From positions 1 through 33,095 of the IMG/VR virus record IMGVR_UViG_3300025009_000297: a stretch of DNA of 33,095 nt; one strand, given 5' to 3'. This DNA comes from a virus. This document shows, one piece after another, positions 1 to 33,095 of the stretch. Position 1 is the stretch's first letter. Each line of letters opens with the position of its first letter. The translations under genes were made by a program, and so were the position numbers. The notes below the pieces were generated by a model. That model was not told the DNA's origin. It saw only the letters and a program-made list of their open reading frames with translations, and made no database searches.

Positions 1-335
1 GTTTCTTGAAATTCCGTCGATGGCTTGATGAGATTATCGAGCTTGAAGGGATTAAAGAGATTGCTTTCGAGGAGGTAGCATCCCACAACGGAACAGCGGC
101 GGCGCATGCTTATGGCGGCTTCATGGCGACGTTGACGGCATACTGCGAAGAAAACAGCATTCCGTATTCCGGAATACCGGTAGGAACGATCAAGAAGCAC
201 GCCACCGGCAAAGGGAACTCTGGTAAGCCTGCCATGATGCTGGCGTATTTGAATAAATGGGGAATTTTCCCTCAAGATGACAACGAGTGTGATGCCCGGT
301 GGCTTTTTGATCTGGTGTCGAACAACAACAATTAA
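1..335 (+). CDS. RuvC-like phage Holliday junction resolvase, 3' part
   Basis: The reading frame is open from base 3, so the gene begins left of the window and the TTG at 6 is probably not its start. The visible 110 residues match the C-terminal half of phage RuvC-type crossover-junction endonucleases: an EEV.SHNGT.AAHAYGG segment, a GTIKKHATGKGNSGK segment and a terminal DDNECDARW acidic motif. In this fold the Glu and the late Asp residues are metal ligands; the first catalytic Asp would lie outside the window. Such enzymes resolve branched DNA before packaging or support recombination, which suits its place ahead of the recombination genes. It ends in a poly-Asn tail, 10 bp before the next ATG. 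Family assignment is by motif recognition and is fairly secure. Confidence 0.8.
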   Translation, partial: FLKFRRWLDEIIELEGIKEIAFEEVASHNGTAAAHAYGGFMATLTAYCEENSIPYSGIPVGTIKKHATGKGNSGKPAMMLAYLNKWGIFPQDDNECDARWLFDLVSNNNN

Positions 336-345
336 AGGAGGAAGT

Positions 346-723
346 ATGAAAACAGAGCAGTATGTCAGATTGGAAAATTTAGGGAAAGGCGCCGTGGAAG
401 AGATGTTTCAGGCAGAATTGGACCGGGCCGTGGCCAACATCAGCGACCCGAACACCAAGGCTGAAACGGCGCGGACAATCACCATAAAAATGAAGATCAA
501 GCCGAACAAGGACCGCAGTTTGTGCGCGGTTGAAATCGGCTGCAATACGGCTCTCGCTCCCGTAAGGCCGTTTGAAACCAGCATCATGGTTGGCATGGAC
601 CGCGGCAAAGGAGTTGCCAGCGAGTATTCCCCCGGCAATCAGCTCGGATTGACGGTGGAAAATCAGGATGGAGAAGTAGTTGACGTGAAGACCGGCGTTG
701 TCCTCAAGATGGCAAGAAAATAA
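346..723 (+). CDS. conserved phage early protein (family often named 'replication terminator protein')
   Basis: A 125-residue protein. The ATG at 346 has a strong AAAGGAGGA site seven bases upstream, so the longer frame from 277, which would overlap the resolvase, is not preferred. It has the pattern of a small family common in early regions of phages: an N-terminal L.NL..GA.EE.F...L...V.NI.DPNT segment, a TITIKMKIKPNKDR strand and a central LAP motif before a MGMDRGKG loop. Many database entries of this type carry the label 'replication terminator protein', but I know of no functional demonstration, so the name should be read as a family label. It sits between the resolvase and another conserved early protein, which suggests a DNA-metabolism role. 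Confidence 0.6.
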   Translation: MKTEQYVRLENLGKGAVEEMFQAELDRAVANISDPNTKAETARTITIKMKIKPNKDRSLCAVEIGCNTALAPVRPFETSIMVGMDRGKGVASEYSPGNQLGLTVENQDGEVVDVKTGVVLKMARK

Positions 724-777
724 CAAAAATAATTTTCGTGCCCTGCCACGGAAACAAAACCAGAAAAGGAAAAAATC

Positions 778-1488
778 ATGATTGATAAATCGTTTCTTGA
801 AAAAGTCGTAGAGTTGGCCGGTGTTGAGATCGTCACCGTCGGAGAAAAGAAATATTCCACGAGAAACCTGGTACCAGTGCTTGAACCAGCTACCAAGACG
901 TTAAATATCCACACTCTGAGTGGTCTTGTGTCGTGCTTGGAAGAGATTGACGTTGATTCAGCTCTTTGTGCTGTGCATGTCGAGGATTACAACTTTGTGC
1001 TCTTAATCTCCAACATTTACGGGCCTCACAGACAACGTGCAACGTATGCCGCAGCAGAGGCATATAAGCTCGACCATCGTTTCGGGCAGTATATGCAGGT
1101 GGAGGATTTCATTGTCTACCTGCTCTCCATGTTTGTTCAGGATGACACCACGGCGGACATTATGCGCATTGTTGGCAACATCACCCAGGGAGCGGAGGCG
1201 CAATTCGCTGACGACGGCATGACCCAGCGCATTACGGCAAAAGCTGGAGTGGCCAGGGTGGAAATGGTGGACCTGCCTAACCCGGTTATGCTTCGTCCGT
1301 TCCGGACTTTCTCTGATATCGAGCAGCCTTCCAGCGCATTCGTGCTCAGGATTAAAGCCGACAAGGAAAGCGGCCCGCGGTGCGCATTGTTTGAGGCGGA
1401 TGGCGGGGCCTGGAAAAATAAGGCAATAGCGAATATCTCGTCATGGCTGCGCTATAAATTGCCTGTCGCGACAACGATTATCGCCTAA
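778..1488 (+). CDS. conserved phage protein of unknown function (early region)
   Basis: A 236-residue protein with an AAAAGGAAAAA site before ATG 778. The C-terminal half is the recognisable part: a FVQDDTTADIMRIVGNI segment, then a TAKAGVA..VEM.DLPNPVMLRPFRTF stretch, then EQPSSAFVLRIK and a final CALFEADGGAWKNKAI motif. I recall the same layout (DDG.TQ..T.K.GVA, PNPV.L.P.RTF, LFEADGGAWK) from uncharacterised proteins of Firmicutes and other phages near recombination genes. I see no nuclease, ATPase or zinc motif and no membrane segment. A relation to DUF2303 (YfdQ) was considered but is not supported well enough to claim. Function is unknown; the position suggests DNA metabolism. Confidence 0.6.
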   Translation: MIDKSFLEKVVELAGVEIVTVGEKKYSTRNLVPVLEPATKTLNIHTLSGLVSCLEEIDVDSALCAVHVEDYNFVLLISNIYGPHRQRATYAAAEAYKLDHRFGQYMQVEDFIVYLLSMFVQDDTTADIMRIVGNITQGAEAQFADDGMTQRITAKAGVARVEMVDLPNPVMLRPFRTFSDIEQPSSAFVLRIKADKESGPRCALFEADGGAWKNKAIANISSWLRYKLPVATTIIA

Positions 1489-1495
1489 AAAAGAC

Positions 1496-1522
1496 AAGGC
1501 CCCTCTTTGCGGGAGTGGCCTT
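1496..1522 (-). terminator. GC-rich hairpin, intrinsic-terminator-like on the minus strand
   Basis: Arms AAGGCCCCTC (1496-1505) and GAGTGGCCTT (1513-1522) pair with one mismatch around a 7-base loop. On the plus strand the hairpin is followed by GCACTGC, not a T tract. Read on the minus strand it is followed by GTCTTTTTT, the classical intrinsic-terminator arrangement. It could stop antisense transcripts or, as a plus-strand hairpin, mark an mRNA 3' end without a U tract. Confidence 0.4.
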
Positions 1523-1570
1523 GCACTGCAAAATCATAATCAATAAAAACATTACCAAAAAGGACACAGA

Positions 1571-1966
1571 ATGCAAACAAAAATCGATTTACTGGCCGTC
1601 AAGCTTGAGGCCATCAAGGATGCGGAAAACCGGCTGAAGGCGCAGCGCATCGGCCTGGAAAATGATATTGCCGGGATGGTTGCCACCAAGCTTGAGGGCA
1701 CGGACACAGTGGAGACTGGCCTGTATAAGATCAAGGTCACCAGCAAAATCAACAGGGAGATTGATGTCAAAGAGTGGGCCCTGATCAAGGGCGACATTCC
1801 TGACTATCTCTCCCCGGTGGTGATGAAGCCGTCACTGGTCATGAAGAAATACCGGGCCATTGAAGATGCCAACCCGTTGTTGTTCAACCTGATTTCCCGG
1901 GCGATTACATCAAAGCCCGCTAAAGCATCCGTGGAGGTGACGCGGATGGACGAGGAGGCGGCATAA
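1571..1966 (+). CDS. DUF7173-like phage protein
   Basis: A 131-residue protein with a helical, charged N-terminus (LLAVKLEAIKDAENRLKAQR), followed by a KLEGTDTVETGLYKIKVTSKINREID strand pair and a C-terminal RAITSKPAKASVEV strand. This is the layout of the DUF7173 family (E.. A......I.....KEGS.T....YK.TVT.KL.RKLD... ITTKPAK.SV) as I know it. Such proteins regularly sit directly before a RecA-like AAA_24 ATPase and a DUF669 SSB, as here. The stop TAA overlaps the next ATG by one base (TAATG at 1964-1968), so translation of the two is probably coupled. Biochemical role is unknown; a partner of the annealing/recombination module is an inference from position. Confidence 0.65.
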   Translation: MQTKIDLLAVKLEAIKDAENRLKAQRIGLENDIAGMVATKLEGTDTVETGLYKIKVTSKINREIDVKEWALIKGDIPDYLSPVVMKPSLVMKKYRAIEDANPLLFNLISRAITSKPAKASVEVTRMDEEAA

Positions 1967-2697
1967 TGGGACTCGCAGATATCGTAAAAATGCAGGCGGA
2001 CGTGACCGCGCCGCGCATCCTGCTGCACGGCATCCAGGGAGTCGGCAAGTCCACATTCGCGGCCGGGGCGCCGTCCCCAATTTTCCTGCCCACGGAAGAC
2101 GGCCTGACCACAATCAATGTCGCGCAGTTCCCGCTGTCCACCAATGTTGACGAGGTGTTCGGCTACATAGAAATGTTGTGGACCGAAGAGCATCAATACA
2201 AGACGTTCGTGCTCGATACTGTTGATTGGCTGGAAAAACTGATATGGGACCAGGTGCGTGATGATCTCGGGGTCAAGGCGTTCGGAGACATCGACTACGG
2301 CAAGGGCTATGTGCTGGCCCTTGATTACTGGGACAAGCTCATTAGGGGCCTGAACCGGCTGCGCGAACAGTGCGGCATGGCCATCATCCTGCTGGCCCAC
2401 AATGAGATAAAGACCTACAGGCCACCGGACGTTGAGCCTTATGATCGCTACCAGATCAAGCTGCATAAGAGCGCGGCGGCCAAACTGGAAGAATGGGCCG
2501 ATGCTGTGCTGTTTGCCAACTTCCGGGTGCTGGTGGACAAAAAGACGAAAAAGGCAACCGGTATGCGGGGAGACCAGGCCCGCATCATCCACACAGCGGA
2601 CAACCCGGCATGGCGGGCCAAGACCCGTTACAAGATTCCTGACGAGCTGCCGCTTGATATCGCGGTGCTGATGGAAGCAATCGCCAAAAGCAAATAA
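1966..2697 (+). CDS. RecA-like ATPase of the AAA_24 / Sak4 type, probable recombinase or annealing factor
   Basis: A 243-residue protein. A Walker A motif GIQGVGKST lies at residues 22-30 and a Walker B strand YKTFVLDT at about 78-85; an AIILLAHNE segment near residue 140 matches the sensor strand of RecA-fold proteins, and KLHKSAAAKLEEWADAVLFAN follows. This is the AAA_24 family, which includes the phage Sak4 recombinases that bind ssDNA with a partner SSB. The gene starts within the stop of the DUF7173-like gene and is followed by a DUF669 ssDNA-binding protein and a RecB-like nuclease, the expected partners. It probably anneals or pairs single strands during phage recombination. ATPase fold is certain from motifs; the Sak4 role is inferred from family and context. 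Confidence 0.85.
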   Translation: MGLADIVKMQADVTAPRILLHGIQGVGKSTFAAGAPSPIFLPTEDGLTTINVAQFPLSTNVDEVFGYIEMLWTEEHQYKTFVLDTVDWLEKLIWDQVRDDLGVKAFGDIDYGKGYVLALDYWDKLIRGLNRLREQCGMAIILLAHNEIKTYRPPDVEPYDRYQIKLHKSAAAKLEEWADAVLFANFRVLVDKKTKKATGMRGDQARIIHTADNPAWRAKTRYKIPDELPLDIAVLMEAIAKSK

Positions 2698-2740
2698 TGT
2701 TCAACATCTGTAAACATCTATCAACAAGGAGATACACGAA

Positions 2741-3253
2741 ATGGCTGATTTAACAGGACTTGACTTCAACCCGGACGACATAGAGATCAAGGACCGCGGC
2801 ACGCTGTTGCCGCCCGGCGGATATGAGATGTGCATCACAAAGTCAGACGTAACAGACAACAAAAAAGCTGATGGCAAGATCCTTGAGTTGCATTGGACCG
2901 TTCTGTCCGGTGACCATGTCAATGACATTACCAAGGACTTTATCAATCTGACCAACCCCAGCGAAATGTGCCAGCGCATTGGCCAGGAGACACTGGCCCG
3001 CATCTGCAAGGCGGTTGGCCATACCGGTAAATTGACCAACAGCAACATGCTGCACGGGATTCCATGCTGGAACAAAGTCGTCCAGGAGGACAGCAAGACG
3101 CTCAAAGACGATGGCACTCCGTTCAAAAACAATCGGATCAAGGATTACCAGCCGATCAGCGCCAAGCCTGCAGGCGGGACATCATCATCAGCCACGACTG
3201 GGTCTACTGCCGGCAATGCAGCTCCGGCAACAAAGGCAAAGAGCGCCTGGTAA
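2741..3253 (+). CDS. DUF669-type single-stranded DNA-binding protein
   Basis: A 170-residue protein after a clear AAGGAG site. An N-terminal β-rich domain (about 20-130) with PPGGYEMCITKSDV, KILELHWTVLSG and a TLARICKAVGHTG helix matches the DUF669 family of phage SSB-like proteins. A low-complexity Ala/Thr/Ser/Gly linker (about 142-165) leads to a short C-terminal tip KAKSAW, comparable in layout with the flexible tail and recognition tip of bacterial SSB, although here the tip is basic rather than acidic. It follows the Sak4-like ATPase directly, fitting a role in coating ssDNA and loading the ATPase. The downstream nuclease also ends in SAW. Confidence 0.8.
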   Translation: MADLTGLDFNPDDIEIKDRGTLLPPGGYEMCITKSDVTDNKKADGKILELHWTVLSGDHVNDITKDFINLTNPSEMCQRIGQETLARICKAVGHTGKLTNSNMLHGIPCWNKVVQEDSKTLKDDGTPFKNNRIKDYQPISAKPAGGTSSSATTGSTAGNAAPATKAKSAW

Positions 3254-3254
3254 A

Positions 3255-3983
3255 ATGGCTGACCTCAGCTTTTTATATCAGGCAACCAGCAGTATCAGCG
3301 CGGTTGATGCCGATTACGAGGCGCGGAATGTCCCGAGGCTGCATCTCGGGATTTCCTCCATCGGGGCAAAATGTCCGCGTGAACTGTGGTATCGCCATAA
3401 TGGCGAGGTTGGCCGGCAGCCTGAAGGGCGCGTGTTGCGCCTCTTCAAACTTGGAAATGTGCTGGAGGACCAGGTCATTATTGATCTGCGTTCCGCTGGG
3501 TTTTATGTCCACAGCCAGCAGAAGGCCGTGCAGTTCGAGCGCAACGGCCTGCTGCTGAAGGGGTCATGTGACGGAATCATTGAGGGTCTGCTCGAATCCA
3601 GCAAGCCGCATCTGCTGGAGATCAAGACAGCCTCGAACAAGCGGTTTACCGAACTGCTCAAGGTCGGCTACGAGAAGTGGGACCAGAAATACAAGTCACA
3701 GGTACACGTTTACGCATACGGGCTCAAGCTGGACCGCATCTATGCCGTGGTCTACAACAAGGACACTTCTGAGCTGTATGCGGAGCGGATCAGGCTGGAT
3801 AAGCAATTTGCCAAGGACATGATCCACCGGGCATTTGATGTGATGGAGGCACGTATTGCCCCGCCGCGCAAATGCCCGAACCAAACATGGTATGAGGCCA
3901 AGTGGTGTTCGTTCTGCGAGATATGTTTCGCGGAGCAACCGCAGCCGACTGTTGCGAAAAACAAAATCTTATCGGCCTGGTAA
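3255..3983 (+). CDS. Cas4/RecB-like PD-(D/E)XK nuclease with a cysteine cluster
   Basis: A 242-residue protein starting at ATG 3255, two bases past the SSB stop; the frame is open further upstream but that part overlaps the SSB gene. Nuclease motifs are visible in order: GNVLED with Glu71, GSCDG with Asp106, LLEIKT with Glu122 and Lys124, and QVHVY with Gln149 and Tyr153. Cys40 (in AKCPRELW) plus Cys207, Cys218, Cys221 and Cys224 form a set like the Fe-S cluster ligands of Cas4 and AddB nucleases. The product is likely an exonuclease that makes ssDNA for the preceding ATPase and SSB. It ends in NKILSAW, sharing the SAW tip with the SSB. No CRISPR genes are nearby, so Cas4 here means fold similarity only. 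Confidence 0.85.
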   Translation: MADLSFLYQATSSISAVDADYEARNVPRLHLGISSIGAKCPRELWYRHNGEVGRQPEGRVLRLFKLGNVLEDQVIIDLRSAGFYVHSQQKAVQFERNGLLLKGSCDGIIEGLLESSKPHLLEIKTASNKRFTELLKVGYEKWDQKYKSQVHVYAYGLKLDRIYAVVYNKDTSELYAERIRLDKQFAKDMIHRAFDVMEARIAPPRKCPNQTWYEAKWCSFCEICFAEQPQPTVAKNKILSAW

Positions 3984-4000
3984 TGGCCAAGGAGAATATT

Positions 4001-4318
4001 ATGATCATGATTCTTGTTGCGCTCATATGCGGAGCTATCTCGGCAACTCTGGTGTTGTATCATACCGATGACTTTGAAGGGGCTCATTTTATCGGACTTT
4101 TTCTTGCGTCATTAGTAGCCATTTCTTGCGTAGCTTATGCTTTTGCTGGTTGGAGCTGGCTGGCAGCAGGATATAAAGCAGAAATTATCAATCGTGAATA
4201 CAAGACAAATTATACAAGGGAAGAAATCTTTTATGCCAACGATATCATAGACACGATCCGTGAAATTCAGCGGAAGCGCATTGAAGTCAACGGCAACATA
4301 TTGCGTGAAGAAAAATAA
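4001..4318 (+). CDS. small phage membrane protein, two predicted TM segments
   Basis: A 105-residue protein. AAGGAG at about 3989-3994 is spaced correctly for ATG 4001; an in-frame ATG at 3983 would overlap the nuclease stop (TAATG) and is a second possibility. Two hydrophobic stretches, residues 1-19 and about 30-56, are followed by a charged cytoplasmic-looking tail with YKAEIINREYKTNYTREEIFYANDIIDTIREI. That tail is a pattern I recall from uncharacterised phage proteins. It has no catalytic motif. Base composition is more AT-rich than the neighbours, suggesting separate acquisition. Its stop sits in an ATAA sequence that appears to have been an ATGA start/stop junction with the next small ORF. 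Confidence 0.6.
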   Translation: MIMILVALICGAISATLVLYHTDDFEGAHFIGLFLASLVAISCVAYAFAGWSWLAAGYKAEIINREYKTNYTREEIFYANDIIDTIREIQRKRIEVNGNILREEK

Positions 4319-4482
4319 ACCATCTCTGCCAGCTCGCAAGCACAGATCAGGACGGCGACATCGTGTGTGGCGTGGTGCCGATACCGTGCCTGATGTGGGA
4401 TTGCGAGCGGTGGCGATACCAGAAGGAGAAGGAAATAGGTAGCCATGAAATTAAAGGACAAGAAGTTGAAAAAGATGATTGA
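4315..4482 (+). pseudogene. small Cys-rich ORF that has apparently lost its start codon
   Basis: The frame one base behind the membrane-protein gene is open from 4309 to the TGA at 4480-4482. It reads as a plausible compact protein: HLCQLASTDQDGDIVCG, then PIPCLMWDCERWRYQKEKE, with four cysteines spaced like a metal-binding module. It has no ATG, GTG or TTG before the first cysteine. The codon at 4315 is ATA within ATAA; in many neighbouring junctions of this phage the same position is ATGA. One G-to-A change would remove the start and turn the upstream TGA stop into TAA. Alternatives are use of AUA as a start, or -1 slippage on the A5 run at 4311-4315. Its 3' end overlaps the next gene by 38 bp. 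Confidence 0.35.
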
Positions 4483-4633
4483 TGTCTGCGACAAGGACTG
4501 CCCGAATCGTCCGTGTTATTGGCCAAGAGCGGACCCAGGCGTATTTAACCAGGGGCAAGGGTATAAGTTCCGCTCCAATAATTGGCTTTGCGGGACTCGT
4601 GAATCAAAAGGATGTCCGGATCAGTTGTGCTAA
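4445..4633 (+). CDS. small cysteine-rich protein, probable metal-binding
   Basis: A 62-residue protein with a Lys-rich N-terminus and six cysteines at 15, 19, 24, 49, 57 and 62 (CDKDC, NRPCYW, WLCG, GCPDQLC). The spacing suits a zinc-binding or disulfide fold but matches no family I can name. The ATG at 4445 has a GGAGAAGGAAATAGG stretch upstream as ribosome binding site. It belongs to a run of four small genes between the nuclease and the helicase; such accessory genes in phages often modulate host functions, but nothing in the sequence shows which. Confidence 0.55.
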   Translation: MKLKDKKLKKMIDVCDKDCPNRPCYWPRADPGVFNQGQGYKFRSNNWLCGTRESKGCPDQLC

Positions 4634-4663
4634 CGCCGGGTGATTTATCCAAGGAGAGCAGAT

Positions 4664-4879
4664 ATGGAATTATTGCAACAATTAGAGGCATGGCAGAAAC
4701 AGGCAGAATCTGCGGCACCTGACTCTTCTGCCGATCTTGATGTAGCCAAAAGGCTCATTCTGCACGGAATAGAGGCGCTGGCCGAAATCTCACGATTGCA
4801 CGAGTGCTTGAAGCAGGCAAACGAGATAATTAAACCTCTCTGTTTAGTTTTGAACCAGCCCCTACCCAAAGGAGAATGA
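4664..4879 (+). CDS. small helical protein, unknown
   Basis: A 71-residue protein. AAGGAG at 4651-4656 is spaced correctly for ATG 4664, which is preferred over GTG 4640. The sequence is mostly helical and acidic (LLQQLEAWQKQAES, then ADLDVAKRLILHGIEALAEISRLHECLKQANEI), with a heptad-like pattern suggesting a short coiled coil or helical hairpin. No motif is recognised. It ends PLPKGE, and the next gene ends TLPKGK; both endings result from the ribosome binding site of the following gene (CCCAAAGGAGAA and CCAAAAGGGAAA) being read as codons. Confidence 0.5.
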   Translation: MELLQQLEAWQKQAESAAPDSSADLDVAKRLILHGIEALAEISRLHECLKQANEIIKPLCLVLNQPLPKGE

Positions 4880-4881
4880 GA

Positions 4882-5103
4882 ATGACAATACCTGAATATG
4901 ATCAATGTGATTGTGGCATACGTGGTCCGCATGCGAAATGCGACAATCGCTGGGTCAGAATCCGTGAATTAGAGCTTGCGTTAGAGAAGTTAATAAGAAT
5001 AGCGGATAAGTGCGATGGATGGGAAAGCTTCCCCTCAAAGGCATTAGATGATGCACGGGATGTTCTTTACACCACCTCGCACACTTTACCAAAAGGGAAA
5101 TGA
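4882..5103 (+). CDS. small protein with N-terminal cysteine motif, unknown
   Basis: A 73-residue protein. ATG 4882 is chosen because AAGGAG (4869-4874) lies seven bases before it; the in-frame ATG at 4876 is only one base away from that site. The N-terminus has CDCGIRGPHAKCDNRW, a possible zinc-binding or redox motif, followed by a helix (RIRELELALEKLIRIADKC). It overlaps no neighbour and sits 15 bases before the helicase gene. The function is unknown. Confidence 0.5.
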   Translation: MTIPEYDQCDCGIRGPHAKCDNRWVRIRELELALEKLIRIADKCDGWESFPSKALDDARDVLYTTSHTLPKGK

Positions 5104-5118
5104 GCACAGGATCATCGC

Positions 5119-6861
5119 ATGGAACCATTCGCCCTCAGACCATACCAGATTATCGCGCTCGAAGTAATGCATGGCGCATTGCAGGCGCAGGATATCCTGC
5201 TATTGCAGGCCGCTACCGGCGCAGGGAAGACCATCATCATCACAAGGATGATCAACCGGTATTTTCACGATCACCAGGGCCGCCGGTTCCTCATCCTGAT
5301 GCACAAGCGCGAGCTGGTCGAACAATTCATGTCGGCGTTCATCCGGTTCACCAATGTGCCGCCATCAGAAGTCGGCATTGTCTGCTCTGGGATGAATCGC
5401 CGGCAGCTTGACCGGCGCGTCACCATCGGCACCATCCAGACATTCGTCAACTGCCTGGATGAGTTCCCAGGGGCTGACCTGGTGGTGGTCGATGAAACGC
5501 ACCGGGTAGGGCATGCCAGCGAAAGCCAGTACCAGCAGATTCTGGACCGGCTGCGGGAGTATAAGCCGGACCACAAGGTAATTGGGGTCACGGCTACAGC
5601 CTACCGGCTGGGACACGGCATGATTTACGGCGACCGCTGCAAGCCTGGCCGGGTGAACTTCTTCCCGGATCTCACGCACAGGATTACCTACCAGGAACTG
5701 CGAGACAGCGGATACCTGATGCCGCTGGTAGGGAAAATCGCGGCGCCTGAAACACTGACCGCTGATCTGCTCAATGTGGACGTGAGCGGGGATTACAACC
5801 TGACGCAGCTCGGTGGCGTCATGGGCCGGCCGGTATACATCAAGGCAGCTGTTGAGGCATACCGGCAGTATGGCATGCACCATCAGCATGTCTGCGTGTT
5901 CGCCTGCACCATAGAGCACTGCGAGGCGTTGGTGGCTGAGTTCCGGGCGGACGGGTTTTCCGCTGTGCCGATTCACTCCAAGCTTTCATCCGTGGAGCGG
6001 ACGGCCAACCTGGCCGGCTGGCGCGCCGGAAAATATTCCATCGCAGTGTCCGTTAATATTTTGATCGAGGGTTTCGATTTCAAGGCGCTGTCCTGCCTGA
6101 TATTTTGCCGGCCGACGAAGAGCCCCACCGTTTTCATCCAGGCCATTGGCCGCATTCTCAGGATGGAGGCGGGCAAATCAGAGGCGCTGTTGATAGATCT
6201 GACCAACAATGCCGCCTCGTTCGGGTTTGACCTGGACAATCCGCGGTTCACCATCCCGTCCGGCAAGGATGGAGCCGGAGAGGCCCCGACCAAGGTGTGC
6301 GGCAACGAGCAGTGTCTGCTGCCGGTGCATGCCGCATTGCGCGTTTGCCCGCACTGCGGCTTTGAATTTCCGCTGGAGACCATTCCAGGCTGTGACGCCG
6401 TGGGCGAGATGAAGCATGTCGAGTTCAATGTTCCTGATCCGCCGGAATGGTACGAGGTCGAGAGCATGGAGATCGGCGAGTTCTGCAGCAAAAAAAGCGG
6501 GAAGATGATGGGCCGGATTGTGTTCGAGTACGGCGGGCTCTATCGCAAGAAGATCGTCAGCCAGTTTTTTTGTCTGCCTGATCAGTACAGTGGCTATGCC
6601 GTGGAGAGGTCGATGCTGACGTGGAGAAAATTTTGCGACGAGCCGTTTCCGCAGACGGTTGACGAGTTCACGTTTCTGCGCGATTTCATCCGGCAGCCGG
6701 TTGGCATTCTGCTGGACGAAAACGGCAAGTATGCAGAGATCAAGGATTTTGATTTTACCGGAGAGAAGATGGATGCGATCAGGATAGAGGATGTGCCGAC
6801 GACGTGCCAGTATGGGGCTGCATTTGATGGGATTCCCATAAGCGATGAGGTGCCGTTTTGA
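5119..6861 (+). CDS. SF2 DExH-box DNA helicase with zinc finger
   Basis: A 580-residue helicase. Superfamily 2 motifs appear in order: LRPYQ at 6-10, ATGAGKT (Walker A) at 32-38, DETH (motif II) at 125-128, TAT (motif III) at about 158-160, and QAIGRILR (motif VI) at 341-348. A zinc-ribbon-like set Cys394, Cys399, Cys410 and Cys413 follows the helicase core, then an uncharacterised C-terminal domain of about 160 residues. It resembles phage UvsW/RecG-like or UvrB-like DEAD helicases and probably remodels branched DNA during replication or recombination. The SD before ATG 5119 is weak (CACAGGATC). Its TGA at 6859-6861 overlaps the TTG start of the methyltransferase remnant. Confidence 0.88.
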   Translation: MEPFALRPYQIIALEVMHGALQAQDILLLQAATGAGKTIIITRMINRYFHDHQGRRFLILMHKRELVEQFMSAFIRFTNVPPSEVGIVCSGMNRRQLDRRVTIGTIQTFVNCLDEFPGADLVVVDETHRVGHASESQYQQILDRLREYKPDHKVIGVTATAYRLGHGMIYGDRCKPGRVNFFPDLTHRITYQELRDSGYLMPLVGKIAAPETLTADLLNVDVSGDYNLTQLGGVMGRPVYIKAAVEAYRQYGMHHQHVCVFACTIEHCEALVAEFRADGFSAVPIHSKLSSVERTANLAGWRAGKYSIAVSVNILIEGFDFKALSCLIFCRPTKSPTVFIQAIGRILRMEAGKSEALLIDLTNNAASFGFDLDNPRFTIPSGKDGAGEAPTKVCGNEQCLLPVHAALRVCPHCGFEFPLETIPGCDAVGEMKHVEFNVPDPPEWYEVESMEIGEFCSKKSGKMMGRIVFEYGGLYRKKIVSQFFCLPDQYSGYAVERSMLTWRKFCDEPFPQTVDEFTFLRDFIRQPVGILLDENGKYAEIKDFDFTGEKMDAIRIEDVPTTCQYGAAFDGIPISDEVPF

Positions 6862-7304
6862 AGGTGCTCGATATTTTCAGCGGCATTGGCGGTTTCTCTC
6901 TCGGGCTGACACGGGCCGGAATGAGAACCGTAGCTTTTTGCGAGATCGAAGAATATCCACGGTCTATATTGCGCAAGCACTGGCCTACAGTGCCAATTTT
7001 TGAGGATGTGAGGAACCTACATGCGGAAGATTTGCCCGAGGCAGTTGACCTTATTTGCGGGGAGGATACCCGTGCCAGCCGTTCAGTCTTGCCGGGCAGC
7101 GGAAAGGCAAGGACGATGACCGCCTCCAGGGTGGCTCGATTAAGGGCTCTTGGAAACGCCGTTGTCCCGCAGATACCGGAGCTGATCGGAAAAATTATCA
7201 TGGAGATCGAGAAAAGTGAACTGCATAAAGTGCCAGCGCATAACCGCATACGGTCCGCAGCCATTTTGCGGACACTACAACAAGATCATCCCAGGCGCCG
7301 GTGA
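6858..7304 (+). pseudogene. decayed DNA (cytosine-5) methyltransferase, frameshifted and internally deleted
   Basis: The N-terminus has the SAM-binding motif of C5 methyltransferases (LDIFSGIGGFSLGL), then the motif II Glu (FCEIEEYPR) and a VDLICG strand. At 7059-7064 the frame changes: the catalytic motif continues in the +2 frame as GGYPCQPFSLAGQ, covering about 7064-7123. Directly after KGKDDDR the original frame resumes with RVARLRALGNAVVPQIPELIG, the C-terminal motif IX/X. Everything between motif IV and motif IX (motifs V-VIII and the target-recognition domain, normally well over 100 residues) is gone. The 148-residue frame thus stays open but lacks the PCQ active site and cannot be a normal methyltransferase. 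Sequencing error could explain the frame change but not the deletion. Confidence 0.85.
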
Positions 7305-7407
7305 ATTCGCGGCCAGGTGCAAGGCATACTGGCCGTTCCCGGAGCTGCGCGACGAACAAATTGAAAATCTACAGGCATTATGGAAGGAGCCGAAAAATAA
7401 TGGATAA
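7216..7407 (+). CDS. small Cys-containing phage protein, unknown
   Basis: A 63-residue frame starting at GTG 7216, overlapping the 3' end of the methyltransferase remnant and ending eight bases into the next helicase gene. It has CIKC near the N-terminus, PFCGHYN and ARCKAYWPFPE, so four cysteines at 3, 6, 18 and 35, consistent with a small zinc-binding protein. A PGAGEFAARC segment resembles short phage proteins I have seen near replication genes. An AAAAGTG stretch gives only a weak binding site. The alternative is that the frame is accidental, but the protein-like composition and the coupled end (TAATGGATAA) favour a real gene. Confidence 0.5.
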   Translation: MNCIKCQRITAYGPQPFCGHYNKIIPGAGEFAARCKAYWPFPELRDEQIENLQALWKEPKNNG

Positions 7408-8590
7408 TTTCGTTTATTCCGACGACCAGCAAGCGGCGATTGAAAAAATTATCGCTACCAAGGCAAAGGCCGTGGTGCTGAAGGGGCACGCCGGCACCGG
7501 CAAGACAGCGGTCATGAAGCAGCTGCTAAACCATTTTGACGATATTGTGCTGACCGCGCCCACCCATAAGGCAGCCAGCGTGCTGGCCAAGGAGACCGGC
7601 CACGGTGCCAACACCATCCACAGTGCTCTCGGGCTGGTGTTGTCCAGAAACAAGGACACGCTCGAAATGGAGTTGGTCCAGAAAGAGCACCTGCTGCGGG
7701 TTTTCTCCCGTGACGTGCTGGTGGTGGATGAGGCGTCCATGGTTGACGACAAGCTCTATAACCTGATTGCGAGGACAGAGTGCGCCAAAATTATCTTTAT
7801 CGGCGATCCTGGCCAGCTGCCACCGGTGAAAAGCTACGACTCGCCGGTATTCAGGGCCGGCCTTGAGACATACGAGTTGACCACCAACCATCGCCAGGGC
7901 AGCGGCAACCCGATTCTCGATGTGGCCAATGATATCAGGATGGGGACCATAGATTTCAAACGATGGGCCACGCTGCCGAACATCCATGTTGTCAAAAGCG
8001 GCGGGGCCGACACCTTGAAAGAATTTTTCATCGAGGCCGGCAACCGGGCCGCCATCGCCTACACCAATGATGCGGTCAACGCAGCCAACAATTTGGCCCG
8101 TTCTGCAATCTATGGGCCTGGCCGCAAGGTGTTTGAGCAGGATGACATTATTTTCCTGCGGACACCGGTAGAGCCGCCGCACGGGCCGAAAAATAACGAG
8201 GTTGTCAGGATCACTTCGGACCCGGAAGCTTTCGAGTTTCTCGGGTATAGCTCCTGGTGTTTCCAGATCAACGACCAATACCAGATCAATGTCCCGGCTG
8301 ACGGTGACGTAGAGGCAGCCATCAACAAGGCCAAGGCCAAGCTCAAGAAGAAATTCTACGACGGCGGAGACAAGAAGGCGCGAGGAGAATTCGTGCTGCT
8401 GGACGAATCATTTACCTGCGTCTCCTACGGCTACGCATTCACCACCCACAAGAGCCAAGGCTCCACCTTCGACCATATCATTATCTCCATCAGCGACATG
8501 GAGCGGATGCCTGAGCCGCGGGAAATCAAAAACCGGCTCCTCTATACCGCAGTCACCCGGGCGCGCGAAAGCGTGACCTTCATCGTGTGA
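7400..8590 (+). CDS. SF1 DNA helicase, RecD/Dda-like
   Basis: A 396-residue protein; ATG 7400 follows AAGGAG by 10 bases, and the longer frame to 7301 overlaps upstream genes. Superfamily 1 motifs: DDQQAAI (Q motif) at 8-14, GHAGTGKT (Walker A) at 29-36, TAPTHKAA (Ia) at 52-59, VVDEAS (II) at 108-113, GDPGQLPPV (III) at 135-143, HKSQG in the UvrD_C_2 region and YTAVTRAR (VI) at 382-389. The length and the absence of a long N-terminal extension resemble the T4 Dda group of 5'-3' helicases more than full RecD. It probably removes protein roadblocks or restarts forks alongside the adjacent primase-helicase. Confidence 0.88.
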   Translation: MDNFVYSDDQQAAIEKIIATKAKAVVLKGHAGTGKTAVMKQLLNHFDDIVLTAPTHKAASVLAKETGHGANTIHSALGLVLSRNKDTLEMELVQKEHLLRVFSRDVLVVDEASMVDDKLYNLIARTECAKIIFIGDPGQLPPVKSYDSPVFRAGLETYELTTNHRQGSGNPILDVANDIRMGTIDFKRWATLPNIHVVKSGGADTLKEFFIEAGNRAAIAYTNDAVNAANNLARSAIYGPGRKVFEQDDIIFLRTPVEPPHGPKNNEVVRITSDPEAFEFLGYSSWCFQINDQYQINVPADGDVEAAINKAKAKLKKKFYDGGDKKARGEFVLLDESFTCVSYGYAFTTHKSQGSTFDHIIISISDMERMPEPREIKNRLLYTAVTRARESVTFIV

Positions 8591-8605
8591 CCGGCCCGCC
8601 CCCCC

Positions 8606-10777
8606 ATGGAAAACCTCATATCGCAGTTGCAAACCTTCGGTCTTGATGTTTCATCGCCGGTCCTGGACAACACCATCCACCGCGTGCCGTTCCGTGGCTC
8701 GAAAGACGTGCGCGGCTGGTATACCGGGGCGGTACTCAATAATAAAATTTACTGCACCTATGGCTCATGGGATGCTCCGGAGAGCCACAAGTACACGACC
8801 AACGGCATCGACACCACGGAAGCCAACCGGACATGGGCCATGCTGGCCGAGGTCCACCGGCAGCACAAGGCAGAAGCGCAGCGCAAGGCGGCCAAAAAAG
8901 CGGTCAGAATTCTTGCCGCCGCACCGGATTGCCCGGCAGATCACCCATACCTGATCAAGAAGGGTGTCAAGCCGGTGAAAGGCCTGAAGCTCGAAGAGAA
9001 GACCGGGGCGATCCTGGTTCCGATGTACGACGCCGACTACGAAATCACCAGCCTGCAGCGCATTTTCCCGGACGGAGAAAAGAAGATGCTGTATGACGGC
9101 CGCAAAAAGAAATCGTGCTTCGTCATTAACGGTACGCTTCCCCCGTGCATCTGCGAGGGGCTGGCCACCGGCATCAGCATCAACGAGGCGACCGGGCGCA
9201 AGGTGCTGGTGGCCTTCGATGTCGGCAACCTGGAGAACGTGGCCAGGATAGCCGTAGAGAAACATCCTGATCTGATCATATGCGCGGATAATGATCACGC
9301 CAAGGAGCGCAATGCCGGGCTCACCCGGGGGAAAGAGATTGCCGCGGAACTCGGAGTTGGCTTGCGGTACCCGGAAGGCATTGCCGGCAGCGACTTCAAC
9401 GATCTTCACCAGGAGAAAGGCGCGGAGGCGGTAGCGGAAGCGGTCAACAAGGTGGTGCTCAATCTCTATCAGCCCAAGGCGCTATCTGATCCGGCGCCGC
9501 CTGAGATTTTTGCCCCGCCAGGCATACTGCAGGACATAGCGGACTATTACAATGCTACCGCCAAGCACCCGCAGCCGCTGTTTGCCGTGACAACGGCGCT
9601 GGCCGTGGCTTCCGTGGTGCTGGGCCGTAATTATTGCACCACCGGAGAGAATTACTCCAGCCTCTATTTTCTGTGCGTGGCGAAATCAGCCACCGGTAAG
9701 GAACACATCGTCAAGTGCTCTGAAAAAATTCTTGAGTCTGCCGGCCTGGAGTACCTGATCGGTCCCAGGGGGTACACGTCGGAATCAGGGGTAATCGCCG
9801 CGCTCATGGATCACCCTCGGCATCTGTGCGTCATTGATGAGTTCGGACGCAAGCTTGAGGAAATGAAAAAGTCTGACAACTCCAACACGGCAACGGCCAT
9901 GACTCAGCTGATGGAGTTGTTCGGCAGGTTGGAAGGCAGCGCCAAGTCCCGAAGCTTTTCCATTACCTCCAGCGCGGCGGCCAAACTGAAGGATGTGGTC
10001 ATCAAGCGGCCGGCCATAACCATGGTTGGTATTTCCACGCCGCGCTCGCTCATCGACAATATCACCACCCGCATGTTCCAGGACGGCATGATAAATCGAT
10101 TCATCCCGGTTATCAGTGACGAGCCGCGCGTCGTGACTGAGATTCCGGAGCGGCAGGAAGTCCCGGAAAACATTAAAGCATGGTGTAATGATTACGGAGC
10201 AAGTGTTGATATTTCCGTTGAATTCATCAATCCTCCATTTATCCTACAGACAGACACGGCAACGGCGGCATACCCGGAATACATCGTGCAGTTTTCCGAG
10301 GCATCCAAGCAGTTGATCAGAGAGTACAAGGTGGTCTGCAAGGACCGCATGGAAGCCATGCCGGAGGAGATGGACGAAGCACCAGGGCGTCTGGTGGAGA
10401 TTGCCATCCGCATTTCCATGATCTGCGCCCTGGCCAGGCGAGACAATGAGATTTCAGCCAGCGATATCAACTGGTCCATCAAGTTCGTGGACTGGCACTA
10501 CCACAGGTTTATGACGCTGACCAAGCGCAACCTGGCCGGTAGCGATTACGAGAGCAACAAGCTTGAGATCCTGCGGGCGCTCAGGAGCCTGGTTGATCCG
10601 GCCAGGCCTGGCATTACCATCAGGGATGCCATGCGCACCAAGCCGTTTTCCAAGTTCAAAAAGATCGACCTGGAAGAGATACTCAACTCGCTGATCAATG
10701 CGGGTCTGATCTCGCATGTGGATACTCAGAATGGGAAAGGCAGACCAAGAATGGCCTATGTTGCCGTGGAGAGTTAA
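8606..10777 (+). CDS. TOPRIM primase fused to a helicase-like ATPase (replication protein)
   Basis: A 723-residue multidomain protein. Residues 1-170 form an N-terminal region; a TOPRIM domain follows with CEGLATG (Glu184) and ICADNDH (Asp228 and Asp230), the metal site of phage primases. From about 300 comes a DUF3987-like ATPase: a Walker A-like AKSATGKEH at 359-367, Walker B LCVIDEFG with Asp411 and Glu412, and a basic C-terminus. The usual Ser/Thr after the Walker Lys is Glu366. It is the likely replicative primase-helicase. No Shine-Dalgarno is visible (the leader is CCGGCCCGCCCCCCC), so translation may depend on the helicase gene ending 15 bases upstream. The non-coding repeat region follows directly. 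Confidence 0.82.
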   Translation: MENLISQLQTFGLDVSSPVLDNTIHRVPFRGSKDVRGWYTGAVLNNKIYCTYGSWDAPESHKYTTNGIDTTEANRTWAMLAEVHRQHKAEAQRKAAKKAVRILAAAPDCPADHPYLIKKGVKPVKGLKLEEKTGAILVPMYDADYEITSLQRIFPDGEKKMLYDGRKKKSCFVINGTLPPCICEGLATGISINEATGRKVLVAFDVGNLENVARIAVEKHPDLIICADNDHAKERNAGLTRGKEIAAELGVGLRYPEGIAGSDFNDLHQEKGAEAVAEAVNKVVLNLYQPKALSDPAPPEIFAPPGILQDIADYYNATAKHPQPLFAVTTALAVASVVLGRNYCTTGENYSSLYFLCVAKSATGKEHIVKCSEKILESAGLEYLIGPRGYTSESGVIAALMDHPRHLCVIDEFGRKLEEMKKSDNSNTATAMTQLMELFGRLEGSAKSRSFSITSSAAAKLKDVVIKRPAITMVGISTPRSLIDNITTRMFQDGMINRFIPVISDEPRVVTEIPERQEVPENIKAWCNDYGASVDISVEFINPPFILQTDTATAAYPEYIVQFSEASKQLIREYKVVCKDRMEAMPEEMDEAPGRLVEIAIRISMICALARRDNEISASDINWSIKFVDWHYHRFMTLTKRNLAGSDYESNKLEILRALRSLVDPARPGITIRDAMRTKPFSKFKKIDLEEILNSLINAGLISHVDTQNGKGRPRMAYVAVES

Positions 10778-10867
10778 TTATGGAGACTTATGGCGACTTA
10801 TGACACGATTTATGACAAGCCGTTTTGTAATGATTTCAATGGTTTAGGATTTATGGCATTTATGGCA
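10778..10867 (+). repeat. iteron-like TTATG(G/A)C repeats
   Basis: Three abutting 10-bp units, TTATGGAGAC (10778-10787), TTATGGCGAC (10788-10797) and TTATGACACG (10798-10807), are followed by TTATGACAAG (10810-10819), TTATGGCATT (10851-10860) and TTATGGCAAG (10860-10869). A reverse copy GCCATAA lies at 10911-10917. The first unit begins immediately after the stop codon of the primase-helicase gene. Regular 10-bp spacing places successive units on the same DNA face, as in initiator-binding iterons. Confidence 0.6.
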
Positions 10868-11010
10868 AGAAAGCAGAGTGTAAAAAATATACTCTCTCTT
10901 TATATATAGCGCCATAAGGGAACAGGATTGAGTATTTCAGGGTGGGTGGGTGCCTAACACGTCAAATGTAGCAAAAAAGTGGCTTAACTATATGAAATTA
11001 TTAAGTTTAT

Positions 11011-11035
11011 TTATGACATAAGTAAAATGTCATAA
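11011..11035 (+). repeat. inverted repeat TTATGACA / TGTCATAA
   Basis: TTATGACA (11011-11018) and TGTCATAA (11028-11035) are exact reverse complements with a 9-base spacer. They contain the same TTATGAC core as the iteron-like array 200 bp upstream, so the same protein may bind both. Confidence 0.6.
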
Positions 11036-11098
11036 GTGAATAATAATTACTGAACTGCTCAATATGTACTTAATATAACAAGATTAAAGTGGAAAATA

Positions 11099-11136
11099 CA
11101 CATATGGTAAAGAATAAAAAAGCTTTGTCATATGTG
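11099..11136 (+). promoter_or_regulatory. inverted repeat CACATATG / CATATGTG before the 11158 gene
   Basis: CACATATG (11099-11106) and CATATGTG (11129-11136) are exact reverse complements separated by 22 bases, about two helical turns. They end six bases before the TAGGAG ribosome binding site of the next gene. The spacing suits a dimeric repressor operator or a long-loop RNA hairpin controlling translation. Confidence 0.45.
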
Positions 11137-11157
11137 CAAATAGGAGAATTTTAAAAA

Positions 11158-11637
11158 ATGTCCAGCAAAAGCATCCGACAGGCTATCGCTATTCTCGCCT
11201 CAACTCATGGGGCGCTCAAGACCATTAGCGAGCAGTGCGCAGTAGGGCCAGAAATCGCGCAGGAGATTAAAACGGCGCTCGGGCTGGCACACCATGCCAT
11301 TTGCCATTACCCGTGCTCTCAGGGCAAGGACGATGCCCTGCTGCTGGCAAAGGATGGCCAATGGACTGTGGAGAGAATGCTGAACTGGAAAAAAGAAATT
11401 GAGAAGGTGCCTAAAGAGTGGGAATATTTCGTGCTGGTCAGCGTCGCCTACCAGGCAATCGCCGATCTGGTTGGAAAACTCAAAGACCGGCGCAAGATCG
11501 CACTCGTTGAGCCGCTGCTCGGTCCCATTGGCCGGATATCAGATTTTTCCGACCCGGCTGGAATAAACTACGATGCGTTCGAGTGCGCGGATGCAACCAT
11601 GAGGAAACTGTATGAGCAAATCGAATTCAGAGCGTGA
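11158..11637 (+). CDS. unknown protein, first gene after the intergenic region
   Basis: A 159-residue, mostly helical protein. ATG 11158 follows AGGAGAATTTTAAAAA, a site with a longer than usual spacer. The N-terminus (SIRQAIAILASTHGALKTI) is amphipathic; a HHAICHYPC segment and a long helical stretch up to DRRKIALVEPLLGP follow. No catalytic or membrane motif is recognisable. The gene overlaps the following dNTP pyrophosphohydrolase-like gene by 26 bp, so the two are probably co-translated and may act together, but that is inference from layout only. Confidence 0.6.
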   Translation: MSSKSIRQAIAILASTHGALKTISEQCAVGPEIAQEIKTALGLAHHAICHYPCSQGKDDALLLAKDGQWTVERMLNWKKEIEKVPKEWEYFVLVSVAYQAIADLVGKLKDRRKIALVEPLLGPIGRISDFSDPAGINYDAFECADATMRKLYEQIEFRA

Positions 11638-11986
11638 TCCAAACGGCATCTGCCAACACGATCCTGGAGCGAAGCTGGATGATGGAAAAATTCAGGCCGA
11701 TCTCCTGGAAGACTTCTCCCTCGCCCTGGCCGCCGTTGCCGAAGTATGCACCTACGGCGCGAAGAAGTATTCCAGGGGTGGATGGCAGCATGTGCCGGAA
11801 GGAATCAACCGCTACAATGCGGCCGCCTGGAGGCACAGGCTCAATCGCAGGCATGAGGAGGTGGACAAAGAATCAGGCCTCATGCATGACGCGCATGAGG
11901 CCTGGAATGTGTTGGCAAGGTTGGAACTTATTCTGCGGGAGAAGCGGAGGCCTTTGCAGGCCGGCCCGGACCAGGAAGAGATTTGA
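11612..11986 (+). CDS. DUF5664-type protein (dATP/dGTP diphosphohydrolase-like)
   Basis: A 124-residue protein with the conserved order of the DUF5664 family, listed in recent annotation as dATP/dGTP diphosphohydrolase N-terminal domain: GAKLDDGKIQADLLEDFSLAL, then AVAEVCTYGAKKYSRGGWQHV, NRYNAAAWRHRLNR and ESGLMHDAHEAWNVLARLEL. His and Glu/Asp residues in the last two helices (RHRLNRRHEE, LMHDAHE) are candidates for metal binding, as in MazG-like all-α pyrophosphohydrolases. It may hydrolyse a dNTP to adjust pools. No PurZ-like adenylosuccinate synthetase is visible, so there is no evidence here for a Z-genome. It starts inside the previous gene and ends in a TGATG junction. Confidence 0.7.
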   Translation: MSKSNSERDPNGICQHDPGAKLDDGKIQADLLEDFSLALAAVAEVCTYGAKKYSRGGWQHVPEGINRYNAAAWRHRLNRRHEEVDKESGLMHDAHEAWNVLARLELILREKRRPLQAGPDQEEI

Positions 11987-12090
11987 TGAAGTCAACAGAG
12001 GAAGGCGGGAATCTCCACCCGGCTGGATATTTCTCAGCGCATATCAAAAAAAAATATAGCTATATCGTTTTTGTCTCAGTATTCCTTTAG
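11986..12090 (+). CDS. possible 34-residue peptide with hydrophobic C-terminus
   Basis: ATG 11986 overlaps the previous stop (TGATG) and has AGGAAGAG five bases upstream. The frame runs to TAG 12088-12090: a polar start (MKSTEEGGNLHPAGYF) followed by HIKKKYSYIVFVSVFL, a basic patch then a short hydrophobic tail. It may be a small membrane peptide or the remnant of a longer gene. Its 3' part contains a 14-base string also found near 29770. Without this frame the 107-bp gap is non-coding. Confidence 0.3.
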   Translation: MKSTEEGGNLHPAGYFSAHIKKKYSYIVFVSVFL

Positions 12091-12093
12091 CAT

Positions 12094-12282
12094 ATGAGCA
12101 AAAAAATGGCTGACAACAATGACATGCAGGACAAAAAACAGAAACTCGATGAGTATTTATCTGGTGTTTTTGAGCGTTGCTCGCTCAGTAATCACACCGG
12201 CAATGTCAAGCTGGATATGGCGTTTTTTCATGGTAAATTCCAGGCTGCGAAAGCCACTTGGGACGAAAATGTGGTGAAGTGA
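12094..12282 (+). CDS. small protein before the terminase genes, unknown
   Basis: A 62-residue protein, charged and helical (MADNNDMQDKKQKLDEYLSG), then SNHTGNVKLDMAFFHGKFQAAK near the end. It lacks a clear Shine-Dalgarno at either ATG 12094 or ATG 12106, so the start is uncertain. Its TGA overlaps the ATG of the small terminase (TGATG at 12280-12284). Small helical proteins in this position sometimes assist packaging, but nothing here demonstrates that. Confidence 0.5.
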   Translation: MSKKMADNNDMQDKKQKLDEYLSGVFERCSLSNHTGNVKLDMAFFHGKFQAAKATWDENVVK

Positions 12283-12827
12283 TGGCCGGAAAACGCAAGC
12301 TTACAAGAAAACAAGAGTTATTCGTCAAGGAATATTTGATCGATTTGAACGCCACACAGGCGGCGATTCGGGCCGGCTATTCCGTCAAAACTGCTCTGGC
12401 CATTGGCAGCGAGAACCTCTCGAAACCTGATATTGCCGCTGCAATCCAGGCCGCAATGGACTTAAGGTCGCTCAGGACCGAGATCACAGCGGACAGAGTG
12501 CTGAAAGAGATACAAAAGATCGCTTTTTCCGATATCAGAAATGTTTTCGACAAGGACGGTCGCTTGCTGCCGGTTGGCATGATGCCGCCGGAGGTTACCG
12601 CGTCCATATCTTCGATCAAAATCAGTACGAAGTCGTTGCCTGGCGGTGATGCGGTCGATGTCGAGCACATAGCAGAGTTGAAATTTTGGGACAAAAATTC
12701 TAGCCTGGAAAAGCTTGGCAAACATTTGAAGTTATTCAATGAAGTTGGAAGTAAGGAAAATCCGTTGACGGTCAATTCCACGCTCACCGATGAGCAGTTA
12801 ATTGCCATAGCCACAGGGAGAGCATGA
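12282..12827 (+). CDS. terS: terminase small subunit
   Basis: A 181-residue protein of the Terminase_2/XtmA type. The N-terminal DNA-binding part reads KLTRKQELFVKEYLIDLNATQAAIRAGYS, the typical helix-turn-helix region (K.FV.EYL.D.NAT.AAIRAGYS), followed by an oligomerization region that includes FSDIRNVFDKDGRLLP. It recognises the packaging site and recruits the large subunit. ATG 12282 overlaps the previous stop; TTG 12258 would add eight residues inside the upstream gene and is not favoured. The gene ends in an ATGA overlap with the large subunit. Confidence 0.9.
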   Translation: MAGKRKLTRKQELFVKEYLIDLNATQAAIRAGYSVKTALAIGSENLSKPDIAAAIQAAMDLRSLRTEITADRVLKEIQKIAFSDIRNVFDKDGRLLPVGMMPPEVTASISSIKISTKSLPGGDAVDVEHIAELKFWDKNSSLEKLGKHLKLFNEVGSKENPLTVNSTLTDEQLIAIATGRA

Positions 12828-14914
12828 GCGCACCGGCCCCAGCACTGACAAGAGAGCAAGCAGCGTCGATCCTACTGGAGCGCAGAAAGGCCAGGAAGGA
12901 TCTTGTCACGTTTGCCTCACGTGTCCCAGTGCCTGGATGTCCGGCAAGCGAAATAGACGACGACGCAAAGATACCGCTCATTGAAACTGAGCAGGCCGCT
13001 CACCACGTATTGATCCTGCGGGCTATGCAGAAGTGCATGGAGACACCGCACGGGCGCCTGATGATATTCGCCCCGCCAGGGAGTGCGAAAAGTACCTATG
13101 CCACCGTTGTCGCTCCATCGTGGAAGCTCGGGATAGAGGAAAAGTACAAGATCATCCTAGCCACATACGGCGACGACTTGGCCAGAAAGCACGGAAGACG
13201 CACAAGGCAGCTGCTCAAAGAGCCGGAGACAATCGGCATTCTGCAGACCGAGCTTTCCAAGGATTCCAGGGCTACCGATGAATTTGCGTTAACGAATGGC
13301 TCTGAGTACATCGCGTGCGGTATTCTCACCGGTGTGACAGGCAACAGGGCAAACGGGATCGTCATTGATGACCCCGTGAAAGGTCGCAAAGAGGCCGATT
13401 CTCCGGTCACGCAATCGAGCACTTTATCGGCTTATGAAGACGACCTGCTTACCAGGCTCATTCCTGGTGGGTGGGTGGTTATCATTCAAACCAGATGGAA
13501 CGAAAACGATCTCAGCGGTAAAATACTCCCGGAGACATGGGCAGGCGAGTCAGGAGACATCCTGTGCAGAGACGGTAATATCTGGACAGTGTTGTGTCTG
13601 CAGGCTGAATGCCAAACGAAGACCGACCCGCTTGGCCGGGAAATCGGCGAGATGCTCTGGAAGGAATGGTTCGATGATCGGCATTGGATGCAATTCAGGC
13701 TGAACCGCCGGACATGGTCCAGCCTATACCAGCAAGTGCCGTCTCCAGATGACGGTATCCTGTTCCGCAAGGCGGATATGACCAATTATGAAGTGCCGCC
13801 GGACAGGATGACAATCATAGGAGCCGCCGATCTCGCAGTCACTCCGGACAGCGGAGACTGGAGCGAGCCTGGCATTTTGGGTCTGGATGATAACGGTTCC
13901 GGATTTTTGCTGGATTGGTGGCGCGGGCAGGTTGGCCCTGAAGTGTGGGTGGAAAAAATCATCGACATGATGGAGAAATGGCGGCCATTGTGCTGGTTGA
14001 TGGAGACCGGGCAAATTCGCCGGGCAACGGAAGGAATGCTGCGCAGGAGAATGTCGGAAAGAAAAGTGAACTGCCGCATTGAATACCTGCCGGCCGTAAA
14101 CGACAAGGCCACCAATGCTCAGGAGATCATCGCGTTGTCCGGATCTGGGAAATTGTTCTGGCCGGCATACGCAGCTTGGCGAGCAGAACTCCAGAGGCAA
14201 GCGCTTGTTTTCCCAGCTGGATCACCTGATGACGGGGTTGATACACTCGGGCTGCTTGGGCGTGGCATTTCCATCGTAGCATCGATTCGACAGGTTTTCC
14301 CAGTTGACGAAGAGCTTATCTCAACGCCGCAGATAGAAATTCCTGGCAACTGGAAGCGCCTTGTAGGATGCGGAAAGTTTATGGCTTGGGTCTGGATTGC
14401 ATACGACGAAACAGCAAAAACTGTCTACATCTACGACGCTCTGAAAATGCGGGAATCATCCATACCTTTGCAGGCGGCTGCGGTTAACTCAAGAGGACAA
14501 TGGATACCAGTTTCATGGCCGCGAGACGGATACCAGGCAAAAAATGCCAGACACGGAGAACAGCTCGCCCAGCAGTACAGACAGCTAGGTGTAAACATGC
14601 GGCCGGAACATGCGCATTTCCAAGAATCTCCAACGGCAGGAGAGCGGAAGGAGTCGATGTACTCCTACGAGGCAACAGTCCAGGAAGTTTTATCCATGAT
14701 GCAAAGCGGAAGGGTGAAAGTATTTTCTCATCTGCATGACTGGTTCTCCGAATTCATGGCGTTTCACAGGAAGGATGGAAATATCATCAATGAGAATGAC
14801 GAACTGATGGCCGCGACAATGAACGCCATCATGGATTTACGGCACGCAATCACAGAGCCACGCAAAAACCAAGGGATTGATCACAATGCAAAACGCGACT
14901 GGTTTATCGGCTGA
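12824..14914 (+). CDS. terL: terminase large subunit with an extra C-terminal nuclease-like domain
   Basis: A 696-residue packaging motor; common TerLs are about 450-550. ATPase motifs: Walker A APPGSAKST at 83-91, Walker B IVIDDP at 179-184 and the coupling motif QTRWNENDL at 222-230. A complete RNase H-like nuclease follows with Asp336 (AADLAV), Glu394 (LMETGQ) and Asp469-Asp470 (SPDDGVDT). After a VFPVDEELISTP linker (about 490-508), residues 508-676 form a second domain resembling the C-terminal nuclease of F116-type TerLs: VYIYDALK, IPVSWPRDGYQ, GEQLAQQYRQLGVNM, GRVKVFSHLHDWF, NDELMAATMNAIMDLRHA. Where that family has a D.GWDHP-type catalytic segment this copy has only VGCGKFMAW. A fusion or recombination product is inferred. 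The portal gene begins inside its 3' end. Confidence 0.85.
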   Translation: MSAPAPALTREQAASILLERRKARKDLVTFASRVPVPGCPASEIDDDAKIPLIETEQAAHHVLILRAMQKCMETPHGRLMIFAPPGSAKSTYATVVAPSWKLGIEEKYKIILATYGDDLARKHGRRTRQLLKEPETIGILQTELSKDSRATDEFALTNGSEYIACGILTGVTGNRANGIVIDDPVKGRKEADSPVTQSSTLSAYEDDLLTRLIPGGWVVIIQTRWNENDLSGKILPETWAGESGDILCRDGNIWTVLCLQAECQTKTDPLGREIGEMLWKEWFDDRHWMQFRLNRRTWSSLYQQVPSPDDGILFRKADMTNYEVPPDRMTIIGAADLAVTPDSGDWSEPGILGLDDNGSGFLLDWWRGQVGPEVWVEKIIDMMEKWRPLCWLMETGQIRRATEGMLRRRMSERKVNCRIEYLPAVNDKATNAQEIIALSGSGKLFWPAYAAWRAELQRQALVFPAGSPDDGVDTLGLLGRGISIVASIRQVFPVDEELISTPQIEIPGNWKRLVGCGKFMAWVWIAYDETAKTVYIYDALKMRESSIPLQAAAVNSRGQWIPVSWPRDGYQAKNARHGEQLAQQYRQLGVNMRPEHAHFQESPTAGERKESMYSYEATVQEVLSMMQSGRVKVFSHLHDWFSEFMAFHRKDGNIINENDELMAATMNAIMDLRHAITEPRKNQGIDHNAKRDWFIG

Positions 14915-17162
14915 GATCGTAAAGCGCAACGACAGCGGCATGTCTCTGGCAACGCTGGAGGATATGCTGTCTGATCTGCGCTACCAGCCGCCCTGGCGTG
15001 AAGAGGCCGATGTCTGCGACGATTACTACGATGCCCACCAGCTGAAAACGGATCGCCTGCAGAAGATGGAGGCGCTCGGCATCCCGCCGCTGGTCACCAA
15101 CCTGATTGCCCCGGTCATCAACTCCCAGCTCGGCATGGAAGCCAAGTCGCGAACCGATTGGCGAGTAACCGAAGAGGACGAAGCCGACGAAGTACCGGAA
15201 GATGTGCTGCTCGCTCTCAATGCCAGGCTGAACAAGGTAGAACGTGAATCCCGTGCTGACCGCGCCATCTCGGATGCCTACGCAGCACAGCTGAAGTCCG
15301 GTGTCGGTTGGGCAGAGGTTTCCCGTAATTCGGATGTCATGGCCTATCCGTACCGGGTTGTCGACGTGGACCGCAACGAGATGTGGTGGGACTGGAGGGC
15401 GAAACAGCCGGACCTGTCCGACGCCCGCTACTTGATTCGCAAGCGCCGCTTTGATCAGGACGTGCTCACCGCCATGATGCCGGAGCATGCGGAGCTGATC
15501 AAGTGGGCAGTGACCGACCGTTTCAAGACATGGCAGTGGGAGACACTCGCGCAGCTCAACAACAGCACCGACCTCGCCTATGCCGCCCACCTGGAGCGCG
15601 TCACCAACCTGGATGAAAACGAGTGGCGCGACGCGGAACGCAAGCGGGCCACGGTCTTCGAAGTCTGGTACAGGCAGTGGAAGCGCGGGCCGGTCCTCTA
15701 CCTTCCCAATGGGCGCATTGTCCCGTTTGACCGGCAGAATCCGCGCCATGTGGCCGCTGTTCGACAGGGCATGATTATCCCGCAGCATAAGGTTTTCTCT
15801 TCCCTGCGGGTGGCATTTTTCTTGGGCTGTCACAGGCTCTATGACCAGCCGACGCCGTACAAACACCAGCATTTCCCGTATGTGCCGTTCTTTGGCTACC
15901 GGGAGTCACGGACCGGCATCAGGTACGGCATGATCCGCAACATGATTTCCCCGCAGAATGTGGTGAACTCGGCTGACGCCAAGATGCATTGGTTGCTCAA
16001 CGCCAAGCGGATTATTGCGGATTCCGACGCCATTGACATGCAGTACAACACCTGGAAGCAGGTGCAGGAACAGGTAGCGAGCCCGAATGCGGTTGTGCTG
16101 CTGGACCCGAATAAGCCGAATGCGCGATTCAAGGTCGAGACAGATTTTCAGCTAAGCGCCCAACAGTTCAGTCGCCGCCAGCAGGCCGCCGCAGATATCG
16201 AGGCCGCCGCCGGCGTCTACAAGGCCGCTCTCGGCAAAGAGGGTGCCGCCACATCAGGCGTCGGCATCGACAGCCTGATCGAGCAGTCGAACATCATGAT
16301 GGCTGAGATCAACGACAATTACTCATTCTCCAGGCGCCAGGTAGGCGAGCTGGTTTTTTCGCTGGTATTCGAAGACATGATCGGCAAGGAGATGAAAATA
16401 GCCTTCAAGGAAAAGGGCAAGAAGCGGATTGTCCACTTGAACCGCAAAGCGGTCAACGAGCAAGGCCAAGAGGTTGTCGAAAACGATATCTCAGCGATCA
16501 GGACCAAAGTGGCGCTGTCCGACGTGCCGTCCACAGCCTCATTCAAGTCGCAGCAGCTGCGGATTGTCTCCGAGGTGGCCAAGTCGTTGCCGCCGCAGAT
16601 GCAGGCGCTGCTGGTCCCGGCCATGGTCATGCTGACCGATATGCCTGATAAAGAGGACACGGCGGAAGCCATCCGCAAGCTGGCCGGGATCACCCCGAAG
16701 ATGACCGACGAAGAGCAGGCCGCAGCCGATGAGGCCAAGGCCAAGGCACAGGAAGTCATCTCGGAGCTGGAGCGACGGACCGCAGAGGCCAATGTCAAGC
16801 TGCTGGAGAACAAGGTTGCGCAGCTCGAACAGCAAAACCGTAAGATCGGCGCGGAGCGTCTGGTGAAGATGGTTGAGGCCCTCTACAGCGCGATGCAGGC
16901 CGGGCAGATTGTGGCCACCGTGCCGCAAGTCGCTCCGATTGCCGACGAACTCTTGAAAGGAGCTGGATATGATGACCAGGACGGCGGGGATCTTCCGCAG
17001 ATTGATAATGGTATGCAGGCTCAATCTGGAGATGTTCAGGCTGTTTCTGCGCTGCCGCAGCCGGAATCACCGGTAGAAGGCGCGCAGGCTGGGATTGAGA
17101 CCATGGAAAATGATGGGGTTTTAAACAGTTCGTCCGGTCCTGACGTACAGGACTTGCAATAA
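14886..17162 (+). CDS. portal protein (P22/F116-like podovirus type)
   Basis: A 758-residue portal protein. ATG 14886 is preferred because AAGGG lies about 10 bases upstream; TTG 14877 is an alternative giving 761 residues. The N-terminus has WREEADVCDDYYDAHQL and IPPLVTNLIAPVINSQLGMEAKSRTDW, then a stem region with DRAISDAYAAQLKSGVGWAEV and VVDVDRNEMWWDW, all typical of the podoviral portal family. The C-terminal 200 residues are helical and coiled-coil-like with Glu, Gln and Ala (AEANVKLLENKVAQLEQQNRK), possibly a barrel, and the tail end is low-complexity acidic. Twelve copies would form the packaging and ejection channel. It overlaps TerL by 29 bp. Confidence 0.88.
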   Translation: MQNATGLSAEIVKRNDSGMSLATLEDMLSDLRYQPPWREEADVCDDYYDAHQLKTDRLQKMEALGIPPLVTNLIAPVINSQLGMEAKSRTDWRVTEEDEADEVPEDVLLALNARLNKVERESRADRAISDAYAAQLKSGVGWAEVSRNSDVMAYPYRVVDVDRNEMWWDWRAKQPDLSDARYLIRKRRFDQDVLTAMMPEHAELIKWAVTDRFKTWQWETLAQLNNSTDLAYAAHLERVTNLDENEWRDAERKRATVFEVWYRQWKRGPVLYLPNGRIVPFDRQNPRHVAAVRQGMIIPQHKVFSSLRVAFFLGCHRLYDQPTPYKHQHFPYVPFFGYRESRTGIRYGMIRNMISPQNVVNSADAKMHWLLNAKRIIADSDAIDMQYNTWKQVQEQVASPNAVVLLDPNKPNARFKVETDFQLSAQQFSRRQQAAADIEAAAGVYKAALGKEGAATSGVGIDSLIEQSNIMMAEINDNYSFSRRQVGELVFSLVFEDMIGKEMKIAFKEKGKKRIVHLNRKAVNEQGQEVVENDISAIRTKVALSDVPSTASFKSQQLRIVSEVAKSLPPQMQALLVPAMVMLTDMPDKEDTAEAIRKLAGITPKMTDEEQAAADEAKAKAQEVISELERRTAEANVKLLENKVAQLEQQNRKIGAERLVKMVEALYSAMQAGQIVATVPQVAPIADELLKGAGYDDQDGGDLPQIDNGMQAQSGDVQAVSALPQPESPVEGAQAGIETMENDGVLNSSSGPDVQDLQ

Positions 17163-17222
17163 TAAACTCGCCCACATAGGGCGCTTCGCCTGCTCGGCGC
17201 GAAGAGCAAAGGGGAAAGCGGT

Positions 17223-18188
17223 ATGGATAACATGGATAACATGGAAGTGTTGGCAGATGCGACAATCGAACAGATTGAGGAAATGGCTCTCAAGGCAGAG
17301 GCCGGAGCACAGCAGGCCGATAAAACGGCAGCTGACGCCGGTGCTGCCGATGCAGCCGCCGAAGAAAAACAGCAGGCCGTAGATGATGGCGCAGCGGCCG
17401 GCGCCGAAGGCGGTGATGGAGCAAAAGCAGGCGATGAGGATGCCGAAGCCGTAGCGATGAAAAGCGGCAAAGGCACGATTCCGTATGCCGTCCTCAAGGA
17501 AACCCGCGAAGAGCTGGCCAGAGTAAAGCAAGAGCTGGCACAGTCCAAGAAAGGTACTGTCGATACTGCCGCAGCCGTAACATTGCCGGAAAACCATGCC
17601 ATACAGGTTGCCGACGTAACCAACGGCCTGCAGGAGCTGGGAGCGAAGTTCGAGGCTGGCGATATTGACTGGGAAGAGTACCAGAGCCAGCTGAATGAGC
17701 TGAACACCAGGAAAGAGGCCCTGATCCGCGAAGAGATCAAAGTGCAGGTCTCGCAGCAGATGGTTACCGAGACAGCGTTCTCCTCATGGAAAGACACGGT
17801 CAAAGGATTTTTGGCCAACCAGCATGACGGTTTTGACTACCGGGCCGACCCGCAGCTCTTCAATGAGTTGGACACGATGGTCAAGGCGCTCGGCAGCGAC
17901 CCGGCCAACAACGGCAAGGAACATCAGTGGTTTCTGGACACCGCCCATGCCGTGGTGATGGTCAAGCACGGCGGGGCGAAACAGCAGCCAAGCAAAGCGG
18001 CTGATGTCGAGACAGTACAGCAGCAGCAGGGCGCACCGTTCCACACCCTGTCAGACCTTCCCGGTGGAGAAGCCCCCAACAAGGAAGGCATCGAGCAGGT
18101 AGCGCAGTTGTCCGGAGAGGCACTGACCAACAGGTTCCTCAATGACCCAAGCCAAATTGATAAGGTTCTGAACTCACTGGCGATGTAA
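17223..18188 (+). CDS. capsid scaffolding protein
   Basis: A 321-residue protein between portal and capsid genes, the usual scaffold position. The first 80 residues are very rich in Ala, Glu, Asp and Gly (low complexity), followed by KETREELARVKQELAQSKK, a coiled coil, a helical middle and a C-terminal DLPGGEAPNKEGIEQVAQLSGEAL that resembles the capsid-binding ends of other scaffolds. The N-terminus begins with a repeated MDNMDN, so the start could shift by four codons. The AAAGGGGAAA site supports ATG 17223. A strong hairpin separates it from the capsid gene. Function is inferred from position and composition, with good consistency. Confidence 0.8.
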   Translation: MDNMDNMEVLADATIEQIEEMALKAEAGAQQADKTAADAGAADAAAEEKQQAVDDGAAAGAEGGDGAKAGDEDAEAVAMKSGKGTIPYAVLKETREELARVKQELAQSKKGTVDTAAAVTLPENHAIQVADVTNGLQELGAKFEAGDIDWEEYQSQLNELNTRKEALIREEIKVQVSQQMVTETAFSSWKDTVKGFLANQHDGFDYRADPQLFNELDTMVKALGSDPANNGKEHQWFLDTAHAVVMVKHGGAKQQPSKAADVETVQQQQGAPFHTLSDLPGGEAPNKEGIEQVAQLSGEALTNRFLNDPSQIDKVLNSLAM

Positions 18189-18237
18189 AAGAAGTACAGA
18201 AGTACCCGCAGTAAACACATAACGGATTGCTACAGAA

Positions 18238-18254
18238 TCCCCGAGAATCGGGGA
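18238..18254 (+). terminator. short hairpin TCCCCGA-GAA-TCGGGGA
   Basis: A perfect 7-bp stem with a 3-base loop, followed by CTATTTTG, a weak U tract. It directly precedes the stronger terminator hairpin, so it may be a first weak terminator or an RNA-stabilizing stem at the end of the scaffold transcript. Confidence 0.4.
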
Positions 18255-18262
18255 CTATTTTG

Positions 18263-18324
18263 AGCCCGGTTTTGTTTCAACAACTCAGCGATGAAGTTGT
18301 TGCACAAGACCGGGCTTTTTTTTT
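18263..18324 (+). terminator. strong intrinsic terminator upstream of the capsid gene
   Basis: Arms AGCCCGGTTTTGT (18263-18275) and ACAAGACCGGGCT (18304-18316) form 13 pairs with one G-U. Inside, CAACAACT and AGTTGTTG make a further 8-bp stem with a 9-base loop. The 3' arm ends in nine T residues (18316-18324). This is a textbook rho-independent terminator lying 18 bp before the capsid ATG, so capsid expression must involve read-through, antitermination, RNA processing or a promoter that I cannot see. Confidence 0.8.
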
Positions 18325-18342
18325 GCTCAAAAGGAGACAAAA

Positions 18343-19620
18343 ATGGCTGAAACCAGTATTCCCGCCGGATCGGCGTTGGCAAGGAAAGTATACGGCGCGG
18401 CGCTGTTCGCCAAAGTGGTGAACGCACCGACCTTCATGAAAAAATTAACCGGCGCGGCCCCGAAGCAGTCTGATGCCGAAGCCAAACTGAAAGGCCAGAC
18501 CGTCCCGGACATGCCCATTGTCCGCGTCACCGACCTGGCTAAGTCCGCCGGCGACACCGTCAGCGTGGACTGTTTCGATACCGTCAGCGGCAAGCCGATC
18601 ATGGGCGATGCCAATGCTGAGGGCAAAGGCGTTGCGCTGTCCAGCTCCAGCCAGGACATCAGTATCAACAACAGCACGTTCGGCGTTGATGCTGGCGGCA
18701 AGATGAGCCAGCAGCGCACTGTACATCAGTTGCGCGGTATCGCCATGTCCCAGCTGCTCGGGTATTTCCCGCGGCTGGACACGCAGCGGGCCATTGTCCA
18801 CCTGGCCGGCGCGCGTGGCGTGCAGACCGGCAAGGACTGGGTGCTGCCGCTGTCCACCGATGCGGATTTTTCCAGCATCATGGTCAACACGGTCAAGGCC
18901 CCGACCTATAACCGCCATCTGGTCATCGACAGTACCAGCTTTGTTGAGGGCGGTCTGCAGCTCGGGTCCATCGATTCCACCGATGTGTGGACCCTGGCCC
19001 ATGTCAACACGCTGTCCACCATCCTGTCGGACCACAACATGGCTCTCCAGCATGTCCGGCTCAACGATGACCCGGCCGCAGACGATGACCCCATTATCGG
19101 CGTGCTGTACCTCACCGAAAGGCAGTGGGCGCAGATCAAGACCAGCTCCGCATACCAGACCGCCATGCAGAATGCCTGGTCTCGCAAGAGCGCCGGCACC
19201 AAACACCCGCTGTTTTCCGGGGAAACCATCATGTGGGACGGCATCCTGGTTAAAAAGCTGCCGAAATTCGTGGTCAGGTTCCTGCCGTCCAGCAGCACGA
19301 ATGTTGTGCTGGTTGCAGACCGGTACACCGCAACCGAGACAGCGCAGACCGTTAATGCCTCACTGACCTCCGGTTATGGCGTTGAGCGGGCGCTGCTGCT
19401 CGGTGCGCAGGCCCTTGGTTACGCCTTCGGCAAAAACCAGCAGAGCGGCACCGGCTTCAACTGGCTGGAGCGGCTCTACAACTTCGAGCGCAATCTTGAA
19501 GTAGCCGGCGAGTCCATGGGCGGCATGGCCAAGCTGCGGTTCAACTTTGACGACGGCGCCGGAAACAGCGAGCCGACCGACAACGGCGTGTTTGCCATCG
19601 ACTCTGCCGTCAAGCTGTAA
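18343..19620 (+). CDS. major capsid protein, N4-gp56 family
   Basis: A 425-residue protein with strong AAAAGGAGA site before ATG 18343. It follows the N4-gp56/DUF4043 capsid family: N-terminal KVYGAALFAKVVNAPTFMKKL, a GDTVSVDCFDTVSGKP strand, an IVHLAGARG segment, then DDPIIGVLYLTERQWAQIK and WDGILVKKLPKFVVRF, and a C-terminal GVERALLLGAQALGYAFGK stretch before ERLYNFERN. The fold is HK97-like in that family. A T8 run follows the stop. The gene product should be the most abundant virion protein. N4-gp56 capsids occur in many podoviruses and some unrelated phages, so the family name does not imply an N4-like phage; the N4 virion RNA polymerase is absent. Confidence 0.92.
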   Translation: MAETSIPAGSALARKVYGAALFAKVVNAPTFMKKLTGAAPKQSDAEAKLKGQTVPDMPIVRVTDLAKSAGDTVSVDCFDTVSGKPIMGDANAEGKGVALSSSSQDISINNSTFGVDAGGKMSQQRTVHQLRGIAMSQLLGYFPRLDTQRAIVHLAGARGVQTGKDWVLPLSTDADFSSIMVNTVKAPTYNRHLVIDSTSFVEGGLQLGSIDSTDVWTLAHVNTLSTILSDHNMALQHVRLNDDPAADDDPIIGVLYLTERQWAQIKTSSAYQTAMQNAWSRKSAGTKHPLFSGETIMWDGILVKKLPKFVVRFLPSSSTNVVLVADRYTATETAQTVNASLTSGYGVERALLLGAQALGYAFGKNQQSGTGFNWLERLYNFERNLEVAGESMGGMAKLRFNFDDGAGNSEPTDNGVFAIDSAVKL

Positions 19621-19646
19621 TTTTTTTTGATTCCATCACCAAATAA

Positions 19647-19666
19647 CCGGGTCGGCAACGGCCCGG
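19647..19666 (+). terminator. hairpin with GCAA tetraloop after the capsid gene
   Basis: CCGGGTCG and CGGCCCGG pair in an 8-bp stem with one G-U and a GCAA (GNRA) tetraloop. The sequence after it, ATCTTCAAT, is only weakly T-rich. It may slow or partly stop transcription after the capsid gene, or protect the capsid mRNA 3' end. Confidence 0.5.
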
Positions 19667-19686
19667 ATCTTCAATAAGGAGAAGAC

Positions 19687-20121
19687 ATGACTACTTATGC
19701 AATGACCAACAGGCTGGATTCTTTGTCCAGCAAGGCAAACAGAAGCGTATTCTACGGGATTGCAAGCGTTACGGCGCTTCTTGCCGCCGCTGACACGGTG
19801 CGCTGTTGCAAGATCCCCGGCGGAACCAAGGTTGACCGCGTTGTCATCAAAAACGGCGACCTGGATTCCGGCACCACCCTGACCGACATGATCGGCTACG
19901 AACACATCGACGGTTCCACCGGAGATGATGCTGACGCGTTTTGCGCGACCGGCGCCACCACCCGCCGGGCTGCGGCTACCACCACCTACGAGATTTTCCC
20001 GCCCGTGCTGGTTGCAAAAGATTCGTGGCTGACGCTCACTGCTGTGGATGCCGCAACCGGCCTGGCCGCCACGGTATCCGTGGAAGGGAAAGTGGAAGGC
20101 GAGTACGTCGGTATCAAATAA
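19687..20121 (+). CDS. putative capsid decoration / virion structural protein
   Basis: A 144-residue protein directly after the capsid gene with AAGGAGA before ATG 19687. It is β-rich: KIPGGTKVDRVVIKNGDLDSG, TDMIGYEHIDGSTGDDAD, then YEIFPPVLVAKDSWLTLTAVD and a terminal TVSVEGKVEGEYVGIK. Small β-sandwich proteins here in comparable phages coat or stabilize the capsid. The predicted role is an inference from position and fold; no recognised family signature is claimed. Confidence 0.6.
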   Translation: MTTYAMTNRLDSLSSKANRSVFYGIASVTALLAAADTVRCCKIPGGTKVDRVVIKNGDLDSGTTLTDMIGYEHIDGSTGDDADAFCATGATTRRAAATTTYEIFPPVLVAKDSWLTLTAVDAATGLAATVSVEGKVEGEYVGIK

Positions 20122-20146
20122 AGCTTGAAGCTCAATTTAAAACGAT

Positions 20147-20182
20147 CACCCGGGTGTTTCGATAATCACCCGGGTGATTATC
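20147..20182 (+). promoter_or_regulatory. CACCCGGGTG palindrome pair abutting a ribosome binding site
   Basis: CACCCGGGTG occurs at 20147-20156 and again at 20167-20176. The second copy is the centre of a perfect 22-bp palindrome (20161-20182) whose half is GATAATCACCC. The SD sequence AGGAGG begins at 20183, directly after it, and ATG 20196 follows. Possible uses are an operator, a translation-controlling RNA hairpin or a terminator variant. Confidence 0.55.
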
Positions 20183-20195
20183 AGGAGGAAACAAA

Positions 20196-20630
20196 ATGGC
20201 TTTAGTCGGTGTGCAGTATGTCGGCAAGAAGAAATCTCACCTTGATCACCTGTATGGCACAAATTTAACCTGGCTGCCTGGCCAGACACACCATATCCAG
20301 GAGCCCATCGCCCAGAAGATGGCCAAGCACACGGATGTCTACGCCATCACCTTACCTGTGGCGCACATCGTCCCCGCCGCCGCTGGCATTGAGCCGGAAG
20401 AGGTTGCTCCGACAGTTGTGGAAGCGGTTGAAGACGACACATTCGTGCTTGCCCAGCCGGAAGAGGTTGCGCCGCTGCCGTCCATCCCGCTGCCGCCCCT
20501 GGACAACATGACCCGTGACGAGCTGATGAGCTTCGCCCAACATCACTATGGAGTAAAGCTGCATCACTCCCTGAAAGAAGAGACGATGCGCCACAGGATC
20601 GTCAGCCTGATTAATGAGCGAGGCCGGTAA
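20196..20630 (+). CDS. virion-region protein with SAP/HeH-like C-terminal module
   Basis: A 144-residue protein after an ideal AGGAGG site. The N-terminal 70 residues include LVGVQYVGKKKSHLDHLYG and TWLPGQTHHIQEPIAQKM, a pattern common for small head-associated proteins of this position. A Glu/Pro/Val spacer with duplicated PEEVAP units (about 66-92) leads to a C-terminal helical module NMTRDELMSFAQHHYGVKLHHSLKEETMRHRI, which looks like the SAP/HeH or Rho-N class of short nucleic-acid-binding folds. It may contact packaged DNA or the adaptor; this is inference. Confidence 0.5.
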   Translation: MALVGVQYVGKKKSHLDHLYGTNLTWLPGQTHHIQEPIAQKMAKHTDVYAITLPVAHIVPAAAGIEPEEVAPTVVEAVEDDTFVLAQPEEVAPLPSIPLPPLDNMTRDELMSFAQHHYGVKLHHSLKEETMRHRIVSLINERGR

Positions 20631-20632
20631 CC

Positions 20633-21268
20633 ATGGCAACCGATATCGCCGACATCGTGAAAAGGGTGCTGGTGAGTGCTCCGGGTTGCCCGCAGCCGGT
20701 AGCGGAGGAGTATCTTCTCCTGGCCGCCATCGAGTTCTGCCGCAGATCCAAGGTGTGGACCGCTGTAATGACGGCGGTTGACCTGGAGTCCACGGATTTC
20801 CCGTATGCCATTACGCCGGAAGCCGGTGCCAAGGTAAATAAGGTGCTGTCCGTGGTGGTCAACGGCGAATCACCAGGGCTTGACGCCATCAATATCAGGG
20901 ATGCCGAGTTCACCGCTGATGACTGGCGCACGGAAACAGGCATCCCCCGCTATTTCATCGAAATGCCGAAAGGCACCATCACCACCATTGCCCTGCCGGA
21001 CACGGCCATGTCGTTTGTGGCCACCGTGGCCTACGAGCCTGATGATGCCGCCACGGACCTTCCGGATGCCCTGGTGGATGACTGGCTGACGCCGATTATC
21101 TCAGGGGCCGTCTCCATGCTGTGCTCTATGCCTGGCAAACCATGGTCAAGCGGCGAAATGTTCAATTTGCACTCCAAAAAGTTTGACGCAGGCATCAACG
21201 ACGCCAAGCGCGATCTGCACCTGCATCATGTGCTGCCGGCGCTGACCACATCGCCATCACCGATTTAA
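20633..21268 (+). CDS. head-tail adaptor-like protein 1
   Basis: A 211-residue protein starting two bases after the previous stop. The layout, a helix with FCRRSKVWTA near residue 36, a β-middle with IALPDTAMSFVATVAYEP, and a DWLTPIISGAVSMLCSMPGKPWSS segment with a following HSKKFDAGI helix, matches adaptor or tubular proteins placed under the portal in podoviruses. It probably extends the portal vertex. Assignment rests on pattern recognition and gene order. Confidence 0.6.
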   Translation: MATDIADIVKRVLVSAPGCPQPVAEEYLLLAAIEFCRRSKVWTAVMTAVDLESTDFPYAITPEAGAKVNKVLSVVVNGESPGLDAINIRDAEFTADDWRTETGIPRYFIEMPKGTITTIALPDTAMSFVATVAYEPDDAATDLPDALVDDWLTPIISGAVSMLCSMPGKPWSSGEMFNLHSKKFDAGINDAKRDLHLHHVLPALTTSPSPI

Positions 21269-21278
21269 GGGAGGAACC

Positions 21279-21995
21279 ATGGCTGCCACGATCAAGGTAA
21301 TCGACATCATCCGCCGGGCGGAAAAGATCCTGAGCGACGATAGCGCCGTGCGCTGGAAGCGGCTGGAGCTGCAAGACTGGATCAACGATGCCTACCGAGA
21401 AATTGTAGACATCGACATCGAGGCCAATGCGCAGCTTGCCAGCGTATCCCTGGCCACGGGCGCCCACCAGGATCTGACCGATACCGGTTCCATCAACCTG
21501 CCTGCCGCCATGGCGGTGCTGGATGTCAAGCGCAACGTGGCCGCGACCTCCAACAAGCGGCCGGTCACCGTCGTTGATGGTGCGGTCATGGATCAGATGG
21601 TCCCGGACTGGCGGGCTGCAACGGCATCAATCAGCATTCGGCACTGGATGCCGGACGGCAGGGTGCAAACTGAATTTGATGTCTACCCGCCGGCCGCTAC
21701 CGGCGCGCAGCTTGAAATCATGTATGCCAGCACCCCGGCCCAGCATGCGCTGACCGAATCTGCCCTTGACCCTGCCGGCGCTGATACCACGGTCATCAGC
21801 TTGGACGATTCCTATACCAGCGCCGTGCTGGACTATGTGCTCTACCGGGCGCTGATCCGTGAGTCTGATTCACCCACGGCAAGCAACCTGGCCGCCTTCC
21901 ATTGGAATACTTTCCGGGCCTCCATGGGCATCATGGACAAGCCGATGAAATTGCCGCGCCCGTCCCAACCGCGCCAGCCGGAGGCAAAGGAATGA
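21279..21995 (+). CDS. adaptor protein, DUF6682-like
   Basis: A 238-residue protein after an AGGGAGGAACC site. The first 40 residues, IIRRAEKILSDDSAVRWKRLELQDWINDAYREIVDIDI, are the signature of the DUF6682 phage adaptor family, followed by ATGAHQDLTDTGSINLPAA, TEFDVYPPA and ALIRESDSPT segments typical of it. Such proteins form the ring between portal and tail hub. The stop overlaps the next ATG (ATGA at 21992-21995), so the pair is probably translated together. Confidence 0.7.
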   Translation: MAATIKVIDIIRRAEKILSDDSAVRWKRLELQDWINDAYREIVDIDIEANAQLASVSLATGAHQDLTDTGSINLPAAMAVLDVKRNVAATSNKRPVTVVDGAVMDQMVPDWRAATASISIRHWMPDGRVQTEFDVYPPAATGAQLEIMYASTPAQHALTESALDPAGADTTVISLDDSYTSAVLDYVLYRALIRESDSPTASNLAAFHWNTFRASMGIMDKPMKLPRPSQPRQPEAKE

Positions 21996-23572
21996 TCAAG
22001 GGAGGGCCGTTCGCCGGCATCGCACCGAAATATGCCACGCACCTGCTGCCGGACAATGCCGCGAAGACGGCGAAAAACTGCGTCATGACATCCGGGGAGC
22101 TGCGCCCGCTGAAAGCTCCTTCATTCGCGTGGACCCCGACCAAAGTCGGTACGATCAAAACCATCTGGCGCTACAAGGAACTCTACTGGTTCCATTGGTT
22201 GGAAGACGTGAATGTCGTCGCCTCGCCGCTGGCCAATGACGCCTATGAGCGCGTCTACTGGACCGGCGAAGCACAGCCGCGCATGACCACCAATGCCATC
22301 GCCACCAGCGGCGGCGAGACAGATTACCCGAACAATTACTATGTCCTGGGGATTCCGGCCCCGGCAGCGGTTGCCACCATCACGCACGGCGACCCGAGCA
22401 ACGCCAACAACATCCAGTCGCGGGCCTACATCTACACCTACGTGTCGGCCTACGGGGAAGAGGGTCCGCCGTCTCTGACTTCTGACCTGCATGATATCAC
22501 CGATGGTGATTCCGTGACGGTTGGCCTGCCGAGTACCGGCCCAACCGGCTCCTACAACATCACCCACAAAAACATCTACCGGCTGAACAGCGGCATCTAC
22601 CAGTTCGTGGCCACGGTCACGGTTGCCACCACCAGCTATGCCGACACCAAGCTGAATTCCGCCCTGGGCAGCGAGATCACTTCCACCGAATACGATCCTC
22701 CCCCGGCCGGATTGAAAGGCCTGCTGGCCATGGCCAATGGCAGCCTTGCCGGTTTCTCAGGCAACGAGCTGTGCATGTCGGTCCCGTATCTGCCTCACGC
22801 CTGGCCGGCCAGGTATCGCATTCCATTTGTCGGGGCCATCGTCTCTATCGGGGCGTTCGGCAACAGTATCCTGGTGACCACCACACATGACAAGCCTTGC
22901 GTGCTATCCGGGGATGACCCGGCCGCCATGTTCAAAGAGCAGTCGGAAGTCGGTCAGGGCTGCATGAGCAAGCGCGGCACCATCGATATGGGGAACTTTG
23001 TCGTGTACCCGGCGCCTACCGGCCTGATCGTCGTCGGCACCGGAGCCATGGACCTGATCACCAAGGACGTGGTTGACCCGCGTGACTGGGTTTCTTATGC
23101 GCAGCCGTCCACCTTCTTGGGGGCGAAATGGGGCGACAACTACCTCTACTTCAACACGGTAGGCGCCGTCAATGCCGGGTCAATCTTCAACACCAAGACA
23201 GGCGACCTATCAACCATGGACCTCTACGCCACGGCGGCCTACACCGACAACGGTACCGGCGACCTTTATCTCGTGGTCTCCGGCGATATCGTCAAGTTCG
23301 ACGGCGGCGCGGCGCTTACCATGGAGTGGGAGTCAAAGGACTTCATCCTTGGCAAGGAGACGAATTTCGGACGGGCCAAGGTGCGGGCCGCTTCCTTCCC
23401 GCTGACGCTCGCCGTCTACGCGGACGGCGCGCTGAAACACACGCAGACCGTGGCGTCTAAAAACCACTTCTCGCTGCCGTCCGGGTTTCTGGCCGACACC
23501 TGGGCCTACAAAATCACAGCCGCTGTAGCGGTAAAGTCGGTTTCAATCGGGAATTCCATAGGGGAGCTCTAA
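21992..23572 (+). CDS. tail hub / packaged-DNA stabilization-like protein
   Basis: A 526-residue protein; ATG 21992 follows GGAGGCAAAGG, and the longer frame to 21902 overlaps the adaptor gene. The N-terminus PFAGIAPKYATHLLPDNAAKTAKNC, then GELRPLKAP, is typical of this class of podovirus tail proteins. Repeating β-strands with Gly, Thr and Asp-rich turns continue throughout, including a fibronectin-like segment (about 125-215), suggesting a β-propeller or nozzle fold. It likely closes the connector beneath the adaptors and carries the tail fibre. The match to P22 gp10-type stabilization proteins is by position rather than close sequence similarity. Confidence 0.6.
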   Translation: MIKGGPFAGIAPKYATHLLPDNAAKTAKNCVMTSGELRPLKAPSFAWTPTKVGTIKTIWRYKELYWFHWLEDVNVVASPLANDAYERVYWTGEAQPRMTTNAIATSGGETDYPNNYYVLGIPAPAAVATITHGDPSNANNIQSRAYIYTYVSAYGEEGPPSLTSDLHDITDGDSVTVGLPSTGPTGSYNITHKNIYRLNSGIYQFVATVTVATTSYADTKLNSALGSEITSTEYDPPPAGLKGLLAMANGSLAGFSGNELCMSVPYLPHAWPARYRIPFVGAIVSIGAFGNSILVTTTHDKPCVLSGDDPAAMFKEQSEVGQGCMSKRGTIDMGNFVVYPAPTGLIVVGTGAMDLITKDVVDPRDWVSYAQPSTFLGAKWGDNYLYFNTVGAVNAGSIFNTKTGDLSTMDLYATAAYTDNGTGDLYLVVSGDIVKFDGGAALTMEWESKDFILGKETNFGRAKVRAASFPLTLAVYADGALKHTQTVASKNHFSLPSGFLADTWAYKITAAVAVKSVSIGNSIGEL

Positions 23573-23575
23573 AAC

Positions 23576-26500
23576 ATGGCTGTCGCCGTTCCTTCTCTTT
23601 CAAGCAAAGTTGACCCGGAAGTCAAGCGGGCCATATCCGCCATTGTCTCACAGCTCAACGGCGTGTTAAGCGGCTCCATCCCTGTCGGCCATGCCAACAC
23701 GGCAGGCAGCACCACTGACACCGGTGACACTGCGTCAGTCATCCCATTTGCAGTCGCTGACCTGCTGGCCACTGGAGCGTTCAATTCCATTATTTTAACC
23801 TGGAATCATGGGCAAGATAGCGAGTTCATCGCCGGGTTTGAAATCTGGCGCTGCACGGTCAGCGACTTGGGGCTTGCCGTCAAGGTTGGGTGGACCACGG
23901 CCAAGCTCTATGCCGACACCCCGTCCAACACGTCGAGCGCAATCACCTATTATTATTGGGTACGCGCTGTGTCGGTTGACAATGTGTCAGGCCCTTTCAC
24001 AGGACCAACTTCCGCCAGCACCGCGACCGATCCGACTTATGTGCTGGAAGTGCTGGCCGGGCAGATCTCAGAAAGCGAGCTTGCCACAGCTCTGAACACC
24101 AGGATTGACCTGGTTGACACCCCGGTTACCGGGCTGATTGACCAGATGACCGCAACCATTGCCAGCGTGTCGGCTGAAGTCATCAACCGGGCCAATGCTG
24201 ATGATGCGCTGGACAATGCTCTTGCCCTGCTCAATGCTGCCCGTGGCGAGGAGTTTGATTGCGCGAAAATATGGAACTTTGAAGCAGACGCAGAATCGTG
24301 GGCAGGCCTTGGCACCCCAACCGTAACCGGTGGGTGGCTGCGTCCGGCTGATCACGACACAGATCCATACGTTTACTCGCCGGTCGGCGTCGGCCTGAGC
24401 AATACCACCTACACCATGGTGAAGGCCAGGGTACGCAAGGTTGGCGCGCCACCATGGCAAGGATACCTGTATTGGCGTAGCTCCGCCGATACTGATTGGT
24501 CATCGGCGCGGCGTGCAACAGTTGCAGAGCCTGAATTCGACGCCGATGGCATCACGACGGTGGTATGGCGCGATGTCCCATGGCTCGCAGCCATAGACCG
24601 CGTCAGGATTGACTGCTCAAGCGCACAGACAGCCACTGATTATTTCGAGATCGACTGGGTGGCAATCGGTCGCCCTTCTGCGGCAGACTATGCCGCTCTG
24701 ATCTCCGCCGCCTCCACTGCCAGCGCGACGGCCACAGAGGCCGTGGCGACCGATCTCTCCTTGCTGGCCACAACGGTAGGCACCAACACATCGGCTATTT
24801 CCGAGGAAATAACCTCCAGAACCACGGCAGACGATGCCCTGGCCGAACAGATTTTTTTAATGGCGGCCGGCACCGGTGAGCAATTCGACTATGGCGAAAT
24901 ATGGTATTTTGACAGCGGAGTAGACGGCTTCACCGGCAACGGGACACCGACGGAATCAGGTGGGTGGCTGCGTCCTGCCGATCATGCGACAGATCCGTAT
25001 GTAATATCGCCTGACGGCCTCATTGTCGATAGCGACCAGTACACGCAGGTCAAGGTCAGGATCATGAAGACCGGTTCCCCTGTCTGGCAGGGTACGATCT
25101 GGTGGCAGGCAACAGGCGATTCGACATGGGACGCAGCCAGGTCTGTGACCATTGCGGAGCCATCAACATATGACGCCAACGGTATTGCCGTAGCAACCGC
25201 TGACATGACATGGACCGGAGTCACCATTGAGCAAATCAGGATTGACCTGTCAAGCGACCAGTCGGCAACCGACTATTTCAAACTTGACTGGGTGGCTATC
25301 GGCAGGCCTGCCCCTGGCGCCTCTACCGCGATGGTTTACAACGAGGTCGAGGCGAGGACAACAGCCGTCAGCGCCTTGGCGCAGGACATCTCAGATCTGA
25401 CGGCCGTGGTGAATGATGCGGAAACAGGGCTGCCTGGCGCATTTGCAGCCGTCTCCAGCGCAGAGACGGCGTTAGCCGGGGTTGATACTGCCTTGTCCGA
25501 ATCGATCAGCACTGTCTCTGCTGCCGTGTCGGTGCATACGGACACGTTGGGAGTGATGACGATTGAGCGGCTGCTGTCAAAGACAGAGATGCTTTTCTCT
25601 GAATCGTTCGACGCCTACGGGGCAACCCCTGATCTTTCCTCACGCTGGACGGTCAACCTGGCCACTTCTACACTCTCCCTGGTAACAGGACTTTCCGGCG
25701 TTGGTTATGCTTTGCGGTCCCTGGATGATGTTGGGGGGCTTGGAATCTCCATCGACAAAACTATCACAGCCACACCGTGTGTAATTTTCACCTGCCGGTT
25801 CAAATATCAGAGCATCGGCGGGACATTATCGGCTTTTTACTCGGGTATCCCGCTCCTCTCCGGAGATCTTGGCACCACCTTCACCCTGGCTGTTACGGCT
25901 GGGGCGCTGAAGTACCGCGATTCAGTAGGTGCCGACATCACAATTGCATCGTGCGCTGTGAATGTGGTGCATGATCTGATGCTGCAGGTAAACTGCCTGG
26001 CCGGTGAGGCCACGGTGGTGATGGACGGCGATATCTACGGGCCGTATCCGCTGATGGTATCCTCCACAGTTCTCAACTTGGTGCGGATACGGTCTTACCT
26101 GTCGAACCAGGAAGACTACATTTTGGATGATGTGGCAATCTACGCAGGCAATATCTCCATTGCAGACCTGGTTGCCACGGCGCAGTCAACGGCGAATACG
26201 GCGGTAACCGCTTCTACCGCGGCCAATTTGGCCCTAAACGACATCGCCGACGAGGACATGCTTACCCCGGGAGAGAAGCCGCCGATTATTCAGCAACACG
26301 CTGTGTTCGTCGCCGAGCAATCCGGTATCGATGTGCAGGCAACAGCATTCGGGATCACTACTGAAAAAACAGCCTATGATAACGCCATGGCTGCTCTTGT
26401 GGCCTATCTGGCCACGCTGACCACTACTGTCTTATGGTCAGATACCAGCGGCAATACCACGATTGTCAGAGCAACATTCCTGGCCGCCTTCACCGCAGTT

Positions 26501-29164
26501 TACACTACACGGCAGGCCTTGCTTGATGCCATCAACGCCAAGGCCAAAGTACTGGCTGACGCGGCGCAGGCAACCGGGGACACTGCCCAGCTTACAGCAG
26601 ACGGGAAGAACACCGTGTTCGTGCAGGTGGATGTCCCGACGGCAAACAAGGTCAATGACCAATGGATTGACCTTGGCTCTAACAATCTTGTCATGCACTC
26701 AGACGCCATTGATAACCCTTACTGGGTTATCCCTGCCGGGGCGACGATTGTGGCTGATGCCACGACGAATTATGCAGGAGAGATAACGGCAGACAAGTTG
26801 CAGGAGACAGTTATTGATGCATACCATTATGCATCCAATCCGGTATTTGCATACACCGCAGGAAAGTTCTATTTGCATTCAGTCGATGTGCAGGCAGCAG
26901 GCCGTAACTTTGTGCGTCTTGCCTTGGTATCAACTGCCTTTGGCACCATTCGCCGGGTAAGCTTCAACCTGACAACCGGTGTGGCAGGCAGTGTCACCAA
27001 CAGCCCTGAATTCTACACCAGCAGAGATCTTGGTAACGGCTGGTGGCGAGTCTGTGTCGGCCATACTGCGTCTTCCACCGCCTCCACCCATGGTGCCCTG
27101 ATCTACACTGAAATTACCATTGGTAACGCCAGTTATCTGGGTGACGGGGCAAGCGGCGTCCACCTGGCCAGGACTGTGGTGGCTGAACTGGATTCCTTAG
27201 CAGATGCCGAGGATCATTGGCAGGCCCAGTACATCCCTACCACGACAGCACCGGTTGACAATATAGGTTACAACCGGCTGCACCGGTGGACAGGAACGGC
27301 ATGGGAATCAATTCAGGACACGGCAATCCTGCAGGCGCAGTTTGCCGCAGAGGCCGCGCAGGCGGCAGCCGATGCCGCCCAGGACGATGCTGACGCAGCC
27401 CATGCAGTTCTATTAGAGATCGCCAGCGATTCACTGCTGACCCCTGTGGAAAAGCCGCCTGTTATCCAGCGCCGCGATGTCCTGGTAGCCGAGCAATCCG
27501 GCATTGATGCCCAGGCTACTGCCTACGGGATCACCACGGAGAAAACAGCCTACGACAACGCTTTATCGGCATTGGTGGCATACCTTGCCACACTGACCAC
27601 GCCTGTCTTATGGTCAGATACGACCGGCAACACCACGATTGTGCGGGATACCTTCCTGGCTGCATTCACCACGGTGGACGCGGCCAGGCAGGCCTTGCTG
27701 AATAAAATCTATGCTGCCGCCAAAGTGCTGGCCGACACGGCGCAGTCAGCAGCCGATGGAGCCCAGGGCACAGCGGACACGGCCATCATCAACGCCGCCA
27801 CGGCGCAGACAACGGCTGAGGCCGCTGCAGATGCAGCAGGAGCGGCTGCATCAGCGATTACCCTGCTGGACGCCCAGGTCAATAACGCGACAACCGGCTT
27901 GCCTGTGACCAGGGCAACATTGCTGGCTGAACAGGTCACCAGGGCTGCCGACGATGGTGCGATTGCCTATGATCTCGGGATTGTGCAGACCACGGTAGGC
28001 GGACATACAGCCAGCATCGCCGAACAGGCGACCAGTATTGACGGGCTGAACCTGCAATACACGGTCAAACTGGATAATAACGGGTTTATGGCCGGATTCG
28101 GCGTGGCGTCATCAGCTGTAGACGGAGTACCGTTTTCCGAGTTCTACGCCATGGCGGACCGGTTTGCCATCATCAACCCGCCGGTGGCACCGAAGGTGAT
28201 TACCAGCCTGACGCGCACCGATACAACGGCGACCGCTGTGTGTTCCGGACACGGGTTCCTGACTGGTGAAATGCGGTTGATCGCCGGGGCCGCCCAGGGC
28301 GAATACAACGGCGTGCAATCGGTAACGGTGCTGGACCCCAACACCTTCACCTACCCTGTGGCAATTACCGCGGCAACCCCGGCCACCGTGGCGGAAGGCT
28401 TGACCAATATCGTTGCCGGCGAATCACCGGCGAAGATCCCTTTTATCGTGCAGGGCGGCGTGGTCTACATGGACGTGGCCATGATTGCCGACGCCACCAT
28501 CACCGATGCCAAGATAGCGGCACTGGCGGCGGACAAGATCACGACCGGCTATCTGGCGGCGGCAAGGATCGCGGCCGGGTCCATTGCGGCAACGCATATC
28601 GGCACCAACGAAATCATCGCTTATGCGGCCAACATCAAGAACGCCGTAATCACCGGGGCGAAGATTGCCCTTGCGACTATTGCCAATGCCAATATGGGCA
28701 TCGCTTCAATTGGCGAGGCAAATATTATCAATGCCAATGTTTCGACGCTGAAAATTGCCGGGAATGCGGTCACAATTCCGGTGTCGGCTTATACTGTGGC
28801 GGAAATCACCATAATAGGAAGTAGTTTCCAGACAATTCAAACTGCTGCCATAACTACAGGCGTGTCTGGCACTCCAGTGCATATCAATGCTTCATTTTCG
28901 TCAGAGACCAGTTCTTTTGGTACGTGTTATTTTGAAATTAGCGTCTATCGAGACAGTACGTTGATATTTTCTGCGGTTATAAAGATAGCATACGACGAAT
29001 TTACGGGCTATACGGGGCGCGATATACACGCATTTTCATTACAAGATACCCCATCTATATCAACTGCTACATATACATTGAAAGCTAAGTTAGTTGAACC
29101 ATTTACATCAATAAACGCTATTTTATCATCACGTTCATTACTGCTACTTGCTTGCAAGAGGTAA
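23576..29164 (+). CDS. large modular tail tip / fibre protein with duplicated domains and gpJ-like C-terminus
   Basis: An 1862-residue protein. Approximate modules by residue: fibronectin-III-like 70-152; a β-domain with WNFEADAESW at 225-366, duplicated at 435-580 (IWYFDSGVDGF); helical spacer 585-665; LamG-like domain 670-861; a helical LTPGEKP...GIDVQATAFG module at 896-995 and its copy at 1287-1385; between them a carbohydrate-binding-like domain 1035-1209 (NLVMHSDAI, NGWWRVCVGH); a gpJ/DUF1983-like part from about 1460 with KLDNNGFMAGFGV, VVYMDVAMIADATITDAKI and NAVTIPVSAY; and a variable tip from about 1735. The last 380 bp are more AT-rich. It likely binds host surface glycans or proteins. 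Such gpJ-type ends are best known from long-tailed phages. Confidence 0.8.
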   Translation: MAVAVPSLSSKVDPEVKRAISAIVSQLNGVLSGSIPVGHANTAGSTTDTGDTASVIPFAVADLLATGAFNSIILTWNHGQDSEFIAGFEIWRCTVSDLGLAVKVGWTTAKLYADTPSNTSSAITYYYWVRAVSVDNVSGPFTGPTSASTATDPTYVLEVLAGQISESELATALNTRIDLVDTPVTGLIDQMTATIASVSAEVINRANADDALDNALALLNAARGEEFDCAKIWNFEADAESWAGLGTPTVTGGWLRPADHDTDPYVYSPVGVGLSNTTYTMVKARVRKVGAPPWQGYLYWRSSADTDWSSARRATVAEPEFDADGITTVVWRDVPWLAAIDRVRIDCSSAQTATDYFEIDWVAIGRPSAADYAALISAASTASATATEAVATDLSLLATTVGTNTSAISEEITSRTTADDALAEQIFLMAAGTGEQFDYGEIWYFDSGVDGFTGNGTPTESGGWLRPADHATDPYVISPDGLIVDSDQYTQVKVRIMKTGSPVWQGTIWWQATGDSTWDAARSVTIAEPSTYDANGIAVATADMTWTGVTIEQIRIDLSSDQSATDYFKLDWVAIGRPAPGASTAMVYNEVEARTTAVSALAQDISDLTAVVNDAETGLPGAFAAVSSAETALAGVDTALSESISTVSAAVSVHTDTLGVMTIERLLSKTEMLFSESFDAYGATPDLSSRWTVNLATSTLSLVTGLSGVGYALRSLDDVGGLGISIDKTITATPCVIFTCRFKYQSIGGTLSAFYSGIPLLSGDLGTTFTLAVTAGALKYRDSVGADITIASCAVNVVHDLMLQVNCLAGEATVVMDGDIYGPYPLMVSSTVLNLVRIRSYLSNQEDYILDDVAIYAGNISIADLVATAQSTANTAVTASTAANLALNDIADEDMLTPGEKPPIIQQHAVFVAEQSGIDVQATAFGITTEKTAYDNAMAALVAYLATLTTTVLWSDTSGNTTIVRATFLAAFTAVYTTRQALLDAINAKAKVLADAAQATGDTAQLTADGKNTVFVQVDVPTANKVNDQWIDLGSNNLVMHSDAIDNPYWVIPAGATIVADATTNYAGEITADKLQETVIDAYHYASNPVFAYTAGKFYLHSVDVQAAGRNFVRLALVSTAFGTIRRVSFNLTTGVAGSVTNSPEFYTSRDLGNGWWRVCVGHTASSTASTHGALIYTEITIGNASYLGDGASGVHLARTVVAELDSLADAEDHWQAQYIPTTTAPVDNIGYNRLHRWTGTAWESIQDTAILQAQFAAEAAQAAADAAQDDADAAHAVLLEIASDSLLTPVEKPPVIQRRDVLVAEQSGIDAQATAYGITTEKTAYDNALSALVAYLATLTTPVLWSDTTGNTTIVRDTFLAAFTTVDAARQALLNKIYAAAKVLADTAQSAADGAQGTADTAIINAATAQTTAEAAADAAGAAASAITLLDAQVNNATTGLPVTRATLLAEQVTRAADDGAIAYDLGIVQTTVGGHTASIAEQATSIDGLNLQYTVKLDNNGFMAGFGVASSAVDGVPFSEFYAMADRFAIINPPVAPKVITSLTRTDTTATAVCSGHGFLTGEMRLIAGAAQGEYNGVQSVTVLDPNTFTYPVAITAATPATVAEGLTNIVAGESPAKIPFIVQGGVVYMDVAMIADATITDAKIAALAADKITTGYLAAARIAAGSIAATHIGTNEIIAYAANIKNAVITGAKIALATIANANMGIASIGEANIINANVSTLKIAGNAVTIPVSAYTVAEITIIGSSFQTIQTAAITTGVSGTPVHINASFSSETSSFGTCYFEISVYRDSTLIFSAVIKIAYDEFTGYTGRDIHAFSLQDTPSISTATYTLKAKLVEPFTSINAILSSRSLLLLACKR

Positions 29165-29172
29165 ATATAAAG

Positions 29173-29556
29173 ATGAGATCCAATATCTACAACTCAACCA
29201 CAGGGGAAATCATCAGGACTGTCTACTGCCCTGATGATCAAATAGAATCGCAGTGCGGAGCTGGTGAAGCATATATCGAGAGCGATATCGGCAATGATTC
29301 CACCAGTTATATCAACAATGGCGCAGTCACTGATAAGCCTGTGCAATTATCAATAATCGATAAGACATCCGCCGCAGTCGATGAAGCTGTGACGATCAGT
29401 CTGGTACCGGAACACGCCTTTGTGTCGGTCGAGTCATTGCAGCAAGAGGTGACCGGCGGCAGTTGTGAACTGAAGTTTGACACGCCTGGCGAGTACCAAA
29501 TAACCGTGACCTGCTTCCCCTATCTGGACAAAACTTTCACAGTGGTGATTGCATGA
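29173..29556 (+). CDS. tail tip accessory protein
   Basis: A 127-residue protein. The frame begins at TTG 29152 inside the tail gene, but ATG 29173, with AAGAGG upstream, is the more natural start. RSNIYNSTTGEIIRTVYCP, DDQIESQCGAGEAYIE and SYINNG form the compact N-terminal domain known from small proteins encoded after gpJ-like genes; the C-terminal 60 residues (ISLVPEHAFVSVE, then GSCELKFDTPGEYQITVT) are Ig-like β. It probably assembles with or decorates the tail tip. Composition is AT-rich at the 5' end like the preceding tip segment, so the two may have been exchanged together. Confidence 0.55.
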   Translation: MRSNIYNSTTGEIIRTVYCPDDQIESQCGAGEAYIESDIGNDSTSYINNGAVTDKPVQLSIIDKTSAAVDEAVTISLVPEHAFVSVESLQQEVTGGSCELKFDTPGEYQITVTCFPYLDKTFTVVIA

Positions 29557-29759
29557 CAGTAAAAATTAAGGTCGTAGCAAGCGAGGCAAAAAAGGCCAAA
29601 GTTGTCATTGAGAAAAACCCGATAGAAAAGGTGTTGGGACGCATGACCATTGCCGAGGTTGCGGACCATATCGACAAAAACGTCAACGATATTGCCGCGA
29701 TCAAGAGTTTACTTAAATGGCTGGTAATAGGTTTTTTATTGATGCGTCGGAAACCATGA
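29553..29759 (+). CDS. small protein with C-terminal TM segment
   Basis: A 68-residue protein that begins in an ATGA overlap with the previous gene. It is basic at the N-terminus (TVKIKVVASEAKKAKVVIEK), has a helix with EVADHIDKNVNDIAAIKSL and ends with a short membrane-like segment LLKWLVIGFLLM plus RRK. A single C-terminal hydrophobic segment with basic end could suit a membrane anchor or a small lysis-associated protein, but no holin signature is clear and no endolysin lies nearby. Confidence 0.5.
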   Translation: MTVKIKVVASEAKKAKVVIEKNPIEKVLGRMTIAEVADHIDKNVNDIAAIKSLLKWLVIGFLLMRRKP

Positions 29760-29811
29760 GCATATTTGATTTTGTCTCAGTATCCATAAGACATTATTCA
29801 GGAGGATATCA

Positions 29812-30291
29812 TTGCACCCCATGACTTTTGACGAAATCACCCGCAGGCTGGCGGAATACGACCGTGAAGCCGGGATGTTCATCGACCAGATCCTGCAGAC
29901 AGCAGCCCTATGGGATGACCTGATTGACCGCGACAAGCCGGTAGCGGACGGCAGCATCAACAAGGCATTCGAGATCATGCTGATCAACCTGCCGCGCAAC
30001 AAATTCTACACGGCGCACTTCAACGAGCTGAACCCCGTGCTGATTGTCTCCATCCAGAATTGGCACATGGCCAACCACATTGAGCGGGAAATGCGGCAGG
30101 AACTCTTCGGTATTTCTTTCATCATCCGTTCCACCTATGTGGACTTGATCACCTTGACGGCCTTCATTCTCGGAGGGCACACACTCGCGCAGGAGCTTGG
30201 CATGGCGGCACGTCTGTTTGTCCACGACGAAGGAATGCACGGCTATGTCCAGGACTTGGCACAAGAGAAACTAAACAGGGAGGGCGTTTGA
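29812..30291 (+). CDS. conserved phage protein of unknown function
   Basis: A 159-residue helical protein. The start is judged to be TTG 29812, because AGGAGG (29800-29805) is six bases upstream; ATG 29821 would be 15 bases away. It has TTAALWDDLIDRDKPV-like text (ALWDDLIDRDKPVADGSINKAF), then LPRNKFYTAHFNELNPVL and NWHMANHIEREMR, a pattern I recall from hypothetical proteins just before internal virion genes in podoviruses. No enzymatic motif is evident. It is followed directly by the ejection-protein cluster. Confidence 0.6.
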   Translation: MHPMTFDEITRRLAEYDREAGMFIDQILQTAALWDDLIDRDKPVADGSINKAFEIMLINLPRNKFYTAHFNELNPVLIVSIQNWHMANHIEREMRQELFGISFIIRSTYVDLITLTAFILGGHTLAQELGMAARLFVHDEGMHGYVQDLAQEKLNREGV

Positions 30292-30292
30292 T

Positions 30293-30904
30293 ATGGGATG
30301 CGGCGGCGGCAGCGACAGCGGCGACAACGAGGTCAAAGAAACCTCTTACGAGATCGAGCTTTCCAAGATCACCAATGAAGAGTGGAACCGGTTCAAGGGC
30401 ACATACCAGCCATTGTTTGACAAGCTGTCCGAGGATATTTCCAGCATCGGCAAGGCGGAGAAGAATACCGTGGCCGGGTTGGTCAATGCCGGAGTTACCA
30501 AGACATACGGTGACGCAGAGCAGGCAGCGACCAAGAACATTGTTGCCCGCGGTCTGGACCCTTCCAGCGGCGCGATAACCATGGGCGATATCGGCAGAGA
30601 GAAATCAGAAGCTGTCTCGGCCGGCATGGTGAAAGGGCAGTCAAAGGTTGACGACCTGAAAGTTGCCGGGACGCAGAACCTGGTCAACATGGCGCGTGGC
30701 GATGCCGGGGAAGCCATGCAAGGCATCAGCAGTCTGGCAGGTGACCAAGTCCAGGACGCCAATCAGAAGGCCATCGCCAACCAGCAGGCCCGCAACGATA
30801 ACATTGAAACAGCGTCATCTGTGGCCGGCATGGGCATTGCCTACGGGGCCGATAACGATTGGTTCAAAAAACCAGCAACAGGCAAGAGCGGGGTATGGGT
30901 ATAA
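30293..30904 (+). CDS. putative internal virion (ejection) protein A
   Basis: A 203-residue protein starting MGCGGGSDSG, an N-terminus common in small podoviral internal proteins. It has a Trp-centred helix (KITNEEWNRFKGTYQPLFDKL) and an Ala/Gly/Gln-rich helical body (AGVTKTYGDAEQAATKNIVARGL; VQDANQKAIANQQARNDNIE) ending in an GIAYGADNDWF tail. The first helix region is similar to one in the next gene (EWNRF..YQPL against QWENY..YPLE), so the two may be paralogues. Such proteins leave the capsid with DNA. Role is inferred from composition and gene order. Confidence 0.6.
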   Translation: MGCGGGSDSGDNEVKETSYEIELSKITNEEWNRFKGTYQPLFDKLSEDISSIGKAEKNTVAGLVNAGVTKTYGDAEQAATKNIVARGLDPSSGAITMGDIGREKSEAVSAGMVKGQSKVDDLKVAGTQNLVNMARGDAGEAMQGISSLAGDQVQDANQKAIANQQARNDNIETASSVAGMGIAYGADNDWFKKPATGKSGVWV

Positions 30905-30907
30905 ACC

Positions 30908-31282
30908 ATGGGACAGGCAGCGGACAGATATGCGGCAATCAGCAGGGACCAGTGGGAGAATTACAAACAGTTCGGGTACCCGCTGGAAAATAGCTTGATC
31001 GACATGATCGGCAACCAGACTCTGCTGAATGAGAATCTCGCCGCCGCTTCCGGTTTGGCGCAGACATCCGGCAGCGTCGCGGCATCAGAAGCAAAACGCG
31101 GCTTGCAGGCATACGGAATCAACCAGACGCAGGCGCAGACAACGACCAACACCAGGCTGAACAATTTGCAGACCACGGCGAATATGGCCAGCGCCAGGGA
31201 TACCGTGCGCAGCGACACCCTGGACCGAGACCGGCAGATTCTTATCGGCGGCGCACCGAATGACGGACTGACGGACATTTAA
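30908..31282 (+). CDS. putative internal virion (ejection) protein B
   Basis: A 124-residue protein four bases after the previous stop. It begins GQAADRYAAISRDQWENYKQFGYPLENSLIDM, weakly similar to protein A, and continues with an Ala/Ser/Gln/Thr-rich helical body (AASGLAQTSGSVAASEAKRGLQAYGINQTQAQTT). No membrane segment is present. It probably belongs to the same ejection complex as its neighbours. Confidence 0.6.
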   Translation: MGQAADRYAAISRDQWENYKQFGYPLENSLIDMIGNQTLLNENLAAASGLAQTSGSVAASEAKRGLQAYGINQTQAQTTTNTRLNNLQTTANMASARDTVRSDTLDRDRQILIGGAPNDGLTDI

Positions 31283-31293
31283 GGAGACATGAC

Positions 31294-31563
31294 ATGGGCG
31301 GATTGATCGGCACCGGAAACAGTATGAAGTCTGATGCGCTGGCCGGTATGCGGCGTATCAGCGACCTTGAGCAATCCCGAGAAAACACGGAAGAGGCGCT
31401 TGACCAGCAGGACGCGGCTGACAGAAAAAGCAATCAGATGACCATGACATCAATGGGAGCCATGGCGGGCGCCATGTACGGGGCAAAAGCTGGATCTGTA
31501 GGCGGACCTTGGGGCGCGGTGATTGGCGGCGCCATCGGTTTCCTCGCAGGCAGCATTTTTTAA
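31294..31563 (+). CDS. glycine-zipper membrane protein, ejection cluster
   Basis: An 89-residue protein with TAAGGAGAC before ATG 31294. A charged first half (MRRISDLEQSRENTEEALDQQD) is followed by a Gly/Ala zipper from about residue 54: MGAMAGAMYGAKAGSVGG then GAVIGGAIGFLAGSIF, which should insert in or oligomerize across a membrane. Such glycine-rich segments are typical of podoviral ejection proteins that help form a conduit through the host envelope. It is a member of the 30293-33095 cluster. Confidence 0.6.
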   Translation: MGGLIGTGNSMKSDALAGMRRISDLEQSRENTEEALDQQDAADRKSNQMTMTSMGAMAGAMYGAKAGSVGGPWGAVIGGAIGFLAGSIF

Positions 31564-31573
31564 GGAGAAGATC

Positions 31574-33095
31574 ATGGCAGATATGGCAGGCGCTTTGATG
31601 CGCGGATACAGCTTCGTTAACAACATCCAGCAGCAAAAAAAGAACAACGAGCGGCTGGACTACTTGCAGGCGCGGCAGGGGATTCTTGATCAGCGCGCTG
31701 ACGAGGAGTACGAAAAAAAGAAATCAGAGGATGAAGGATTCCGCAGCAAGATTGTAGACTGGATAAAATCCAAGGCTGCGGCGGGAGATCCGGCATGGAA
31801 ACAGGTGGCTGACAATCCAGCGGCGACCGAAAAAATGGGCACGTTGGCTGAAGATCCGTTGTCTGCCGCCAAAGCGGTCAACCAGTGGTACCAAGTCAAA
31901 GACCACCTGGACAGCGGCAAGTTGCCGAACAGCCAGCTTACTCTTGATTTTCTCAATAATCCGAATGTGGCCGGCCGCGATCTGTCGCGCCGCTTCGCCG
32001 CCAATAAGCTGGAAGGCGCGCTTTCCGCCGTTTATCCTTCCCCTGACCGGAAGGGCCTCTTCTTCGAGGCTACGCTGACCGGGCCGGACGGCAAACAGTA
32101 TGTGGCGCCATTGACCAAAGGCCGCACGAGGGCCGGTGTCCCCGGCAGCGAGAAAGATGAAGTAGAGTCGTATCCCATAGGCAAGCTGCTTGATTTCGGG
32201 CAGGGGGCGTTTGAGGGGAACATGGGGGCGCTGGTCGCAATTGCCGAAAATGGCGGGGTGAAAGGAGCCGAGTTCGTCGCTAAATTTCTCATGGAAAAAG
32301 ACAATGCCCGCCGGGAGATGCTGATTAAGGAATATGAATATCAGCGGGAGAAGGGCGACAAAGACGCCACCCGGAAAGAGGATCGGCAGTGGGCCACGGA
32401 AGACGCCGACACCAAACACCGTTACGCCATGGCAGAGAAGACGCCGCCTGGCTACGACCTGGTGAAGGGAGAAGACGGCGAGATCTACACCATGAACAAA
32501 GCCACCGGCGACGTGAAGCCTTATGGCGGTGTCCCGGCAGCCGGCGGGCTCAAGGGCTACGTTACCACCAGCGGCGGCCAGGTGTTCAAGAACAAGGAGG
32601 CCAAGGAGCTGTTCAAGAGCCTGCCTGGCGTCTTTCTCGCCAAGGCAAGTGCCGGGGACGCGCTCATGACCTTGTTCAATCAGTCAGGGGACAATCCGGA
32701 CGCCATGCCGATGGAGACGAAAAAGAGTATTGTCGCCGCGGCGGAAGAGGTGGCGGCGAATCCGAACGCCACGGAGCGTGAAAGGTCCATGGCCAAGCTG
32801 TGGCTTGACATCGGCGAGGGGCTCAAGGTGTTCCCCAAGGCGCAAGCAGGCGCGGGGCAACCGCCTCCCGCTGACGGTCAGCAGCCACCGCCAAAACGAA
32901 GGGCTCTTGCAGAGTTTGACAAAACCCCAGGTGGTACTGCCGGACCAGCAGCAGGCCTGCAGACGGCTCCGGCGCATGCCGCCGTTGCTTCACCGGCACC
33001 ACCAGCCAAGGGCGGCATTGCCCGCGCCGTGGGCCGCACTCTTGCCGGGCCTGGCGGGCCGCAGTCTGATTCCATGGGGCTCAGGACGGTTGCCC
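31574..33095 (+). CDS. large internal virion protein, 5' part
   Basis: The frame from ATG 31574 (AAGGAGAAG upstream) is open to the right edge of the window, at least 507 codons without a stop; the gene continues beyond. The N-terminus MADMAGALMRGYSFVNNIQQQKKNNERLDYLQARQ is a coiled-coil-like helix, followed by an αβ region (GLFFEATLTGPDGKQYVAPL) at about 165-190, a KDATRKEDRQWATEDADTKHRYA helix and a Pro/Ala/Gly-rich linker from about 425. Large proteins with this start and place are the main ejection proteins of podoviruses. A transglycosylase or other enzyme domain could lie past the edge and is not visible. Confidence 0.7.
   Translation, partial: MADMAGALMRGYSFVNNIQQQKKNNERLDYLQARQGILDQRADEEYEKKKSEDEGFRSKIVDWIKSKAAAGDPAWKQVADNPAATEKMGTLAEDPLSAAKAVNQWYQVKDHLDSGKLPNSQLTLDFLNNPNVAGRDLSRRFAANKLEGALSAVYPSPDRKGLFFEATLTGPDGKQYVAPLTKGRTRAGVPGSEKDEVESYPIGKLLDFGQGAFEGNMGALVAIAENGGVKGAEFVAKFLMEKDNARREMLIKEYEYQREKGDKDATRKEDRQWATEDADTKHRYAMAEKTPPGYDLVKGEDGEIYTMNKATGDVKPYGGVPAAGGLKGYVTTSGGQVFKNKEAKELFKSLPGVFLAKASAGDALMTLFNQSGDNPDAMPMETKKSIVAAAEEVAANPNATERERSMAKLWLDIGEGLKVFPKAQAGAGQPPPADGQQPPPKRRALAEFDKTPGGTAGPAAGLQTAPAHAAVASPAPPAKGGIARAVGRTLAGPGGPQSDSMGLRTVA

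Follow-up and report, generated by a model that had tools for sequence, protein, structure and literature searches.

The window, which is the whole 33,095-nucleotide stretch of viral DNA analysed here (IMG/VR record IMGVR_UViG_3300025009_000297), carries a packaging region in which the genes for the small terminase subunit (TerS), the large terminase subunit (TerL) and the portal protein follow one another on the same strand, each overlapping the next. The TerL gene is unusual in its length, and its product can be divided into an incoming ATPase, an incoming nuclease and a second nuclease domain left over from another terminase. The features on which the rest of this account depends are the following.

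12258..12827, + strand: TerS (terminase small subunit), phrog_51 (E 2.6e-38), with a 4-nt overlap with the TerL start
12824..14914, + strand: chimeric TerL, 696 aa, one open frame with no stops
12824..13783, + strand: ATPase domain of the incoming TerL, residues 1-320, phrog_38; Walker A 84-91, Walker B 179-184
13784..14266, + strand: RNase H-like nuclease domain of the incoming TerL, residues 321-481, intact-looking; D336, E394, D469/D470/D473
14264..14296, + strand: TerL junction, from the aligned flanks of both families; (R/K)G near here in both
14270..14878, + strand: leftover P22 gp2-type nuclease domain, residues 483-685, from Pfam, 4dkw and the model
14354..14389, + strand: damaged first catalytic strand, residues 511-522, KRLVGC followed by GKFMAW, from the alignment of 68 relatives
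14525..14527, + strand: second acid of the leftover domain, D568 (WPRDG), kept; D in 69/69 relatives
14798..14803, + strand: third acid pair of the leftover domain, D659-E660; D-D in 69/69 relatives
14871..14876, + strand: AAGGGA within the leftover domain, judged from the letters to be the likely portal ribosome-binding site
14879..14911, + strand: C-terminal tail of TerL, DHNAKRDWFIG, with the (D/N)W(R/F) motif, from the TerL tail comparison
14886..17162, + strand: portal protein, F116-like, phrog_156 (E 2.7e-151); its start overlaps the TerL end by 29 nt

An intein or a frameshift was considered as the source of the extra length and rejected, since the N-terminal part is uninterrupted, the extra residues are C-terminal and in a single frame, and two TerLs that are longer for such a reason, L028 and L211, look different. 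The first of these (L028, 5962-8451) is a phrog_38-type TerL of 829 aa with an insertion near Walker A that has Hint_2 and LAGLIDADG matches and is probably an intein with a homing endonuclease. The second (L211, 3177-5633, from the same phage as L303/L304) is an 818-aa P22-type TerL into which ~300 residues are inserted at the Walker A region; the insertion looks like an intein (C at its start, HHN at its end before SGKS), and Pfam finds no Hint domain in it. In that phage a gene of 483 aa, which weakly matches GDSL lipases, lies between TerL and portal. Elsewhere in the window, a 148-aa open reading frame (6858-7304) matches only the first 67 of the 324 positions of the C-5 cytosine methylase family and looks like a truncated methylase gene.

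Two unrelated terminase families in one reading frame

The sequence-only reading of this DNA took residues 1-490 to be a complete TerL, and the comparison with relatives bears this out. Residues 1-489 match phrog_38 TerL (E 5e-81) and, among 50 aligned sequences, PPGSAKS (84-90), D182/D183, D336 and D469 are invariant and E394 and D470 are at least 90% conserved. An AF2 model of this half (mean pLDDT 84.6, pTM 0.64) was matched by Foldseek to the full-length terminases T4 gp17, HK97 and Sf6 gp2. The N-terminal part therefore has the Walker A/B ATPase and the RNase H-like nuclease with acidic residues that characterize the phrog_38 type, and the protein departs from that type in not ending a few tens of residues past the nuclease. 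TerLs on IMG/VR contigs that are 63-74% identical to this part (e.g. L002, L003 and L132) do end soon past the aligned region, the closest at 32 residues and the others at ~20-50, and the N-terminal relatives in IMG/VR, GTDB and phage records are without a second nuclease domain.

The domain that follows belongs elsewhere. Residues 522-670 match Pfam Terminase_6C (E 2e-17) from profile position 17 of 155, so that the first strand is left unmatched, and the domain finds the P22 gp2 nuclease (PDB 4dkw) by phmmer at E 6.6e-20. Its AF2 model, built with the help of an alignment of 69 relatives, has a pLDDT of 85.7 and superposes on 4dkw with Z 26.6 and 1.8 Å over 186 residues, which provides the structural match to RNase H-like TerL nucleases that had been expected of residues 508-676. 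Folding was confined to the two halves, each taken separately, because joint alignments put second-domain sequences on the first nuclease. In sequence and fold the leftover domain is thus of the P22 gp2 type (4dkw, Terminase_6C), from which it deviates in two respects: the catalytic Asp that ends strand 1 (P22 Asp321) is missing, and its own P22-type ATPase has been replaced by a phrog_38-type TerL. An earlier assignment of the domain to the F116 type had to be abandoned; F116 TerL (543 aa) and its kin match it at best with blastp E 0.28-0.9 and off-register, in contrast to P22 gp2-type TerLs, which match at E 1e-34 to 1e-45. Its identity to L290, L291 and L210 is 58-60%.

The homology of the N-terminal part is firm to G481 (nt 14266) and that of the P22-type part from V491-F492-P493 (nt ~14294). 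At the crossover the letters are GLLGRG in the N-terminal family and (A/T/S)KGIP in the P22-type one, and this short common (R/K)G stretch is compatible, as far as the letters go, with illegitimate recombination at that point.

The portal gene is F116-like, as had been read from the sequence: over 90% of its length it is 38% identical to that of F116 (E 3e-118), a similarity that spans most of the protein, and it is 44% identical to the portal of CF418P1 and 65% to that of L290. Its closest relatives (L290, L291, L292, L295, L297, L299, L302 and L303) have a P22-type TerL upstream, mostly abutting or overlapping the portal; the comparison of same-portal phages proposed with the sequence-only reading accordingly finds an intact P22-type TerL in that position as the norm of the clade. 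Relatives of the leftover domain, above all L290, L291, L292, L295, L297, L299 and L302, have a P22-type ATPase ahead of that domain and, directly after it, a portal 52-65% identical to that of the window; their major capsid proteins, where the contig reaches, are 73-77% identical to that of the window. The resident order was therefore P22-type TerL, then portal.

Both halves in one protein were found in none of the fetched loci and in none of 399 bacterial genomes, from the order of the Burkholderiales MAG that holds a 68% N-terminal relative, in which each match covered a single half. The sequence-only reading had named, as evidence against its own proposal, an ancestral family in which TerLs of ~700 residues keep the second site intact; searches with the whole TerL, each half and the portal as queries found no such family in IMG/VR, GTDB contigs, phage records or the 399 genomes. 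Since the N-terminal relatives stop where they do, the resident TerL is P22-type and no locus has both parts, a foreign TerL has replaced the resident ATPase. These observations show that this TerL arose by recombination between two unrelated TerL families: a complete phrog_38-type TerL, its own tail gone, occupies the place of the resident P22 gp2-type ATPase. The sequence-only reading was thus right in outline that the ancestral ATPase had been exchanged and the old nuclease had stayed behind; the crossover, which it put at nt 14290-14350, lies instead at ~14264-14296. The further proposal that a terS-terL pair arrived together is unproven, and TerS may be resident or incoming: its family accompanies all three TerL types met in this analysis, its nearest relative (51%) comes from L301, a member of the resident portal clade, and the next (42%) stands beside an N-terminal-type TerL (L133).

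Damage to the second active site

All 68 relatives that cover the first strand carry the motif D-(F/I/Y)-G-x-x-H-P, which in the near relative L210 reads RLVGCDFGWDHPAAFVW. The window passes from C516 to G517-K518-F519 with four residues missing (GC----GKF in the alignment); these residues, including the catalytic Asp, are lost between nt 14371 and 14372, and the conserved H and P are replaced. The loss of the first catalytic Asp, already noticed from the sequence, is therefore real when set against relatives that all keep D, G, H and P. Its P22 equivalent, Asp321, is reported to be critical to nuclease activity (PMC11728703). H648 is kept, and E660, beside the retained D659, is D in 69/69 relatives. 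With a predicted nuclease fold and catalytic residues lost (the first Asp), the domain has the traits of a vestigial TerL nuclease.

How far the rest of the domain is still constrained bears on whether it is decaying. Of 40 sites that are invariant in the other full-length members compared, 9 are changed in the leftover domain, and the first strand accounts for five of these; no intact relative has more than 5/36 changed. Outside that strand its constraint is near that of the least conserved intact relative. Relative to the identity predicted from the portal, the leftover shows a mean residual of -7 points, the largest deficit among 19. These values fit a domain that has lost catalysis with its fold still mostly maintained, or else one in which the loss is recent.

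Another explanation is that this part of the gene is a recombination scar without function, a trapped P22-type domain that is decaying, with part of its DNA constrained only by the start of the portal gene and its ribosome-binding site. The broken first strand, the number of changed invariant sites, which exceeds that of any intact relative, and a divergence faster than that of the portal speak for it, as does the position of the portal start and its likely ribosome-binding site inside the leftover. We nevertheless consider it unlikely, since the frame has stayed open over 214 codons, most of the invariant positions, D568, D659 and H648 among them, are unchanged, 4 of ~35 invariant sites are changed outside the first strand, and the fold is confidently predicted, although with the help of the alignment. 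A further argument against a scar comes from the tails discussed below.

An internal ATG (M520) lies behind GGAAAG at 14370-14383 of the window and could start a separate product of 177 residues, which would be the second domain without its first strand.

TerL tails and the portal

A (D/N/G/S)W(R/F/Y) motif is present within the last 9 residues of 22/23 P22-type TerLs with an F116-like portal and of 0/50 with other portals, counts that are not independent because the portal-type label changes only ~3 times on the nuclease tree. The motif also occurs in 36/36 F116-type TerLs (one DWY counted), and a third, phrog_2-like TerL type, found in L301 (2014-3480) and L296 (contig start), ends in DWFC. 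Three unrelated TerL families thus agree on a (D/N)W(R/F)-like tail when the portal is F116-like. The DW(R/F) tail is also kept in F116-portal phages without an overlap between the TerL and portal genes, F116 among them, and this retention argues against the decaying scar described above.

Two further cases lie within the portal clade of the window. L294 (TerL end 4023) and L300 (TerL end 3981) have F116-type TerLs with the resident tail at their end: the last ~15 residues (KADKGLDYGARSDWF in L294) are those of the clade. Over the last 45 nt, these two genes share 62-82% identity with four of the five P22-type tails of the clade that were compared, 24-29% with the remaining one (L291, in which two extra codons shift the end) and 16-36% with F116-type tails. 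The tail DNA of L301 has no such excess of identity, and only the motif is common. The TerL of the window has likewise lost the tail of the incoming protein and ends in the resident KRDWFIG. Judging from these alignments, TerL tails follow the portal and not the TerL family.

N-terminal-type TerLs that stand with distantly related portals (L147, L148, L150, L153, L160 and L170) have tails of the form W-K-(T/V/A)-A, e.g. DWKTA, possibly another portal-specific tail.

The C-terminal end of TerL has been connected with docking in other phages. A C-terminal tether of lambda TerL (gpA) is reported to bind the portal (Yeo and Feiss 1995, as cited in PMC9026076), C-terminal segments have been linked to portal or prohead docking in T4 and, as a proposal, in D6E (PMC5727402), and in T3, too, docking on the portal or prohead is assigned to the TerL C-terminus. 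From this known docking and the swaps that keep the tail, we infer that the swaps which succeed are those that retain the resident tail. The portal-contact role that had been suggested for the leftover domain as a possibility gains support from the tails shared across TerL families with this portal.

The swaps also bear on whether the dead domain might have a motor role of its own, as a DNA-binding or spacer module, beyond carrying the tail. The fold is apparently kept with the active site lost, and the C-terminal domain of phi29 gp16 binds nucleic acid after nuclease loss (PMC7672431). Yet L294, L300 and L301 keep only the short resident tail, without a second nuclease domain, so that this portal type can do without it, and such a role seems rather improbable.

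The fusion is known from one metagenomic contig (33 kb), and no second genome has it. That it was created by assembly, by joining two phages at ~nt 14265-14296, is very improbable: this is a single contig and its upstream replication genes gave no informative matches to either the resident clade or the donor group, so that synteny cannot vouch for the join, but the join is in frame and at a domain border, the Asp is lost here only (68/68 keep it), a loss that one would expect in a copy made redundant by fusion but not in some random fragment, and third-position GC is similar on both sides (0.61-0.63 vs 0.54; TerS 0.57).

Retention of the extra domain and comparison with known systems

A foreign TerL has replaced the resident ATPase while the resident nuclease domain and tail stayed in frame, and this leftover has probably been retained for its portal-docking end, the nuclease ahead of that end being redundant and inactivated. 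According to this proposal, the incoming ATPase and first nuclease would carry out packaging and cutting, and the leftover domain would no longer cut. It would be kept since its end, DHNAKRDWFIG, may serve as the docking tail matched to the resident portal, and presumably also because the same DNA carries the translation signals of the portal gene (ribosome-binding site and start). The window would have retained the whole nuclease domain along with the tail and lost the redundant active site afterwards, and the loss of the first Asp may have rid the motor of a second nuclease that was redundant and possibly harmful. It is in keeping with this sequence of events that the Asp is missing only from the copy joined to another nuclease.

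In this clade the DNA that encodes the tail also overlaps the translation signals of the portal (its ribosome-binding site and start), so that retention could reflect portal expression and not docking, and within the clade the two reasons are not separable. The leftover's divergence beyond what the portal predicts (-7 points) also fits slow decay. A more ambitious, tentative proposal is that of a three-domain motor (ATPase, working nuclease and dead P22-type nuclease) in which the last domain, placed between the working nuclease and the portal, would act as a docking and spacing module, the TerL having been retargeted to a foreign portal by gaining the resident C-terminal end.

TerL mosaicism and vestigial TerL nucleases are both known, and the fusion is a variant of these kinds; a TerL that carries two nuclease domains was not found described in the literature searched, which took in few subscription papers. 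How the terminase of one phage comes to suit the capsid of another is a standing question in phage mosaicism, and the clade of the window offers natural experiments on it, with three unrelated TerL types and one fusion, one portal and the same short tail. The rule that they suggest, with portal specificity residing in the last ~10-15 TerL residues, is testable. The leftover domain would be a second case, besides phi29, of a TerL nuclease domain that outlasts its active site.

Each part of the protein has its counterpart in known phages. Residues 1-481 resemble the TerLs of Pseudanabaena phage Pan3 and Microcystis phage Mwe-JY13 (47-50% identity, with the same motor and nuclease motifs), which differ in having a tail of their own, in ending ~35-40 residues past the aligned part and in having no second nuclease domain. 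Residues ~491-680 resemble P22 gp2 (4dkw) and the TerLs of Baldr, KIT05, CF418P1, L290 and L291 (34-60% identity, same fold), from which the window differs by the absence of the first-strand Asp (P22 Asp321) and the following H and P and by the replaced ATPase. The F116-type TerL (543 aa) stands beside the same portal type and has the DW(R/F) tail in common with the window TerL, although it has no sequence match to either half. As in lambda gpA, the C-terminal end of TerL would dock on the portal, which fits the exchange of tails between TerLs; in the window, by contrast with lambda, docking is suggested by natural swaps and tail conservation, and a whole nuclease domain has been retained with the tail. 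The C-terminal domain of phi29 gp16, a vestigial nuclease that has kept nucleic-acid binding and lost nuclease activity (PMC7672431), is like the leftover a TerL-type RNase H-like domain that has lost its first-strand Asp and been kept in a packaging ATPase (PMC7672431). Gp16 has a single such domain and packages unit-length DNA, whereas in the window an intact-looking nuclease precedes the dead one, which, unlike that of gp16, keeps two of its catalytic acids.
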